From Cognaticolwellia mytili (GTDB lineage Bacteria; Pseudomonadota; Gammaproteobacteria; Enterobacterales; Alteromonadaceae), in NCBI RefSeq assembly GCF_002104475.1, contig NZ_NBOF01000008.1:1-64000 (forward strand): a DNA stretch of 64,000 bases. The letters are read 5' to 3'. A program made the position numbers and the translations under genes. Positions 1 to 64,000 of this stretch are shown here, in pieces. The notes beneath the pieces were generated by a model. The model was not told where the DNA came from. It was given only the letters and a program-made list of their open reading frames with translations, and did no database searches. Each line of letters opens with the position of its first letter. Position 1 is the stretch's first letter.

Positions 1-103
1 TGGTTTTGTAGGTAAGTTTGACAACACTCGCAAGAGTGACACGTACATAAAGAATTGAATAAGACACTAACGTATTTATAAATGCTTTCTAGATTAACTT
101 TTT

Positions 104-220
104 TGTCTAGCGACAATAGCGACATAGTCCCACCTGATCCCATTCCGAACTCAGTAGTGAAATGTGTTAGCGCCGATGGTAGTGTGGGAGTTCCCATGTG
201 AGAGTAGGACATTGCTAGGC
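104..220 (+). rRNA. rrf: 5S ribosomal RNA, first copy
   Basis: The conserved 5S core is visible, including CCCACCTGATCCCAT, CCGAACTCAG and GTGAGAGTAGGACAT. The ends are set by terminal helix I, where 105-111 pairs with 214-220. Length is about 117 nt, normal for a bacterial 5S. No 23S sequence is seen upstream, so bases 1-103 are probably the 23S-5S spacer of an rRNA operon lying to the left. A second 5S follows 106 nt later. Confidence 0.95.
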
Positions 221-230
221 TTCTATTAAG

Positions 231-262
231 AAAAGCCCGTTGCTGATGTGACGGGCTTTTTG
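231..262 (+). terminator. rho-independent terminator after first 5S
   Basis: A ten-base stem (AAAAGCCCGT at 231-240 with ACGGGCTTTT at 251-260) closes a ten-base loop and runs into a T stretch. It lies between the two 5S genes. If active, the second 5S would be made only by read-through, or from processing before termination. Confidence 0.8.
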
Positions 263-326
263 TCAAAACCTTATGACTTAAATAATTTGATATAAATTCA
301 AAGTTACTTAATTCATAACGTTTTTT

Positions 327-443
327 TGTCTGATGATAATAGCGACATAGTCCCACCTGATCCCATTCCGAACTCAGTAGTGAAATGTGTTAGCGCCGAT
401 GGTAGTGTGGGAGTTCCCATGTGAGAGTAGGACATTATCAGAC
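327..443 (+). rRNA. rrf: 5S ribosomal RNA, second tandem copy
   Basis: The core is identical by eye to the first 5S, from the AATAGCGACATAG segment through GTGAGAGTAGGACATT. The outer helix differs at three base pairs, and each change is compensated on the other strand (see findings). The terminal helix pairs 328-334 with 437-443. Extra 5S copies at the end of one rRNA operon are known in gammaproteobacteria. Confidence 0.95.
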
Positions 444-465
444 TCCCTTTTTTAAAGGTATAAGT

Positions 466-496
466 AAGCCCTTGTCTTTTGACAAGGGCTTTTTTC
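466..496 (+). terminator. rho-independent terminator of the rRNA operon
   Basis: AAGCCCTTGTC at 466-476 pairs with GACAAGGGCTT at 481-491 around a four-base loop and is followed by a T run. It lies 23 nt after the second 5S and ends the operon before epmA. Confidence 0.88.
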
Positions 497-546
497 GTTT
501 ACAGTAGCGTTAAACTTCCAATCTCTTTTATAAGGTAACTGCATCA

Positions 547-1524
547 ATGGCATGGCAACCTAGTCTGAATTGGCAGCACGCTAAACAACGTGCACAGATA
601 ATTGCCAAAATTAGAAGCTTCTTTAATACACGTGATGTTATTGAAGTTGATACACCTTTACTGTCGAATGCGACGGTTACGGATGTACATTTAGAACCTT
701 TCGTTACTCATTTCAATTATTCTGCTGACAGTGATATTGAACAGTCAGTACCACTATATGCACAAACATCACCTGAATTCGCCATGAAACGGCTGTTAGC
801 CAGTGGTTACGGTTGTTGCTACCAAATATGTAAGGCCTTTCGCCATGAGCAGCATGGGCGTTTTCACAATCCGGAGTTTACCATGCTTGAATGGTATCGG
901 CTTGGTTTTGATCACTTTCAATTAATGGATGAAGTTGCAGACTTATTAGCCGAGATATTAAATTGTGATAAGATCGATAAAATTAGCTATCAAGAACTGT
1001 TTATACGTGAAGTCGCGATAGATCCGTTGCTTACCACTAAAAGTGAGCTTTTGGCATTGTTAGCAGTGCGTAATATGTTAAGTGATTGGCTAGTGAAAGA
1101 AGATAATATCGATACGTTATTGCAATTCGTGATGTCAGAGATAATAGAGCCGGTAATAGGTAAAGAGTTTCCTTGTTTTGTTTATAATTTTCCAGCTAGC
1201 CAAGCGTCATTGGCAAACATAAGTTCGGAAGACGAACGTGTTGCAGAGCGATTCGAATGCTATTTTAAAGGAATTGAGTTAGCCAATGGCTTCAATGAAC
1301 TAACTGATGCGAATCAACAAAAATCTCGTTTTGAACAGGATAATAGATTTAGAGGAGAATTAGGTAAAGACAAACGTATGATCGACAAAAATTTCTTATC
1401 GGCTCTCGCCCATGGATTACCACCATGCTCTGGTGTAGCACTCGGTATCGATAGATTACTGATGTTAGCATTAGAAAAAAATCATATAGACAGCGTCATT
1501 AGCTTTAATATTGAAAATGCGTAG
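547..1524 (+). CDS. epmA: EF-P beta-lysylation protein EpmA (PoxA/YjeA/GenX)
   Basis: EpmA is a lysyl-tRNA-synthetase-like enzyme that attaches (R)-beta-lysine to a conserved lysine of elongation factor P, which helps ribosomes pass polyproline stretches. The protein has 325 residues, the usual length, and lacks the N-terminal anticodon-binding domain of LysRS. Class II synthetase signatures are visible: FRHEQHGRFHNPEF for motif 2 and GVALGIDRLLML for motif 3 near the C-terminus. The ATG start follows a TAAGG ribosome site. It stands alone after the rRNA operon; epmB and efp are not in the window. Confidence 0.95.
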   Translation: MAWQPSLNWQHAKQRAQIIAKIRSFFNTRDVIEVDTPLLSNATVTDVHLEPFVTHFNYSADSDIEQSVPLYAQTSPEFAMKRLLASGYGCCYQICKAFRHEQHGRFHNPEFTMLEWYRLGFDHFQLMDEVADLLAEILNCDKIDKISYQELFIREVAIDPLLTTKSELLALLAVRNMLSDWLVKEDNIDTLLQFVMSEIIEPVIGKEFPCFVYNFPASQASLANISSEDERVAERFECYFKGIELANGFNELTDANQQKSRFEQDNRFRGELGKDKRMIDKNFLSALAHGLPPCSGVALGIDRLLMLALEKNHIDSVISFNIENA

Positions 1525-1560
1525 TAGGTATATTTACTTCCTACTACGGTATCATTTTTT
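1520..1560 (+). terminator. probable epmA terminator overlapping the stop codon
   Basis: CGTAGTAGG at 1520-1528 pairs perfectly with CCTACTACG at 1540-1548, and a T run starts a few bases later (about 1554). The stop codon TAG (1522-1524) sits inside the left arm, so a terminating ribosome would cover the stem. The gap between stem and T run makes termination less certain. Confidence 0.55.
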
Positions 1561-1639
1561 ATAAATTATGTGAAAACGATAGCTTATAGTTAAGTGCTTA
1601 TGTTTTCCAATATTAATAAAGTAATCAGCCGAAAATTAA

Positions 1640-3070
1640 CTAGAACCACAGCTTTATCTCAGCTTCATATAAAGCATTAGCTTCGCTATTTTCATCAAAA
1701 AATAGGTATAAGGTGTACTTGTCCGATTGTAATTCTACTTTGCTATGCATTTCAAAGGCATTTTCAGGGAAAAACATTCTAGTTTGATCAAGAGATTCTC
1801 CATTATTAAAATGGTCTAAATACCAATTGTTTGATACGGGGATAATGTTGAGTTTATTGGAAAAAACGCCATCAGTTAAATGAATTGAAGCAAGTTCGTT
1901 GTTTTTTAGTGTCACTAATAAGTTAGGATTATAAATCTCTAATGTTAAGCTTTTAGATAAAATTATTCTGCCGACGGGATCCCCTAGGCTATTTTTAAAC
2001 TCTGGTAAATCTATGTCTTCTTCTAGCGCCAAATTTTTATACGCTTGGCTTATAGTGTTAAATTGTTTGAGTTGCTGGTTAAACGGCTGAATGTTACCTT
2101 TTTTGTAATTATCTGTCTGTAGAATGAATCCCTTTAGCACATAGGACTCTTCTTTATTATGATGATTTATGCTATGAATAAAATTCAACATCATTATTCC
2201 GTCATCGCGATTAAAGGTTAATTGATTTTTATCATTTAATCCTCTGTCGACATTTAAAGCCGATTTAACATCATCTAAAAGCATTTTTCTAGCAACTGTA
2301 TTATTAATTTTCCAGCTTGCATCGTCAAAAAACTCTAATAAGGGAACCTGATTGATGATGCTTTGTGATAAAAAGTCATTACTACTTTGTATTTTTACAA
2401 GTTTATTCGCTTGAAAATGAAACCAATGGCCTCGACCGTAACCGATAATTAGTTCATCTTCTAGCAATGAAAGTTGCACACTTGGTACACCAAATTTATC
2501 GATGACGCTTTCGTATTCCTCACCTAGCTTGGCACCATAAACACCGTTGCTGAGCGATACTTCATTGTCAGTGATTTTTGGACGACTTGTTTTAGATTTA
2601 TTAATAAAGGTGAATTTTTTTTCGAGTTTTAATGTTGCACCTGCCATGGCTACGGTTCTTTGTCCTTGATGGTTAAAGCGCGCAAGTTTTCGGTCTGTTA
2701 AATTTTTATCTTTACATTGCTTTATTGACTCTGCAACGTACCTAATACGATACGTATAGTGTCGCTTACCATTTTGCGCCCGAGTATATGCTTTCTTAAT
2801 TTCTATTTTTTTATCAACTAAAATCAATGCATCCGCGCCAATTTCAGCTGCTTTATTTTGAAGTTTGGTTAACAATTCATTTACTATGCTTTCTGATTTT
2901 GGATTTCTTGTATCCGTTTTAACCATGAGTTTTTCTATGACTTGATATGTACAATTAGGAATGTAATCAAGTATCGGGGGGAGGCCTTGTACTGTTTGAT
3001 TGGCAAAAGTGTTAGATGATAGTGTGAGTATCTGAGCCAAAATAAATATTTTTACGATATTTTTATTCAC
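1640..3070 (-). CDS. exported protein of unknown function
   Basis: I do not recognise this 476-residue protein. It begins with a Sec signal peptide (charged MNKNIVK, then a hydrophobic run ending near SNTFA-NQ), so the mature part is probably periplasmic or outer-membrane associated. Residues of about 35-115 contain a segment ending in AAEIGADALILV, which resembles the beta-strand pattern of YbjQ/heavy-metal-associated families. The middle carries GVYGAKLGEEYESVIDKFG, reminiscent of small lipoprotein SmpA/BamE-like or calcium-binding-free repeats, but this is only an impression. It is monocistronic, with 336 nt of non-coding DNA upstream. Function unknown. Confidence 0.7.
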   Translation of the reverse strand: MNKNIVKIFILAQILTLSSNTFANQTVQGLPPILDYIPNCTYQVIEKLMVKTDTRNPKSESIVNELLTKLQNKAAEIGADALILVDKKIEIKKAYTRAQNGKRHYTYRIRYVAESIKQCKDKNLTDRKLARFNHQGQRTVAMAGATLKLEKKFTFINKSKTSRPKITDNEVSLSNGVYGAKLGEEYESVIDKFGVPSVQLSLLEDELIIGYGRGHWFHFQANKLVKIQSSNDFLSQSIINQVPLLEFFDDASWKINNTVARKMLLDDVKSALNVDRGLNDKNQLTFNRDDGIMMLNFIHSINHHNKEESYVLKGFILQTDNYKKGNIQPFNQQLKQFNTISQAYKNLALEEDIDLPEFKNSLGDPVGRIILSKSLTLEIYNPNLLVTLKNNELASIHLTDGVFSNKLNIIPVSNNWYLDHFNNGESLDQTRMFFPENAFEMHSKVELQSDKYTLYLFFDENSEANALYEAEIKLWF

Positions 3071-3406
3071 AATAAGTCCTTTTAATTGCTAAACCGCTAT
3101 TTGTAACTTAAAAGTTTATAGCGACTAATGTTGCTTTCTGTATTTTCTCGAAAAGTTTGTAAGATTTGACGTTGCCTTCAAGTAATCTATATCTAAGCTG
3201 ATATTACTTTTACCTATGATAGAACCACTCTTTCTATATACAAAACGGTCGTATAAAATTTTATATACTTGTATTAAAAGTAATGTTTATTCTTTATATA
3301 GATCGTTTAAATTGTGCTTAATTAATTGAAAGTACAAAAAATACTGGCATAGCAATTTAAGCGTTTTAGTAGTCAAAAGCAATTAACGTTATTTAAGTTG
3401 GCGACT
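3071..3406. other. intergenic region
   Basis: This AT-rich stretch contains the presumed minus-strand promoter of the exported protein and the 3' flank of ntrC. No convincing small gene was found. There is no clear hairpin plus T run for ntrC, so its terminator is not identified. Confidence 0.5.
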
Positions 3407-4807
3407 CTACATGTCGAGTTCTTTTAACTTTCTAGTCAGGGTGTTTCGTCCCCAGCCTAGACGTTTTGCTGCTTCTTGCTTATGTCCTTGAGTATGTTGT
3501 AAGGCACAACTAAGTAATACTTTCTCGAATTCTGGTAATGCTTTGTCGATAATATTGCTGTTTCCTTGTAGCAGCTCACTATCGACCCATAACTTTAGGG
3601 TTTCTTGCCAACTACTATCAGTAGTTGTGGTTACTACTGGCTTATCAGTAAGTTCGCTAGGTAAGTCATCAAGCAGCACTTCTTTACCACTGGCCATGAC
3701 TGTAAGAAAACGACAAATATTTTCTAACTGTCTGACGTTACCTGGCCATTCACACTGCTCTAGATAGGTCAATGCAGATTTATGTAGTGTTTTACTTTCA
3801 ACCGAAAGCTCGTTTGCTGCTTGTTTTAAAAAGTGTGAAGCAAGCTGTGCAATATCCTCTTTACGCTCTCGAAGGCTTGGAATATGTATTCTGATGACAT
3901 TTAAGCGATGAAACAAGTCTTCACGAAATTCACCGCTATCAACCCGTTCTTCTAGGTTTTGATGGGTAGCCGCAAGAATTCTGACATCAACCTTGATTGG
4001 TGAATGTCCACCTACTCTATAGAATTGACCATCAGCCAATACACGTAATAACCGAGTTTGAATATCAAGTGGCATATCGCCAATCTCATCTAAAAATAAT
4101 GTTCCTTCGTGCGCTTGTTCAAACCGGCCATGTCTTACCGCATTAGCACCCGTGAATGCGCCTTTTTCGTGGCCAAATAGTTCTGATTCAATAAGGTCTT
4201 TGGGAATTGCGGCCATATTAAGTGGTATAAATGGGGCTGAAGAACGTGGACTATGCATATGTAAAGCATGTGCGACTAGTTCTTTACCTGTACCCGATTC
4301 GCCATTAATTAAAACGCTAATGCTTGAACGAGAAAGTCGTCCAATGGCGCGGAACACTTCCTGCATTGATGGAGCTGCACCGATAATACCGACATTTTCT
4401 GCGAAAGGGACATTAAGTTGCTTTTTAGATTTCAATTCACGTGCGTGCGTTAGTGCTCTGTTAGTGAGGCTAATAGCATCATCAATATCAAATGGTTTCG
4501 GCAAATACTCAAATGCACCCCCTTGGTATGCGTTAACTGCGCTATCAAGATCTGAGTGCGCGGTCATGATGATGACGGGAATATGCTCGAACTGTTGGTT
4601 GATTTGGCTTAATAAAGTCATACCGTCAATATTTGGCATCCGAATATCCGAAATAATAACTTCGGGTTGGTTATGTTCTAGGGCAATGAGTAGATCTTGA
4701 GGATCATGAAATGTTCCAACACTTATATTGGCATTTGATAATGCTTTCTCTAGCACCCAGCGAATAGAGCTATCGTCATCAACTATCCAGACTTGTTCTG
4801 TGATCAT
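3407..4807 (-). CDS. glnG: nitrogen regulation response regulator NtrC (NR(I), GlnG)
   Basis: NtrC activates sigma-54 promoters under nitrogen limitation after phosphorylation by NtrB. At 466 residues it has the full family architecture: receiver (about 1-120) with phospho-acceptor Asp54 in ISDIRMP, the threonine of IMTAHSD and the lysine of YLPKPFD; an AAA+ domain with Walker A GESGTGKE, the sigma-54-contacting GAFTGA loop and Walker B FLDEIGDMP; and a C-terminal Fis-type helix-turn-helix. Its start overlaps the ntrB stop by four bases (ATGA), which implies translational coupling. Its likely DNA sites are present upstream of ntrB and glnA in this window. Confidence 0.97.
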   Translation of the reverse strand: MITEQVWIVDDDSSIRWVLEKALSNANISVGTFHDPQDLLIALEHNQPEVIISDIRMPNIDGMTLLSQINQQFEHIPVIIMTAHSDLDSAVNAYQGGAFEYLPKPFDIDDAISLTNRALTHARELKSKKQLNVPFAENVGIIGAAPSMQEVFRAIGRLSRSSISVLINGESGTGKELVAHALHMHSPRSSAPFIPLNMAAIPKDLIESELFGHEKGAFTGANAVRHGRFEQAHEGTLFLDEIGDMPLDIQTRLLRVLADGQFYRVGGHSPIKVDVRILAATHQNLEERVDSGEFREDLFHRLNVIRIHIPSLRERKEDIAQLASHFLKQAANELSVESKTLHKSALTYLEQCEWPGNVRQLENICRFLTVMASGKEVLLDDLPSELTDKPVVTTTTDSSWQETLKLWVDSELLQGNSNIIDKALPEFEKVLLSCALQHTQGHKQEAAKRLGWGRNTLTRKLKELDM

Positions 4808-5892
4808 GAATTTATCTCGCTGTTAAAAGGTAATAAAATTGTGAATTCGGTGTGTCCGGGGCGGCTTTTACATGAAAGCTTTCCGTTGTGTTGATGAACA
4901 ATGGTTTGACAAATAGATAGCCCTAAACCTGTGCCTGATGCTCTACCTGAAACCATAGGGTAAAAAAGTGTACTTTGAATATGTTCAGGAATCCCCGGAC
5001 CATCATCAATAATGTTGATCTCTGCACATAACTTTATACGTTTGCCATTAATCGTTTTATTACTGGCTGCTCGTGTTCTTAGTGTTATCTTGTTATCACT
5101 ACCCAATACTTGAATGGCGTTATTAACAATGTTGATAATAGTTTGTTGGAGCTTGTCTTGATCAAATATCAATTCGGGTATTGAGGGGTCATAGTCTCGT
5201 TCAAGTACAATATTTTTAGGATTATCAAATTTTGTTAGTTGGAATATTTTTTCAATTACGATATGAATATTTTGCAATTTCATTACTGGCAACTGATTAG
5301 GTCCTAACAAGCGGTCGACTAAGTTGGTTAACCTGTCTGCTTGTTCAATGATCATGGCAGTATATTCTTTTTGTTCAATATTGAGCTCTAAATCTAATAA
5401 TTGCGCTGCACCGCGCAAGCCGCCAAGGGGATTTTTAATTTCATGAGCTAAACCGCGGATCAAATCTCGAGCAGATTCCCACTGTTGTTGTTGAAATGCT
5501 TCTGCGCTGATTTGTTTTTGTTGATCAATTTGTTTGAATTCCAATAATATATGTGGCTGGTTTTCAAAGGTGACGGAAGAGGCGGTAATTTCAACGGTGA
5601 TTTTTCGATGATCAAAAAACTCTATTGTTACATCACTATCGCTAAATTCCTGACCCGTGGTAAGCAACTGTTGTAAGCGATTGCTATTAATTGGTGTGTT
5701 GTAAAATACTTGTTCGATAGGAAGTTGGTATAGTTTACTTAAACTTTTTACTAATAAAGCTTCTGCTGCGGGATTGACATAACAAATGGCAAGGCTCTGG
5801 TCTAATACCACTACAGCTGTCACCATTTGATTGGGTAATGCTTGCTGATAGTGAGCTTTTAGTTGCTGTAAATCTACCATAGTATTTGACAT
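4804..5892 (-). CDS. glnL: nitrogen regulation sensor kinase NtrB (NR(II), GlnL)
   Basis: NtrB is a cytosolic histidine kinase/phosphatase that, with PII, controls NtrC. It has an N-terminal PAS domain (AVVVLDQSLAICYVNPAAEALL), the phospho-His box LAHEIKNPLGGLRG, and a GHKL ATPase domain with IINIVNNAIQ, DDGPGIP and GTGLGLSI. No membrane segment is seen, as expected. Several starts are possible: TTG at 5910, or ATG at 5898, 5895, 5892 and 5880. ATG 5892 is chosen because AAAGG (5899-5903) is six bases upstream of it. The NtrC-like box at 5903-5919 abuts this ribosome site. Confidence 0.93.
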   Translation of the reverse strand: MSNTMVDLQQLKAHYQQALPNQMVTAVVVLDQSLAICYVNPAAEALLVKSLSKLYQLPIEQVFYNTPINSNRLQQLLTTGQEFSDSDVTIEFFDHRKITVEITASSVTFENQPHILLEFKQIDQQKQISAEAFQQQQWESARDLIRGLAHEIKNPLGGLRGAAQLLDLELNIEQKEYTAMIIEQADRLTNLVDRLLGPNQLPVMKLQNIHIVIEKIFQLTKFDNPKNIVLERDYDPSIPELIFDQDKLQQTIINIVNNAIQVLGSDNKITLRTRAASNKTINGKRIKLCAEINIIDDGPGIPEHIQSTLFYPMVSGRASGTGLGLSICQTIVHQHNGKLSCKSRPGHTEFTILLPFNSEINS

Positions 5893-5902
5893 CATCATCC
5901 TT

Positions 5903-5919
5903 TGCACCAAATTAGTGCG
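5903..5919. promoter_or_regulatory. NtrC-binding-site-like palindrome ahead of ntrB
   Basis: TGCACCAAATTAGTGCG matches the NtrC dyad TGCAC-N7-GTGCA in all but the last base. It overlaps or touches the ntrB ribosome site, so bound NtrC would be expected to repress ntrBC, as at E. coli glnLp. A further GTGCA/TGCAC pair lies at 5946-5958 with the half-sites in the opposite order. Confidence 0.6.
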
Positions 5920-5968
5920 TTAAGTAACGAGTGTAAATAATTATGGTGCAATATGCACTTAAATACTG

Positions 5969-6496
5969 CTAGTTTGCCTTGTTAACAGAGACTCTATGCA
6001 TATAAAACGTTACAGGAGAAGATGTTGCAATAACCTTGCCTTTATCGCTAATCAAAGTTATTTTTATTTTATGTTCGCCTCGGTCTATATTTCGCAGCAT
6101 AAACATCAAATGTCTTTGAGGTTGTTTATATAGTTCATCATTTAAATATAATTGGAGTTTATGCTTAGGCTTAAATACAGGACTTATATTAGCCGAAATA
6201 TAAACTGAGCCTGTATTGTTGCGCACAGTGCTATTGCTTATCGGTTGGGTAATATTTACAACGTAATTTTCATTGATAATTTTTGGCGTGATATCCAAAA
6301 CTGAAGTGTCTATTGAATATTTGACCATGCTAGATGTTTTTATTTCAACTTCTTCAGCACCATTTATCGCCGTGTCGGAGTATACTAGCATTCCTTGTTT
6401 ATCACGCCAGACATAGATTTTGTTTGAGTTTGAAAATGAGGGTATGGTAAGTGCGAGCAATAAAAAAAATATCGATAGGCGTATTAAATTATTCAA
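5969..6496 (-). CDS. DUF4124 domain-containing exported protein
   Basis: This is a 175-residue protein with a signal peptide (hydrophobic FFLLLALTIPSFS near the start). The mature N-terminus, IYVWRDKQGMLVYSDTA, is the DUF4124 signature found in many gammaproteobacterial envelope proteins, often near glnA/ntrB. The C-terminal half (about 75-170) has alternating hydrophobic strands resembling a beta-sandwich, with LYLNDELYKQP and a conserved-looking GEHKIKITLISDKGK. It sits between glnA and ntrB on the same strand, a placement I recall as common in this order. The molecular function is unknown. Confidence 0.82.
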   Translation of the reverse strand: MNNLIRLSIFFLLLALTIPSFSNSNKIYVWRDKQGMLVYSDTAINGAEEVEIKTSSMVKYSIDTSVLDITPKIINENYVVNITQPISNSTVRNNTGSVYISANISPVFKPKHKLQLYLNDELYKQPQRHLMFMLRNIDRGEHKIKITLISDKGKVIATSSPVTFYMHRVSVNKAN

Positions 6497-6557
6497 TAGT
6501 AAAGCTCCTGTGCAAAAGGCCTCCTTCTAATCTATGTACATATTACTTTCTTCGCCA

Positions 6558-6587
6558 CAAAAAAAGCTCACCTAAGTGAGCTTTTTG
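6558..6587 (-). terminator. glnA terminator
   Basis: AAAAAGCTCAC pairs with GTGAGCTTTTT around a short CTAA loop, with A runs on one side and T on the other, so it can work in both directions. It lies just after the glnA stop on the minus strand and separates glnA from the DUF4124 gene. Confidence 0.85.
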
Positions 6588-6609
6588 CACAACTAGCTAG
6601 CTGAATTTG

Positions 6610-8016
6610 TTATACGCTGTAGTACATATCAAATTCAATTGGGTGAGTCGTTGAGTTTAATAATTCAACTTCGTCACGCTTCAAACCGATATACGCGTTG
6701 ATCATATCTTTATCCATAACGCCACCTTCAGTTAAGAAGTCCATGTCATTTTCTAAAGCATCAAGTGCTTCTTCAAAAGATGAAGCAACTTGTGGAATAG
6801 CTGCTGCTTCTTCTGCAGGAAGGTCGTATAGATCTTTATCCATAGCATCGCCAGGGTGGATCTTGTTTTTGATACCGTCAAGGCCAGCCATTAACATTGC
6901 TGTAAAACCTAAGTAAGGGTTCATTGTTGGATCAGGGAAACGAACTTCGATACGCATTGCTTTAGGGCTAGGCACAATTGGAATACGAATTGATGCAGAA
7001 CGATTACGTGCTGAGTAAGCAAGCATTACCGGAGCTTCAAAACCTGGAACAAGACGTTTGTAAGAATTGGTTGAAGCATTTGTGAAAGCATTTAGTGCTT
7101 TAGCATGTTTGATGATACCACCAACATAGTAAAGCGCCATTTCAGATAATCCGCCGTACTTGTCGCCAGAAAATAAGTTAACACCGTCCTTAGCTAGTGA
7201 TTGATGAACGTGCATACCAGTGCCGTTATCACCTACAAGTGGTTTCGGCATAAAAGTTGCTGTTTTGCCATATGCATGGGCAACGTTATGAACAACGTAT
7301 TTGTAAATTTGTACTTCATCAGCCTTTTTAACCATAGTATTAAAACGACAAGCAATTTCGTTTTGTCCTGCTGTTGCTACTTCATGGTGATGTGCTTCAA
7401 CGACTAAGCCCATTTCTTCCATTACTAAACACATAGCTGAACGTAAATCTTGTGATGAATCTACCGGTGCTGTTGGGAAGTAACCACCTTTTACGCCAGG
7501 ACGATGTCCCATGTTGCCTTCTTCGTATTCTGTACCAGAATTCCAAGCAGCTTCTTTGTCATCAATTTTGTAGAATGAGCCACTCATGTCCGTATGAAAA
7601 CGTACGTCATCAAAAACAAAGAATTCTGGCTCAGGACCAATTAATACGGTATCAGCAATACCTGTACTACGCATGTAGTCTTCAGCGCGTTTAGCTACTG
7701 AACGAGGGTCACGGCTATAACCTTGCATTGTCGCAGGTTCAACAATATCACAACGAATGTTCAATGTTACAGCTTCAGTAAACGGGTCTAATACCGCAGA
7801 TTCAGCATCAGGCATCATTACCATGTCTGATTCGTTAATGCCTTTCCAACCTTCAATTGAAGAGCCATCAAACATTTTACCATCTTCAAAAAAGTCGTCG
7901 TTTACTTGGTGGTGAGGAATTGAAACGTGTTGTTCTTTACCTTTAGAGTCGGTAAAGCGTAAATCAACAAACTTGACGTCATGTTCTTTAATTAAATCTA
8001 AAACTGCGTTTGACAT
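6610..8016 (-). CDS. glnA: glutamine synthetase, type I
   Basis: GlnA makes glutamine from glutamate, ammonia and ATP and is the main ammonia-assimilating enzyme under nitrogen limitation. The 468 residues match the dodecameric GSI-beta family. Visible signatures are [12 protein letters not shown] near the start, [10 protein letters not shown] and the ATP-site region [11 protein letters not shown]. The YDLP tetrapeptide near residue 395 is the tyrosine adenylylated by GlnE in enterics, so adenylylation control is expected. Transcription probably starts at the sigma-54 promoter at 8082-8097 under NtrC control. Confidence 0.98.
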
Positions 8017-8081
8017 TGAAAGTCTCCAGGTAGTGAAATCTTAAATTTTCAAAAAATTAATTTTGTATTGTCTATGCATAA

Positions 8082-8097
8082 GCGAATATTGTGCCAA
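8082..8097 (-). promoter_or_regulatory. sigma-54 promoter of glnA
   Basis: Read on the minus strand the sequence is TTGGCACAATATTCGC. It has the -24 TGGCAC element and GC at -12, with the invariant GG-N10-GC spacing. It lies about 65-80 nt upstream of the glnA start and downstream of two NtrC boxes. Confidence 0.85.
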
Positions 8098-8147
8098 GGA
8101 TAAAGTCATTGAAATATATGCTTTTAATGATTTTTAACTAATGACAC

Positions 8148-8186
8148 TGCACCAATATGGTGCAGCTATTGCTGTATTGTGGTGCG
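8148..8186. promoter_or_regulatory. NtrC enhancer: two binding sites upstream of glnA
   Basis: Site 1 at 8148-8164, TGCACCAATATGGTGCA, is a perfect 17-bp palindrome matching the NtrC consensus. Site 2 at 8170-8186, TGCTGTATTGTGGTGCG, is a weaker match. Their centres are 22 bp apart, two helical turns, on the same face of DNA as needed for cooperative NtrC binding. They lie roughly 60-100 bp upstream of the sigma-54 promoter. Confidence 0.88.
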
Positions 8187-8361
8187 CATGCTCTAATTTG
8201 GCCATTGAAGTATATCAAGAGGAAAATGCTTTGTTATTATTAATTTAAGCTATATTTTTAATACAGTGTCTTTATCCATACTTCTACTGTACAATACGCG
8301 CCCAATTGTAGTCCTATATTCTTTTAATGAAAAAGTCTTTAAAGAAAAGTGAGTAAAGCCA

Positions 8362-10179
8362 GTGCTAGATAAATTACGTAATGTCGCAATCATCGCCCAC
8401 GTTGACCATGGTAAAACAACCTTGGTTGACAAGTTATTAGAACAGTCAGGTACGCTTGATGCTCGAGGCGGTCTTGAAGAACGCACGATGGACTCGAACG
8501 ATATCGAGAAAGAACGTGGTATTACTATTTTAGCTAAGAACACGGCAATTAACTACAAGGACTACCGTGTAAACATCGTAGATACTCCTGGCCATGCTGA
8601 TTTTGGTGGTGAAGTTGAGCGTGTAATGTCAATGGTAGATTCTGTACTACTAATTGTTGATGCGCAAGAAGGTCCAATGCCGCAAACTCGCTTTGTGACA
8701 CAAAAAGCGTTCGCTCAAGGTTTAAAGCCAATTGTTGTTATCAATAAAGTTGATAAGCCTGGTTCTCGTCCTGATTGGGTTATGGATCAAGTTTTCGAAT
8801 TATTTGACAACTTAGGCGCAACTGACGAACAGCTAGACTTTAAAGTGGTTTACGCTTCAGCAATCAATGGCTGGGCATCACTTGAAGAAGGCGAAACTGG
8901 TTCAGACATGACACCATTGTTTGAAACAATTCTTTCAGAAGTTCCTGCACCACAAGCAGACCCTGAAGGGGCATTTCAAATGCAAATTTCTCAACTTGAT
9001 TATAGCTCATACTTAGGCGTAATCGGTGTTGGTCGTATCATGCGTGGTAGCGTTAAGCCTAACCAACAAGTAACAATACAATTAGCAAACGGTGGTGTAC
9101 ACAATGCTAAAGTAGGTAAAGTTTTTGGTTACTTAGGTTTAGAGCGTCATGACATTGCAGAAGGTTTTGCTGGTGATATTATTGCAATCACTGGTTTAGG
9201 CGAATTGAAAATCTCAGATACTATTTGTTGTCCAACAGAAGTTGAAGGTTTACCAGCGCTATCTATCGATGAACCTACTATTAACATGACTTTCCAAGTT
9301 AATACTTCACCATTTTGTGGTAAAGAAGGCAAGTATGTTACTTCACGTAACATTAAAGATCGTTTAGAAAAAGAACTTGTACATAACGTTGCTTTACGCG
9401 TTGAACAACTAGATGATCCTGATAAGTTTAAAGTATCTGGTCGTGGTGAATTACATTTAGGCATCTTAATTGAAAACATGCGTCGTGAAGGTTACGAAAT
9501 CGCAGTATCACGTCCTGAAGTAATTGAACGTGAAATTGATGGTGTATTACACGAACCATACGAAACAGTAACTATCGATGTTGAAGAACAACATCAAGGT
9601 CCTATCATGGAGAAGATGGGTGTTCGTAAAGCAGAATTAACTGATATGGCACCAGATGGTACTGGTCGTATTCGTATGGACTTCATCATGCCAAGTCGTG
9701 GTTTAATCGGTTTCCAAACTGAATTTATGACATTAACTTCTGGCTCTGGTTTGATTTACCATACATTCTTTGAATACGGTCCTCATAAAGGTGGCGATAT
9801 CGGCCAACGTAAAAATGGTGTAATGATTGCCAATGCAACAGGTAAAGCATTAACTAACGCGATATTCAACTTACAGTCTCGTGGTCGTATGTTGATCGGT
9901 CACGGTATTGATATTTATGAAGGTCAAGTTATTGGTATTCATAGCCGTGATAACGATTTAACGGTAAACGCTCTTAAAGGCAAGCAGTTAACTAACGTTC
10001 GTTCATCAGGTACTGATGAAGCGCAAACATTAACGCCACCTATTCTTATGTCTCTTGAGCAAGCTCTTGAGTTTATTGATAACGATGAATTGGTTGAAGT
10101 AACACCTGAAAGTATTCGTATACGTAAGAAATTCTTAAAAGAATCTGACCGTAAACGTGAAGGTCGCTCTGCTAAATAG
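8362..10179 (+). CDS. typA: translational GTPase TypA/BipA
   Basis: TypA is a ribosome-associated GTPase of the EF-G/LepA family, needed for 50S assembly and growth at low temperature. The 605 residues are the usual length. The G-domain motifs are AHVDHGKTT (G1), RGITI (G2), DTPGHADF (G3) and NKVDKPGSR (G4), followed by domains II, III, V and a C-terminal tail ending in a Lys/Arg-rich segment. The start codon is GTG, chosen because [17 protein letters not shown] is the conserved N-terminus of the family. Transcribed away from glnA, the same arrangement as in E. coli. Confidence 0.98.
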
Positions 10180-10201
10180 ACTTTAGTAAATTACTGATTT
10201 A

Positions 10202-10235
10202 AAAAACCACTTGGGGTACCTCAAGTGGTTTTTTT
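10202..10235 (+). terminator. typA terminator
   Basis: AAAAACCACTTG at 10202-10213 pairs with CAAGTGGTTTTT at 10222-10233 and is followed by more T. It lies 22 nt after the typA stop. Confidence 0.9.
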
Positions 10236-10503
10236 ATGCTTTTTTATCCACAATGCAAAGATTATAAATGTAAGACATGTCTCAAAATACTATCAGCTAT
10301 AAGCATAGCTAATTCATCAAGATTATTAATTATTAATTAAAAACAGTATGTTAGAAGTTTAGATGGAAAGTCATCTGTCAACTATTCAATATTTATTTTA
10401 AATCCATTTTTATCTACCTTTTAGAATTAAGCTCTGCTGCTATAGTTATAGGTACCTATAATTATAGCTTCAGTACTTTACAATACTGAGAAAGGTAAAA
10501 TAC
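10236..10503. other. intergenic region with a 30-bp palindrome (10439-10468)
   Basis: Bases 10439-10468 form an inverted repeat centred on GGTACC, with 14 of 15 pairs perfect and the other a G-T (G-U in RNA) pair. It ends 35 nt before the start of the first tiny gene. It could be an operator for a dimeric repressor or a stable RNA hairpin in the leader. There is no T run, so it is not a terminator. The rest (10236-10436) is AT-rich with no gene evident. Confidence 0.6.
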
Positions 10504-10686
10504 ATGGAACCGAGTAAACTTGTAAGGCTAAACCGTTTATTTGAAAAGGCTGTTGCCAATAATGCACAACTATTAGAAAAACGTGAACTTGATGAGTTAT
10601 ATGATGAGTTTATTAATGATGGCCGCGATAAAAAAAGTAGTAATATGGTGATTTTCCCACGAGTAGGAAAATGTACTGTAGGTTGA
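10504..10686 (+). CDS. small protein of unknown function (60 aa)
   Basis: This is a 60-residue acidic/basic mixed protein, predicted largely helical (SKLVRLNRLFEKAVANNAQ), with no membrane segment or signal peptide. A good ribosome site (AAAGG, ten bases upstream of ATG) supports translation. It is followed 42 nt later by another tiny gene whose first 35 residues have the same pattern (L-x2-L-x2-LF-x5-A then Q, then L-x2-L-x2-E/F), so the two may be paralogues. The function is unknown. Confidence 0.6.
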   Translation: MEPSKLVRLNRLFEKAVANNAQLLEKRELDELYDEFINDGRDKKSSNMVIFPRVGKCTVG

Positions 10687-10728
10687 AATGAATGCTATTG
10701 CTAATAAGTAAAGAAGAAGGAACTTTTA

Positions 10729-10887
10729 ATGTCACCTGAGCAACTGAAGAATTTACAGCAACTAGGTCAACTATTTGAAAGTGGTTTGGCTGGCCCAAAA
10801 CAAATGAAACAATTATCAGAATTGTTAGCAGAAGTTAGTGCATCATCTGATAATTTGAATGCGCGGTTTGACACGCTACCGTTATAG
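10729..10887 (+). CDS. small protein of unknown function (52 aa)
   Basis: The frame from ATG 10729 to TAG 10887 encodes 52 residues beginning MSPEQLKNLQQLGQLFESG and ending FDTLPL. A strong ribosome site (AAGAAGG) lies eight bases upstream. The protein is rich in Leu and Gln, looks helical and has no membrane segment. It resembles the preceding 60-residue protein in spacing of hydrophobic residues and probably shares its transcript. Function unknown. Confidence 0.6.
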   Translation: MSPEQLKNLQQLGQLFESGLAGPKQMKQLSELLAEVSASSDNLNARFDTLPL

Positions 10888-11023
10888 CTGCTCCTTTTTT
10901 CTCTTCCCTAAATAAAATTCCAATAATATTCATGTATAAAATCATTTATAAATAATGATATTTTGACAATGCACTACCGTTCCTTCCTGCATTATCTTAA
11001 TATATTAGTAATTGTAATTAATA

Positions 11024-11899
11024 GTGACGATTATGCACCCTAAGTTAGAAGAAATGAAACAGCACCATTATGTAAATAGAGGACTAAGTTTTTTATCTTT
11101 ATTTCTGAATAATTTAAAAAAAGAGCACATTCACGTCACAGCAGGTTACCTATCGTATGTAACGCTAATGTCATTAGTGCCGTTAATGGTAGTGATGTTA
11201 TCTATGATGACTGCTTTTCCTATTTTTTCTGAAATTAGAGAATTGATTGAAAATTTTGTTTATCAGAACTTTATCCCTGCATCAGGGGATGTCGTTCGTG
11301 AATACATAACGGGCTTCGTCAGTAATACATCAAAAATGTCAACCGTAGCAATCACAGCACTATTTGTTCTTGCTATGTTGCTCATTTCTGCAATCGATAA
11401 ATGTTTGAATAAATTATGGCGAGTAAATGAAAAGCGGCAAGTAATGACTTCTTTCTCAATGTATTGGATGGTGCTAACACTGGGGCCTGTTCTTGTCGGC
11501 AGTAGCTTAGTGATGACTTCTTATATTTTTTCTTTAGTGTCTCTTGGTGATTATGACTTTCTAGGTATTACCAATATATTGGTTCGTGCCTTGCCTTTAT
11601 TTGCCTCAATTGCTGCATTTTTTATTTTGTATATGGTGGTGCCAAACAAAATTATCCCCGTTAAGTTTGCCTTTGCAGGCGCGGCACTAGCTGCTGTATT
11701 ATTTGAAATCGCAAAAAAAGCATTTGCTATCTATATTATCCAGTTACCATCTTATCAAGTTATTTATGGGGCACTATCAAGTATCCCAATTTTATTTTTA
11801 TGGGTATATTTAAGTTGGCTAGTGGTGCTTGTTGGCGCATTATTTACCGTTTCACTAGAAGACTTTGATATCAAAAGTAAAAAAGAAGCTAATCGGTAA
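11024..11899 (+). CDS. yihY: YihY/BrkB family inner-membrane protein
   Basis: This 291-residue integral membrane protein belongs to the UPF0761/YihY family, once misassigned as RNase BN; its activity is not established. About six hydrophobic segments are visible, including [35 protein letters not shown] and [16 protein letters not shown]. The family signature [20 protein letters not shown] lies near the C-terminus. The start is uncertain: GTG 11024 or ATG 11033; neither has a good ribosome site. In E. coli yihY is followed by dtd and yiiD. Here the same order is kept, with pip and a methyltransferase-like gene inserted. Confidence 0.88.
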
Positions 11900-11983
11900 T
11901 AGGCTGAATTTTAATATTATGTGAGCATCGCTATTTACTGTTCTAGTACCTAAACTGAAGCTATTCCCTTCGAGGAGAAATAC

Positions 11984-12961
11984 ATGTCTAGAGTGCTTTT
12001 CCCCAAAATTTCCGCATACCAAAAAGAATGGTTAGATGTTCGAGGTGGTCATCAGTTATACATTGAACAGTCAGGCAACCCTGATGGCATTGCCGTTATA
12101 TATCTTCATGGCGGTCCTGGTGGCGGTTGTAGTGAGCATCATCGTCGTTATTTTGACCCTGAAAAATATCGTATTATCCTTATCGATCAGCGAGGTTGTG
12201 GTCGCTCTCGACCTTCTCCCAGCATCGATAATAATACGAGTGCTGACTTAGTTGAAGACATTGAGAATATTCGCCTACGTTTGGATATTGGGTATTGGTT
12301 AGTGGCTGGAGGATCTTGGGGTACTACCTTAGCAATGCTCTACGGTATTAAATACCCTAAAGCAGTGCTAGGCTTTATTTTGAGGGGAGTTTTTCTCGGG
12401 AATGACTCTGAATACCGGTGGCTTTATCATAATACTGGCGCGGCCTGTTTTTTTCCTGAATATTACCAAGAGTTTAATCAGCATATTTCAGGGGTAAACC
12501 ATAAAAAATTACTACAGGAGTATTATGAGGTATTGACGGGTAGTAATGAAATTGCCGCTATTGCCGCAAGTAAAGCTTGGTGCTTATGGGAGTTACGGCT
12601 ATCTACTATCGAGCATCATCACATTGACATTAGGCATGTTGACGATGCACACCAAGCACTATGCATGGCGAAGATCTCTAGCCACTACTTTGTTAACCAT
12701 TGCTTTATTGAAGAAAACTTTATATTAAATAACTTGGCCGTTATTTCTGATATACCTGCCATTATATTACATGGTCGATATGATATGGTTTGTCAGTTAA
12801 TCCATGCTCATCAACTTGTGCAACTCTGGCCTAATGCTCAATTACAAATCCTGCCAAAGGCTGGGCATGGCGGTTTTGAATCACAAACGATTGATGGTTT
12901 TTGCAAAGCAGCGGATACTATGGCTAACTTTATTACAGAGCAAGGAAATATGGGTAAATGA
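11984..12961 (+). CDS. pip: prolyl aminopeptidase
   Basis: This alpha/beta-hydrolase releases N-terminal proline from peptides (peptidase family S33). The 325 residues fit the family. Motifs seen are the oxyanion-hole segment HGGPGGGC, the [11 protein letters not shown] strand, the nucleophile elbow GGSWGTTLA, the acidic residue in GRYDMVC and the catalytic histidine in AGHGG. The ATG follows GAGGAG, a strong ribosome site. It overlaps the next gene, dtd, by four bases (ATGA), so the two are co-translated. Confidence 0.96.
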
Positions 12962-13395
12962 TTGCATTGTTACAGAGAGTCTCTGAGGCGAGTGTTAGTG
13001 TTGATAATAACGTTGTAGGTGAAATAGATCAGGGTTTACTGGTTTTGCTTGCTATTGAACCTGAAGATAATAAAGAAAAAGCTAAACGTCTTGCTGAACG
13101 AGTTGCAGGCTACCGTATTTTTGAAGATGATAGTGGTAAAATGAATTTAAACGTGAGGCAAATAAAGGGCGAGATACTCGTTGTTTCTCAGTTTACTCTC
13201 GCTGCAAATACATCAAAAGGGCTGCGTCCAAGTTTTACTAGTGCTGCTCGTCCTGAATTAAGTAAAGCATTATACCTACATTTTTGTCAGCGGCTGCGTC
13301 AATTAGACTTTGCAGTACCCACAGGGGTTTTTGGTGCTGATATGCAAGTTAGATTGCTAAATGATGGCCCTGTGACGATTAACTTACAGTGCTGA
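12958..13395 (+). CDS. dtd: D-aminoacyl-tRNA deacylase
   Basis: Dtd removes D-amino acids (and glycine from tRNA-Ala) mischarged on tRNA, a chiral proofreading step. The 145 residues are the standard length. The family motifs SQFTLAA and the C-terminal NDGPVT, which carries the cis Gly-Pro that selects chirality, are both present. It is translationally coupled to pip and convergent with the next gene, with 13 nt between stops. Confidence 0.97.
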
Positions 13396-13408
13396 TATAA
13401 ACTTTATA

Positions 13409-14176
13409 CTATGCCTTAATATGTTGAGAAAATAACTTACGCCACCGTTGATACTGCCATGCAGGTAGAAACGTAGCTTTTGAACGTTTTTTAGGGTTAC
13501 TGATAAGCCAATGGTTTGGTAAAAGGTGGATAACGATATTGAGGTAACGTGGAATATGAAAATAAATGATTTGGTGTGAATCCTGTAGTTGCTTCAATAT
13601 CGTTAAACATAGATTAATTTCATGATCATCGAGATCTGGTAAGTTAATGGTTAAGCAGCCATCTTCTGCCAAATTATCGACTAAAGCGGTCAATAACTTT
13701 ACTCTATTTTGAAAGCTGTCAGCATGGTGTTGGTATACATCACAAATTAACCAGTCTGCAGATTTTCTTTCAACACGTTCTTTGTTCTGTAACCACGTAA
13801 GTGCTGCTTCATTTTCGATAGAAGTATTACGTTGCGATGGGTTAAAGAAATCATCAAAGCAACGAATAACTTGACTAGAAAGTTCAACGCTAACAACTTC
13901 AATATCTGAATTTAATGCAGTTAAAAATCGACTGATGTTACCACCACCTAGACCTAGTTCTATCACCTGTTTTGGTTTAAAAAATAATAGTGGCATTAAC
14001 GCAGCGTATTGATGTGGCAAGGTTAGCTTTTTAGGCTGCCTTAAATGCATAATACTTTGAATAACATCATCAAACATTAACCAACGATAATATTTATTTT
14101 CAAGAATGGATATTTGGCTGTCATCATTACTGAGGTACACTAGTTTATATTGACTAATATTTTGAGATATTTTCAC
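13409..14176 (-). CDS. spermidine synthase-like SAM-dependent methyltransferase-fold protein
   Basis: This 255-residue protein has a Rossmann-fold nucleotide site: VIELGLGGGNISRFL is the SAM/dcSAM loop, followed by VVSVELSSQVI and DWLICDVYQ, as in spermidine/spermine synthase-like proteins. The full set of polyamine-binding residues cannot be confirmed, and many such short proteins are not true spermidine synthases. It is monocistronic, convergent with dtd and divergent from the YiiD-like gene. Substrate unknown. Confidence 0.75.
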   Translation of the reverse strand: MKISQNISQYKLVYLSNDDSQISILENKYYRWLMFDDVIQSIMHLRQPKKLTLPHQYAALMPLLFFKPKQVIELGLGGGNISRFLTALNSDIEVVSVELSSQVIRCFDDFFNPSQRNTSIENEAALTWLQNKERVERKSADWLICDVYQHHADSFQNRVKLLTALVDNLAEDGCLTINLPDLDDHEINLCLTILKQLQDSHQIIYFHIPRYLNIVIHLLPNHWLISNPKKRSKATFLPAWQYQRWRKLFSQHIKA

Positions 14177-14266
14177 GTGCTTTTTATTATCCTGAAATTA
14201 ATAGCTTAACTTTGGATGTTTATTGTTCGTTAAGTATCTCATTAACTAACCCGTTTGGTAAAAATA

Positions 14267-15172
14267 ATGTACAAATGTAGGGCGCCAAAAAATCAAACTG
14301 AATTAAATGCTTATTATCAACTTCGCTGGAAAATATTACGAAGCCCTTGGCAGCAGCCTAAAGGTAGTGAAAAAGATGAATTCGAATCACAATCATATCA
14401 TCGAGTGATCTTGGATGATATGGATAATGTTGTCGGTGTTGGTCGCTTACATAAAACAGCGCAGAATAGTGCGCAAGTACGCTTTATGGCGATTGCAGAT
14501 AATGCACAAGGAAAAGGCTTGGGTAAGTTACTCTTAGAAGAGTTTGAAAAAGTTGCTCGGCAAGTAGGCGTTACTCAAATAGAGCTCAAAGCAAGGGAAA
14601 ATGTCGTTGGCTTTTATCTACAGTTAGGCTATCAAGAGCAAGGCTTTTCACATACGCTCTATGATGTGGTACACCATACCAAAATGTGTAAAGAACTGAC
14701 TAGTGCTAGTAGTAACTTAGTAGAAAAAACACAACACCTGCAAGGTATTTGGCATCGAACGATCCCGTTGAGTAAAGCAATGAATATTAATATTTGTTAT
14801 TTTGATCAACAGCAACTAGTGACAAATTGTGAGCCTATATTTAATAAAAATTTACACAATACTATGTTTGCGGGCAGCATTTACACTCTTGCGACACTAA
14901 CTGGTTGGGGCTGGGTATACTTTGCATTGCAGCAATATCAGCAGAAGGCTGATATTGTTTTAGCAGAAGGTAGTATTCGCTATCTTGCACCACTGGCAGG
15001 CGTTGCATATGCAAAAACGTCTCATGCCTTAGTTTCAGGGAGTGGTGATGCGCTGGCTTTGGGCAAAAATGCTCGCTTTACTATTGAAGTGAAAATTGGC
15101 TGTGGAGATAAAACGGTTGCTATTTTTACTGGCTCTTTTGTGGCAGTTTTAAAAACTGACAAGCTAGTTTAA
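14267..15172 (+). CDS. yiiD: GNAT acetyltransferase fused to thioesterase domain (YiiD/FabY-like)
   Basis: The N-terminal half (about 1-145) is a GNAT acyltransferase with the acetyl-CoA loop AQGKGLGKLL. The C-terminal half (about 155-300) is the YiiD_C hotdog thioesterase-like domain, with NLHNTMFAGSIYTLATLTGWG. E. coli YiiD has the same fusion and has been linked to initiation of fatty acid synthesis. ATG 14267 is taken as start; a TTG 12 nt upstream is in frame but has no ribosome site. It follows the yihY-dtd region as in E. coli. Confidence 0.88.
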   Translation: MYKCRAPKNQTELNAYYQLRWKILRSPWQQPKGSEKDEFESQSYHRVILDDMDNVVGVGRLHKTAQNSAQVRFMAIADNAQGKGLGKLLLEEFEKVARQVGVTQIELKARENVVGFYLQLGYQEQGFSHTLYDVVHHTKMCKELTSASSNLVEKTQHLQGIWHRTIPLSKAMNINICYFDQQQLVTNCEPIFNKNLHNTMFAGSIYTLATLTGWGWVYFALQQYQQKADIVLAEGSIRYLAPLAGVAYAKTSHALVSGSGDALALGKNARFTIEVKIGCGDKTVAIFTGSFVAVLKTDKLV

Positions 15173-15238
15173 GTGCTGCCACGAGGCAAAAAAATCGGCT
15201 ATTATGGTATTACATTCAGATAAGGCAGAGAGCTTGTT

Positions 15239-15715
15239 ATGTATAGAGTTGTGTTAGGTTTATTGCTTGTGAGTCTATTCTCTTTAGCAAACGAAGATGC
15301 TGAGCAAGTATTAAATCGCTTTCACCAAGCCGCCGCAGATGCTAATTATGAGCAGTATATGGCATTATTAGCTGATGATGCTGTATATATGGGCACCGAT
15401 AGTGGTGAACGTTGGACTAAAGAGCAATTTTCGAGTTTTGTAAAACCTTATTTTAGCCAAGGACACGGTTGGTTATATCACCCTGTTCAGCGTCATGTTA
15501 GCGCAGCCCAAGCAGAAAATATTATATTTTTTGATGAATTATTAGAAAACAAAAATTATGGCCGTTGCCGTGGCAGCGGTGTGATGATTAATACTGAGCA
15601 AGGTTGGAAGATACTACAATATAATTTATCTATTCCAATTCCTAACGCTATTGCGCAGAACGTAGTCGAGTCAGTGAAGGCCTATCGCGTTAACAAAGCT
15701 GAAAAGGTTAACTGA
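15239..15715 (+). CDS. exported SnoaL-like/NTF2-fold protein
   Basis: This is a 158-residue protein with an N-terminal signal peptide (VVLGLLLVSLFSLA-NE). The mature part has the NTF2/DUF4440 pattern: a helix (ADANYEQYMALLADDAVYMGTD), a conserved WTKEQF, and strands ending in GWKILQYNLSIPIPN. Members of the fold include ketosteroid isomerase-like enzymes and binding proteins; the ligand cannot be predicted. It is followed 43 nt later by the dehydrogenase-like gene, probably in one transcript. Confidence 0.8.
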   Translation: MYRVVLGLLLVSLFSLANEDAEQVLNRFHQAAADANYEQYMALLADDAVYMGTDSGERWTKEQFSSFVKPYFSQGHGWLYHPVQRHVSAAQAENIIFFDELLENKNYGRCRGSGVMINTEQGWKILQYNLSIPIPNAIAQNVVESVKAYRVNKAEKVN

Positions 15716-15758
15716 TTTTGTTGATAAGTCATTATTATATTATGGAGAAACTTGGTTT

Positions 15759-16601
15759 ATGAGTGTTAGTATTATCGGTTGTGGTTGGTTAGGACAAGCA
15801 CTTGCGTCGGCATTATTGAGAGAAAATATTGAAGTACTTGCTAGCTATCAGTCTCAATCAACGTTAGAGAACCTTAACGACTTAAATATACCAGCGACTA
15901 AGCTAGTATTACCAATTTTTTTTGATAGCCATGATAGCTTTGATATAGCTGATGCTAGCAAAGCATTATTTCAGCATGATGTGTTAGTGATCGCTATTCC
16001 GCCACAACTAAAGAGAGGGCGGTTAGATTATCCTTTGAAAATTCAGCAATTAGTTAAGCTCGCTGAACTAGGGAAAACACAGAAAGTTATTTTGTTAAAT
16101 ACTACAGCCATTTATAATGGGCTACTTGGAGATATTGGTGAAAGTAACACACTGAATTTAGATGCTGAAAAAGTTGCAACACTAGTCGCTGCAGAGCAAG
16201 CTGTACAGGCGTTTTCGAAGAAAGTTTACATTTTACGTTTGGCGGGGTTAGTGGGGCCTAATCGCCATCCGGGTAAATTTTTACAGTCAGATCGTTTGTT
16301 TAAAAATGCGAGTGCACAAGTGAATTTAGTGCATCAAGCTGATGTGGTTAACATTATTAAAATACTCATCGCAGATAAAGCGAATATACCCTCAAAAGTT
16401 TACAATGTTGTTAGTGCTACTAAAACAAGTCGTCAGGAATACTATCAACAAACAGCCCAGGCTATGGGGTTGGCTAAACCTTGCTTTGAACAAGTACAGG
16501 TTAGTCGTATAGGGAAGCAAGTTGTTGGTGATAAATTGCGGAATGACTTGAATTATCAATATGTATATGATGATTTGCTACAGTGGGCAACAACACTATA
16601 A
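15759..16601 (+). CDS. NAD(P)-binding SDR family protein (YeeZ-like)
   Basis: This 280-residue protein begins with a dinucleotide-binding loop, IIGCGWLGQALASALL, and carries LLNTTAIYNG and LRLAGLVGPNRHPG, typical of extended/atypical short-chain dehydrogenases such as E. coli YeeZ. The usual YxxxK pair is not obvious, as in other members of this subgroup. ATG follows GGAGAA. The substrate is unknown. Confidence 0.8.
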   Translation: MSVSIIGCGWLGQALASALLRENIEVLASYQSQSTLENLNDLNIPATKLVLPIFFDSHDSFDIADASKALFQHDVLVIAIPPQLKRGRLDYPLKIQQLVKLAELGKTQKVILLNTTAIYNGLLGDIGESNTLNLDAEKVATLVAAEQAVQAFSKKVYILRLAGLVGPNRHPGKFLQSDRLFKNASAQVNLVHQADVVNIIKILIADKANIPSKVYNVVSATKTSRQEYYQQTAQAMGLAKPCFEQVQVSRIGKQVVGDKLRNDLNYQYVYDDLLQWATTL

Positions 16602-16669
16602 TTGGGTATGAGTTGCACTTTTCGTCGTAATAGCATTATTAGACAGTAATAATTTAAGGTTAATATACT

Positions 16670-16993
16670 ATGGCAAATAATGTCATCATAAAAACGCTAA
16701 AAGTGATTTACCAATATAAAATGGCTTTGTTGTTTTTAGCGCTGTGGGCACATGTGTCTTTGTTAAATCTATTTTATGTAAATTATAAGGGGCCAGTATT
16801 TCTTTGGCAGGAAAATAGTGAGCCGTTAACCATTCAGGTACATTTTCTTATTGCCTTACTAGCAACAGGATTTTATTTAGCGATTAGTAAACTAAGACAA
16901 ATAGATAGTGATAAAAAAGTAAGAATAACCGATAAGTTTTGGTTGGTATGTTCACTCGTTTTAGTCTTATCGATAGGTTTTTTACTGATATAA
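16670..16993 (+). CDS. small inner-membrane protein of unknown function
   Basis: This is a 107-residue protein with three likely membrane helices (about 17-35, 57-73 and 86-106) and short polar loops. I do not recognise the family. It stands between the YeeZ-like gene and a clear terminator, so it is probably the last gene of the 15.2-17.0 kb group. Confidence 0.65.
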   Translation: MANNVIIKTLKVIYQYKMALLFLALWAHVSLLNLFYVNYKGPVFLWQENSEPLTIQVHFLIALLATGFYLAISKLRQIDSDKKVRITDKFWLVCSLVLVLSIGFLLI

Positions 16994-17012
16994 ATTTATG
17001 ACCACACCCGTA

Positions 17013-17040
17013 AAAAAACCGACATAATTGTCGGTTTTTG
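17013..17040 (+). terminator. rho-independent terminator
   Basis: AAAAACCGACA pairs with TGTCGGTTTTT with a four-base loop. It lies 20 nt after the small membrane gene. The opposite strand also ends in T, so it may serve the convergent nfeD gene too. Confidence 0.88.
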
Positions 17041-17095
17041 TTCTAGTAAACTAGGGTTAATAATGAATAAGCACAGATACAGCAAACGGTACTCT

Positions 17096-17566
17096 TTAAG
17101 GCGCTGGCTTTACTAGCATAATATTACCGTTAACGCCTGTGATGATGCACGAGCTATTCGCTGCTAAGCTCGTTTCGTGGCAATCGCTTGATAACCTAGC
17201 GCTCCAGTCGATCCCTGAAAAGCGAATGCTGCCTTTTTCATGTGTTATTTCATTTGAGCTAGGCACTTTTTTACCAATCATATCACTGCTCGTATCAGCG
17301 CCACCACCTGAGTTTTGGAAACGTTTCATTGGCTTCCATAGCACCCAAGCGATTATCCCTGATAACAACCCTACGGTAAAACATTCGCTTTCCCAGCCCG
17401 ACAGTATATTTAGTCTAATCAGGATGCCTGTTAATACACTTGCAAGAGCAAAGAATAATAAAGGTCCACTTAAGCCAAGAATGGTAAGTTCAATAACAAA
17501 GCTTATACCTGCCATTAGGTAGAATAAATGGGCATGATTTTCATTGAGGTAACTAATAATATCCAT
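17096..17566 (-). CDS. NfeD family membrane protein
   Basis: This 156-residue protein has two or three membrane helices in its first 85 residues and a soluble C-terminal OB-fold (IGKKVPSSNEITHEKGSIRFSG through GNIMLVKPAP), the layout of short NfeD (YbbJ-like) proteins. These partner with stomatin/SPFH proteins in membrane microdomains. The SPFH gene lies directly upstream, 23 nt away on the same strand, matching the qmcA-ybbJ pairing in E. coli. Confidence 0.88.
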   Translation of the reverse strand: MDIISYLNENHAHLFYLMAGISFVIELTILGLSGPLLFFALASVLTGILIRLNILSGWESECFTVGLLSGIIAWVLWKPMKRFQNSGGGADTSSDMIGKKVPSSNEITHEKGSIRFSGIDWSARLSSDCHETSLAANSSCIITGVNGNIMLVKPAP

Positions 17567-17589
17567 GAGGTTATCCTTTAGAATTAACG

Positions 17590-18576
17590 TTAAGGTGCAT
17601 CATTTGTTGGTAGCTTTAAAGAGCTAGATACCGCAATTGCTTGAGCAACAGTATTGGCAATATTTTCGCCAGTTTTACCGTCAGTTAGTACCACGGTACT
17701 TTGTGCAGCAATAGCTTGATGAGCAGCAATTGTATCTTGTGCCAGTGTTAATGTTACTGCGGCTTTACCACTTTGAGTAATTGCAGCGTCACCAATTGTA
17801 GATAAAGCTGCTGCTTCAGCATTTGCGACTAGTCGGATAGCTTCAGATTTACCTGCAGCTTCTAATATTTGCTTTTCTTTGTCAGCTTCAGCGTTTAATA
17901 CTTGTTCGGCTTTTGATGCTTCAGCGTCTAGCACGCGAGCAGCTTTTAAACCTTCCGCTTCGGTGATTGACGCTGTTTTCACACCTTCTGCAGTCAAAAT
18001 CACTGAACGCTTTTCACGCTCTGCGGTCATTTGCTTTTCCATATCTTCACGGATACTTTGTGGCGGACTAATATCTCTTATTTCATAGCGTGTCACCATA
18101 ACGCCCCAAGGTGCGGTAGCTTCTGTCATCGCCGATAGTATAGTGGCATTAATGATATCTCTAGACTGGAAACACTCATCAAGTTCCATTGAACCAATAG
18201 CATTACGCATTGTGGTCATGGCCAATTGTGTTACTGACAATTTATAGTCGGTAATGTTATTGGTTGCTGCTGCAGCATCGGTCACCTTCATAAATAATAT
18301 GCCATCAAGCGCCAGTGTTATATTGTCTTTGGTGATAGCCATTTGCGATGAAATATCTAAAGATTGCTCTTTTAAGTTTCTATCTGCCGCAACAGATTGA
18401 ACGAAAGGAATAATAAAGTTTAATCCCGCTGAAAGAGTTTTGTCATATTTACCTAGCGTATAAATAACATAGCCTCTGTTTTGCGGAACAAAATAGATGC
18501 CTTTTTTAAGCGTGTATAAAACGACGATGGTGATCCATAACCATGGACTAGAGATAAGAGGGGCAAATGCTTCCAT
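17590..18576 (-). CDS. qmcA: SPFH/stomatin family protein (QmcA-like)
   Basis: This is a 328-residue membrane-anchored scaffold protein. It has an N-terminal hydrophobic anchor (WLWITIVVLYTLKKGIYFV), an SPFH domain (YVIYTLGKYDKTLSAGLNFIIP, then EQSLDISSQMAITKDN), and a long Ala/Glu-rich coiled coil (AEGVKTASITEAEGLKAARV) driving oligomerisation. QmcA/HflK-C-type proteins organise membrane domains and affect FtsH proteolysis. It is co-transcribed with the nfeD gene. Confidence 0.92.
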   Translation of the reverse strand: MEAFAPLISSPWLWITIVVLYTLKKGIYFVPQNRGYVIYTLGKYDKTLSAGLNFIIPFVQSVAADRNLKEQSLDISSQMAITKDNITLALDGILFMKVTDAAAATNNITDYKLSVTQLAMTTMRNAIGSMELDECFQSRDIINATILSAMTEATAPWGVMVTRYEIRDISPPQSIREDMEKQMTAEREKRSVILTAEGVKTASITEAEGLKAARVLDAEASKAEQVLNAEADKEKQILEAAGKSEAIRLVANAEAAALSTIGDAAITQSGKAAVTLTLAQDTIAAHQAIAAQSTVVLTDGKTGENIANTVAQAIAVSSSLKLPTNDAP

Positions 18577-18721
18577 TTTTGTTCCTTTTTGATTTTATTG
18601 AAATACTAAAGTGAGCTATTGAAAACTAACCTTGAGTAATTTCTAGTAAAAACAAAGTAGCAAGTTTGACATATTATGTCAAACTTGCTGGTTTAAGGAA
18701 AAATTTAATGAGCTAAGGTAC

Positions 18722-19426
18722 TTAGTCAAATTTATTAGCTAACTCCCTATGCTCTAATTTAGCAGCGAGTGGTCTTAATAAGCCTTCAGCGATGATTGCG
18801 GCATAGAGTAATACGACTAGGTTAACGGCATAAGCTCGGTGGAATATAATAGCCTCATCAACATTGGTATGAATTGCAATACTACCGATGAGCAAGCCAA
18901 TAAGTGCTGCACCATAAATAAAGTATATTTGTCTTTTAAATATGACGGATAAAAACTCTGTTGCCGGCGTTGGTGAAATGTCACTGGCAAACAAGTAGCT
19001 AAGCCCTTTGAATGACTTCAACAATCCAGTGGAGCCAAAAGCGATCACTGTGGCTGCATACATAAATAACAGCACAAACAATAAACTTTGAACGTCTATA
19101 AATTGCGAGATTCCTCCGGCAAGTATCGCTAGCATTGTAACGACACCTGTTACCACCAGTAACGCTAAAAAACTCTGCATAATATTTTTCCTCTTCCAAT
19201 TTACATCTAGGGTTGATGAAACAGGGAATAACTCTTTTGGAGAAATATTAAATGCTGCCGCTAGTGCTAACTGAGTTTCCGCTGAACTATTGCCATCTTT
19301 TTCTGCGCGTTGAATGGTTCGTAAGCTTAGGCCAGAAGCTTTAGCTAATAATTCTTGCGACCAACCATTGTCTTTACGGAAGTGTTTTACCCTTTCAGAG
19401 GATAAATTAGTACTGAGGCTTTGCAA
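18722..19426 (-). CDS. XRE-family regulator with membrane domain
   Basis: This is a 234-residue protein. Residues 1-70 form a Cro/CI-type helix-turn-helix (VKHFRKDNGWSQELLAKASG, then LSLRTIQRAEKDG). Residues 80-225 hold about four membrane helices (FLALLVVTGVVTMLAILAG, LLFVLLFMYAATVIAFG, FIYGAALIGLLIGSIAI, VVLLYAAIIAEGLL). Such membrane-bound HTH proteins are assumed to couple a membrane signal to transcription; the target is unknown. It may be autoregulatory. The 893-nt gap upstream separates it from the TonB receptor. Confidence 0.82.
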   Translation of the reverse strand: MQSLSTNLSSERVKHFRKDNGWSQELLAKASGLSLRTIQRAEKDGNSSAETQLALAAAFNISPKELFPVSSTLDVNWKRKNIMQSFLALLVVTGVVTMLAILAGGISQFIDVQSLLFVLLFMYAATVIAFGSTGLLKSFKGLSYLFASDISPTPATEFLSVIFKRQIYFIYGAALIGLLIGSIAIHTNVDEAIIFHRAYAVNLVVLLYAAIIAEGLLRPLAAKLEHRELANKFD

Positions 19427-20319
19427 TGAATACTCCTAAAAATGTCATTTTCGTTTCGCCAGCAAATATGCAATTGAGGTTAGAAAAAAGCGAGAAATAC
19501 CTTACGTCATTATAGCGTCATTGTTGTGACAGGCTAATGCTTTCAATTAGTTGTGATGATATCGCTAATTAACTTTAACTAGAAAAATCAGCTAAATTAA
19601 CCTTCAATAGAGTACAGACTATTCCATGTGAATATTTTTTTTTCTCTATTGGTAGTATCTGTTGTTAGAGCCGTAATATTATTTTTTTGAGCAACTCAAA
19701 TATTTAGCCGTGTGATTTTTTGCATGCAGATGTTGATATTACTCATAATCAGCTTATTTATAACATAGCATTTAATGTTTTTATTTTTTGAAATGTCAGC
19801 AGGCTTCCTTACCGTTAAAAAATATTTTTTCATTTGAAAATATCAGCTTAGGTAAAAATTAATTTACTATTGTTGTAAATCGTTAATGGATACCAAAGGT
19901 AATGTTATTAACTTTTGTGTTACATTTGGTTACATATTTTTTACTTTTGAGGTTATTCGAATAAATATTTACTTTTTAGAAAAAGACAATTGTTAACTTT
20001 ACTTTAGTTCAACTACAGCTGTTAACGTTATGTGCAAAGGTAAATAATTCGCTAAAACTTATAAAAAATCACTTTTTATGATTAAAAATATAGACTTAGC
20101 TAAGCTGTTCTTTAATTGAGCTATTGTTTGGCTAAATTCCTCGTGATTAACTCCTAATGGTAAGAGCGCAACTTATTCCACAACGTTTTCTGCCTTTTGT
20201 CTTTTTATAGAACAATCAAAATTGCAAAGAGAACGATGCAAAGTTGCACCTATTAATTCAAGCGTAGCTATATCAGCAAGCTTGATCATTACAATAATAA
20301 AAATTGAAGGGATATCGTC
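19427..20319. other. 893-nt AT-rich non-coding region upstream of a TonB receptor
   Basis: I find no convincing gene, tRNA or riboswitch here. Features seen are long T and A tracts and a close repeat, GTTACATTTGGTTACAT, near 19920. No terminator hairpin or Fur-type box was clear. The region presumably holds promoters for the XRE gene (minus) and the TonB receptor (plus). A long leader or small RNA is possible but unsupported. Confidence 0.5.
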
Positions 20320-22695
20320 ATGTCTAAAAAGTTATCTAACTTAATGAAAACCAGTCTAGTGTGCTGCGGAGTTATTACAGCATTAAGCTCTGCACAAACA
20401 ATCGCTGAAGAAAGTGCAAGTAATGCAGAAGAAGAGCAAGTAGAGCGTATAATGGTTACTGCTCGTAAAAAAGAAGAAAGTATTATTGAAGTACCTATGG
20501 CTATTTCAAGTATTTCAGCCATGGAAATTGTTGATAGAAACTATATTGATTCACAAGATCTTTATCGTACATTAGCTGGTGCAGCAGCGCCTCGTGGAGA
20601 GTTGATTCTAAGAGGCCTGAGTGGAGGTAACAGTTCTGTACCTGGTACAACTGCAACATTCACTGATGGCGTACCTTTTGAATTTACCAACCTTTCGGAT
20701 GTTGAGCGTGTTGAGGTACTTAGGGGGCCACAGGGGACATTGTATGGATCAAATGCTATTGGCGGTACGATTCGTGTTATTACTAAAAAGCCAGTAATGA
20801 ATGAATTTGAATTATTTGGCTCAATGCAAGGGAAAGCTGAAAAGAGTGTTGCGGGATACGATTCTAATATGTCTTTAGGTATCAACTTGCCACTAGTAGA
20901 CGATACCTTGGCGTTGCGTGTAAATGGTAATTTATACAATAACAAGCGACCTATGGTGAATGCGTATACAGGTAACCAAAGTGAATCTGACGGTAACTTT
21001 ATTCGCACACAATTATTATGGGAACCTGCTGACGATATGCGTTTTACTTTTGGTTATGTTCGTGAAGAGTATGATTCAGAAGGTACTACTTTAGGTGATC
21101 GTTCTAAACCAGGAGGATACTATGAGGCTGTATTAACGCCAGATGCAGATGCCCCATACGGATATGATGTGAGTGAAAACTGGATTGACTGTGATGCTAA
21201 CCTTGAGCGTCCAGCCTGTTTGTTAGGTGGAGAAAATATTTTAGATAGAAATGTTAAAGATAAATATACTGTTTATGACCTAATCGACGGTACGTATAAT
21301 GAGCAAACAGACTTGTTCTCTTTAGCTTTTGAATACGACAACTTATTTGATATAGCCTCAGTGAGCTATGTTGGTTCGTATCGCGAGTATGAAGAAGGAG
21401 GACTAGATAACTGGTCTCGTCTTGATGCAAACGACATGTTCCGTACTTGGATCATAAATGATGATTTTGAAGAGCGAACAACGCATGAACTACGTTTTCA
21501 AAACCTAGACGTAAACAGTCCAATTAGCTGGACTGTTGGTATGTTTTACGACAAAACTACTGAGCCTAAAAACCCTAACGTACAGTGGCAATATCATGAG
21601 GGTGGTGATCAAGTTTCTGCTTTAGCCAACTATTGGTGGGGTGTAGATGCAACAGCGACAGGTATTGAAGAGTTTAACGACGCTAACCGTAACTGGAATT
21701 CAGCACGTGTAATTGCATGGGAAAAAGAGCTATCCTTTTTTGCTGATGCATCATATACAATTGATGCAGGCGACATGGGGGAAATTGAGTTGAATGCCGG
21801 TATTCGCCGTTATGACCTTGAAGATTATAGCCACACAACCTCTGCTGGTATTTGGTCTGAAGACAATGTGATTACAAGTGGTAAAGAAAGCGGTAATCGT
21901 TTGAAGTTCAGTGCCTCTTATCGTCCAAGTGATAACTTCTCTACTTACTTCTTATATTCTGAAGGTTATCGCCCTGGTGGTAACAATGGCCCATTAGCAC
22001 AGTCATGTGTTAACGACCCTAAAGCTGGTGATAAGAAAGACCGTTATACCAGTGATAAAATCGATAACTATGAAGTGGGTTTCAAAGGCTCTGTATTTGA
22101 CGGTAACTTTACATTTGCTGCTGCCGCTTACCAAATTGACTGGACAGATATTAAAACCGATATTTATATGGACACTTGCGGATTTAGTTACACAGCCAAT
22201 GGCGGTGAAGCTGTTTCAAGAGGCTTGGAGTTTGAATCAACAGCTCAGTTAACAAACGATATCTCAATGGTATTTAATGCTTCTTATACCAAGTCAGAAC
22301 TAACAGAAGATAATGACGCTATTAGTGGTAAGAAAGGCGACGATATGACTATGGTTCCCGATTACAACGCTTATCTTGCTTTTGATAAATCGATAGAAGC
22401 TTTTGGTAAACAAGCCTATATTCGTATTGATATGACAGCATATGGTGCCTATAAGACACACTTTAAAACACTTCCTAGCGATGAAGTCGATGCTTATCAA
22501 GTATTTAACTTATCTGGCCGTGTTGAAGTTTCTGACTCTGTACAATTAAGTCTTCACATCAATAACTTGTTTGACACTGAAGATGTTAAGTACAAAAATG
22601 CACGTAGTCGTAGCGCGACAAGCACTGCACAACAGTATATCGAGTACTTGCCAGAACGTAATTTAACTGTTCGTTTAGATTATACATTCTTCTAA
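20320..22695 (+). CDS. TonB-dependent outer-membrane receptor
   Basis: This is a 791-residue outer-membrane receptor. It has a signal peptide (MSKKLSNLMKTSLVCCG to about residue 29), an N-terminal VERIMVTARKKEE segment, and a plug domain with RGLSGGNSSVPG, VERVEVLRGPQGTLYG and NAIGGTIRVITKKP. A 22-strand barrel ends in the C-terminal aromatic LDYTFF. The plug wording resembles receptors for carbohydrates, vitamins or aromatic compounds more than siderophore receptors, but the substrate is not predictable. It is monogenic with its own terminator and convergent with the hut genes. A histidine-related substrate is possible only by position. Confidence 0.93.
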   Translation: MSKKLSNLMKTSLVCCGVITALSSAQTIAEESASNAEEEQVERIMVTARKKEESIIEVPMAISSISAMEIVDRNYIDSQDLYRTLAGAAAPRGELILRGLSGGNSSVPGTTATFTDGVPFEFTNLSDVERVEVLRGPQGTLYGSNAIGGTIRVITKKPVMNEFELFGSMQGKAEKSVAGYDSNMSLGINLPLVDDTLALRVNGNLYNNKRPMVNAYTGNQSESDGNFIRTQLLWEPADDMRFTFGYVREEYDSEGTTLGDRSKPGGYYEAVLTPDADAPYGYDVSENWIDCDANLERPACLLGGENILDRNVKDKYTVYDLIDGTYNEQTDLFSLAFEYDNLFDIASVSYVGSYREYEEGGLDNWSRLDANDMFRTWIINDDFEERTTHELRFQNLDVNSPISWTVGMFYDKTTEPKNPNVQWQYHEGGDQVSALANYWWGVDATATGIEEFNDANRNWNSARVIAWEKELSFFADASYTIDAGDMGEIELNAGIRRYDLEDYSHTTSAGIWSEDNVITSGKESGNRLKFSASYRPSDNFSTYFLYSEGYRPGGNNGPLAQSCVNDPKAGDKKDRYTSDKIDNYEVGFKGSVFDGNFTFAAAAYQIDWTDIKTDIYMDTCGFSYTANGGEAVSRGLEFESTAQLTNDISMVFNASYTKSELTEDNDAISGKKGDDMTMVPDYNAYLAFDKSIEAFGKQAYIRIDMTAYGAYKTHFKTLPSDEVDAYQVFNLSGRVEVSDSVQLSLHINNLFDTEDVKYKNARSRSATSTAQQYIEYLPERNLTVRLDYTFF

Positions 22696-22717
22696 GTAGT
22701 CATTAACCTTCAAAGCA

Positions 22718-22745
22718 AAGGAGCCTTTTATCAGGTTCCTTTTTA
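22718..22745 (+). terminator. terminator of the TonB receptor gene
   Basis: AAAGGAGCC at 22718-22726 pairs with GGTTCCTTT at 22734-22742 (one G-U pair), then T. It is 22 nt after the stop. Confidence 0.75.
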
Positions 22746-22753
22746 ATTGCACC

Positions 22754-22914
22754 AGACCATCCATAAAAAGCATGGTAGAGAAACCTCTAATAGCTGAGAA
22801 CAAACATGTTTTTCATTTTCGTTCGTAAAGAGTTATCGGTAATGCTGTTGGCTCCAACATGCAGGGATGGTCTAATGCCTTGAAAGAGAAGATCTCTTAG
22901 AAAGTTCTGTACAT
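22754..22914. repeat. candidate dispersed repeat element, copy A
   Basis: AGACCATCC (22754-22762) and GGATGGTCT (22865-22873) form a perfect 9-bp inverted repeat enclosing about 100 bp. The adjoining 22872-22914 segment aligns without gaps to 43368-43410 at 35 of 43 positions, and its hairpin (AGAGA/TCTCT) has a compensated base-pair change there. This looks like a non-coding mobile or RNA-structured element placed between convergent genes. Confidence 0.5.
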
Positions 22915-22942
22915 AAAAAAGCCGACAAATGTCGGCTTTTTT
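22915..22942 (-). terminator. terminator of the hutCHU transcript
   Basis: AAAAAAGCCGAC pairs with GTCGGCTTTTTT around AAAT. It is symmetric, so it can act on both strands. It lies 44 nt beyond the hutU stop on the minus strand. Confidence 0.88.
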
Positions 22943-22986
22943 ATCATAGAGTAAGAGCTTTTAGCGCTAGTTAAAGCATTAGCAAC

Positions 22987-25011
22987 TTACAGTGATAAGT
23001 TATCTAAAATATCATCTTCAACTAAGTTGGCTAAGGTCACTTTAAGCTTAGGTGTACGCGCCATTTCGCGTTTAATAGCGAAATTAGCTTCTTCATTACG
23101 TGCCCAACTACGACGTGCAATACCATTGTTAACATCAAACAATAACATTGATTTTAAGCGACGTTCTGCAGCTGCTGAGCCGTCAAGCAACATACCAAAA
23201 CCACCGTTAGTCACTTCACCCCAGCCAACGCCACCACCATTGTGGATTGAAACCCAAGTTGCGCCACGGAAGCTGTCACCTATAACATTGTGAATCGCCA
23301 TATCGGCGGTAAAACGGCTACCGTCATATATGTTTGATGTTTCGCGAAATGGTGAATCTGTACCACTAACATCGTGATGATCACGACCAAGTACTACTGG
23401 GCCAATTTCGCCGTTGTTAATAGCATCATTAAAGGCTTTAGCAATTTCCATACGGCCTTGTGCATCAGCATAAAGAATACGTGCTTGTGAGCCAACCACT
23501 AGCTTGTTTTGTTTCGCGTCTTCAATCCAAGTGATGTTGTCTTGCATTTGCTGCTGAATTTCTTCAGGTGAATCAGCCATGATTTTTTTCAGTACACTTG
23601 CAGCAATGGCATCAGTTTTATCTAAATCTTCTGGTTTACCTGAAGCACAAACCCAGCGGAATGGACCAAAACCATAGTCAAAACACATAGGGCCTAAGAT
23701 ATCTTGCACGTATGATGGGTATTTAAAGTCAATGCCATTTTCTGCCATGACATCGCCGCCAGCACGTGATGCTTCAAGTAGAAAAGCATTGCCGTAATCG
23801 AAGAAGTAAGTACCACGCGCTGTGTGTTTATTAACAGCTGCAGCATGACGCTTTAAAGTTGATTGTACTTTCTCTTTGAATACTTCTGGCTCTTCACGGA
23901 TCAATCGATTTGATTCTTCGTAGCTAATATCTACAGGGTAATAACCGCCTGACCATGGATTATGCAATGAGGTTTGGTCTGAGCCTAAATGTACATAAAT
24001 TTCTTGCTCATAGAAGTTTTCCCATACATCAACAATATTGCCAATATAAGCAATTGATACGACTTCATCATTAGCTTGTGCTGATTTAACACGTGCAACT
24101 AAGTCATCCATGTTATCAATTAGCTCATCAACCCAACCTTGCTGATGGCGCTTAGTGGCAGCATTTGCGTTAACTTCAGCACAAACCGTTACACAGTTCG
24201 CAATGTTACCTGCTTTTGGCTGAGCACCACTCATACCGCCTAAACCGGCAGTAAGGAATATTTTACCTTGTGGGTTTTCGCCTTTGCTCTTACCTTTATT
24301 CAGTACCTTGCGAAATGCATTCATCACGGTAATCGTTGTACCATGTACAATGCCTTGAGGACCGATATACATAAATGAGCCAGCAGTCATTTGGCCATAT
24401 TGGGTAACACCTAAGGCGTTAAACTTTTCCCAGTCATCAGGCTGAGAGTAGTTAGGTATCATCATACCGTTAGTCACAACTACACGTGGTGCATCTACCG
24501 ATGAAGGGAACAAGCCCATTGGGTGGCCAGAGTATAAATGTAAGGTTTGATCACTTTCCATTTCACTTAAATACTTCATGGCTAATAAGTATTGTGCCCA
24601 GTTTTGGAATACAGCCCCATTGCCACCGTAAGTAATTAGCTCTTCTGGATGCTGTGCTACAGCAGGGTCTAAGTTGTTTTCGACCATTAGCATGATGGCA
24701 GCTGCCTGCTCACATTTTGCTGGGTAATCAGTAATAGAACGTGCTTGCAAATGATAGCTTGGCTTAAAGCGATACATGTAAATACGGCCAAAGTCTTTTA
24801 ACTCTTGCGCGAATTCAGTTGCTAGTTCTTGATGCCACTCTCTTGGAAAATAACGTAAAGCATTTCTTATTGCCAACTGCTTTTCTTCTACGCTAAGAAT
24901 ATCTTTACGTTTAGGTGCGCGGTTAGCATCAGCAGGGTAAGGCTTAGCTGCTGGTAATTTTGTTGGGATACCTTGCATAATCATATCTTGGAAATTCATT
25001 GTTGCTTCCAT
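22987..25011 (-). CDS. hutU: urocanate hydratase, long (eukaryote-like) form
   Basis: Urocanase converts urocanate to imidazolonepropionate, step 2 of histidine breakdown, using tightly bound NAD+. The protein has 674 residues, whereas the common bacterial form has about 555 and the animal enzyme about 676. Core motifs are visible: ITYGGNGAVFQNW, LYSGHPMGLFPS, MTAGSFMYIGPQGIVHGT, TAGLGGMSGAQPKA and the C-terminal HNGGGVGWG. The ATG at 25011 is preceded by a strong AGGGAG ribosome site. hutH ends 14 nt upstream, so the two are one operon. Confidence 0.96.
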   Translation of the reverse strand: MEATMNFQDMIMQGIPTKLPAAKPYPADANRAPKRKDILSVEEKQLAIRNALRYFPREWHQELATEFAQELKDFGRIYMYRFKPSYHLQARSITDYPAKCEQAAAIMLMVENNLDPAVAQHPEELITYGGNGAVFQNWAQYLLAMKYLSEMESDQTLHLYSGHPMGLFPSSVDAPRVVVTNGMMIPNYSQPDDWEKFNALGVTQYGQMTAGSFMYIGPQGIVHGTTITVMNAFRKVLNKGKSKGENPQGKIFLTAGLGGMSGAQPKAGNIANCVTVCAEVNANAATKRHQQGWVDELIDNMDDLVARVKSAQANDEVVSIAYIGNIVDVWENFYEQEIYVHLGSDQTSLHNPWSGGYYPVDISYEESNRLIREEPEVFKEKVQSTLKRHAAAVNKHTARGTYFFDYGNAFLLEASRAGGDVMAENGIDFKYPSYVQDILGPMCFDYGFGPFRWVCASGKPEDLDKTDAIAASVLKKIMADSPEEIQQQMQDNITWIEDAKQNKLVVGSQARILYADAQGRMEIAKAFNDAINNGEIGPVVLGRDHHDVSGTDSPFRETSNIYDGSRFTADMAIHNVIGDSFRGATWVSIHNGGGVGWGEVTNGGFGMLLDGSAAAERRLKSMLLFDVNNGIARRSWARNEEANFAIKREMARTPKLKVTLANLVEDDILDNLSL

Positions 25012-25025
25012 AATAAAAACTCTCC

Positions 25026-26549
25026 CTATTTATTTTCATCAGTGCTAACGGTAAATGCTTGTGATTTAACTAAGGCGATCATGGCATCAATATCAGGCTT
25101 TAATAGTCTATCTTCTTCAAGTTTTGCCACTTTTTCTCTGATCACGGCAAAGTTTTTCTCAATAATGTCTGAGCACTTATTCGGGCGTCTAAAGTCAATT
25201 GCTTGCGCGGCATACATCAGCTCAATCGCTAAAATTTTCTCTAAGTTACCTAAGATTTGGTTAAACTGTCGGCTTGAAATACTACCCATAGAGACATGGT
25301 CTTCTTGTCCCATTGAGGTTGGAACACTATCAGCTGAAGGTGGAAAACAAAGTGATTTGTTTTCAGTCACTAACGCAGCAGTCGCGTATTGTGGGATCAT
25401 CATGCCTGAGTTTAAACCGCCGGCAGTAGTTAATAACCGTGGTAAACCGTGTAAGCCTTCTAACAATAAGTAACAGCGACGGTCTGAAATATTACCTAAT
25501 TCAGAGGCCGCAATAGAAGCGTAATCAAGCACCATCGCTAAAGGTTGACCATGGAAACTACCACCTGAAATAGCTTCTTCGCTACTGATAACAATTGGGT
25601 TATCAGTAACTGAGTTCATTTCAATTTCAGCTAACTCTTCTAAATGGTAATAAGCATTGCGTGATGCACCATGTACTTGTGGAATGCATCTTAAAGAGTA
25701 TGGGTCTTGTACACGGTCACATTCTTCATGATCAGCCATGTTCTCTGAATTTTGAAAGAATGCTCTCATGCGTGCAGCAACTTCTAAGTTGCCTTTGAAA
25801 GCACGGGTTTTATGTAGTTCTTCTCTAAACGGCGATTCGCTACCTTGCATACCTTCAATACTCATAGCACCTGTTAAATCTGCTAGATTTAATAAGTAAC
25901 GCATTTTGGTTAAGCCAGTAATGGCATGTGACAGAATAAACTGTGTACCATTAATTAACGCTAAGCCTTCTTTCGCGTGCAATTCCATTGCTGCTAAACC
26001 GTGTTCTTTAAGAAGTTTAGCTGCTGGAACTATTTTATCATCTTGCCCAGCTTCACTTACCCAAAACTCACCTTCACCTAAAAGCGGTAAGAATAGGTGA
26101 GAAAGAGGAGCTAAATCACCCGATGCGCCCACCGAGCCTTGCTCTGGTACGACTGGAATTAAGTCAAGCTCGATAAAGGCTAGCATTCTTTCTACGGTTT
26201 CTAAGCGAATACCTGAGAAACCTTGACTAAGGGCATGAACCTTGGTGATCAGCATTAGCTTTGAAATTGCTTTGGCAATTGGCTCGCCTACACCAACGGC
26301 ATGGGTAATAAGCAGGTTTTTTTGCAGTAAATTTGTGTCTTCTGGGGAAATCTGGGTGTCGCATAACGGACCAAAACCGGTATTAATACCATATACAGCT
26401 TCATTTGATGCAGCCATTTTCTCAACACGTTGGCGACTTGTGTCTATTTTATCTAAAGCTTCTTGGCAAAGTTCGGCTTTAATACTGCCATTGGCAATAC
26501 CGTTAACAATATCAAGGTTTAGACGATCGATACCATATTTAAACGTCAT
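25026..26549 (-). CDS. hutH: histidine ammonia-lyase
   Basis: HutH deaminates L-histidine to trans-urocanate, the first step of the pathway. The 507 residues are typical. GSVGASGDLAPLSH carries Ala142-Ser143-Gly144, which cyclise to the MIO electrophile. YGINTGFG near residue 53 and the QDYVS-equivalent GQEDHVSMGS near the C-terminal third are conserved active-site segments. It lies between hutC and hutU with short gaps (23 and 14 nt), all on the minus strand. Confidence 0.98.
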   Translation of the reverse strand: MTFKYGIDRLNLDIVNGIANGSIKAELCQEALDKIDTSRQRVEKMAASNEAVYGINTGFGPLCDTQISPEDTNLLQKNLLITHAVGVGEPIAKAISKLMLITKVHALSQGFSGIRLETVERMLAFIELDLIPVVPEQGSVGASGDLAPLSHLFLPLLGEGEFWVSEAGQDDKIVPAAKLLKEHGLAAMELHAKEGLALINGTQFILSHAITGLTKMRYLLNLADLTGAMSIEGMQGSESPFREELHKTRAFKGNLEVAARMRAFFQNSENMADHEECDRVQDPYSLRCIPQVHGASRNAYYHLEELAEIEMNSVTDNPIVISSEEAISGGSFHGQPLAMVLDYASIAASELGNISDRRCYLLLEGLHGLPRLLTTAGGLNSGMMIPQYATAALVTENKSLCFPPSADSVPTSMGQEDHVSMGSISSRQFNQILGNLEKILAIELMYAAQAIDFRRPNKCSDIIEKNFAVIREKVAKLEEDRLLKPDIDAMIALVKSQAFTVSTDENK

Positions 26550-26572
26550 ATTAACGCTCCTGAATTATAAAA

Positions 26573-27283
26573 TTAAAAAACTAAATGGCTACCTAAACGG
26601 TATTTATTACCAGGTGCCGTTAATATAGCTAAGCTGACAACGCCTTGGCTTGACCAAGTACGGCGCTTAACCTGTAAGCAGGGAGTAGTATTAGTAATAC
26701 TCAATAATTCGCAGATATCTGCGCTGGCAAGAATAGCTTCAACTTCATGGGTTGCTTCTGTCAGCGGTGCTTCAGAAGATAGGTATTCATGTGGGGTGAT
26801 TTTGGTATAATCTTGTGCTAAATAATTTGGTACTAACTTTGGATTAACAAAGCGTTGTTCCAACTGAATAGCGGCATCATTTTCAAAATGTAATACGCTG
26901 GAAAAATAGGCTTTATCTCCAGCTTTTAACGCCAACAAAATAGCCACTTCTTCATTGACGTCGATAGCTTGCAATGCAAGTTGTGTGGCATGATGTTGAT
27001 GACCTCGGTCTTGTATTTCATCAGCGATATTACGAATTTCTAATAACGATGATTGCGATTTAAACGTGGCGACAAAGGTACCAGAGCCTTGAGAGCGTAC
27101 TAATAAACCTTGTTCAGTCAACTCTTGTAAAGCACGGCGAGCGGTCATTCGGCTAACGGAAAACTGTTCAGTTAGCTCGTTTTCAGACGGGACTTTACTA
27201 TGCTCAAGCCATTGGCCAGATTCGATCTTTTCGCAAATGTACTGTTTGATGATGGTATACTTGGCGGGCTTTAATTGTGTCAT
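26573..27283 (-). CDS. hutC: histidine utilisation repressor HutC (GntR family)
   Basis: This 236-residue regulator has an N-terminal GntR winged helix (SENELTEQFSVSRMTARRAL then GLLVRSQGSGTFVA) and a C-terminal UTRA effector domain (about 85-230), which in HutC binds urocanate and releases DNA. It is the first gene of the hutCHU transcript and diverges from hutI. Two perfect TTGTATATACAA palindromes lie in the intergenic region, so it should repress both directions including itself. Confidence 0.95.
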   Translation of the reverse strand: MTQLKPAKYTIIKQYICEKIESGQWLEHSKVPSENELTEQFSVSRMTARRALQELTEQGLLVRSQGSGTFVATFKSQSSLLEIRNIADEIQDRGHQHHATQLALQAIDVNEEVAILLALKAGDKAYFSSVLHFENDAAIQLEQRFVNPKLVPNYLAQDYTKITPHEYLSSEAPLTEATHEVEAILASADICELLSITNTTPCLQVKRRTWSSQGVVSLAILTAPGNKYRLGSHLVF

Positions 27284-27335
27284 TGTTATGCTCGGTTAAT
27301 GTTGTAACTGGGTAATAACGAAAAGTCACTTTAAC

Positions 27336-27347
27336 TTGTATATACAA
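27336..27347. promoter_or_regulatory. HutC operator 1
   Basis: TTGTATATACAA is a perfect 12-bp palindrome 53 bp upstream of the hutC start. It resembles the TTGTAT-N-ATACAA type operators of HutC/GntR regulators. Its centre is exactly 40 bp from that of operator 2. Confidence 0.82.
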
Positions 27348-27375
27348 TCTCATCTTTTTTAGAGTAGGTCAAGGG

Positions 27376-27387
27376 TTGTATATACAA
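27376..27387. promoter_or_regulatory. HutC operator 2
   Basis: This is a second identical TTGTATATACAA, on the hutI side of the intergenic region. The 40-bp centre spacing is close to four helical turns, so both sites face the same side of the DNA. Confidence 0.82.
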
Positions 27388-27531
27388 GCTTGCTTGTTAA
27401 TTTGCTATCGGTTAGAGTGCGAATTATTAATGGTACCAATCTCTTTGGTATTAGAACATTTAACCACTAGTTTACTACATTGCAGAATACAGGTTAAAAC
27501 TAGCCGGGAAATAATTGCTTTGGAATTTTTT

Positions 27532-28767
27532 ATGTCGACAACAACTCAACACTGGCAAACGCTTTGGACCCACGTAAACCTTGCAACCATGAGTGACGGT
27601 GCAAAAAGTTATGGCACCATTGAACAAGGTGCCCTTGCGATAGCTGATGGTAAAATTGCTTGGCTTGGCGCAATGGATGAATTGCCGACGTTTGATCAAG
27701 ATGTAGTCGAAGTAATTGATGGACAAGGCGCTTGGTTAACACCTGGCTTAGTTGATTGTCATACTCATCTTGTTTTTGGTGGTCATCGTGCTAACGAATT
27801 TGAAATGCGTCTTGAAGGCAAAAGCTATGAAGAAATAGCCAATGCTGGCGGTGGTATTGTTTCAACGGTTAAAGCAACACGTGCGGCCAGTGAAAGTGAA
27901 TTGTTTGCTAGTGCGCATAAGCGTTTAACGGCATTGCATCAACAAGGTGTAACCACGTTAGAAATAAAATCGGGCTATGGTTTAGATACCTTAAACGAAA
28001 TAAAAATGCTTAAAGTTGCGGAGCAATTAGCGCAAAGCTTACCTGTTACGGTGAGAAAAACATTTTTAGGTGCTCATGCATTACCCGTTGAATATAAGGG
28101 CCGATCTGATGATTACATTGATCTAATCGTTACTGATATGCTGCCGAAAGTGGCAAGCTTGAAGCTAGCAGATGCGGTTGATGTATTTTGTGAAGGTATT
28201 GGTTTTAGTATTGAGCAAACTGAAAAAGTATTCACGGCGGCAAAAAAATATAACTTGCCTGTAAAAGTGCACGCAGAGCAACTTTCTAATTTAGGTGGTA
28301 CGGCATTAGCGGCAGAATATAACGCGTTATCTTCTGATCACATTGAGTTTCTTGATGAAGCAGGTATTATTGCCATGAAAGCGGCCAATATGACCGCAGT
28401 ATTATTGCCGGGTGCATTTTATTTCTTACGAGAAACCCAATTGCCGCCAATAGATTTACTTCGCAAACACGGCGTTAGCATGGCGATTGCCACAGATGCT
28501 AACCCCGGCTCTTCACCAATTACTTCAATTCAGTTGATGTTAAATATGGCTTGTACGCTATTTCGCTTAACACCGGTTGAAGCGCTAGCCGCTGTTACAT
28601 CACAAGGAGCGAAAGCACTTGGTTTAGCTGACTGTAAGGGGCAGCTTGCGATTGGTTATGATGCTGATATTGCTTGTTGGGATATTCAGCAACCTGCAGA
28701 ACTTTGTTATCAGTTTGGTGTTAATCCACTGAAGCAATTAATGAAGGCAGGAAAAATCGTAATTTAA
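27532..28767 (+). CDS. hutI: imidazolonepropionase
   Basis: HutI hydrolyses imidazolonepropionate to N-formimino-glutamate, step 3 of histidine breakdown. It is an amidohydrolase with metal ligands in [17 protein letters not shown] and [10 protein letters not shown]. The chosen ATG gives 411 residues, close to the usual 405. An upstream TTG at 27376 would add 52 residues of unrelated sequence and begins inside HutC operator 2, so it is rejected. No hutG or hutF is present in the window; the last step must be encoded elsewhere. Confidence 0.96.
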
Positions 28768-28783
28768 TGGCTGTGTGTTTATG

Positions 28784-28819
28784 TTGCTAACTCCTACGCG
28801 TAGTCTGTGGAGTTAGCAA
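28784..28819. terminator. hairpin between convergent hutI and rraA
   Basis: TTGCTAACTCC at 28784-28794 pairs perfectly with GGAGTTAGCAA at 28809-28819. Only weak T/A runs flank it, so it may be a terminator for one or both genes or just a stabilising hairpin. Confidence 0.5.
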
Positions 28820-28873
28820 ATATATAAGAATTGTATGCTGTTCAATTGAGGATGTAGATTGAAATAACGGCAT

Positions 28874-29359
28874 TTATTCAATATCGAGAGGATCGGGAGA
28901 TAAAATAATGCCGGTGTTATCAGCATAGATATGATCATCTGGTAAAAAGGTTACGCCAGCAAAGTTGATAGCTAAATCACTTTCACCTATACAGCTATCA
29001 CTAGCGCCAACAGGAATAGATAATAAACCTTGTACACCGATATCAACTTCTTCTAAGGCATCAACATCACGGACACTGCCGAAGCAAATAATGCCTTCCC
29101 AGTTGTTTTTAGCAGCAAGATTAGCTATTTTTATATCAATAAGTGCGCGCCGTGTTGAACCGCCGCCATCAATTACTAATACTTTCCCCGAACCATCACT
29201 ACCGGCTATTTCTTCTATCAGGCCATTATTTTCGAAACATTTTACGGTAACTACTCTGCCACCAAATGAACTGAGGCCGCCATAGTTACTAAAAATGGGT
29301 TCAAGTACGTCGATTAAATCCGTGTAGGTGTCACATAGCTCTGAAGTATTGTATTCCAT
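28874..29359 (-). CDS. rraA: ribonuclease E activity regulator RraA
   Basis: RraA binds RNase E and inhibits its endonucleolytic activity, changing global mRNA decay. The family N-terminus, [20 protein letters not shown], sets the start at 29359 and gives 161 residues, the usual size. An in-frame upstream extension of 25 residues is unlikely. Other family signatures are [32 protein letters not shown] and the C-terminal [13 protein letters not shown]. Confidence 0.95.
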
Positions 29360-29532
29360 ATTCTGTTCTCTGCTGTTGTGTATAGCAGCCTCTAGTATAA
29401 CGGTTGGGAGCGAAGGCACAATAGTTATCCCCAAGTCACTATAGATAATAAATATTTTAAAAAAGAGTTGCTTGTAATTCAGCAGAAAACATTATTTAAT
29501 AACTATATTATATTTTCTCCCAAGAGTTTTTT

Positions 29533-31533
29533 ATGGCAGAAAGGGCACTTACCTACAGCTTCATTTATTCTACAGAAACTCTTGCTTTTAGCATTCTTGC
29601 CTTTCTTTTATTTACCTATTATCGTGGGCTAGGACGTCAATACGTTAAGCTTTGGATGTTAAGTTTATCGGCACTTGCTGTTAATCAATTTGCGCTTGCT
29701 TGTGAAAGTATTTTTTATCAGCAAAATGTTGGCAGTACGCTTGATATTAGTTTTGCATTGTTACGGCAAGTCAGTCAGTATTTTCATATTTTATTCTTTA
29801 TTTTCGGCATTTATGCGGCAACGAAAGAGAAAAATGTTACGAAAAAAATGCAGGTCATTGGTATATCTTCAGCTTTATTCATCGGGTGTTTCGCAGTATT
29901 ATTTTATGGCTTTGATACTCAAAGTGTATTTAATCGTTTTTACTTACGTGAAAGTTTAGCAGCATTCATATTTGGCAGTGCTTTTATTGCCTCCGCTTTT
30001 TATTTATTTTCAGCGAATATCAATCACTTTTCTGGAAAAATATTTTTAATCTACAGCCTTTTGGTTGGCCTTCGTTATATTAGCTATTCATTCGCCTCGA
30101 TAATATTTATCACCGAAGATTGGTTTAGGTATCTCACGCAGAACTTGATCTATTTAGATATGAGTCTACATACCATCTTAGGCTTTATTATACTTATCTG
30201 GATGCAAGGTGCTGAGCGTCATGTTGCGTCAACGGCGATAAACCGTGCGAAATATCTCGGTAAGCATGATTCATTAACTGGCGTACTCAACCGAGAGCAG
30301 GTACTTGAAAAGCTCACTAACGAAATGAAAATATCGCTTGATCAGAATCAAGCACTGTGTGTTTTTCTTCTAGATATAAAACATTTTAAATTTGTAAATG
30401 ATACCTATGGGCTAAAAATAGGTGATCTTATTTTAGGTGAGATAGCACAAAGGCTGAATCAAAGTTTATTGAAGCCCAAAGTAGTAGGGCGCTTAAGCGG
30501 TGACTCTTTTATGTATGTTATTGAGTCTGAAAATGGAAAGCAGCAAAAGACCGCCGCAGAACATTTACATGCGTTAATTGAAAGGCCTTATTTTGTTTCT
30601 CAAGAAGAAGTGCACTTGCAGTGTAGTGTTGGTTATTGTCAATACCCGTGTGATGCTGAGGTTGCTGACGAACTATTACAAAAATCAAATTTGGCTTTGT
30701 TTCAGGCTGAAAGTAATAATATTCAAACGGTTAAATATGAGTCAGGTATGCAGTCGCATGGCCGTCATTTACTGGCGATGGAAAAAGAAATTAAACAAGC
30801 AATCAGTAATGAAGAGTTTATTTTACATTTTCAACCACAGTTAAATTTGAAAAACAATCGCTTGGAGGGGGCTGAGGTTTTAGTTCGCTGGCAACATCCT
30901 ACTAAAGGGTTGTTAGCTCCGGGACAATTTTTTGATGATATTGAAGCGCTGAATCTTTACAGTGAACTGGACAGCTATGTTTTAGAAAAAACCTGTCAAA
31001 CAATTGCCAAATGGTACCAAACCTATAAACGCCGAGTTCCTTTGGCCATCAATATTACGGCTGTCGAGTTTCAAGCGCCTGACTTTATCAGTAATATTCA
31101 AGCGTTGTTAATAAAATATGCTATACCTCCGGTTTACTTAGAACTAGAAGTAACAGAAAATGTTGTGATCACTGATATTGATTTAGTAATGAATACTATT
31201 GTGGTATTGCAAAATATGGGTATCAAGGTATCCATTGATGATTTTGGCACTGGCTATTCATCATTAGCGTATTTGCGTAAGTTACCGATAGACAAAATAA
31301 AAATAGATCGCAGTTTTATTCAAGAAGTGGCTTCTAATGACTCAGATTTAACGATAGTGAAAACTATGGTTGAATTATCACATGGTTTAGGCAAGCGTGT
31401 TTTGGCAGAAGGTGTTGAAACACAACAGCAATTGCAATTATTACGCAACATTGGCTGTGATGCTGTTCAGGGTTACTTTATTAGTAAACCAATTTCTGAG
31501 AAAGAGTTTACTAAGTATCTAAAACGAAAATAA
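29533..31533 (+). CDS. membrane GGDEF/EAL protein, probable c-di-GMP phosphodiesterase
   Basis: This is a 666-residue protein with seven predicted membrane helices in residues 1-230, then a GGDEF domain (about 240-395) and an EAL domain (about 410-660). The GGDEF signature is degenerate (RLSGDSF), so cyclase activity is unlikely. In the EAL domain the catalytic and metal ligands look intact: AEVLVRW, ELEVTEN, IDDFGTGYSS, KIDRSF, AEGVETQ and QGYFIS. I infer a phosphodiesterase with a membrane sensory module. It is monocistronic. Confidence 0.9.
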   Translation: MAERALTYSFIYSTETLAFSILAFLLFTYYRGLGRQYVKLWMLSLSALAVNQFALACESIFYQQNVGSTLDISFALLRQVSQYFHILFFIFGIYAATKEKNVTKKMQVIGISSALFIGCFAVLFYGFDTQSVFNRFYLRESLAAFIFGSAFIASAFYLFSANINHFSGKIFLIYSLLVGLRYISYSFASIIFITEDWFRYLTQNLIYLDMSLHTILGFIILIWMQGAERHVASTAINRAKYLGKHDSLTGVLNREQVLEKLTNEMKISLDQNQALCVFLLDIKHFKFVNDTYGLKIGDLILGEIAQRLNQSLLKPKVVGRLSGDSFMYVIESENGKQQKTAAEHLHALIERPYFVSQEEVHLQCSVGYCQYPCDAEVADELLQKSNLALFQAESNNIQTVKYESGMQSHGRHLLAMEKEIKQAISNEEFILHFQPQLNLKNNRLEGAEVLVRWQHPTKGLLAPGQFFDDIEALNLYSELDSYVLEKTCQTIAKWYQTYKRRVPLAINITAVEFQAPDFISNIQALLIKYAIPPVYLELEVTENVVITDIDLVMNTIVVLQNMGIKVSIDDFGTGYSSLAYLRKLPIDKIKIDRSFIQEVASNDSDLTIVKTMVELSHGLGKRVLAEGVETQQQLQLLRNIGCDAVQGYFISKPISEKEFTKYLKRK

Positions 31534-31554
31534 TGACGTTGAATAACATTCAAT

Positions 31555-31594
31555 GAAAAAAAAGCTTAAATGATTAATCATTTAAGCTTTTTTT
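31555..31594 (+). terminator. strong terminator after GGDEF/EAL gene
   Basis: AAGCTTAAATGA pairs with TCATTTAAGCTT around TTAA, flanked by A runs and then T. The rest of the 313-nt gap up to 31846 is AT-rich with no gene evident; it holds the 3' flank of the DUF971 gene. Confidence 0.9.
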
Positions 31595-31846
31595 AGTTAA
31601 CCTGAATGCTGGATATACAGCACTTACTCAATACTTCATTTTAATCCATTTTCTGCGTGAAAACGTCGATAAATAGCACTATTCATAAACGCTTTGTCTT
31701 GGAAATGACATAAAATAAAACATTGATGGCGCCTATAATGACGTTTATCTTGCCATAGTATTTACTTCACTATCTAAGTCGCTGATCCACTTGAATATCA
31801 AGCACTCATTATCCAGAGTTCAGATTAGTTAATTAATAACTTGAGG

Positions 31847-32224
31847 TTACTTAACTTCTTTGAAATCTATTGTTGCCTCGCGGCTGTTAATCGCTGAATT
31901 AGCACTTTTTAGATAATGCTGCCAGCGCTGCTCATATTCCGCTAGTAACAGCTGAAGATATGTTGAACTATAAGTATTGCTGTGGCTATCATCAAAGATT
32001 AATCGGTAGCCATGTATGCCTACCGATTCTATGCGTAATAACTGCACTTGTTTCTTATGATAAACCTTAGGTGTTAACCCTGTTGGCTGACCTTTATCAT
32101 CGGTTGGAGCAAATACGCGGAGATATTCAAAACTCAATTCAACGCTATCTTGCTCAAGACCATCAAATTGAATTGATAAACTCGCAGCTTGGCGATGAAT
32201 GGTAAAGCCTGTGATATTACTCAT
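31847..32224 (-). CDS. DUF971 protein (gamma-butyrobetaine hydroxylase N-terminal-like)
   Basis: This is a 125-residue protein with the GBBH-like N-terminal fold: SLSIQFDGL, then VELSFEYLRVFAPT, then a GIHGYRLIFDDSHSNTYSSTYL segment. In proteobacteria stand-alone members often follow hslU, as here (29 nt downstream on the same strand). The C-terminus lacks a catalytic oxygenase domain. A role in iron-sulfur or protein quality control has been suggested for the family, but the function is not settled. Confidence 0.85.
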   Translation of the reverse strand: MSNITGFTIHRQAASLSIQFDGLEQDSVELSFEYLRVFAPTDDKGQPTGLTPKVYHKKQVQLLRIESVGIHGYRLIFDDSHSNTYSSTYLQLLLAEYEQRWQHYLKSANSAINSREATIDFKEVK

Positions 32225-32253
32225 GTTTCACTCCAGCGTTTCAATGCCGTAAA

Positions 32254-33582
32254 TTATAAAATAAAGCGACTTAAGTCTTCGTCTTTAACAAGTTCGTTTA
32301 AGATGTTGCCAACAAACTCAGCGTTAATGACAATACTTTCGCCAGCTCGATCATTGGCATTAAACGACAATTCTTCAACTAAACGTTCCATCATGGTGTG
32401 TAAACGACGAGCACCTATATTTTCTGTACTTTCATTAACTTGCCATGCTGCATTAGCAATGGCTTGAATACCGTCCTCACTAAATGAAATGGTAACGCCC
32501 TCAGTGGCAAGTAAAGCAATATATTGCTCAGTTAGCGAGGCACTTGGCTCGGTCAAAATACGAACAAAATCGTCAGTTGTTAATGCTTGCAGTTCAACGC
32601 GGATTGGTAAGCGCCCTTGTAACTCAGGGATCAAGTCAGAAGGTTTTGCCATTTGGAAGGCACCGGAAGCAATAAACAATATATGGTCAGTTTTAATCAT
32701 GCCATGTTTAGTGCTAACTGTAGAGCCTTCAACTAATGGTAGTAAATCACGTTGTACACCTTCACGTGATACGTCCGGACCTGATGAGTCCCCACGTTTA
32801 CAAATTTTATCGATTTCATCGATGAAAACAATACCATTTTGCTCAACCGCATAAATGGCTTTTTCTTTGATGTCTTCTTGGTTAACAATTTTAGCGGCTT
32901 CTTCTTCCTGTAAGGCTTTAAAAGCATCTTTAATTTTTAACTTACGCTTATTAGTCTTCTCGCTAGACATGCTTTGGAACATGTTTTGTAACTGCGAAGT
33001 CATGTCTTCCATACCAGGAGGAGACATAATCTCAACACCGACTTGTGGCGCTGCTAGATCTAACTCAATTTCTTTATCATCAAGTTGTCCTTCACGTAAT
33101 TTTTTACGAAACACTTGGCGAGTAGAGCTGTTATCTGGCTGCTCATCATTACCAAAGCTATCGCGAGCTGGCGGCAATAATACGTCTAAAATACGCTCTT
33201 CAGCGGCTTCTTCAGCTAAATGCTTAACGCGTGACATCTCTTGTTCTTTGGTTAATTTAATCGCCATATCTGCAAGATCACGAATAATTGTTTCTACTTC
33301 TTTGCCCACATAGCCCACTTCGGTGAACTTAGTTGCTTCGACTTTAATAAAAGGCGCATTGGCAAGTTTTGCTAATCGACGAGCAATTTCTGTTTTACCA
33401 ACACCCGTTGGGCCGATCATCAAAATGTTTTTAGGAGTAACTTCTGTGCGCAACTCTTCATTAAGCTGCATTCTACGCCAGCGATTTCTTAGTGCTATCG
33501 CAACGGCACGTTTTGCATCGCTTTGACCAACAATATGGCTATCAAGTTCGTGAACTATTTCACGTGGTGTCATATTCGACAT
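32254..33582 (-). CDS. hslU: ATP-dependent protease ATPase subunit HslU (ClpY)
   Basis: HslU is the AAA+ unfoldase that feeds proteins to HslV. The 442 residues match the family. Motifs are [17 protein letters not shown] (Walker A), the [12 protein letters not shown] pore-loop region, FIDEIDKI (Walker B), an I-domain of about 110-240, and the C-terminal LSRFIL that docks in HslV. It is preceded by hslV (25 nt) and followed by the DUF971 gene. Confidence 0.98.
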
Positions 33583-33607
33583 GTTAATTCCTTACTAAAT
33601 CTGGCGT

Positions 33608-34126
33608 TTAAAGTTCGTCAATCACGTGTTGCTGATTGGTGAATACACAAATGTCGCCAGCAATTTTTAATGATTTCTCTACAATTTCTTTTGCTGAAAG
33701 CTCGGTATTTTCTAATAGCGCTGTTGCGGCTGATTGCGCAAAGTTACCACCACTGCCAATGGCAATTAGGTCATGCTCAGGCTGAACAACATCACCGTTA
33801 CCAGTAATGATTAAAGAGGCCGTTTCATCGGCAACAGCAAGTAAGGCTTCTAACTTACGTAATGCACGATCACTACGCCAATCTTTGGCAAGTTCAACAG
33901 CGGCTTTTGTTAAATGACCTTGATGCATTTCTAATTTGCTTTCAAAGCGTTCAAATAAAGTAAAAGCATCAGCGGTACCACCAGCAAAACCGGCCAGTAC
34001 TTTGTCATTGTATAAACGACGAACTTTTCGGGCATTACCTTTCATTACAGTGTTGCCAAGCGAAACTTGACCATCACCACCGATGGCAACTTTGCCATTA
34101 CGTCTGACAGAAACAATAGTAGTCAC
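33608..34126 (-). CDS. hslV: ATP-dependent protease peptidase subunit HslV (ClpQ)
   Basis: HslV is the proteasome-like threonine peptidase. Start choice: GTG at 34126 gives 172 residues beginning [20 protein letters not shown], so removal of Met exposes the catalytic Thr. An AAGAGG ribosome site lies eight bases upstream. A TTG eight codons further upstream would bury the catalytic Thr and is rejected. Gly/Lys residues of the active site ([11 protein letters not shown]) are conserved. Confidence 0.97.
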
Positions 34127-34325
34127 AAATAACCTCTTACATATGGCCAACTGAGATAGTCGGCTTGTCTAATGTAGAATAGATAGGGGATAACTCGGCA
34201 TTTTTCAAGGGAGCTAGTCGGAATTTGTCGTGTTTTTTTGCAGAAAGCTTTTGGGAATAGTTTAGGCAATGCATCGTGGTTTAATTTAGCAGCATTGCCT
34301 GAATTTTTGGATGATATGTAAAGGT

Positions 34326-34883
34326 TTAGTCCCAGTTCCAAATTTTACAGCCGTGCACTGAATTGTTCTTTAATTTGTGTTTATCTTTTTCAGCGCCACG
34401 TTTTTTGGGATATGGCCCTAAGTAAACTTTATACCAAGTAGCAGAAGTGCCAACTGACTTGCTAACTTGTGCAACTAAACCCGTAAAGGCGATTCTCGCT
34501 TTTAACGATTCGGCTTGTTTACGAGTTTTAAAAGAACCACATTGCATTTTATATGGCCCTTTTTGAGTGACCTTATATTCGCCAACTTCTACTTCTTTAC
34601 TTTTTAAGTCGTCAACGTAAGTCCACTTTTCTTCAGGTGGCTTAGGTAATTCAGTCGTTTTAGCTTTAGCGGTTTTTGTCGCTTTTGGCGTCACCACTAC
34701 GTCAGGCTGTTTGTCTTTAATTGTCCACAGTAAATAACCAAAACTAGGTAAGGCGAGTACTAGAAATAGCGCAATCATTTTAACTTTCAATGATATAGCT
34801 GGCGCTGGCTCAATATTTTTTTTATATGGGCTTTTCTTTTTATTTTTTGCTCGAGAGCGGGAAACGTAATCTTGATGCGCCAT
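34326..34883 (-). CDS. SPOR-domain membrane protein (FtsN-like)
   Basis: This is a 185-residue bitopic protein with a basic cytoplasmic N-terminus (about 1-32), one membrane helix (VKMIALFLVLALPSFGYLLW), a linker rich in Lys/Thr/Pro, and a C-terminal SPOR domain (KGPYKMQCGSFKTRKQAESL through VYLGPYPKKR) that binds denuded septal peptidoglycan. It is placed between priA and hslV, as ftsN is in E. coli. It is shorter than E. coli FtsN (319 aa), so it is either a compact FtsN or a relative. Confidence 0.88.
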   Translation of the reverse strand: MAHQDYVSRSRAKNKKKSPYKKNIEPAPAISLKVKMIALFLVLALPSFGYLLWTIKDKQPDVVVTPKATKTAKAKTTELPKPPEEKWTYVDDLKSKEVEVGEYKVTQKGPYKMQCGSFKTRKQAESLKARIAFTGLVAQVSKSVGTSATWYKVYLGPYPKKRGAEKDKHKLKNNSVHGCKIWNWD

Positions 34884-35020
34884 GGAAAACTTTATACTGG
34901 GAAACTTTCGCCAATTCTAACCAACTGGGTAAGAAATATCACTACTTAGTCACGTATAAGCTGTAATTAGATATGACAGCGCAGCAAGAATACAAAGTAT
35001 GCCCGTTAAAAACTGTTTGC

Positions 35021-37237
35021 CTACCAGCTTAAATCTACCGGATCAATATCGACTGACCAGCGTACCTTTGATTGCCATTCATTATTGGCGCTGTGATGAA
35101 TCAATTGAAATACTGCTTGGTGTAGCTGCTTGCGAGACTTTGCTTGCAAAATTAAATGATAGCGAAACTTTCCAGCCTTTTTTTCCATCGCTGCTGGCAC
35201 TGGACCTGCAAATTGACAGCCATCAAAGGAATGCTCAGTTAATGCTCTTAAAAACTTTTCAGGGTAAGAAGGATAGTTTGCATCCGCTCGAAATAGTGCT
35301 TGAAAGCTAAACGGTGGCAGCATCGCTTGTTGGCGCTCTATTAGTGCTTGTTTGGCGAAGTGTTGATAGCCATTATTGACTAGATCTTGTAATAGCGGGT
35401 GATCAGGGAAATTACTTTGCACCATAACTTTACCTGGTTTGCTAGCTCTGCCTGCTCGACCAGATACTTGCACTAATAATTGCGCCATATGTTCGGCGGC
35501 GCGAAAATCATAGCTGAATAAAGCGCCGTCAACATCAAGTACAGCTACTAAAGTTACATCGGGAAAGTGATGACCTTTTGCTAGCATTTGTGTACCAATC
35601 AATAATTGATGTTCTTTATCACTGACCTGTTGTAGCAGCTTTGCTAGTTCACCTTTTTTACGGGTACTGTCTCTATCTATGCGTACGGTGCTAAAATCAG
35701 AAAATAGTTCACCAATCCTTTCTTCAAGTTGCTCTGTACCTTGTCCTAACGACTTTATCCGCACGCTGCCGCAACTTGGACATTGTGGTGGAATACGCTT
35801 TTGGCTGCCACAGTGGTGGCAGATCAATAATCCTTGACCTTGATGCAGGGTATAAGGTTTATTACAGCGTTGGCAATCCGCAATCCAATGACATTCTTGG
35901 CAGTTAATTGCTGGCGCATAACCTCGGCGATTAAGAAAAACTAACGCTTGTTCACCGCGCTCTAAGGTATTTTTTATTGCTTGTTTTAAGGTACCTGAAA
36001 GGCCATGCTCCATTTGCTGTTGGGCAACATCGATTAGGCTAATTTTTGCCGTTGAGGCATTGCCTGCACGTTTTTTTAATTGATGATAATGGTAACGACC
36101 AGTTAGTGCGTTTTGCAGTGTTTCAAAGCTAGGCGTAGCACTGCCAAGTACAATAGGAATATTAAGTTGCCGTGCTCTTAATATGGCAATGTCACGAGCA
36201 TTATAACGAAAGCTGTCTTGCTGTTTAAAAGACCCATCGTGCTCTTCGTCAACAATAATTAAACCTAAGTCATGTAATGGCGTAAATATAGCTGAGCGCG
36301 TGCCTATTACTATCGCAGCTGAGCCACGTTGAGCTTCTAGCCAAGTTTGTAATCGTTCTTTGTCATTAAGGCCTGAGTGGTGCAAACAAATAGGCACATT
36401 AAAACGTTGTTCGAACCGAGCTAAGGTTTGTGGTGTTAAGCCTATTTCAGGTACTAGCACTAACACTTGCTTATTTGCTGCTAGGACTTCTTCCATCGCT
36501 TGTAAATAAACTTCTGTTTTACCACTGCCAGTAATGCCATCAACTAAGTGGCAAGAGAACTGCTTTTGCATTTCTTTGATGGTAGCAACGATAATGGCTT
36601 GCTCCGCAGAAAGCTCTAAACGGTTATCTTGTTGTAAAGCACTGTCTTGCCAGCTGAATACTTCCACTGGGCGAGATTCAGAGTAAATGAGTTGCTTTTT
36701 TTCCAGCGCGTTAAGTTGTGCTTTATTAAAACCTAAGGTTAAAAGTTCAGACCAAGTCATGCCTTGGTGTTGCTTAAGTAAAGTGAGTAATTCACCTTGT
36801 TTAGGTGCACGCTTTTGTGTGGCAGTGTGTTCTTCATCAGTTAACGATTCTTTTGTTAACCAAATTTGTGGCAATTCAACATCAGGTTGTTTTATTTGTC
36901 GTAAAAGAACCGGTAGCGCTTGTTGAAAAACATCACCAATAGGATGGTGATAATAATCAGCGCAGCGTTGCAAAAAGTTTAATAGTTCAGCTGAGAAGCT
37001 AAAATTGTCTTTAACACGGCTTAATATCGACTTTATTTTTTCTGCGGCATATTCAGTGTCGTCATCGACAGCTAAAACAATGGCGACGACTTGGCGAGAA
37101 CCAAAGGGCACAATAACCCGCTCACCAAGCTTAATAGCGTTAACATTTAATTTTGCTGGCAATTTATAGGTAAACAATTGACGCATAGGAACGGGAATCG
37201 CTACTTTTACGTATTTGTCAGTTGAAGTTATTGCCAC
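35021..37237 (-). CDS. priA: primosomal replication protein N' (PriA helicase)
   Basis: PriA restarts stalled forks by loading DnaB. The 738 residues are typical. Visible features are the N-terminal 3'-DNA-binding domain, Walker A GITGSGKTEVYLQ, the DEEHD box, two zinc sites with CQECHWIADCQRC and CHHCGSQKRIPPQCPSC, and helicase motifs RRGYAP and QVSGRAGRASKPG. It is divergent from rpmE and followed by the SPOR gene. Confidence 0.98.
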   Translation of the reverse strand: MAITSTDKYVKVAIPVPMRQLFTYKLPAKLNVNAIKLGERVIVPFGSRQVVAIVLAVDDDTEYAAEKIKSILSRVKDNFSFSAELLNFLQRCADYYHHPIGDVFQQALPVLLRQIKQPDVELPQIWLTKESLTDEEHTATQKRAPKQGELLTLLKQHQGMTWSELLTLGFNKAQLNALEKKQLIYSESRPVEVFSWQDSALQQDNRLELSAEQAIIVATIKEMQKQFSCHLVDGITGSGKTEVYLQAMEEVLAANKQVLVLVPEIGLTPQTLARFEQRFNVPICLHHSGLNDKERLQTWLEAQRGSAAIVIGTRSAIFTPLHDLGLIIVDEEHDGSFKQQDSFRYNARDIAILRARQLNIPIVLGSATPSFETLQNALTGRYHYHQLKKRAGNASTAKISLIDVAQQQMEHGLSGTLKQAIKNTLERGEQALVFLNRRGYAPAINCQECHWIADCQRCNKPYTLHQGQGLLICHHCGSQKRIPPQCPSCGSVRIKSLGQGTEQLEERIGELFSDFSTVRIDRDSTRKKGELAKLLQQVSDKEHQLLIGTQMLAKGHHFPDVTLVAVLDVDGALFSYDFRAAEHMAQLLVQVSGRAGRASKPGKVMVQSNFPDHPLLQDLVNNGYQHFAKQALIERQQAMLPPFSFQALFRADANYPSYPEKFLRALTEHSFDGCQFAGPVPAAMEKKAGKFRYHLILQAKSRKQLHQAVFQLIHHSANNEWQSKVRWSVDIDPVDLSW

Positions 37238-37485
37238 AAATTTTTGTCATGTTAAAACCAAATGTTGGCCTTATTCTACTGGTAAATTGAGTGAAGCCAA
37301 GCGAGAAAATAATGAGAAATGGTTTTTTAATAAATAAAACGAAAAACTGCTCATTTTTTTAGCGATATTTATTGCTATGGTGGCAATGATCCTATAAAAT
37401 TCGCCTCCATTATTTTTAACTCGTATGGTGCTTGGCAGCAATAATGACTGATCAAGTGGCGATACGGCCTTAACAGAGGTTTCCC

Positions 37486-37698
37486 ATGAAAGACGGTATT
37501 CATCCAAATTATGTAGAGTTCAAGGCAACTTGTTCTTGTGGTAACGTTATTACAACTCGTTCAACTGTAGGTAAAGACTTACACCTTGACGTATGTTCAG
37601 AATGTCACCCATTCTACACTGGTAAGCAAAAAGCTGCTGAGACTGGCGGTCGTGTTGATAAATTCAACAAGCGTTTTGGTGCTCTTAGCAAGAAGTAA
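37486..37698 (+). CDS. rpmE: 50S ribosomal protein L31, zinc-binding form
   Basis: This is a 70-residue ribosomal protein of the C+ type. Cys16, Cys18, Cys37 and Cys40 form the zinc site ([19 protein letters not shown]). The start MKDGIHPNY is conserved and preceded by AGAGG. A clear terminator follows. A zinc-free paralogue, which would replace it under zinc limitation, is not in the window. Confidence 0.98.
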
Positions 37699-37718
37699 TT
37701 CTGCTAAATTACCAGATG

Positions 37719-37744
37719 AAAAAGCGCCTATTGGCGCTTTTTTT
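37719..37744 (+). terminator. rpmE terminator
   Basis: AAAGCGCC at 37721-37728 pairs with GGCGCTTT at 37733-37740, with A before and T after. It is 20 nt beyond the stop. Confidence 0.9.
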
Positions 37745-37959
37745 ATATCTTTAAATAAAAACCACCTGCTTTATTTTAATCCTCTCAAAGATTTTTCATT
37801 CTAATCGCCATGGCATAAGCCGAACTTTGGGTGATGCGTACTGCTTATCTTAAGTTTAGGTTACTTAAAAATATTATTTTATTTTTCTTTTATTTAAACC
37901 CTTTTACTTCATACTGCATCTAACCTAATAACTATGTAAAACATCGAGAATTTGTTTTT

Positions 37960-38517
37960 TTGGACAAGTTAAAAATTATTGATGCCCATGAACGTTTTAG
38001 CCCAGATGTTGAGTCGCAATGGATAGCACAAGCTCAGCAGGGAAACCAACAGGCATTTCATCACTTATATGAAAACTATCACCGCCGTATTTATGCGTTG
38101 TGCTGGCGCATGATGGCAGATAAAGACAGTGCTGAAGATGTTTGCCAGGAAGTGTTTGTGCAACTATGGCAAAAAATTAATAACTTTCGTGGTGAAAGTA
38201 AATTTTCCACTTGGTTACATAGTGTCGCTACCAATATAGTTTTAGGACATATTCGCAAGAATAAAACTTGGATCCAACGTATTTTCAGTATTGAAGAGCA
38301 AGTGGTTGAAGACATCGCAGTAGAAATGCCTGAGCTATCAAATTTAGATAAGAATATTCAATCTTTGCCAGAACGAGCAAGGCTAGTGTTTATTTTATTT
38401 GCCATTGAAGGCTATCGTCACGAAGAAATATCTAAAATGTTGGGAATGGCGGTAGGCTCGAGTAAATCACAATATCATCGAGCTAAAGGTTTATTACGCG
38501 AGTCGTTAGGTGAGTAA
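37960..38517 (+). CDS. ECF-type RNA polymerase sigma factor
   Basis: This is a 185-residue sigma-70 family factor with only regions 2 and 4. Region 2 spans about 30-95 (AFHHLYENYHRRIYALCWRM, DKDSAEDVCQEVFVQLWQKI, KFSTWLHSVATNIVLGHIRK). Region 4 has SLPERARLVFILFAIEGYRHEEIS. The start is TTG with a weak ribosome site (GAG about twelve bases upstream); no other start upstream of region 2 is available. Three bases separate its stop from the next ATG, so the putative membrane anti-sigma gene is coupled. Confidence 0.92.
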   Translation: MDKLKIIDAHERFSPDVESQWIAQAQQGNQQAFHHLYENYHRRIYALCWRMMADKDSAEDVCQEVFVQLWQKINNFRGESKFSTWLHSVATNIVLGHIRKNKTWIQRIFSIEEQVVEDIAVEMPELSNLDKNIQSLPERARLVFILFAIEGYRHEEISKMLGMAVGSSKSQYHRAKGLLRESLGE

Positions 38518-38520
38518 TAT

Positions 38521-39048
38521 ATGAAAAAGACAATGACTGACAATAAAAATGCAGAGCAAAATTTAAAAGCTGCTATTGCGAAATTGCCGCGAGAAATGAC
38601 ACCTGAGCGTGATTTATGGTCAGGTATCGAAAAGGCAATTAGCCAAAATTCACAAACAGCATCGCCAAGCCAACATTCAAAAGCTAAGGTTTTTATGCCG
38701 ACAGCGTGGGCGGCATCGGTTGTTGCTGCTGTACTGCTAACATGGGTAACCTTAGGGCCAACGCCAGATAATAGCGAACAACAGGTAAATTTGGTTGTTG
38801 AAATGCAACAAGATTTTGAACAGCAAAAGAAAACTATGTTGGTGAGTTTTGGTGCGCCAGACGTGAAAAAACTACCAACTGCAATGCAAGCAGAATTAAC
38901 GAAGTTGAGCTCGGCTCAACAAACAATTAGCAAAGCACTTGCAGATGATCCTAATAATAGTGACTTGTTAAATCTATTACGCTGGACACAGAAGCAAGAG
39001 TTAGATTTACTAAAGCAATTATATAGTCCGCAGTGGCAAACAATATAG
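38521..39048 (+). CDS. putative membrane anti-sigma factor
   Basis: This is a 175-residue protein. An N-terminal cytoplasmic segment (about 1-60) contains KLPREMTPERDLWSGIEKAI, a helix pattern seen in anti-sigma factors. One membrane helix follows (AWAASVVAAVLLTWVTLGP), then a periplasmic Gln/Lys-rich coiled-coil region ending LKQLYSPQWQ. No classical zinc HxxxCxxC motif is seen. Its position directly after an ECF sigma gene supports an anti-sigma role; this is inference from context and topology. Confidence 0.7.
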   Translation: MKKTMTDNKNAEQNLKAAIAKLPREMTPERDLWSGIEKAISQNSQTASPSQHSKAKVFMPTAWAASVVAAVLLTWVTLGPTPDNSEQQVNLVVEMQQDFEQQKKTMLVSFGAPDVKKLPTAMQAELTKLSSAQQTISKALADDPNNSDLLNLLRWTQKQELDLLKQLYSPQWQTI

Positions 39049-39089
39049 TCGTTATTTAGCTGTTAACGAACAAGAAATAAGAGGTTTAT

Positions 39090-40031
39090 ATGGGAAACTT
39101 AAGAAGTTATTTACCACTGATATTGCTAACAACAGCAATACCAACATTAGCTGGCGAGAAGATTGACGAATCAATGTCATTGAATGGCGCCAAAAGTGTC
39201 ATTATTGAAAATTTACGCGGTGAAGTAAAAGTAATGGGTAACGATGGGGATACTGTTTCTGTTGTTGGTGAGCTTGATGATAAAGCTGAAGGTCTAACTT
39301 TTGAAAAGTCAGGTTCACGCATAATTATAAAAGTTGAAATACCGCACAATAGCCATAATGGTTGGGGTGCTGATGGCTCTGAGCTAAGCATAAAATTGCC
39401 TAAGCATGTACGGGTAAGTTTTAAAGGAGTATCATCAAATGTTGAAGTCGAAAATTTTATTAATGGTGTTGAAATTCAAACTGTTAGTGGTAATATAGAG
39501 GCTGAGAACTTAATGCAACAAGTCGAGTTAGCTACGGTAAGTGGCAATATTTATAGTAAAAAATTATCAGGAAAATTACGCCTTTCATCAGTCAGTGGTA
39601 ACATTGAAGATAAAAACTCTTCAGGCCGAGCCCATTTCAAAACCGTTAGTGGTAGCTTAGGCTCGAAATCAATGGCTAATGAAGTTTCGGCTAAATCGGT
39701 ATCAGGTGATATTGACTTACATTTAGCTGAGATTGATGAGTTAATTGTTTCAACAGTCAGTGGTGAGTTTAATAGCGAACTTTCATTAAATGATGATGGT
39801 TTACTTAAAATGTCGAGTGTTAGTGGCGACTTGCAGGTTAACTTTAAAAACGAAGTGCAAGCAAGCTTTAGCTTAAAAACTAATGCTGGCGGCGACATCA
39901 TTAATCGCCTTACATCGGCACAAGCGAAGCGAGCAAAGTATGGACCTAGCTCTAAGCTATCTTTTGAAACAGGTAATGGCAGCAGTTCAGTACGCGCAAG
40001 TACTGTAAGTGGTAGCATAGTTGTTAAGTAA
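39090..40031 (+). CDS. exported DUF4097 beta-helix protein
   Basis: This is a 313-residue exported protein (hydrophobic SYLPLILLTTAIPTLA signal). The mature part is built of short repeated strands, each carrying V-S-G-N/D/S-I/L (for example VSGNIEAEN, VSGNIYSKK, VSGNIEDKN, VSGSLGSKS, VSGDIDLHL), typical of the DUF4097 right-handed beta-helix fold. It is 41 nt after the anti-sigma gene. It may be the main target, or the envelope-stress reporter, of the sigma factor. Confidence 0.85.
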   Translation: MGNLRSYLPLILLTTAIPTLAGEKIDESMSLNGAKSVIIENLRGEVKVMGNDGDTVSVVGELDDKAEGLTFEKSGSRIIIKVEIPHNSHNGWGADGSELSIKLPKHVRVSFKGVSSNVEVENFINGVEIQTVSGNIEAENLMQQVELATVSGNIYSKKLSGKLRLSSVSGNIEDKNSSGRAHFKTVSGSLGSKSMANEVSAKSVSGDIDLHLAEIDELIVSTVSGEFNSELSLNDDGLLKMSSVSGDLQVNFKNEVQASFSLKTNAGGDIINRLTSAQAKRAKYGPSSKLSFETGNGSSSVRASTVSGSIVVK

Positions 40032-40287
40032 CAAATAAAAGCACTTACAAGCGTTAAACGTTCGTCCCCATATGTGCGGACGTTTAGCGAAAATTTTCGT
40101 TAAAATATTTACTACGATTATTATTTTAACCCTACCTCGTGACAATATTTCTTTTCATTCTATCATTTTGCTCAGCAGCAAATTCTGCTACATTAGCTCT
40201 CTTTATTTTCGAATAATTTTTTAGTGCTCATTGGTGTAATAAACACGCTAATAAGTAAAGATTATCGCCAAGCGTTTAGGGTGTAAT

Positions 40288-41706
40288 ATGGCCGATCGAA
40301 AGCCAGCCAAATTTAGTAAAAATAACCAGTTTCCTCGTGACAAACAAATTGATGAACTAAAAGTTCCACCACATTCTTTAGAGGCTGAACAATCAGTTTT
40401 AGGTGGCTTATTGTTAGACAACGAAACCTGGGATAGAGTAAGTGAGCGTGTTGTTGCACAAGACTTTTACAGTCGTTCGCACCGTATTACTTTTGAAACT
40501 GTTGGCGCGTTAATTGAAGTCGGTGAACCTGTTGATTTAATCACCCTTTCTGAAGCCTTAGAAAACGATCAAAAATTAGAAGACGCTGGTGGTTTTGTTT
40601 ATCTCGCTGAAATGATGAAGAATACGCCTAGTGCGGCCAATATTACTGCTTATGCTGATATTGTACGTGAGCGTGCTGTAACGCGTGAAATGATCAGTGT
40701 AGCTAATGAAATTGCCGAAGCAGGTTATGATCCACAAGGACGAACCAGTGCAGATTTACTCGATTTTGCTGAAACCAAGGTATTTGCTATCGCAGAGCAA
40801 CGGGCGAATAAATCGGAAGGCCCTGAAAATATTGATTCGGTCCTTGAAAAAACGGTTGATAGAATTGAGAAGCTTTGCTCTGCGCCTTCAGGTGGTGTTA
40901 CCGGTGTTTCCAGTGGTTATTCTGATTTAGATAAAATGACTGCAGGCTTTCAAAAGTCAGATTTAATTATCGTGGCGGCTCGTCCATCCATGGGTAAAAC
41001 CACCTTCGCGATGAACATCGCGGAACATGCGGCGATGACCGAAGATAAACCTGCCTTAATATTCAGTTTAGAGATGCCTTCAGAACAGCTAATGATGAGA
41101 ATGTTAGCCTCGTTGGGCCGTATTGACCAAACCAAAATTCGTACCGGCCAATTAGAAGATGAAGATTGGGCGCGATTATCATCAACCATGGGCCTGTTGA
41201 TGGAAAAAGGTAAAATGTATATTGATGATGCTGCGGGTTTAACGCCAACAGATGTGCGTTCTCGCGCTCGTCGTATTGCCCGTGATCATGGTGGTATTAG
41301 TATGATCATGATTGATTACTTACAATTGATGCGCGCACCACAGTTTTCCGATAATCGTACCTTGGAAATTGCTGAAATATCACGGTCGTTAAAAGCACTG
41401 GCGAAAGAGTTAGAAGTGCCAGTTGTCGCCTTGTCTCAGCTTAACCGTGGTTTGGAGCAACGTTCAGATAAACGCCCAATTAACTCAGATTTACGTGAAT
41501 CAGGCTCAATAGAGCAGGATGCCGATTTAATCATGTTTATTTATCGTGATGAGGTTTACCACGATGACTCTGAATATAAGGGCATGGCTGAAATTATTAT
41601 TGGTAAACAGCGTAACGGGCCAATTGGGCGTGTGCCTTTGACTTTCCAAGGCCAATTCTCGCGTTTTGATAACTATGCTGGTCCACATGTACTTGAAGAA
41701 GACTAA
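40288..41706 (+). CDS. dnaB: replicative DNA helicase DnaB
   Basis: DnaB is the hexameric fork helicase. The 472 residues comprise an N-terminal primase-binding domain (SLEAEQSVLGGLLLDNETW) and a RecA-like C-terminal ATPase domain with ARPSMGKTTFAMNIA (Walker A), IDYLQLMRAP and LSQLNRGLEQRSDKRP. alr follows after six bases; the dnaB-alr pair is conserved in gammaproteobacteria. Confidence 0.98.
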   Translation: MADRKPAKFSKNNQFPRDKQIDELKVPPHSLEAEQSVLGGLLLDNETWDRVSERVVAQDFYSRSHRITFETVGALIEVGEPVDLITLSEALENDQKLEDAGGFVYLAEMMKNTPSAANITAYADIVRERAVTREMISVANEIAEAGYDPQGRTSADLLDFAETKVFAIAEQRANKSEGPENIDSVLEKTVDRIEKLCSAPSGGVTGVSSGYSDLDKMTAGFQKSDLIIVAARPSMGKTTFAMNIAEHAAMTEDKPALIFSLEMPSEQLMMRMLASLGRIDQTKIRTGQLEDEDWARLSSTMGLLMEKGKMYIDDAAGLTPTDVRSRARRIARDHGGISMIMIDYLQLMRAPQFSDNRTLEIAEISRSLKALAKELEVPVVALSQLNRGLEQRSDKRPINSDLRESGSIEQDADLIMFIYRDEVYHDDSEYKGMAEIIIGKQRNGPIGRVPLTFQGQFSRFDNYAGPHVLEED

Positions 41707-41712
41707 GTCTTA

Positions 41713-42786
41713 ATGTTACGTACAGCAACTGCGATTATTGATCTAGAAGCGTTAAGCAGCAACTACCGTTTGGTTCAAACGATGTCTCCAAATAGTAAAA
41801 TTTTAGCGGTGCTAAAAGCTAATGGTTATGGCCATGGCTTAGCACGTATTGCGAACGCATTGCCTGCTGCCGATGCTTTTGGTGTTGCACGTATTGATGA
41901 AGCGCTAGCACTTAGGGCAGCAGGTATTGTCAAACCGATCGTCCTACTTGAAGGTTTTTTTGCTGAAACTGACATTGATATTCTTGCTGTTAATAACTTA
42001 CAAACCATCGTACATAATACTCAGCAGCTTGACGCGATCATTAATGCCAACCTAGAAAAACCGTTAAAAGTTTGGTTGAAAATTGATACCGGCATGCATC
42101 GCTTAGGTATAAACCCTGAGCAGTTAGCACATTTTTATCGAGCATTAAGTGCATCAAAAAATGTGCAACAACCGATAGTTTTGATGAGTCACTTGGGCTG
42201 CGCAGATGAAAAAGGCAACTTGGCAACATCTAAGCAAATAGCCTTATTTAATAAACTTACTGACGACTTATCAATAGAAAAAAGCTTGGCTAACTCTGCT
42301 GGCGTACTCGCTTGGCCAGAAAGTCATTATCAATGGGTTCGCCCTGGGCTTTTACTTTATGGCGTATCACCACTACCGACAGGTGTTGCAGTCGATGGTA
42401 TATTGCCAGTCATGACTTTGCAATCTAGCTTAATTGCTATACGTGAAATTAACGCCGGTGAAGCTGTTGGTTATGGTGGGGCTTGGGTCAGTGATAAGAA
42501 AACCACTATTGGCGTCGTCGCAATAGGTTATGGTGATGGTTATCCCCGCCATGCCTCGAATGGTACACCAATATTAATCAATGGACGTCGTGTGCCTCTT
42601 ATTGGCCGAGTTTCAATGGATATGATTACGGTAGACTTAGGCAACGACAAAACTGATGACGTTGGTGATATTGCTACTTTATGGGGCAAAGAATTACCGG
42701 TTGAAGAAATTGCTGAATTCGCCACCACAATTCCCTATGAGCTACTGTGTAATATTACCCGTCGAGTCCATATTCAATTGGCGTAA
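41713..42786 (+). CDS. alr: alanine racemase
   Basis: Alr makes D-alanine for peptidoglycan with PLP. The 357 residues are typical. The PLP lysine is in AVLKANGYGHG near residue 37; the second catalytic Tyr lies in the barrel C-terminal domain (GYGGAW region). Conserved NSAG and GRVSMDM segments are present. It is co-transcribed with dnaB and convergent with yjbQ. Confidence 0.98.
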   Translation: MLRTATAIIDLEALSSNYRLVQTMSPNSKILAVLKANGYGHGLARIANALPAADAFGVARIDEALALRAAGIVKPIVLLEGFFAETDIDILAVNNLQTIVHNTQQLDAIINANLEKPLKVWLKIDTGMHRLGINPEQLAHFYRALSASKNVQQPIVLMSHLGCADEKGNLATSKQIALFNKLTDDLSIEKSLANSAGVLAWPESHYQWVRPGLLLYGVSPLPTGVAVDGILPVMTLQSSLIAIREINAGEAVGYGGAWVSDKKTTIGVVAIGYGDGYPRHASNGTPILINGRRVPLIGRVSMDMITVDLGNDKTDDVGDIATLWGKELPVEEIAEFATTIPYELLCNITRRVHIQLA

Positions 42787-42812
42787 ATAGCCGCCCAGGT
42801 GCTAGGTTAGCG

Positions 42813-43232
42813 TTATTCGCCACTAACGGTTAACACCAAGGTGCGTGTTCCACCATAATTACGATGTTCACCTAAATAAATACCTTGCCACATTCCTAAG
42901 TTCATTTTACCTGATGTTAAAGGGACACTAACACTGCTACCTAATGTACTAGCTTTAATATGTGCTGGCATATCGTCAGAGCCCTCATGTGTGTGGCGAT
43001 AGTACGAGGCATTTTCTGGTACAAATTGATTAAAGTGCTGTTCCATATCATTGCGTACGGTCGGATCAGCATTTTCGTTAATAGTCAGGGAAGCGGAAGA
43101 GTGTTTGATAAATACGTTTAATAAACCACGACGTACAGGAGATAGCTCCGCTACCGCTCGTTCAATATCAGTGGTGATCAAGTGAAAACCGCGTGCACGA
43201 GGTTTTAAAGATAACTCAATTTGTTGCCACAT
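42813..43232 (-). CDS. yjbQ: YjbQ family protein (UPF0047)
   Basis: This is a 139-residue protein of the YjbQ family, some members of which show secondary thiamine-phosphate synthase activity. Family motifs are GLLNVFIKHSSASLTINENAD (positions 37-57), DMPAHIKASTLGSSVSVP and GTWQGIYL-like MWQGIYLGEHRNYGG, with conserved histidines in HSSAS, RHTHEG and EHRN suggestive of a metal site. The physiological role is unsettled. Confidence 0.93.
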   Translation of the reverse strand: MWQQIELSLKPRARGFHLITTDIERAVAELSPVRRGLLNVFIKHSSASLTINENADPTVRNDMEQHFNQFVPENASYYRHTHEGSDDMPAHIKASTLGSSVSVPLTSGKMNLGMWQGIYLGEHRNYGGTRTLVLTVSGE

Positions 43233-43340
43233 AAGACTCTCTCAATTGGAAAACATATATCATAGCACCTAGATTGTTTTGAGCGTTGATATTGTTGTGC
43301 ATCGACGTGCATGTTCATACATGGAAGTGAGTTATTAGCG

Positions 43341-43466
43341 TAATGCAGGAGGAATTACCGAGATACACTAATGCCTTGTAAGACAGGATGTCTGAGAAAG
43401 GCCTGAACATCGTCACTCTTTCGCATCCATGCGATCGTGACATTGCCTGCATGGATGCAGGTACTT
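43341..43466. repeat. candidate dispersed repeat element, copy B
   Basis: Positions 43368-43410 match 22872-22914 at 35 of 43 bases. Further hairpins follow: CGCATCCATGCG (43422-43433), enclosed by GTCAC/GTGAC, and CCTGCATGGATGCAGG (43446-43461). The density of short palindromes and the second copy point to a dispersed non-coding element of the REP/MITE kind. Ends are not defined. Confidence 0.5.
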
Positions 43467-43510
43467 AGTTTCTGTCTGGAACCAAAAAACTGACCGTTCA
43501 TCCTGAACAT

Positions 43511-43537
43511 AAAAAAGCCTCGAATAAACGAGGCTTA
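43511..43537 (-). terminator. cheX terminator
   Basis: AAGCCTCG pairs with CGAGGCTT; read on the minus strand the stem is followed by a T run. It lies 19 nt after the cheX stop. Confidence 0.85.
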
Positions 43538-43555
43538 ATGAATTGATAAAATAGT

Positions 43556-44023
43556 TTACTTGTCGAAACTAAACTCAATATAGGCTTTACCATGTTCGGC
43601 TGAAGCAAGTGGGATAATAACAATTGGTCCATCAGCTTTATGAGTAATCGTATGATTTGTACCGGAAACCACCATAGGTGTCGCCATATCAAATTCAATA
43701 CCTTTTTCACTCAACATACGCTTGGCACCACCAGTGACCATATTGGTAATCTCACCCACTAAATCAGTAATTTCTTCGTTAATTTCGTCAGGCCCTTCAC
43801 CAACCATGCTTTTCATTGTTGCTAAAGCAAGTTTTCCTTCGAACGTAATAGATAGCGAACCTTTGGTTTGTTCACTTACCATACCTATTAAACCAGAAAC
43901 ATCGCCATGTGCGACTTCATTTTTTTTCAAACGCGGCTTCTCAGGTGTAAGTTCCATTCTAGCCATGGTCGACATAACATTAAGCATTGAAGATAAAAAC
44001 GGATTAATAAACTCTACATTCAT
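43556..44023 (-). CDS. cheX: CheX family chemotaxis phosphatase/inhibitor
   Basis: This is a 155-residue CheX/CheC-type protein. CheX dephosphorylates CheY-P in some bacteria. The E-N catalytic pair is seen in EEITDLVGEITNMVTGGAK, and the N-terminus MNVEFINPFLSSMLNVM is family-like. ATG 44023 is preferred (GGAAA nine bases upstream) over a TTG 12 nt earlier. It is not in a chemotaxis cluster here. Confidence 0.9.
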   Translation of the reverse strand: MNVEFINPFLSSMLNVMSTMARMELTPEKPRLKKNEVAHGDVSGLIGMVSEQTKGSLSITFEGKLALATMKSMVGEGPDEINEEITDLVGEITNMVTGGAKRMLSEKGIEFDMATPMVVSGTNHTITHKADGPIVIIPLASAEHGKAYIEFSFDK

Positions 44024-44098
44024 GAAGATTTCCAAAACTTTTGGTGTTAACTGGTTGGTTACTTTTTTAACTGTATCAGAAAATTAAGTCTACCAGTA

Positions 44099-44599
44099 TT
44101 AATTGTTATTTTCTATTTCATTAATAGTAACTGATCTTTTGAAAGTTAGGCTACCTTTAATCGCTTTATCGTGAAAATTAACGGTATTTATTTGTTTTGG
44201 ATAGTGATCAGTTAACAATTTGTTGGTTATTTTTAATCCAAGCAAAGAATGATGGAACTTAGCTTCTTGGTAAATAAAGATGTTGCCTTTGATTACTTCG
44301 AGGCCTATCCAATTTAATACCAGCGTTTTTCCTTGATAATCCAGCTGAAAATTATTTTCAATATATTGACGAATAATGGTTTCGTAATCTGGGTGAGCAA
44401 CCGAAAAGTGAATTTGATTAATTTCAGCAATGGCGTTATCAATGTCATGAGCTGTTATTTGATGAATAATTTCTATCGATTGGTTATTTTTATTTAATGA
44501 TAATTCGGTAATACTGAAAAAATAACGGTGAGCAGCCGCATTTGCGGCTAGCCCACACAATAGCAAAACAAAAAAGCGTTTAGCTAGGCTGATGAACAT
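44099..44599 (-). CDS. DUF6702-like exported protein
   Basis: This is a 166-residue exported protein (signal FFVLLLCGLAANAAA-HR). The mature start HRYFFSITELSLN and later HQITAHDIDNAI resemble DUF6702 proteins of marine bacteria. Its ATG overlaps the stop of the upstream M1 peptidase gene by one base (TAATG), so the two are translationally coupled and probably work together. The molecular role is unknown. Confidence 0.78.
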   Translation of the reverse strand: MFISLAKRFFVLLLCGLAANAAAHRYFFSITELSLNKNNQSIEIIHQITAHDIDNAIAEINQIHFSVAHPDYETIIRQYIENNFQLDYQGKTLVLNWIGLEVIKGNIFIYQEAKFHHSLLGLKITNKLLTDHYPKQINTVNFHDKAIKGSLTFKRSVTINEIENNN

Positions 44600-46962
44600 T
44601 ACTGCTCTTCAGCCTTGTCTTTTGACTCTTCTTTCGCATCTTTGTCGCCAGCGCTTTTCAACTTAACGTTGTAATCGCGCATCATGTCTTTTTTCTTACG
44701 CTTGTAAAGGTCAAAACGTGACTTAATCGGACGTGCTGGCCAGTAGTTGTTATTTACATTTACATCAGCTGTTTCCCAGTTAGGGTCAATAGCAATAGCC
44801 GTTATTTCCTTGTCGCGAATAAGTAACTTAGACACTTTTTTGCTGTTACGACGCCAAATTTCAGCTGGTAAGGTTACCCGTTCAACCGTGTTGTCAGCAA
44901 AAGTAAGGTCTAAAATAATTGGCATAACTAAGCCACCCATGTTTTCAAAATCAACTATGTAGAAGTTTCTTTCGTCAACAAGTAAATCTTTTTGCCATTG
45001 CTCTAGCTTTTTATTGCTTGAATTATACTTGTTACGTGTTTTGTTAGTGGCTGTAAACTTGTCATGTTCGTTGTAAAAGTCGAGCAGTTCAGGTTTGTCT
45101 TGTGTACGAACCCATTGACCGTTATTTCGAATTTTACTGACAAATTCTGGCTTTTCATTATCAAGTGCACGTTCCCAAGCTTCTTCCGTATCAGGGTTTT
45201 GGCTATTTGGGCGATATAAGTGAATATCACCTAAAGCAATATCAACATGGTCGGTAGTGTAGAACCAACCACGCCAGAACCAGTCTAAATCAACACCAGA
45301 AGCGTCTTCCATAGTACGGAAAAAATCAGCAGGAGTAGGGCGCTTAAACTTCCAACGTTGTGCGTATTCTCGAAAAGCAAAATCAAATAATTCACGACCC
45401 ATAATGGTTTCACGCAAAATGTTTAATGCCGTTGCTGGCTTGCCGTAAGCGTTGTTACCAAATTGCAAAATTGACTCAGAGTTAGTCATAATTGGCACTT
45501 GGTTATTACTCTTCATGTAATTAGTAATATTGGCAGCATCACCACGGCGCGATGGGTAACCTTCTTCCCATGCTTGCTCAGCTACAAATTGTAGAAAGGT
45601 ATTTAAACCTTCATCCATCCATGTCCATTGACGTTCATCAGAGTTAACAATCATCGGGAAGTAGTTGTGACCCACTTCATGAATAATAACGCCAATTAAG
45701 CCGTACTTAGTCGCGCGAGAATAAGTTTTCTCACCCGTTTTCTTATCTAACGTTGGGCGTGGACCATTGAACGTTATCATTGGGTATTCCATGCCGCCAA
45801 CCGGACCATTTACCGAAATTGAAACAGGGTATGGGTAGTCGAAAGTATATTTATTGTATTGCTCCATCGTGTGAATAATTGACTCAGTAGAGTATTTTTC
45901 CCACAAAGGATTACCTTCATTAGGGTAGAACGACATTGCCATCGTCTCGGTTTTGCCACCTTTATAACCTTGGGCATCCCAAATAAATTTACGACTTGAA
46001 GCAAAAGCGAAATCACGAACGTTTTTCGCTTCGAATTCCCAAGTTTTGGTTTTTGTTGAGCGAGACTTTTCGTTTTCTAATGCTTCTGCAGGGGTAATAA
46101 CTAATACAGGTTTATCAGCATTTTTAGCTTTAGCTAAACGGTTGCGCTGAGTTTTCGTTAATACTTCTTTAGGGTTTTGTAAAACACCAGTTGCCGCAAC
46201 TACATGGTCAGCTGGAACTGTAATGCTTACATCGTAATCGCCAAATTCTAAAGTGAATTCACCGCTGCCGATAAATTGCTTATTCTGCCAACCCATTACG
46301 TCGTAATAAGCTGCTGCACGAGGGAACCAACTAGCAATTTCATAAAGGTAGTTTTTATCTTCTTTAAAATATTCGTAACCTGAACGACCGCCTAAAACTT
46401 TTTGCTCGTGTAATTGGTAGTTCCAATTAATGTTCAGTTCAACACTATCACCAGATTTAAGTGACTTTGGTAAATCAATACGCATCATGGTGCCATTAAT
46501 TACATAATTTAAGGCTTTACCGTTTGAGCCAGTAACCTTAGTGATGTCGTAGCCACCGTTAAATTTCTCTGATTCAATCGCGTTGCGCAAACCGCTATAA
46601 GTCATTTTTTTCTTAGGGGCGGTACGGGTAGTTTTAGACGCTGCATTTCTGGCTAATTTATTCTGGTCTAACTGCATCCATAAGTAACGTAAAGTATCGG
46701 GAGAGTTGTTGGTATAATCAATCGTTTCGCTACCAGACAAGGTCTGTTTTTCGTCATTTAGCGTAATGTCGATTTTATAATCCACATCTTGTTGCCAATA
46801 TTGATGACCCGGAGCACCAGACGCTGTACGGTAAGTATTTGGCGTTGGTAAATTTTCTTCTAGCTGACGAAACTTGTCGTCGCTAATGTTACTCTTTGCC
46901 AAGGTGTGTCCGCTGGCGGCAACGCACAAGCAAAGTAATACTGACTTAATTGAATATTTCAT
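44599..46962 (-). CDS. exported M1-family (gluzincin) metallopeptidase
   Basis: This is a 787-residue exported peptidase with a signal peptide (SVLLCLCVAASGHTLA). An N-terminal M1 beta domain lies at about 45-290, with the catalytic HEVGHNYFP motif near residue 430 and the third zinc ligand Glu in WMDEGLNTFLQ. GGMEYP takes the place of the GAMEN exopeptidase motif. The substituted GAMEN motif suggests altered N-terminal recognition. The C-terminus is highly charged (KDAKEESKDKAEEQ). It is coupled to the DUF6702 gene. Confidence 0.9.
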   Translation of the reverse strand: MKYSIKSVLLCLCVAASGHTLAKSNISDDKFRQLEENLPTPNTYRTASGAPGHQYWQQDVDYKIDITLNDEKQTLSGSETIDYTNNSPDTLRYLWMQLDQNKLARNAASKTTRTAPKKKMTYSGLRNAIESEKFNGGYDITKVTGSNGKALNYVINGTMMRIDLPKSLKSGDSVELNINWNYQLHEQKVLGGRSGYEYFKEDKNYLYEIASWFPRAAAYYDVMGWQNKQFIGSGEFTLEFGDYDVSITVPADHVVAATGVLQNPKEVLTKTQRNRLAKAKNADKPVLVITPAEALENEKSRSTKTKTWEFEAKNVRDFAFASSRKFIWDAQGYKGGKTETMAMSFYPNEGNPLWEKYSTESIIHTMEQYNKYTFDYPYPVSISVNGPVGGMEYPMITFNGPRPTLDKKTGEKTYSRATKYGLIGVIIHEVGHNYFPMIVNSDERQWTWMDEGLNTFLQFVAEQAWEEGYPSRRGDAANITNYMKSNNQVPIMTNSESILQFGNNAYGKPATALNILRETIMGRELFDFAFREYAQRWKFKRPTPADFFRTMEDASGVDLDWFWRGWFYTTDHVDIALGDIHLYRPNSQNPDTEEAWERALDNEKPEFVSKIRNNGQWVRTQDKPELLDFYNEHDKFTATNKTRNKYNSSNKKLEQWQKDLLVDERNFYIVDFENMGGLVMPIILDLTFADNTVERVTLPAEIWRRNSKKVSKLLIRDKEITAIAIDPNWETADVNVNNNYWPARPIKSRFDLYKRKKKDMMRDYNVKLKSAGDKDAKEESKDKAEEQ

Positions 46963-47362
46963 ATTTTCCCTGAAGAATGAAACTTTTATATTTTAATATA
47001 CTAATTATCTTTTATAACATTTTTTCGTCAGTAGGTGAGTAATGTACAGTGAAATATGCGATAGAGCGTAGAAAAAACAGGTCAGGTTGTTTTTAACAAA
47101 CAGTGACTTGAAATACACTTTTGTTTAGAAGTAGAGAGTGCTATTGCTTGGTCAATAAATATGCCAGAAAATGTTTTATCATCAATAGCGGAATCCTTAG
47201 GAGGAATAACTACTTGGCATGCTTTTTTTGGCTAAACATCATTTACCTAATATTACCGGTTCACTTGTACTCAGTGTTAAAATGCCAACCTGTAGTTGGT
47301 TTCTCATGAAACTCTCATTATCTAGCGACTACTTTAATCATTAAGTTTGTTAGTCCTTGTAC
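46963..47362. other. intergenic region
   Basis: A 400-nt AT-rich gap between the M1 peptidase promoter side and the end of the signalling locus. Short open frames in three phases at 47100-47345 have no ribosome site or recognisable sequence. They could be remnants of a decayed gene, but I see no proof. Confidence 0.45.
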
Positions 47363-47755
47363 TTAGTCCCTTATGATGTTTAAGTTGAGTTTTTGTAAAA
47401 TTTGTTCAATGAAGTGTTTGTTGTAGTCTTTTTCTATACATGTCGTGAAGTTAAATTCTTCAGCAATGCGCAAATGACGAGGAGTAAAAACGCCACTAAG
47501 TAAAAAAATGGGAATATTAATAGCTTTAGCTTGGATGAATTCAACCATTTCTGTGCCTTCACCATCGGGTAGGTTCCAGTCAATTAAGGCCGCAATATGC
47601 TTATCAAATTTAAATGATTTTTTTCCTTCCTCGATGGTTTCTGCAACATCGAGAATAATATCTTGTGCTGGACAATATCGCTCAATACACATCTGCAATA
47701 ACTCTACGTCACCTTCATTGTCTTCAACATACAGCAGATAGTAGGCTTCACTCAT
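47363..47755 (-). CDS. single-domain response regulator
   Basis: This is a 130-residue receiver with no output domain. The acidic pocket is in LLYVEDNEGD, the phospho-acceptor is Asp59 in LIDWNLPDG, the switch Ser is in LLSG and the lysine in CIEKD. It is the last gene of the locus and overlaps the end of the kinase gene upstream by eight bases. It probably acts as a diffusible phosphocarrier or allosteric output. Confidence 0.88.
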   Translation of the reverse strand: MSEAYYLLYVEDNEGDVELLQMCIERYCPAQDIILDVAETIEEGKKSFKFDKHIAALIDWNLPDGEGTEMVEFIQAKAINIPIFLLSGVFTPRHLRIAEEFNFTTCIEKDYNKHFIEQILQKLNLNIIRD

Positions 47756-48500
47756 TTGATAGTCCCTTAGTTAGATGCTTTGGAATAGTAAAATAAAATG
47801 CGCTACCACCGTTGTTGTTTGATTCTAACCATATGCGCCCTTTATGCTGTTGAAGTATTTTATTCACAATGGCTAAACCCATACCAAGGCCCGGAAATTT
47901 TTTGTCCGAAACGCCGCGTTTTAGTACTTTAAAAATTTTCTTTTGTACTTTTTCGTCGACGCCTATGCCGTTGTCTGTGATACAAAACTGCCAATCATTA
48001 GTTTGTTCAATTGCTGTAATATTAATATTGCAGTGTTGCTTTTGAGGTTGATAAGTTAAGGCATTATGAATAAGACACTCAAATAGTAGAGTTATTTTTT
48101 TTGGGTCGCCGATAATTTCTGGTAGGTTATTGCAAGTGATTGAAGCGCTTACCTCGTCGAACATCGCTAGCAACTTTACTTTTGTATCAGAGACGATTTT
48201 ATTGAGATCTAATAAAACAAAAGGCTGCGTCATAGTATTTAGGTGTGAATAACTTCTTATCGCTTCTAAAATTGATTTAGCTTGATTAGACCCTCCTTGA
48301 ATTAGAGCAAGATGACGTTTGGTTTTCTCATCAAAACTATCGGCATGCCTACTGACGATAATTTCGCTAAAGCCTTCTATCTGTCGTAAGGGTGCACTAA
48401 GATCGTGCGAAACAATATAGACAAACTCGTCGTATTCTATTTTAAGCGCAGCAAGTTCTTGACGAGCTATCTTTAACTCATTTTCTAATTTATCATTCAT
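47748..48500 (-). CDS. cytosolic sensor histidine kinase
   Basis: This is a 250-residue kinase with no membrane segment and no recognised sensor domain. A coiled-coil N-terminus leads to the phospho-His box VSHDLSAPLRQIEGFSE (His32) and a GHKL ATPase domain (HNALTYQPQKQH, TDNGIGVDEK, GLGMGLAIVN). ATG 48500 is chosen for its AAGGTG ribosome site; a longer frame would run back through the preceding receiver gene. It lies 14 nt after that receiver gene and is probably activated by it. Confidence 0.9.
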   Translation of the reverse strand: MNDKLENELKIARQELAALKIEYDEFVYIVSHDLSAPLRQIEGFSEIIVSRHADSFDEKTKRHLALIQGGSNQAKSILEAIRSYSHLNTMTQPFVLLDLNKIVSDTKVKLLAMFDEVSASITCNNLPEIIGDPKKITLLFECLIHNALTYQPQKQHCNINITAIEQTNDWQFCITDNGIGVDEKVQKKIFKVLKRGVSDKKFPGLGMGLAIVNKILQQHKGRIWLESNNNGGSAFYFTIPKHLTKGLSNE

Positions 48501-48514
48501 GTATTCACCTTGTC

Positions 48515-48964
48515 TTACTTGAAGGCTTTCGAGGGTAAGCAAACAATATCGACCCAAAAATTTTCAACGCTTTTTACTACATCCATAAACTTTACTGCAT
48601 TAACTGGCTTTACGATGTAACAATTAGCGTGCAGGTCGTAACTACTGACAACGTCTTTGTCTGCTTTTGAACTGGTTAATATAATAACCGGAATTCGTCT
48701 AAGTGAAGGCTCAGCTTTAATGGTTTCTAATACTTCTCTACCATCAGTACTGGGTAAGTTTAAATCTAATAAAATAATATCGGGCCTTACGGCATTCTCA
48801 TATTCATTACGTTTAAATAAATAATCTAAGGCAATATCTCCATCTTCAGCAATATGAAGATTATTACGAAACTTTGCCTCCTCAAAAGCCTCACGGGTCA
48901 GTTCTATATCACCTTCATTATCTTCAACAAGTAAAATTTCTGCTAAGCGAGTGTCATGCGTCAT
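48515..48964 (-). CDS. Rcp1-type single-domain response regulator
   Basis: This is a 149-residue receiver of the Rcp1 subfamily that partners phytochrome-like kinases. It has ILLVEDNEGDIELT, phospho-acceptor Asp67 in LLDLNLPSTDG, ILTSSKAD and the lysine of YIVKPVNA. It overlaps the big kinase gene stop by four bases (48961-48964), so it is almost certainly that kinase's cognate receiver. Confidence 0.93.
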   Translation of the reverse strand: MTHDTRLAEILLVEDNEGDIELTREAFEEAKFRNNLHIAEDGDIALDYLFKRNEYENAVRPDIILLDLNLPSTDGREVLETIKAEPSLRRIPVIILTSSKADKDVVSSYDLHANCYIVKPVNAVKFMDVVKSVENFWVDIVCLPSKAFK

Positions 48965-51900
48965 GATATATCCTCAATAATTGTTGGTTTTAATAATTTA
49001 ACGTAAAAAGTTGAACCTATTCCCTTTTCTGATTCAACCCAAATACTACCACCGTGGCGTTCAGTGACTTTTTTACAAATAGATAATCCAACACCTGTAC
49101 CAGCATATTGGCTTCTTCGATGTAAACGTTGAAACACTTCGAATATTTTCTTCAAATGCCGTTCTTCCATACCAATACCGTTGTCTTTGATACTAAAAGT
49201 CCAGTGTTGGTCGCTATCTTCCACGCTAACGTGCACATGAGGTTCTACGTTAGGTTTTTGATATTTTAAACCGTTGTTAATTAAGTTTTGAAATAGTTGG
49301 AATAGCTGAGTTTTATTGCCTTGCAAGGTAGGTAGGGAGTCAAAGGTTATTCTACCTTTTGTGTTTTCGGCTGTATCTAGCATATTACTTTTAATAATAG
49401 TAATAATCTCTACAATGTTAACGCTTTCAAGTAGTTGAGTGTCAGTGCTGATGCTTGAGTATGTTAAAATATCAGTGATCAGTGTTTGTGCTCGTGCTGC
49501 ACCATCAATAACAAAGTGAAAGTATTTTTTCCCTTTGACATCATGCTCTAGGCTTTCAGCAATGTGGTCTTGGAGTTTTTCTGAAAAGCTACGTACCATT
49601 CTTAAAGGCTCTTGCAAATCATGCGAACAGACAAAAGCAAAACGTTCTAACTCTTCATTAGAATCGGTTAATTTGTCAATAAGCTTTTCTCGTTCTTTTT
49701 CTTGTTCTACCCGAGCACTAACATCACGAATAATACCACTAAACTTGCGGGTGCTACCAAAATACATCTCACTAACAGAAAGCTCTATAGGGAAAATAGT
49801 GCCATCTTTACGTTTACCTTCAACATAGCGACCAATGCCGATAATTTTCTTAACGCCGGTATCACGATAACTTTTTAAATAGCCGTCATGTTCACCGTGA
49901 TATGGCTCAGGCATCAATATTTTGATATTAACGCCAATAACTTCCTCTGGGCTGTAACCAAAAATTTTCTGAGCTGCTTGATTGAATTTTTCAATAGTAC
50001 CCACCTCATTAATAGTCAATAGGCCATCGACGGCGTTTTCTACAACAGCTCTGTGCTGCTCCTCACTTTCAATAAGTTTTTCAGTGAAGCTATCACGCTC
50101 TTTTTCTAAGGCAACGCGTTCACTAACATCACGGATAATACCACTGAATTTTTTAATACTACCAAAGTTCATTTCACTAACAGAAAGCTCTATAGGGAAA
50201 ATAGTGCCATCTTTACGTTTACCTTCAACATAGCGACCAATGCCGATAATTTTCTTAACGCCGGTATCACGATAACTTTTTAAATAGCCGTCATGTTCAC
50301 CGTGATATGGCTCAGGCATCAATATTTTGATATTAACGCCAATAACTTCCTCTGGGCTGTAACCAAAAATTTTCTGAGCTGCTTGATTGAATTTTTCAAT
50401 AGTACCTACCTCATCAATAGTCAGTAGCCCATCGACGGCATTTTCTACAACTGCTCTATGTTGCTCTTCACTTGCTTGTAATTCATATGTTCTCTTACTT
50501 ACTTGATTCTCGACAACCTCACGACGACGTATAAGAGAGTAAATGCCTAAAGTGATAACACCAGATAGCACTAAACCACTAATCAATACTAACCATTGAG
50601 ATAAAATGCTTGGGCTTTCTTTTGTATCGTTATATGTGGTAATACGCCAGTTTCTGTTAGCAACGGTAATCACTTCAACTCGAGATAAGCTTTGGCTCTC
50701 TTGTTTAAGACCGTAGATTGTTTCAACGTGATCAGGCTCTGAAATATCTTCGATATGCATTAATACTTGATTGCTCTCCTCAATTGATAACTCTTCAATT
50801 AGCTCGCTAATTCTTAGTACCAATACAGCAAAGCCAAGCAACTTCTGCTGCTGTTTTAAATTGTTGGTAACTGAATTTTCTTCATAAACAGGGGTGAAAA
50901 TTAGAATACCAGCTTGAGTGACTGAATTTTGAACCAAGTTTATACGCGCGGTTGCAACCTTATCACCGTAGGCTATCGCGTTATTAAGCGCTGCTAAACG
51001 TTTAAGATCTGAAGCAAGATCAAAACCAATCGCGTGTTCATTGCCCTTTAACGGAACAACGTAATAAACTGGAAAATAGCTGTCACGTTCCGTAGCGGTG
51101 ATAAGTTCGCCATTACTACTTTTTTCTTTAATAGTGAAATGACTTAAACCGTCTGCTATTGCCTCTTTTTTGTAGGCATCACGTTGCTCATGGGGCACAA
51201 AAGGCACCCATTCTACTGCTTGAATACTTTTGTAGCGTAATAAGGCTGGGGTTACGAAGGTTGAAAAATCTTGTCGACTTACATTGTCTGAAGCACCATA
51301 AAGTGCTTTGACAAAATCTATAACTTGCAGGTTGGCGTTTATGTTTTTACGCAGTGCTTTTATTTTTTGCTTACTATCAAAAATAAGCTCTTTTTCAATA
51401 ACTGCATTTTTAATATTCGATGAAATCATAAAAGCGGCAATGCTAGCGCTAATCCCAATAATGCCGACAACAACAGGAAAAGTATAAGTTCTCCAAGTGA
51501 AGGTTTGGTGCCTTTTAATTTTATTTCTTCTTAATAAACTACGATAACCTATAACAGCAAGCAGAAGAAAAGATAGTGAAAAGCTAACTAACAACACTAA
51601 CAGTATGCTGTTTTGTAGAGAGCGCTTACTTTTATTAATAATTATGTCGTCTGTTATATAGGTAAAGGTGATGTTAGGGACTTGCAGCAGTAACGAATTT
51701 TCTCGAATTAATTCAATGCTATCAGTACCCGTACTAACCGTAATAGGACCTTGAACTAATTTGAATGCGACACTTTTATTAAATGATTGGCTGACAAATA
51801 TATCCTGTAAGGAGCTAGTTATTTCGCTGCTTAAGATGCCTTCTACGTGACCGTTATAGATTATAGGAACTGATATTTTAAAGGTAAGTAATGGGCCTTC

Positions 51901-52383
51901 TTGGCTTAATAACTGAAAATGATAGGGGATGATGCTATTGATTACTTGCGTTAACCACAAAGGTTCACCAGTATAATTAGCTTGTAATTGATTATCTGTC
52001 TTAATAAGAATGTTACCTGCAATATCTTGTAGTACTAAGCGACTTTTCTTACCTCCTATAGAAGCATTATCGAGTAATTGATGGGTGGCTCGATCACTCG
52101 CGTCAGACAGCATTACTGCACTTGTCAGACTTGGATATGCGGCTAAGTTTTCAACGATAGTTTGTTGGCTTTCAATAAAACGAGCGAATAAGGCTGCCTC
52201 TAGTGCTAATTCTGCCTGTATGTCTTTATTATGCTGTGATTCCAATAACTGATTAATTTTTGGCATGATGACAAAAGCGCTCAATAGCATAATCAATAAA
52301 AATAGGCTGATCGAGAAAATACCATAAACTCGTAAAACAGAAAACTCTAATGGTGATCTATGTTTCTTTGCTGCAGTTGTCAT
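48961..52383 (-). CDS. multi-sensor histidine kinase with CHASE and tandem FixL-like PAS domains
   Basis: A 1140-residue transmembrane kinase. Order: membrane helix (about 15-38); periplasmic domain (about 45-255, Cache-like by length); two helices (about 258-280 and 300-320); periplasmic CHASE domain (about 340-560, with the AVEWVPFVPHEQRDAY segment); helix near 600-618; PAS1 (638-772); PAS2 (773-907); phospho-His box with His921 in CSHDLQEPLRM; ATPase domain (FQNLINNGLKYQ, KDNGIGMEE, GTGVGLSICK). Each PAS has MPEP-x4-HDGYL and IIGIGR, like the haem-PAS of FixL. Its start overlaps the binding-protein stop by one base. Confidence 0.93.
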   Translation of the reverse strand: MTTAAKKHRSPLEFSVLRVYGIFSISLFLLIMLLSAFVIMPKINQLLESQHNKDIQAELALEAALFARFIESQQTIVENLAAYPSLTSAVMLSDASDRATHQLLDNASIGGKKSRLVLQDIAGNILIKTDNQLQANYTGEPLWLTQVINSIIPYHFQLLSQEGPLLTFKISVPIIYNGHVEGILSSEITSSLQDIFVSQSFNKSVAFKLVQGPITVSTGTDSIELIRENSLLLQVPNITFTYITDDIIINKSKRSLQNSILLVLLVSFSLSFLLLAVIGYRSLLRRNKIKRHQTFTWRTYTFPVVVGIIGISASIAAFMISSNIKNAVIEKELIFDSKQKIKALRKNINANLQVIDFVKALYGASDNVSRQDFSTFVTPALLRYKSIQAVEWVPFVPHEQRDAYKKEAIADGLSHFTIKEKSSNGELITATERDSYFPVYYVVPLKGNEHAIGFDLASDLKRLAALNNAIAYGDKVATARINLVQNSVTQAGILIFTPVYEENSVTNNLKQQQKLLGFAVLVLRISELIEELSIEESNQVLMHIEDISEPDHVETIYGLKQESQSLSRVEVITVANRNWRITTYNDTKESPSILSQWLVLISGLVLSGVITLGIYSLIRRREVVENQVSKRTYELQASEEQHRAVVENAVDGLLTIDEVGTIEKFNQAAQKIFGYSPEEVIGVNIKILMPEPYHGEHDGYLKSYRDTGVKKIIGIGRYVEGKRKDGTIFPIELSVSEMNFGSIKKFSGIIRDVSERVALEKERDSFTEKLIESEEQHRAVVENAVDGLLTINEVGTIEKFNQAAQKIFGYSPEEVIGVNIKILMPEPYHGEHDGYLKSYRDTGVKKIIGIGRYVEGKRKDGTIFPIELSVSEMYFGSTRKFSGIIRDVSARVEQEKEREKLIDKLTDSNEELERFAFVCSHDLQEPLRMVRSFSEKLQDHIAESLEHDVKGKKYFHFVIDGAARAQTLITDILTYSSISTDTQLLESVNIVEIITIIKSNMLDTAENTKGRITFDSLPTLQGNKTQLFQLFQNLINNGLKYQKPNVEPHVHVSVEDSDQHWTFSIKDNGIGMEERHLKKIFEVFQRLHRRSQYAGTGVGLSICKKVTERHGGSIWVESEKGIGSTFYVKLLKPTIIEDIS
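49663..50472 (-). repeat. tandem duplication of a 405-bp PAS-coding unit
   Basis: Unit 1 is 50068-50472 and unit 2 is 49663-50067, each encoding 135 residues. About 232 nt (50175-50406 versus 49770-50001) look identical, while the flanks differ mainly at third codon positions. This suggests duplication followed by gene conversion of the core. Confidence 0.9.
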
Positions 52384-53609
52384 CAGTTACCCTGTGAAAT
52401 TAAGACTTCGCCATGTTGGCCAAACTGCCCCATGCAGTAATTTTCTGCATTTAGGGCTTCATGGCCGTTAAAGTTTTGTTTTTCGTCAAAAGCTGAAAAA
52501 GGCTTATTGTAAGTTTTGACGAGCCCTCGAATAGGAGTGCCCAATTCTTCTAAAGCTAAGCGTATGGCATTTCGGTCAACCGCTATATTACCTGTTATGC
52601 CCGCTTGCTTTATCGCATCAATAAGTAACTTGCTCAGGTCGTATGCATGGATAAAACCAACTGCTGACTTTAGATCTGTTGCTTTTTTTATCGCACCTTG
52701 CGAATGTTCCTGTAGTTGTAAAAATACATGATTAGCAAGCGGGCTTTGCTTCGGATTAGTAAAGGAAAAACAAGATTGAATAAAATGTAGTTCCAGTTCG
52801 CTTAGCCCCTCAGAGCTGACTTTTTCGTGAAAATCACCTCCAGTGATCCCCCAATGACTGATAATAGGCAAGCGATCACTTTTAGATAGCTTGAGTACCT
52901 CATTTACTATGACTGCTCCTTCGACGGCATTACTTACCAAGACAATACAATCACTACCTTGCTGCCTTATTTCGTTAAGAATTTCACGCGCTCCTTTTGC
53001 TTTTAGGTTCCAGCTAAAACGTACCACTTTGGGCGCTTCAATTGAGTACTTTTTTAATGCTTTTGTCATACTCGTTAAGTTTGAAATCCCCCAAGGAGTT
53101 TCTTCAAGCAATAGATGGGGGCTACGGCACTTTTGTGTTTTAATGGCAAAATCGATAATGACAGGACCCGCTTGAGTATCATCAACAGATAATCTAAATA
53201 CCCAATTTTCTTTTGATGGGTAGCGCGTTATTGGGCCTCCTGCTGCCCAAGGTACGAGGGTTAGTGCTTTGTTCTCGTTAATAAAATTTCGATTTTTGAT
53301 TAACGGTGGTGAGTGAATGCCTGAATAAATAACCAAGGCATTGGGGTCTGCAAGAAACTGTTGATAATTTCTTTTACTTCTAATGACATTGCCACGGTGA
53401 TCTAAATATTTAAAGGCAATACTATAGCCTTCAATTTGATTGTTAATTTCCTTAAAAGCGACTTCAATACCTTTTTGAATGGCTTCAGATGATTCGTTGT
53501 GGTTAGAAAGGTCGGCATCTTGATATATGTAGAGAGTTTTATCTTCTGCCAACAATGAAAAAGCAGATAAATAAAGCAGCGCGACAAACGTTTTTATGCA
53601 TTTACTCAT
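52383..53609 (-). CDS. periplasmic type I binding protein (amino-acid/LivJ-like), sensory partner
   Basis: This is a 408-residue exported solute-binding protein of the Peripla_BP_6 fold. The signal peptide ends near SLLA-ED without a lipobox cysteine, so it should be soluble. The type I two-lobed pattern is seen in SEAIQKGIEVAFKEINNQI, LDHRGN, NALVIYSGIHSPP and GSDCIVLVSNAVEGA. No permease or ATPase genes accompany it. Its stop is fused (TGATG) to the kinase start, so it probably presents ligand to the kinase, as TorT and LuxP do for theirs. Confidence 0.88.
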   Translation of the reverse strand: MSKCIKTFVALLYLSAFSLLAEDKTLYIYQDADLSNHNESSEAIQKGIEVAFKEINNQIEGYSIAFKYLDHRGNVIRSKRNYQQFLADPNALVIYSGIHSPPLIKNRNFINENKALTLVPWAAGGPITRYPSKENWVFRLSVDDTQAGPVIIDFAIKTQKCRSPHLLLEETPWGISNLTSMTKALKKYSIEAPKVVRFSWNLKAKGAREILNEIRQQGSDCIVLVSNAVEGAVIVNEVLKLSKSDRLPIISHWGITGGDFHEKVSSEGLSELELHFIQSCFSFTNPKQSPLANHVFLQLQEHSQGAIKKATDLKSAVGFIHAYDLSKLLIDAIKQAGITGNIAVDRNAIRLALEELGTPIRGLVKTYNKPFSAFDEKQNFNGHEALNAENYCMGQFGQHGEVLISQGN

Positions 53610-53756
53610 AGGAACCTTGTTAAAATATCCATCTTCATTACAGGTGTTGTATTGCTTTTATAAAATAGCCAATACTCATTTTCTGATTACCTACTGCTAC
53701 TCTATTTTTTGAGATAGTTCATAAGGCCCCCTCTACATTATTGAAAATATGAGTAA

Positions 53757-55454
53757 TCAAGGCATTAACCATTTTTGTGCGATGTCTTTTGCGGGCAGTG
53801 CTTTTTCAAAAAAATAGCCCTGTAACTCATCAATATTTAAAGCATCGCATAAGTCACATTGAAACTGTGTTTCAACACCTTCAGCGACAATATGTAAACC
53901 AATAATGCTAGCCATTGCTGCTAGTCCTTTAACGATAGACAAGTGGCGTACTTCTGAACTGTCAGTCGGCAGCAACGACTTATCCAACTTTACAATATTA
54001 ATAGGGTAGTTAAGTAAATGTGACAAAGATGAGAAGCCAGTACCAAAATCGTCCAATGCTAACTTGCAACCAAGTTCATCAAGTTGGTTGATTAGCTGTT
54101 CGCTGGCTTCGTCTTTATTTAATAATGCGGTTTCAGTGAATTCTAGAACGATGCTGCCAGCGGAAACATTATATTTATTTAATAAGTGCTTAATTGTTGA
54201 TAATAATGATGCTTGGCCAAGTTGTACGGCAGAAACATTGATTGCCATAGTAAGACTCTTATTAAACTTATTTTGCCAGTCGGATATTTGTTCAATCGCT
54301 TTTTCAAGTACCCATTCGCCTATTTTATCAATTAAGTAAGTCTGTTCTGCAATTGGAATAAATTCATCAGGGGTTGAATTAAGTGAAGAATTTGGCCATC
54401 TAATTAATGCTTCTACCCCGATGATTTTTTTTGTTTGTACATTAATAACCGGTTGGTAAAAAAGCTCAAAATCTTGCTGTATTACTGCGGATTTCAGCTG
54501 TGTTTCAATTTGGTAGCAACGAGAAAATTGTTCTTGCATCGCATCTTCAAAATAACAAAGTTGGTTACGGCCTTGCTTCTTTGCGCGATACATTGCAATG
54601 TCGGCATACTTGGTTAGTTCTTCGGCCGTGTCAGCATTGTGTGGGTGCATGGCAATACCTACGCTAACTCCACACTGAACGGTGTGTCCGTCAATATCAA
54701 TAGGGGCTTCGAGTGATTCTATAATGCGCTTGGCGACTGCTGTGGCATCATTTATATATTTTAAACCTGTTATCAGAATAGCGAACTCATCACCGCCCAA
54801 TCGAGCAAATAATTCGTTCCCGCGTAGGCATAAATTAATGCGCTTAGCCACACATTTAAGGAGCTTATCGCCCATTTCATGACCGTAGGTGTCGTTGATG
54901 TTTTTAAAGTGATCAAGATCGAGTAAAAGTAGCGCAATGTTACTCTGAAAACGAACATTGTTACTGATAGAAACTTTCAATGCCTCTTCAAAATGATAAC
55001 GGTTTGATAAGCCAGTGAGTGAATCTTTCTCAGCAAGTTCTCTCACTTGGCAGTAGCTGTCGTAGAGTTTTTTCTCAAGTTCAAAGCGCTTTTTAGCTTG
55101 AATGATTGAGCGTTGCAGCTTAGCTGCGGTGATCTCGCTTTTAGTAATAAAATCTTGAGCCCCTGCCTGTAAGCATGAAAGGGCTAATACTTCATCGTCA
55201 GAAGTACTCATCATTACAATGGCAGTCTCACCTAAATTTGGTCGGCCTCGTAACTCTATAACCATCTCAATACCATCAACCTTCGGCATTCTATAATCAA
55301 GTAATAAAACATCAAAACGGTCATTTTCAACAGCTTTTAAGCCTTCTTCGGCCGAGTGAACTTCACGCAGGCGGGTTACACTGGCATTATTTCTTAATGC
55401 TCTTTTCACTGTTTCTCTATCGATGGCATCATCATCGACTAATAAAATATCCAA
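53757..55454 (-). CDS. response regulator with GGDEF and EAL domains
   Basis: This is a 565-residue c-di-GMP enzyme. Its receiver (1-125) has acceptor Asp53 in LLDYRMPKVDG. The GGDEF domain (about 140-300) has an intact RLGGDEFAIL and so is probably a cyclase, and the EAL domain (about 315-560) has EALIRW, DDFGTGFSS, KLDKSL and AEGVETQ intact. It lies 147 nt upstream of the binding-protein gene. Likely phosphorylated by a kinase of this locus, making c-di-GMP turnover an output. Confidence 0.93.
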   Translation of the reverse strand: MDILLVDDDAIDRETVKRALRNNASVTRLREVHSAEEGLKAVENDRFDVLLLDYRMPKVDGIEMVIELRGRPNLGETAIVMMSTSDDEVLALSCLQAGAQDFITKSEITAAKLQRSIIQAKKRFELEKKLYDSYCQVRELAEKDSLTGLSNRYHFEEALKVSISNNVRFQSNIALLLLDLDHFKNINDTYGHEMGDKLLKCVAKRINLCLRGNELFARLGGDEFAILITGLKYINDATAVAKRIIESLEAPIDIDGHTVQCGVSVGIAMHPHNADTAEELTKYADIAMYRAKKQGRNQLCYFEDAMQEQFSRCYQIETQLKSAVIQQDFELFYQPVINVQTKKIIGVEALIRWPNSSLNSTPDEFIPIAEQTYLIDKIGEWVLEKAIEQISDWQNKFNKSLTMAINVSAVQLGQASLLSTIKHLLNKYNVSAGSIVLEFTETALLNKDEASEQLINQLDELGCKLALDDFGTGFSSLSHLLNYPINIVKLDKSLLPTDSSEVRHLSIVKGLAAMASIIGLHIVAEGVETQFQCDLCDALNIDELQGYFFEKALPAKDIAQKWLMP

Positions 55455-55499
55455 ACTACGCCTCCTTACGTGGTACTTTATATCGAACTAAATACAGTA

Positions 55500-56654
55500 T
55501 TAGTTTTTATTACCTGCACTTTTTGGCCAGATAATGGTAAAAACAGCACCGCCTCCTTGTTGATCTTCAATAACAATACTTCCAGCATATAGCGCTAATG
55601 TCTTTTTCACTATGGCTAAGCCTAGCCCGCTACTTTCTAATTCGTCTTTAGGTTTTAATGTTTGAAAAGGCTGAAAAATTTTATCTTTAAACTCAGGGGG
55701 AATGCCAGGGCCATCATCGGAAACTAGTAATTGATAATGATCTGTATGCGATAAGCAATTAATTTTAATAATGCCTGAGCCTTTATGATGGTGCTTAATT
55801 GCATTAGAGATTAAATGCTGTAGGACGATCATCAATGGCGGCTTAGGAAGTTCTATATCACTACCACTAACTTGAACGTCAAAATGATGGCTGTTATCTA
55901 ATAACTCACAGCATTCAGAAATAATTGTTTTCAAACCGATGTGTTCAGGACTAGTGTCACAGCGGCTTATTCTCGCGTAGCTTGCTAAACCTTTTAATAA
56001 ACGATGCATCCTTTCAATGCTATTTTTTATCATTTTAAAATACTTCGGGTTATCGCGAGTAATGCCTTGTTCAGCGTCTTCTTCAATCCAAGAAACCAAG
56101 TTTTTTATGGCATTTAATGGTGATGCTAAGTCGTGTGATGCGATATAAGTAAATTCATCTAGGTCTTTATTGAGCGTTTGGCGAAGTTGAGTAAGTTCAC
56201 TTAATAGCTGTTCTTTTCTTAAAACTTCGACATGCAAAACGATATCTCTAGCTAATAACTTAAGCATTATGTTCTGATGACTGTCTAGACGTTTGGGCTT
56301 GATATCGAAAAGGCATATCGCGCCGACAACACAGCCATCATTGGTGATCAGAGGAATGCCAATAAGGTGCCTTACAGCCTTATTTGCTAGTAGAATGTTT
56401 TGTTGGCTGAAGCGTTCATCTTGTTGTAGGTCATGTACTTCAACTAAGCTCTTCTGAGCAATAACAAAATCAGATACTAAAGCAATGCTTTCATCGTTGC
56501 CCTTGTCCTTGTTTGGCTGATACTTACTCCATTTATGTGTTAAGAAATCAAGGTGTATATAGCAAAGAGAACTTTCACACGAGGCCATTACAACCGCTAT
56601 AAACTCTTCAAATACTCCGTCAAAATTATTATCGTTCCATTGATTTTTTTTCAT
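55500..56654 (-). CDS. GAF-domain sensor histidine kinase
   Basis: This is a 384-residue soluble kinase with a GAF-like N-terminal domain (about 15-140, with HLIGIPLITNDGCVVGAICLF), a coiled coil, phospho-His box ASHDLASPLNAIKNL, and an ATPase domain (HLISNAIKHHHKG, DDGPGIPPE, GLGLAIVKK). The GAF ligand is unknown; no chromophore cysteine is obvious. It is the first gene of the signalling group, 45 nt upstream of the GGDEF/EAL regulator, so it is that protein's likely kinase. Confidence 0.9.
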   Translation of the reverse strand: MKKNQWNDNNFDGVFEEFIAVVMASCESSLCYIHLDFLTHKWSKYQPNKDKGNDESIALVSDFVIAQKSLVEVHDLQQDERFSQQNILLANKAVRHLIGIPLITNDGCVVGAICLFDIKPKRLDSHQNIMLKLLARDIVLHVEVLRKEQLLSELTQLRQTLNKDLDEFTYIASHDLASPLNAIKNLVSWIEEDAEQGITRDNPKYFKMIKNSIERMHRLLKGLASYARISRCDTSPEHIGLKTIISECCELLDNSHHFDVQVSGSDIELPKPPLMIVLQHLISNAIKHHHKGSGIIKINCLSHTDHYQLLVSDDGPGIPPEFKDKIFQPFQTLKPKDELESSGLGLAIVKKTLALYAGSIVIEDQQGGGAVFTIIWPKSAGNKN

Positions 56655-56848
56655 ACTGTTTTATTTGATCTACTGCCATTTGATATCGTTAATTTACCCT
56701 GAAGAATGAGTATGGCAGTAAAATCGAGATTATTCCGTCTTTTTTTGATTCAAATCAAGCGATTGTTTTTTGACTTGTGGTTGCGCGCTCGTGAAAAGGA
56801 AAGTGAGGCGCTTTCATAGCAATAATTACTCGTTTATTTTAGGTTAAT

Positions 56849-57793
56849 TTAAACAAAACGTGCTTTAAAGGCACTTGGACTTAGCCCTATCACTTTAATA
56901 AAAACCTTACGAAAACTGTTTACGTCGTCATAACCAACACTCGCAGATATTTGTTCAAAGCTTTGTTTGCTGGCTTCTAATAATTCACAAGCTTTTTGTA
57001 CGCGCACTCGTTGAATATACTGCATAGGCTTTAATGAAGTTGCATGGGTGAAATGTCGTAGCAAAGTTCGCTCACTCATAAAAGCAATTTTTGCTAACTC
57101 ACCAACACTTATTGGCTGATGAAAGTTAGCTTGTATATGATGTTGAGCGTTCACAATTGCTTTATCGCCATGATTAAAAAACGGTGTAAAACTGCCATAG
57201 TAACGCTGCTCACGTTTACCCGTATCAACAAGTAATAATTTACCTAAGCTACGCATAATGTGCGGCTTCATGCATTGTGCAACTATTTCTAAACCTAAAT
57301 CTAACCATGACATAAGGCCGCCAGCACAAATAATATCGCCATCATTAATCAATAAACTTTCAATGTTTAGCTTAACTTGTGGAAAGGTTGTACTAAATTT
57401 TTCAGCAAGCTGCCAGTGTGTTGTTGCGGTGCGGTTATCCAATAAACCGGTATGTGCCAAGGTAAAAGCGCTAGCGCAGGCAGAACACAATATTGCACCC
57501 GATTGGTGTGCATTTTTCAATAGTAAAATTAATTCTTCAGGCGGTTGTTGAAAGTAGTCTTCATTAGAATTTGGCGGTAAAATAATAAGATCAAATTGCT
57601 GTTGATTATTAATGTCTGGGTCGGTGAGTATTTGCTTTTGTTGGATTGTATTGACGACAAAGGCACTATCAAATAACTGTGCTTTAGCTATTTTATTCGC
57701 CATGGTAAATAGCTCGGCTAATCCATGTACGGCACTTTGCAAGGCTTGTGGGTAGTCAATTAGGGCAATGTTAATTTTATTTGTCATTTTCAA
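56849..57793 (-). CDS. GlxA-type transcriptional regulator (DJ-1/PfpI + AraC)
   Basis: This is a 314-residue regulator. An N-terminal DJ-1/PfpI glutamine-amidotransferase-like domain (1-190, with FDLIILPPNSNE and GAILCSACASAFTLAHTG, including a Cys at the nucleophile-elbow position) is followed by a C-terminal AraC/XylS double HTH (FMSERTLLRHFTHATSLKP, SASVGYDDVNSFRKVFIKV). Such regulators control catabolic or stress genes. It diverges from the SnoaL-like gene 102 nt away, which is a likely target. Confidence 0.92.
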   Translation of the reverse strand: MKMTNKINIALIDYPQALQSAVHGLAELFTMANKIAKAQLFDSAFVVNTIQQKQILTDPDINNQQQFDLIILPPNSNEDYFQQPPEELILLLKNAHQSGAILCSACASAFTLAHTGLLDNRTATTHWQLAEKFSTTFPQVKLNIESLLINDGDIICAGGLMSWLDLGLEIVAQCMKPHIMRSLGKLLLVDTGKREQRYYGSFTPFFNHGDKAIVNAQHHIQANFHQPISVGELAKIAFMSERTLLRHFTHATSLKPMQYIQRVRVQKACELLEASKQSFEQISASVGYDDVNSFRKVFIKVIGLSPSAFKARFV

Positions 57794-57895
57794 ACCGTTT
57801 TGTGTCAGTTACGCCATATGTCTAAGGCTTGGAAGTTTTGCATAATACTGACCATTAACCAAGCAATAAGCTAATCCATAAAATAGGAATTAAAG

Positions 57896-58300
57896 ATGAC
57901 TAGTCAACAAACAGAGAAAAACCAAATATCAGAACAAACTAAAGGTTTAGTATTAAAGGCTGTTAACGAAGCAAGTAGTAAGTGGAAAGCGGCCTTTAAT
58001 AGTGGTGATTACGCAGGTTGTGCTGCGCAATATGAAACTGACGCTGTGATGAATGCGATGCCGTTTGGCCAATTTAAAGGCCGAGAAGCTATTCAGATAT
58101 TTTGGCAACAGTTAGTCGCTGATGGTTTTAGTGATGTTGATTATGTCGAACCTACTATTGAGGTTATTAGCGCGACAAGCGCAGTATTGCGTTCTGGCTG
58201 GAAAATGAATAAGGCTGCAGGTGTTATCACCAATGAACTATGGGTTATTCAAAGTGATGGCAGTGCTAAATTACGTGAAGATGATTTTGAAGCGCAGTAA
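57896..58300 (+). CDS. cytosolic SnoaL-like/NTF2-fold protein
   Basis: This is a 134-residue protein with no signal peptide and the NTF2-fold pattern: ASSKWKAAFNSGDYAGCAAQ, YETDAVMNAMPFGQFKG, and REAIQIFWQQLV. This fits SnoaL/ketosteroid isomerase-like enzymes, but catalytic Asp/Tyr residues cannot be assigned with confidence. ATG follows an AGGAA ribosome site. It is probably regulated by the divergent GlxA-type protein. Confidence 0.82.
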   Translation: MTSQQTEKNQISEQTKGLVLKAVNEASSKWKAAFNSGDYAGCAAQYETDAVMNAMPFGQFKGREAIQIFWQQLVADGFSDVDYVEPTIEVISATSAVLRSGWKMNKAAGVITNELWVIQSDGSAKLREDDFEAQ

Positions 58301-58658
58301 GTGTTCATAGCGGCATTTTTTTAAGCAAGAAAAATTAGCAGAGCCCTTAGCTCAAGGGCTTACTTGTTATTACCGCCAGCTCATTGTTTTCCAAACGAAA
58401 AACCACTCTGAGTAAAAACTAGAAAACAAGTTACTGCACTTCTAAAGACTCAATATCTAAAATAATTTAGTCAAATTTTTTGTTAGCTATTACTGATGCC
58501 TCTCAGTAATAGCTAAACTCGGCTGTAATTTCACTTTTTAGTTTCTAAAATATTGAAACTATGTGATATTAAGGCCGATTAAATGAAAGGTATAAGGCGA
58601 ATGTTACTGAACATGTCGCCATAATAAATAGTTAGCTAACAAGGAGTATTATTCAGTT
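58301..58658. other. intergenic region with a perfect 14-bp inverted repeat
   Basis: AGCCCTT/AAGGGCT at 58342-58360 makes a possible terminator after the SnoaL-like gene, though the T run is weak. A perfect 14-bp inverted repeat, TTAGCTATTACTGA at 58483-58496 with its complement at 58503-58516 around a six-base loop, has no T run and is not explained. The rest is AT-rich without genes. Confidence 0.55.
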
Positions 58659-59108
58659 ATGGCAATTAGCCTGAGAGACGTTACTAAAGATAATTGGGAA
58701 GATATTATCTTATTAGAAATCACAAAAGAACAAGAAGACTTCGTCGCATTAAATGCAGAGTCAATCGCAGGCTCTAAGTTTAATGACCACTATGTTAATC
58801 GTGCAGTTTACTTCAATGAAGATCCCGTGGGTTTTATCCAGTACTTTCCTAACTACGAAAATGAAAAGCCGAATGAAATTTATATTGACCAATTTATGAT
58901 CGATGTACCGCATCAAGGGAAAGGTTATGGTACGAAAGCAATTAAGTTAGCGCTTGATGAAATCAAGCTAAGAGAAGACTGTAAAGCTATTTCAATATGC
59001 TACGTTGAAGGACATGATGTAATGAAGGTTTTTTTTGAGCGCTTTAATTTTAGTGTTGTTGAACAAGATGAGTTTGATGAAACTATCATGGTGCTAAATG
59101 TTGCCTAG
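58659..59108 (+). CDS. GNAT family N-acetyltransferase
   Basis: This is a 149-residue acetyltransferase. The acetyl-CoA loop is HQGKGYGTKAIKLAL, preceded by the beta4 strand IYIDQFMIDVP and followed by CYVEGHDVMKVFFERFNF. The sequence resembles spermine/spermidine-type acetyltransferases (PaiA/BltD group), but the substrate is inference. ATG is preceded by AAGGAG. A single gene. Confidence 0.88.
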   Translation: MAISLRDVTKDNWEDIILLEITKEQEDFVALNAESIAGSKFNDHYVNRAVYFNEDPVGFIQYFPNYENEKPNEIYIDQFMIDVPHQGKGYGTKAIKLALDEIKLREDCKAISICYVEGHDVMKVFFERFNFSVVEQDEFDETIMVLNVA

Positions 59109-59159
59109 TAAGGCTTTTAAGTCAAGCTAATAACAACTGACTAAGTTTCCTGTCGTTTT

Positions 59160-59227
59160 ATACTTCAAGTAATTATTTCTCTGCACTTAAGTGAAGCGTT
59201 ACGCTTTTCTTAACTTGAATCGAAGTA
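59160..59227. repeat. 68-bp palindromic repeat element
   Basis: The outer arms ATACTTC-AAGT (59160-59170) and ACTTGAATCGAAGTAT (59212-59227) are inverted copies with a four-base insertion in one. Inside are CACTTAAGTG and AAGCGTTACGCTT palindromes. It follows the GNAT gene with no T run of its own. I believe similar elements are scattered in related genomes, but no second copy was noticed in this window. Confidence 0.5.
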
Positions 59228-59338
59228 TGAACTACAGCGGACTATTGTATTCATTGCACTTTTTATGATTTTTTGTGGTTATAAAAATGATGGCGAGTAT
59301 GTAAAACATGGACATGGATAAACAGGGATAATTATTAG

Positions 59339-60184
59339 ATGAAAAAAAAGCTTTTTGCAGTAACGCTTGCTGCACTTTTTACTGCTAACGTTCAAGCAGA
59401 TACCGTAGGTTTATATTTTGGCGGTCAAATTTGGCAAAGTGAAGCAAGTGGTGTTTTTGGTGAAAAAAATACGCTAACTGACTTTGATTTAAAAAAAGAA
59501 CAGCAAAGTAACTACTTTATTGCCGTTGAACATCCTTTTCCTTTGCTGCCTAATGTACGCATTTCAAGTAGCACGCTTGATACCACAGGTAAAACTAATT
59601 TAACGCAAAAATCTAGCTTCGACAATGAAATCGCTCATGTGAATGTTGACGTTACTACTGATATTGATGCCATTTTTGACGTCAATTATATTGATTACAC
59701 TTTATATTATGAATTATTTGATAACGGCTTCTTTGCGATTGATTTGGGTTTAACCGCTAGAGATTTTGGAGGTGCTGTCGCTGTAACGGAAACAAAAAAT
59801 ATTATTACTACCAGTAGAGAACTTATTTGGGATGGAGAAGAGCACGATGAACATGATTATCATAATGTTGCAGAAACAACAAATACTGTAACTACGCGTG
59901 AAATAAAGACCAACGAAATTGAGCCCATGTTATATGTTGCCACTAATATTAGCTTGCCGTTAACAGGCTTAAGTTTATTTGCCCAAGGCGATTTATTAAT
60001 AGAAGAACGTTCACTTTATGACTATCAAGTTGGCTTAAGTTACGACCTAGTTGATAGCTGGATAATGGATTTTAACCTGACCTTAGGGTATCGGGCCGAA
60101 AAAATGGAATTTGAAAATTCAGACAATTTATATACAGATCTTGAATTTAAAGGGGCTTTTGTTGGTGTGATTGTGCACTTGTAA
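59339..60184 (+). CDS. outer-membrane beta-barrel protein, TIGR04219 type
   Basis: This is a 281-residue protein with a clear signal peptide (LFAVTLAALFTANVQA-DT). The mature start DTVGLYFGGQIWQSEASG and the alternating amphipathic strands to a C-terminal FVGVIVHL fit the TIGR04219 outer-membrane barrel family of Shewanella/Colwellia relatives. A His/Glu/Asp-rich loop (EEHDEHDYHNVAE, about residues 168-180) could bind metal. Function unknown. Confidence 0.85.
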   Translation: MKKKLFAVTLAALFTANVQADTVGLYFGGQIWQSEASGVFGEKNTLTDFDLKKEQQSNYFIAVEHPFPLLPNVRISSSTLDTTGKTNLTQKSSFDNEIAHVNVDVTTDIDAIFDVNYIDYTLYYELFDNGFFAIDLGLTARDFGGAVAVTETKNIITTSRELIWDGEEHDEHDYHNVAETTNTVTTREIKTNEIEPMLYVATNISLPLTGLSLFAQGDLLIEERSLYDYQVGLSYDLVDSWIMDFNLTLGYRAEKMEFENSDNLYTDLEFKGAFVGVIVHL

Positions 60185-60522
60185 TTGTTGGCTAGGTTAC
60201 GCTGTGCTTCATACATTTCAGTCAATTATTATGTAGTGGTCAACTAATTTTGGCCGCGAATTTGTATTCAAGCCATTAAAGTTCTTATTCTCCATTATGA
60301 TGCTGTGGCTTAATGTTGCTAGATGCTAGCATTCTTAATGATAATCAAGAGTAAAAATATCTCATATTTCACTTTGATACTTGCCTTTAAAATTTGGCAT
60401 AGCTGTTTTTGCAACAAGTTTTACTTTCTCAGTGTATAATCGCGTTGTTTTTATGATGAGTGCCGTCATTATCATTTATATCGCATTAAACGTTTTTAAA
60501 GTACATTGAACAAGGTAATAAA
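60185..60522. other. intergenic region
   Basis: 338 nt between the barrel protein and dusA. No gene or terminator with a good stem was found. It presumably carries the dusA promoter. Confidence 0.5.
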
Positions 60523-61548
60523 GTGTTAAATCCCATTAAGCCATTAAACTCAACAAATTCAACAAGTCACCGTCTTTCCATAGCACCTATGCTTGATTGG
60601 ACTGATCGTCATTGTCGTTATTTTTATCGTGTAATGTCGAAGCACACTGTGTTGTATACCGAAATGGTGACAACAGGGGCTATTCTATTTGGTAAAGGTA
60701 ATTACCTTGAATATAACCAGCAAGAACATCCAGTAGTTTTACAGTTGGGTGGTAGCGATGTAAAAGCGATGACTGAGTGTGCAAAAATTGCTGAGCAACA
60801 AGGTTATGACGAAATTAACATTAATGTTGGTTGTCCGTCTGACCGTGTGCAAAATGGTATGTTTGGCGCTTGTTTGATGGCTGAACCGCAACTAGTCGCT
60901 GATTGTGTATTGAGTATGCAAAACGCCACTAGTATTCCTACTACGGTTAAGTCGCGTATTGGTATTGATGATTTAGACAGTTATGAGTTTTTACATAAGT
61001 TTATGACTACGGTAAGCGCTGCAGGCTGTCAGCATTTTATTATTCATGCGCGCAAGGCGTGGTTAAGTGGTTTAAGCCCTAAGCAAAACCGAGATATTCC
61101 GCCGTTGGACTATCAACGTGTTTATCAAATTAAGCAAGATTTCCCCGAAACAGAAATTTCGATCAATGGCGGTATAAAAAGCTTTGTTGAAGCAAATGAA
61201 CATATGCAGCACATTGATGGCGTGATGATCGGCCGAGAGGTTTACCAGAACCCATATATGCTAGTAGAAGCTGATAATGCTATTTGGCAAACGAATGAGT
61301 CGGTTAAATCACGACAAGCGGTGATTAATGAGATGGTGCCATATATTGACTATCACGTTGCTAATGGTGGTCGTGCATGGCATGTCATAAGGCACATGCT
61401 AGGTTTATGTAATGGCTTAGCGGGTGCAAAGCAGTTCCGTCGTTTTTTAAGCGAAAACTGTAGCGGCCAAGCAGTGTCAGGCGATATTTTGCAACAAGCC
61501 TTTGCAAGAGTAATACAGCTAAACCCCGACTTAAACTTAGCCGTGTAA
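60523..61548 (+). CDS. dusA: tRNA dihydrouridine synthase A
   Basis: DusA reduces U20/U20a in the tRNA D-loop with FMN and NADPH. The 341 residues are typical. RLSIAPMLDWTDRHCRYF, NINVGCPSDRVQNGMFGACLM (catalytic Cys), KSRIGID, FIIHARKAW and NGGI are DusA signatures. The start is GTG with AAGG ten bases upstream. In enterics dusA neighbours pspG; here a different tiny membrane gene follows under a sigma-54 promoter. Confidence 0.97.
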   Translation: MLNPIKPLNSTNSTSHRLSIAPMLDWTDRHCRYFYRVMSKHTVLYTEMVTTGAILFGKGNYLEYNQQEHPVVLQLGGSDVKAMTECAKIAEQQGYDEININVGCPSDRVQNGMFGACLMAEPQLVADCVLSMQNATSIPTTVKSRIGIDDLDSYEFLHKFMTTVSAAGCQHFIIHARKAWLSGLSPKQNRDIPPLDYQRVYQIKQDFPETEISINGGIKSFVEANEHMQHIDGVMIGREVYQNPYMLVEADNAIWQTNESVKSRQAVINEMVPYIDYHVANGGRAWHVIRHMLGLCNGLAGAKQFRRFLSENCSGQAVSGDILQQAFARVIQLNPDLNLAV

Positions 61549-61638
61549 TTTACGCGTGTAATTTTTTCGCATAGCTTAACCAAAGTTTTTTCATTTGTTG
61601 CACCTGTAAGTTAGCGCCGGTGTGCGAGATTATAAAAA

Positions 61639-61673
61639 TCCCGATATCGGTAAATGACTTCTCGATTTCGGGA
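61639..61673 (+). terminator. hairpin downstream of dusA
   Basis: TCCCGATATCG at 61639-61649 pairs with CGATTTCGGGA at 61663-61673 with one mismatch around a 13-base loop. It lies 90 nt after dusA; no strong T run follows, so termination is uncertain. The rest of 61549-61839 shows no gene. Confidence 0.4.
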
Positions 61674-61839
61674 CATTATTAGCATTAATGCTATTTTCTT
61701 CACTGTTCGCCTTTAAGTTCACTATAAGTTAGTTAATTTAACCACATCGCTTATCTATTACGGTGTTTTTAACAAATCGCATTATTTTGTAAAAATTAAA
61801 TTCACTTAAAAAACAACGAACTAACAAATAGTTCGATCC

Positions 61840-61856
61840 TTGGCACAACCTTTGTA
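61840..61856 (+). promoter_or_regulatory. sigma-54 promoter ahead of the 39-aa membrane gene
   Basis: TTGGCACAACCTTTGTA has the -24 TGGCAC element, with GG-N10-GT spacing in place of GG-N10-GC. The same form occurs ahead of the pspA region at 63495-63511. A predicted transcription start about twelve bases on leaves a leader of about 60 nt. Confidence 0.72.
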
Positions 61857-61928
61857 AGTGTTTATGCAACTTAACTAGTAACAAGTTATAAATTACAGCT
61901 GTTTAAACTGCTAAAAAGGAATGATGCA

Positions 61929-62048
61929 ATGCCAAGCTTAACCATGTTATTTACCCTATTTATGTTACCCGGTGTTTGTATGTTGGCGACGTCTTTTGTT
62001 GTCGCGCGTTTAGAGCAAGGGAAAAAGTCTATATTGTCTCAAGGTTAG
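61929..62048 (+). CDS. 39-residue membrane protein, candidate Psp-regulon member
   Basis: This tiny gene encodes MPSLTMLFTLFMLPGVCMLA followed by TSFVVARLEQGKKSILSQG. One membrane helix (about 4-26) precedes a basic C-terminal tail. AAAGGA lies eight bases before the ATG. Two in-frame-looking ATGs just upstream (61921 and 61924) run into stops. It is not similar to PspG, although it lies beside dusA as pspG does in enterics. The sigma-54 promoter upstream supports a stress role. Function unknown. Confidence 0.65.
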   Translation: MPSLTMLFTLFMLPGVCMLATSFVVARLEQGKKSILSQG

Positions 62049-62280
62049 TATCGCAAATTCTGATACAACCTTGGGTTTCACCAACCTACAAAGCCAATTG
62101 ATAGGTTAATTGCTACTTAAGTGCTTTCGCTTTTAACTTGCTAACCCTACTATTTTTCATTGTCAGGCTTTTTGTCTGATTTCTTGCCACTTAGGTGGAA
62201 ACTTCTCAAGTGTAAACGCTGTACTTTACGATTAATCTCAGCTAATTTTGCTAGATGTTAATTAGTAAACTCCTCAGCAT

Positions 62281-63171
62281 ATGACTTATTTTCAACAGTT
62301 AATTTCTTGTACCGATTTACATGCCATTTTGGACTGTAAAGACCTTGTGGTGCTAGATGCCAGTATTCCCCCCGTAGGAAAAATGAAAGCACCTACGCAT
62401 AGCTGGCCTGAGCATTGTATTGTGAAGGCTCGCCGCTTTGATCTAAACCAAGACTTTTCTGACCTTGATAGTGACATGCCGCACACTATGCCAGGTGCTG
62501 AACATTTTGAATGTGCCGCGCAAGCCTTGGGTATTAACCAACAAAGCCAGATTGTAATTTATGATGATCTTGGATTATTTTCAGCGGCAAGAGCTTGGTA
62601 TATGTTTCGAGCGATGGGGCATAAAAATGTTGCGGTATTAGATGGTGGCTTGCCCTATTGGCTGTCGTTGAATAAACCCGTAACCAGCGCCGGTGCTGAT
62701 GGGAATATCGATGACCTTGCAAAAGGTAATGTTAAAAGTAATGTGAAAGGGGACTTTGCTGCTAATGCGCAGGAGAATTACTTTTGTGATTGGCGCGAGG
62801 TTGAGCAGCAAATAGATAAGCAGCAAGAAGTCATTTTAGACGCTAGAGCTAATGATCGTTTCCGCGGTGTTGTTGCCGAGCCGCGTGCAGGCGTGCGCAG
62901 TGGACATATTCCAAGTTCGAAAAACTTGTCTTTCGGCGAGTTATTCGATGTTTCGAATCATGGCTTGTTTAAGTCGGCAGATGAACTGACTAAAATTTTT
63001 CAACAGCTAAATACCGCAAATAAGCCGATGGTTATGAGCTGTGGCTCAGGTGTTACGGCTTGTATTTTAGCTTTGGCAGCTGATATAAGTGGTTTAGAAC
63101 ATGTTCGTGTTTATGACGGCTCCTGGAGTGAGTGGGGCTCATTGGCGCATACACAAGTTGAAAAAGGCTAG
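62281..63171 (+). CDS. sseA: 3-mercaptopyruvate sulfurtransferase (rhodanese family)
   Basis: This is a 296-residue two-domain rhodanese. The N-terminal domain has VVLDASIPP and HCIVKARRFDLNQDFSD. The C-terminal domain carries the active-site loop CGSGVTACIL, which is the mercaptopyruvate-specific form rather than the thiosulfate one (CRKGVTA). It transfers sulfur from 3-mercaptopyruvate to acceptors such as thioredoxin or cyanide. No good ribosome site was noted. It lies between the 39-aa gene and the psp region. Confidence 0.93.
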   Translation: MTYFQQLISCTDLHAILDCKDLVVLDASIPPVGKMKAPTHSWPEHCIVKARRFDLNQDFSDLDSDMPHTMPGAEHFECAAQALGINQQSQIVIYDDLGLFSAARAWYMFRAMGHKNVAVLDGGLPYWLSLNKPVTSAGADGNIDDLAKGNVKSNVKGDFAANAQENYFCDWREVEQQIDKQQEVILDARANDRFRGVVAEPRAGVRSGHIPSSKNLSFGELFDVSNHGLFKSADELTKIFQQLNTANKPMVMSCGSGVTACILALAADISGLEHVRVYDGSWSEWGSLAHTQVEKG

Positions 63172-63494
63172 TTAAGGTTATTTAGCCACAAGTTTGTTAT
63201 TCGTATTATGGCAGTTAGCGCTGCCACTTTTATTCTTGCTTTTACTCTTGCTTTTTATAGGCAATTTTTATCACTACTATTTTATTTTTACGGCTAAAAT
63301 AATTCAGCTTCATTGTTGTTACCTGTCTTTCGAAAACCTCCAATTGAATAAGCAAATTTCTGTTGGTCAATTTCACTAACCAATGTGTTTATATTGACCA
63401 TTTTATCGTGCGACATATTATGTCTTGAAATTCCTTGTTTCTTGTGGTTTTGTATAAACATATAAATAACAGCGACTTAAAAAGTTTTCATCAG
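63172..63494. other. intergenic region upstream of the psp region
   Basis: This 323-nt stretch has no supported gene. A TTG-started hydrophobic frame at 63194-63379 lacks a ribosome site and is not accepted. The last 100 bases, AT-rich with TTTTGTA motifs, are where PspF upstream activating sites would be expected; I cannot name them. Confidence 0.5.
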
Positions 63495-63511
63495 TTGGCA
63501 CAGCACTTGTA
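63495..63511 (+). promoter_or_regulatory. sigma-54 promoter of the psp region
   Basis: TTGGCACAGCACTTGTA gives -24 TGGCAC and -12 TTGTA with GG-N10-GT spacing. It is followed about 73 nt later by the exported 97-aa gene, and 380 nt later by pspA. Confidence 0.8.
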
Positions 63512-63583
63512 ATAGTAATATCAGAAATCAACAAGAAAGGTTAAACGTTAACTTTTCATGTTACTGACATAAGGATATCAATA

Positions 63584-63877
63584 ATGAAACTTTTACCAAG
63601 TAAACAAGCTTTAAGCACCGTTTTATTATCTTGTACGTTGCTATTTACTTTTAGCGCTTTTGCAGAAGAAGCATCTTTAGAACGTAGTTTAGCAGCAACA
63701 ATACAGGCACAGGGACAAAAGGCCGCACGTGATTTATCAGCGGAACTATCAAATTCTATTAAGGCTGAGTTAAACCGTTTTTCACTACGCTATGCAACCG
63801 TGAAGCCACAAGAAGTAGCTGTAGTGTCAAAGCAATCTAAATTACGTCAACAAAAACAACAAACTTCAGAAGAGTAA
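63584..63877 (+). CDS. exported 97-residue protein upstream of pspA
   Basis: This is a 97-residue protein with a signal peptide ([19 protein letters not shown]). The mature 69 residues are polar and rich in Ala, Gln, Lys and Arg ([20 protein letters not shown], then [11 protein letters not shown]), probably helical and periplasmic. Its stop is 13 nt before the pspA start and a sigma-54 promoter precedes it, so it seems to be the first gene of the psp operon. It is not a known Psp protein. Function unknown. Confidence 0.75.
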
Positions 63878-63890
63878 CAGGAGAAATACC

Positions 63891-64000
63891 ATGGGCATGT
63901 TTTCACGATTCACAGATATTATTAACGCGAACATTAATTCAATGTTAGACAAGGCTGAAAACCCAGAGAAGATGATCAAGTTGATCATTCAAGAAATGGA
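63891..64000 (+). CDS. pspA: phage shock protein A, 5' part (runs off the window)
   Basis: The first 36 codons give [20 protein letters not shown] then [16 protein letters not shown], which matches the PspA/Vipp1 N-terminal amphipathic helix and start of the coiled coil. PspA protects the inner membrane and inhibits PspF. ATG is preceded by AGGAG. The rest of the gene, and probably pspB and pspC, lie beyond the window. Confidence 0.95.

Follow-up and report, generated by a model that had tools for sequence, protein, structure and literature searches.

A LivJ-type binding protein gene paired with a sensor kinase gene in Cognaticolwellia mytili and its putative sensory relatives

The locus analyzed here raises the question of whether a periplasmic binding protein of a transport family, encoded immediately before a sensor kinase, serves a transporter or the kinase itself. 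SBP-dependent receptors are believed to be widespread but difficult to find, and gene neighbourhood alone can mislead (excerpt of PMC11113362). The locus lies in a window, by which we mean the whole stretch of DNA analyzed, of 64,000 nucleotides of contig NZ_NBOF01000008.1 of C. mytili (GCF_002104475.1).

The gene pair and its neighbourhood

The initial annotation placed the pair correctly at 48961-53609 (Table 1). One base is common to the stop codon TGA of the binding protein (BP) gene (52385-52383) and the start codon ATG of the kinase gene (52383-52381). Of the earlier description of the pair as translationally fused with a shared stop and start, the overlap stands, and the fusion does not: the genes overlap but encode separate proteins, whose translation may be coupled through TGATG. 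BP matches Peripla_BP_6 in Pfam (E 1.1e-15), its AlphaFold2 model has a pLDDT of 95.0, and its top Foldseek match is 4q6w (E 1.7e-19). The signal of this LivJ-type protein, read by eye, is Sec-like and the lipobox pattern is absent, as had been annotated. Among the sensory relatives described below, a loose lipobox pattern was matched by three proteins (L042, L118, and L114).

A hydropathy scan of the kinase found four transmembrane (TM) helices (22-40, 260-278, 302-320, and 600-618), and therefore the protein has two periplasmic regions, one with CHASE (E 1.9e-43), as had been annotated. Pfam also identified two PAS domains, HATPase_c, and HisKA, the last with 26.8 bits against a cut-off of 26.9. 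The absence of a nearby permease or ATPase was likewise confirmed, with no Pfam match to an ABC permease or ABC ATPase in 20 selected neighbour genes (29.5-63.2 kb). The only two BPD_transp_2 (LivH/LivM-type) matches in the genome are neighbours on a different contig, where a different binding protein adjoins them, and neither of the two further Peripla_BP_6 genes has a kinase beside it. The upstream response regulator-GGDEF-EAL protein is a possible c-di-GMP output. A scan for promoter-like and terminator-like sites was uninformative (18 vs 32.1 in shuffles and 6 vs 7.0 in shuffles, respectively).

Table 1. Features of the gene pair and its surroundings (positions in the window)
Feature	Position	Strand	Basis or remark
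Peripla_BP_6 (LivJ-type) periplasmic binding protein (BP), 408 aa	52383..53609	-	Pfam, AlphaFold2, Foldseek
Sec-type signal peptide of BP, aa 1-21	53547..53609	-	by eye; no lipobox (pattern)
TGATG, BP stop over kinase start	52381..52385	-	sequence; putative translational coupling
Sensor kinase, 1140 aa, TM-S1-TM-TM-CHASE-TM-PAS-PAS-HisKA-HATPase_c	48961..52383	-	Pfam, hydropathy
S1, first periplasmic region (aa 41-259)	51607..52263	-	predicted double-Cache; likely BP docking site
CHASE, second periplasmic region (aa 366-557)	50713..51288	-	Pfam; 1/60 receptors scanned
HisKA-HATPase_c kinase core (aa 914-1131)	48991..49644	-	Pfam
RR1, single-domain response regulator	48515..48964	-	4-base overlap with kinase; kept in L004
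HK2, histidine kinase without sensor region	47748..48500	-	frame open from 48557, start taken as ATG; retained in L004
RR2, single-domain response regulator	47363..47755	-	
Response regulator-GGDEF-EAL protein, upstream	53757..55454	-	not at this place in L004
GAF-histidine kinase, upstream	55500..56654	-	

Sensory and transport members of the family

The conservation of the gene pair was examined in 89 BP loci. A receptor with S1 is encoded downstream of BP in 61 of them (including L059, which is broken and does not enter the BP tree or the receptor scans), LivH and/or LivM-G genes, which define the transport loci, were found in 25, neither in three, and both in none. The receptor gene is the next gene in 60 of the 61 loci and the next but one in L121. 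The gaps between the two genes are from -47 to +44 bases in 59 of the 61, values that are approximate because each start codon was taken as the first possible one. Since the pair recurs in so many loci, adjacency by chance is unlikely. Outside the order to which C. mytili belongs, an S1 profile trained only on loci of that order plus L004 matched 35 of 60 loci (26-161 bits), the others being 23 transport loci and two with neither; for the order-wide search, the profile was built from the same receptors that it searched.

The IQ-TREE analysis of 88 BPs supports the same division. One branch (100/99) parts the 25 transport members and L157 from the other 62, and residue frequencies at E230, D31, R77, and H321 differ between sensory and transport BPs. 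No LivH-type permease was found with the sensory members in the loci read; a conserved downstream permease, the observation that would have spoken against the initial proposal, is seen only in the separate transport clade. The association has exceptions, as L052 has a BP copy with no receptor beside it, and S1-type kinases without BP occur in two genomes (G163 and G186).

A contig scan of genomes yielded one locus only, L004. This nearest relative keeps BP (62%), S1 (93/219), TM3, TM4, the kinase domain (155/241), RR1, and HK2, and is without CHASE. The pair is also carried by Azospirillum plasmids, for example from cow dung and soil, so that a restriction to marine bacteria, as previously suggested, is not established (9 of 11 plasmid hits were opened, and 17 phylum matches were left out of the region reading). 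The pairing appears to be an old and widespread family, in which one antenna-receiver unit is placed on different signalling outputs. The earlier idea of a new sensing system is retained as to its sensory nature, with the system in the window being one branch of an old family instead of a single new system. Our literature search, with one key review outside its coverage, found no description of a BP-S1 receptor family.

The docking site of the binding protein

We consider that BP serves the kinase as its dedicated ligand-sensing subunit, soluble and docking on S1 (a putative contact), with a probability of roughly 75%. The sensory role proposed in the initial annotation is thus well supported, and the observations behind our reading are the gene pairing, the common S1, the split from the transport relatives, the co-divergence of BP and S1, and the lack of CHASE in all 59 remaining receptors scanned.

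The AlphaFold2 model of S1 (pLDDT 89.4) has a predicted double-Cache fold and in Foldseek matches the sensors of KinD, DctB, and LuxQ (for LuxQ, 3c38, E 1e-4; 2hje, E 3.8e-4); LuxQ is at rank 13 with a query TM-score of 0.43, and rank 1 is a chemoreceptor model. The TM1-S1-TM2 stretch spans 265-273 residues in all 46 aligned domains, and 27 of these match dCache_1 at E 0.01, the window's own S1 not among them. Twelve of 58 S1 domains, most of them near copies or incomplete first matches, were left out of this set by choice (L122, L134, L135, L137-L140, L142, L143, L148, L158, and L159). BP pairs share a median identity of 33%, against 16% for S1 pairs. In partial Mantel tests of 42 pairs, the correlation of BP with S1 given the kinase domain (HK) was 0.74 (largest of 2000 permutations, 0.15), and that of BP with HK given S1 was -0.14, values that rest on related sequences and a rough cut of the kinase-domain alignment. 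BP divergence thus tracks S1 and not the kinase domain.

An alternative explanation is direct ligand sensing by the kinase, through S1 (or CHASE), with BP no more than co-regulated and either buffering the ligand or working for a transporter elsewhere. The S1 kinases without BP in G163 and G186 fit this explanation. In dCache_1AA sensors, the pocket Arg precedes a W-Y pair with the spacing R.WY, which we took as a mark of amino-acid dCache pockets. Direct ligand binding is frequent in dCache domains, and R126 of PctA is a pocket Arg with a role in amino-acid sensing (excerpt of PMC10104139). Furthermore, two SBP-kinase neighbourhoods of P. aeruginosa gave no binding, the SBPs adjoining AgtS and AruS not binding these kinases (PMC11113362). 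However, R.WY is missing in 46 of 46 S1 domains, and we rejected direct amino-acid sensing by S1 as a dCache_1AA sensor. Direct sensing is also opposed by BP being more conserved than S1 and co-diverging with S1 rather than with the kinase domain, and by the separate tree groups of sensory and transport BPs. Also against this explanation, the only LivH/LivM pair of the genome comes with a binding protein of its own. We regard this explanation as rather improbable.

Docking on CHASE instead of S1 seems very unlikely. Pfam recognises no periplasmic domain of the window kinase other than CHASE, but just one of the 60 receptors scanned, the window's, carries CHASE, and L004 has BP and S1 without it; therefore, S1 is the likelier site and CHASE was rejected, making the predicted N-terminal double-Cache region the most likely partner of BP. 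Even less credible is a remnant of an ABC operon that lost its permease genes beside an unrelated kinase: BP does come from a transport family, and transport relatives have LivH/LivM-G genes at the same place, but the pair is kept in 61 of 89 loci and one deep branch sets the transport members apart.

With BP as the sensory subunit, the exported protein would close on a small ligand and dock on S1 of the kinase dimer. The change, with a presumed direction of switching, would cross the membrane to PAS and HisKA and would then set the phosphorylation of RR1, if phosphotransfer follows this order. HK2/RR2 and the RR-GGDEF-EAL protein are probable further steps, possibly leading to c-di-GMP. CHASE may provide a separate second input between S1 and the kinase.

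Known systems, outputs, and ligands

LuxP is a sugar-type binding protein, NspS is a polyamine-type protein of a family other than that of BP, and ArtI also belongs to a different SBP family. The pair in the window probably works like LuxP-LuxQ of Vibrio but is not LuxPQ. In LuxP-LuxQ, as predicted for the pair, a periplasmic binding protein is the ligand subunit of a kinase whose sensor has two PDC domains in tandem, and LuxQ on its own does not bind AI-2 (excerpt of PMC8534201). S1 is of the predicted LuxQ fold class, and the BP gene is conserved beside the receptor gene. However, BP is closest to LivJ-type structures and does not fall in the LuxP family, and the receptors here carry varied outputs. 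TorT similarly stimulates the sensor kinase TorS, and a structure of the TorT/TorS-LBD complex exists (PMC6321045, in part), but the TorS sensor is all-helical (excerpt of PMC8534201), unlike the predicted double-Cache of S1. NspS of Vibrio cholerae controls the membrane GGDEF-EAL receptor MbaA (excerpt of PMC8967002), whereas the window's receptor is a kinase; GGDEF is found in 4 of the 60 family receptors, three of them also with EAL. In Salmonella, the putative arginine-binding protein ArtI is needed for arginine sensing by STM1987, a dCache_1 diguanylate cyclase (excerpt of PMC8846402). With HAAT (LivJHMGF-type) ABC transporters, the window BP shares Peripla_BP_6, and the other side of the BP tree adjoins their LivH and/or LivM-LivG genes, but no cognate LivH/LivM permease was found for it in the 20 neighbour genes or, apart from the pair with its own BP, in the genome. 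The kinase resembles CHASE-domain receptors in its periplasmic CHASE, but is the only such receptor among the 60 of the family that were scanned.

The outputs include kinases, hybrid kinases, GGDEF, and GGDEF-EAL. BP forms a fusion with a DctP (TRAP) binding domain in 24 loci; in the long frames, BP makes up the C-terminal part, which follows DctP in all five scanned with Pfam. BP and receptor in one frame were not seen among the loci read for long frames.

As for the ligand, the amino-acid-like compound proposed initially is not established: a Glu aligned to one in leucine-bound 4n0q is conserved, yet the top structural match, 4q6w, was solved with a hydroxybenzoate-type ligand. Neighbour genes gave no consistent answer. 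In three Azospirillum records, paa genes come after the pair, which is not so over the 15 kb examined in A. oryzae, an aldehyde dehydrogenase gene adjoins L111, and amidohydrolase, amidase, Asp/Glu/hydantoin racemase, and AllH genes lie beside single transport members.

We lean towards a history in which LivJ-type transport and sensory lineages parted once, and BP, tied to one double-Cache docking domain, became part of a portable unit that was joined, within Pseudomonadota, to histidine kinases, hybrid kinases, and c-di-GMP enzymes. For two inputs, the unit would have been elaborated either by CHASE in series, as in the window, or by fusion of a DctP (TRAP-type) binding domain to BP, the latter giving a membrane-anchored two-ligand sensor. 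Because the tree branch, the conserved partner domain, and the co-divergence mark the whole family by sequence, its ligands and contacts are directly testable. The tandem DctP-BP fusions may read two nutrients at once, and setting transport against sensory members offers a natural comparison that bears on the change of a transport protein into a signalling subunit.

The overlapping gene pair and its setting

The initial annotation had placed both the binding-protein and the kinase gene correctly but had described them as fused; the stop codon of the former and the start codon of the latter overlap by one base (TGATG), and these are overlapping genes without fusion. The binding protein matches Peripla_BP_6 (Pfam), and the kinase has CHASE, PAS, PAS, HisKA and HATPase_c domains (Pfam; HisKA at 26.8 bits versus the cut-off of 26.9) and four membrane helices in a hydropathy scan. 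The signalling cluster on the minus strand reads GAF-kinase, RR-GGDEF-EAL, binding protein, kinase, and the downstream signalling genes RR1, HK2 and RR2. No permease or ATPase was found nearby: 20 additional genes, selected from the region 29.5-63.2 kb, gave no match to an ABC permease or ATPase family. The genome itself has three Peripla_BP_6 matches and two LivH/LivM-type matches; the latter two sit together, adjoining another binding protein, and the third binding protein is alone.

Coordinates and loci of the features discussed
Feature	Location	Strand	Remark
Binding protein	window 52383-53609	minus	Peripla_BP_6 (LivJ-type)
Kinase	window 48961-52383	minus	1140 aa; S1 at aa 41-259
CheX-type phosphatase gene	window 43556-44035	minus	few genes away from signalling cluster
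Further Peripla_BP_6 protein	L063:8718-9887		own genome, contig 12; no adjoining permease or kinase
Closest cassette relative found	L004:9932-14534		contig labelled alphaproteobacterial MAG; binding protein 62-64% identical
S1-type kinase without binding protein	L201:7869-10649		genome G163
S1-type kinase without binding protein	L202:7927-10746		genome G186
DctP fusions	L113, L114, L119-L121, L123, L124, L132-L134, L136-L143, L148, L158, L159, L162, L164, L165		24 loci

Sensory and transport relatives

The binding protein is present in 26/394 genomes of the order (E 1e-10), and its profile at E 1e-40 matched 18/369 genomes of the class and 57/398 of the phylum, the samples being overlapping. 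We compared 89 loci, namely 88 with surroundings taken from the order, class and phylum matches (17 phylum matches were left out) and L004 from a separate scan. The gene pair proved to be conserved: in 61 of the 89 loci, a receptor gene lies downstream whose periplasmic region at the N-terminus (S1) is common to them all; it is the next gene in 60 and the next but one in L121, past a spurious overlapping frame. LivH and/or LivM-LivG genes occur at 25 loci (LivH called in 18), and three loci (L052, L157 and L163, the last at a contig end) have neither. LivH-like matches are missing from the sensory regions, as are S1 matches from the transport regions. An ABC ATPase-type match is present in five sensory regions, 5.9-7.9 kb away from the binding protein. 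Outside the order, 35 of 60 loci have the S1 receptor, 23 the transport genes and two neither. Relatives occur in 11 plasmid records, of which nine were examined: the binding protein is followed by an S1 kinase in Pseudoalteromonas piscicida 2515, Pseudoalteromonas sp. NC201 and four Azospirillum records, and the transport form occurs in Rhodobacteraceae SC52, Cupriavidus campinensis and Novosphingobium PP1Y. L059 is a broken copy of the pair (binding-protein and receptor fragments) in a genome with an intact pair elsewhere (L047).

At 24 loci the binding protein makes up the C-terminal half of a larger protein (697-828 residues), and the half before it matches DctP (TRAP). A phmmer match to one DctP domain defines this class in all 24; Pfam PF03480 was found on all five fusions scanned. 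By eye, these proteins begin with an anchor or a lipoprotein-like signal and are followed by the S1 receptor. The TRAP permease DctM has a match in 20/23 genomes of the fusions and none in the fusion regions; a single match shares a contig with a fusion, 200 kb away from it, many contigs being short. A fusion with its S1 receptor is possibly a two-ligand sensor. Among 60 receptors scanned for outputs (36 plain and 24 DctP-type, with L059 left out and L114 and L116 cut by contig ends), HATPase_c was found in 32/36 plain and 22/24 DctP-type receptors, GGDEF in three and one, and EAL in two and one, respectively.

In the tree of 88 binding proteins (IQ-TREE), one branch with 100/99 support parts the 25 transport members and L157 from 62 others, comprising 36 plain sensory proteins, the 24 fusions, L052 and L163; the tree is unrooted, and the direction of the split is a guess. 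The fusions are not one group (three label changes), L113 and L114 standing apart. On the transport side, the operons L060, L125, L144 and L146 include a gene for an amidohydrolase, an amidase, an AllH-like protein or an Asp/Glu/hydantoin racemase, a hint that substrates there may be cyclic amides or ureides.

The S1 domain as probable partner of the binding protein

Distances of the binding protein and S1 are correlated (r 0.80 over 46 pairs; largest of 2000 permutations 0.13), in a test that leaves sequence relatedness in. Over the 42 pairs with a kinase, the binding protein has a partial correlation of 0.74 with S1 when the kinase domain is controlled for, and of -0.14 with the kinase domain when S1 is. 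Because the kinase domain, on the same polypeptide as S1, does not track the binding protein, these results point to S1 as its co-inherited partner.

The stretch from TM1 through TM2 has 265-273 residues in all 46 aligned receptors. In the S1 model (AlphaFold2, pLDDT 89.4, pTM 0.81), two PAS-like modules accompany a long helix. The top Foldseek match was a chemoreceptor model (E 3.8e-6), followed by KinD and DctB (both 5.4e-6), with LuxQ of V. cholerae at rank 13 (1e-4) and of V. harveyi at rank 27 (3.8e-4); query TM-scores against these sensors were modest (0.43-0.53). dCache_1 (Pfam, E 0.01) matches 27/46 S1 domains, the window's not among them. The role of R126, the pocket Arg of PctA, is described in PMC10104139. 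The R.WY pattern, taken here as the signature of amino-acid dCache pockets, was found in 0/46 S1 domains, and S1 is poorly conserved (median identity 16% versus 33% for the binding protein); by inference, S1 looks more like a platform for docking than a pocket for amino acids.

Within 388 genomes of the order, scores of 186-277 bits with the S1 profile were confined to the 24 genomes that have a sensory binding protein, and all 24 reached them; their receptors had trained the profile. The next scores are in G163 (94.6 bits) and G186 (76.3 bits), where no binding protein was detected at E 1e-10, and weaker matches, below 57 bits, occur in 21 more genomes. S1 can therefore exist without this binding protein. 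The G163 kinase follows aminotransferase class III and glutamine amidotransferase genes (Pfam), with aldehyde dehydrogenases beside, and G186 is alike by eye; the genes before the two kinases suggest polyamine or GABA catabolism (for L202, by eye).

Ligand, CHASE and standing of the family

E230 is kept in 36/36 plain and 23/24 fused sensory proteins versus 9/25 transport members, and the frequencies of D31, R77 and H321 also differ between the two sides. E230 aligns with a Glu of 4n0q, a structure solved with leucine; in LivJ-type proteins, that Glu holds the ligand amino group. The position that we align with the carboxylate-binding Thr of LivJ-type proteins is Ala in 33/36 plain and 24/24 fused proteins. 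In 4q6w, the structure that matches best, the ligand is of the 3-hydroxybenzoate type, so that the ligand here may equally be an aromatic acid or an amino acid.

CHASE, the second periplasmic region, is found in 1/36 plain receptors and is not among the 16 families matched by the 24 DctP-type receptors. The nearest relative, L004, keeps S1 (93/219 identical), the TM3/TM4 hairpin, the kinase (155/241), RR1 and HK2; its kinase is without CHASE and has a shorter PAS region. The label of its contig may reflect either gene transfer or mis-binning. In the other 23 receptors measured by hydropathy, S1 lies between two main helices, and some have an additional hydrophobic stretch, mostly a weaker one. 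With this two-helix layout and L004 lacking CHASE, the domain looks like an insertion in the window's lineage, absent or lost in L004.

The initial annotation proposed a new sensing system. The principle, a substrate-binding protein as sensory subunit, is known; the family is distinct and, as far as could be searched, undescribed: a limited search, which leaves absence from print unproven, found no description of the Peripla_BP_6-dCache family or of the DctP fusion. The member of this family in the window is unusual, having four helices and an extra CHASE domain.
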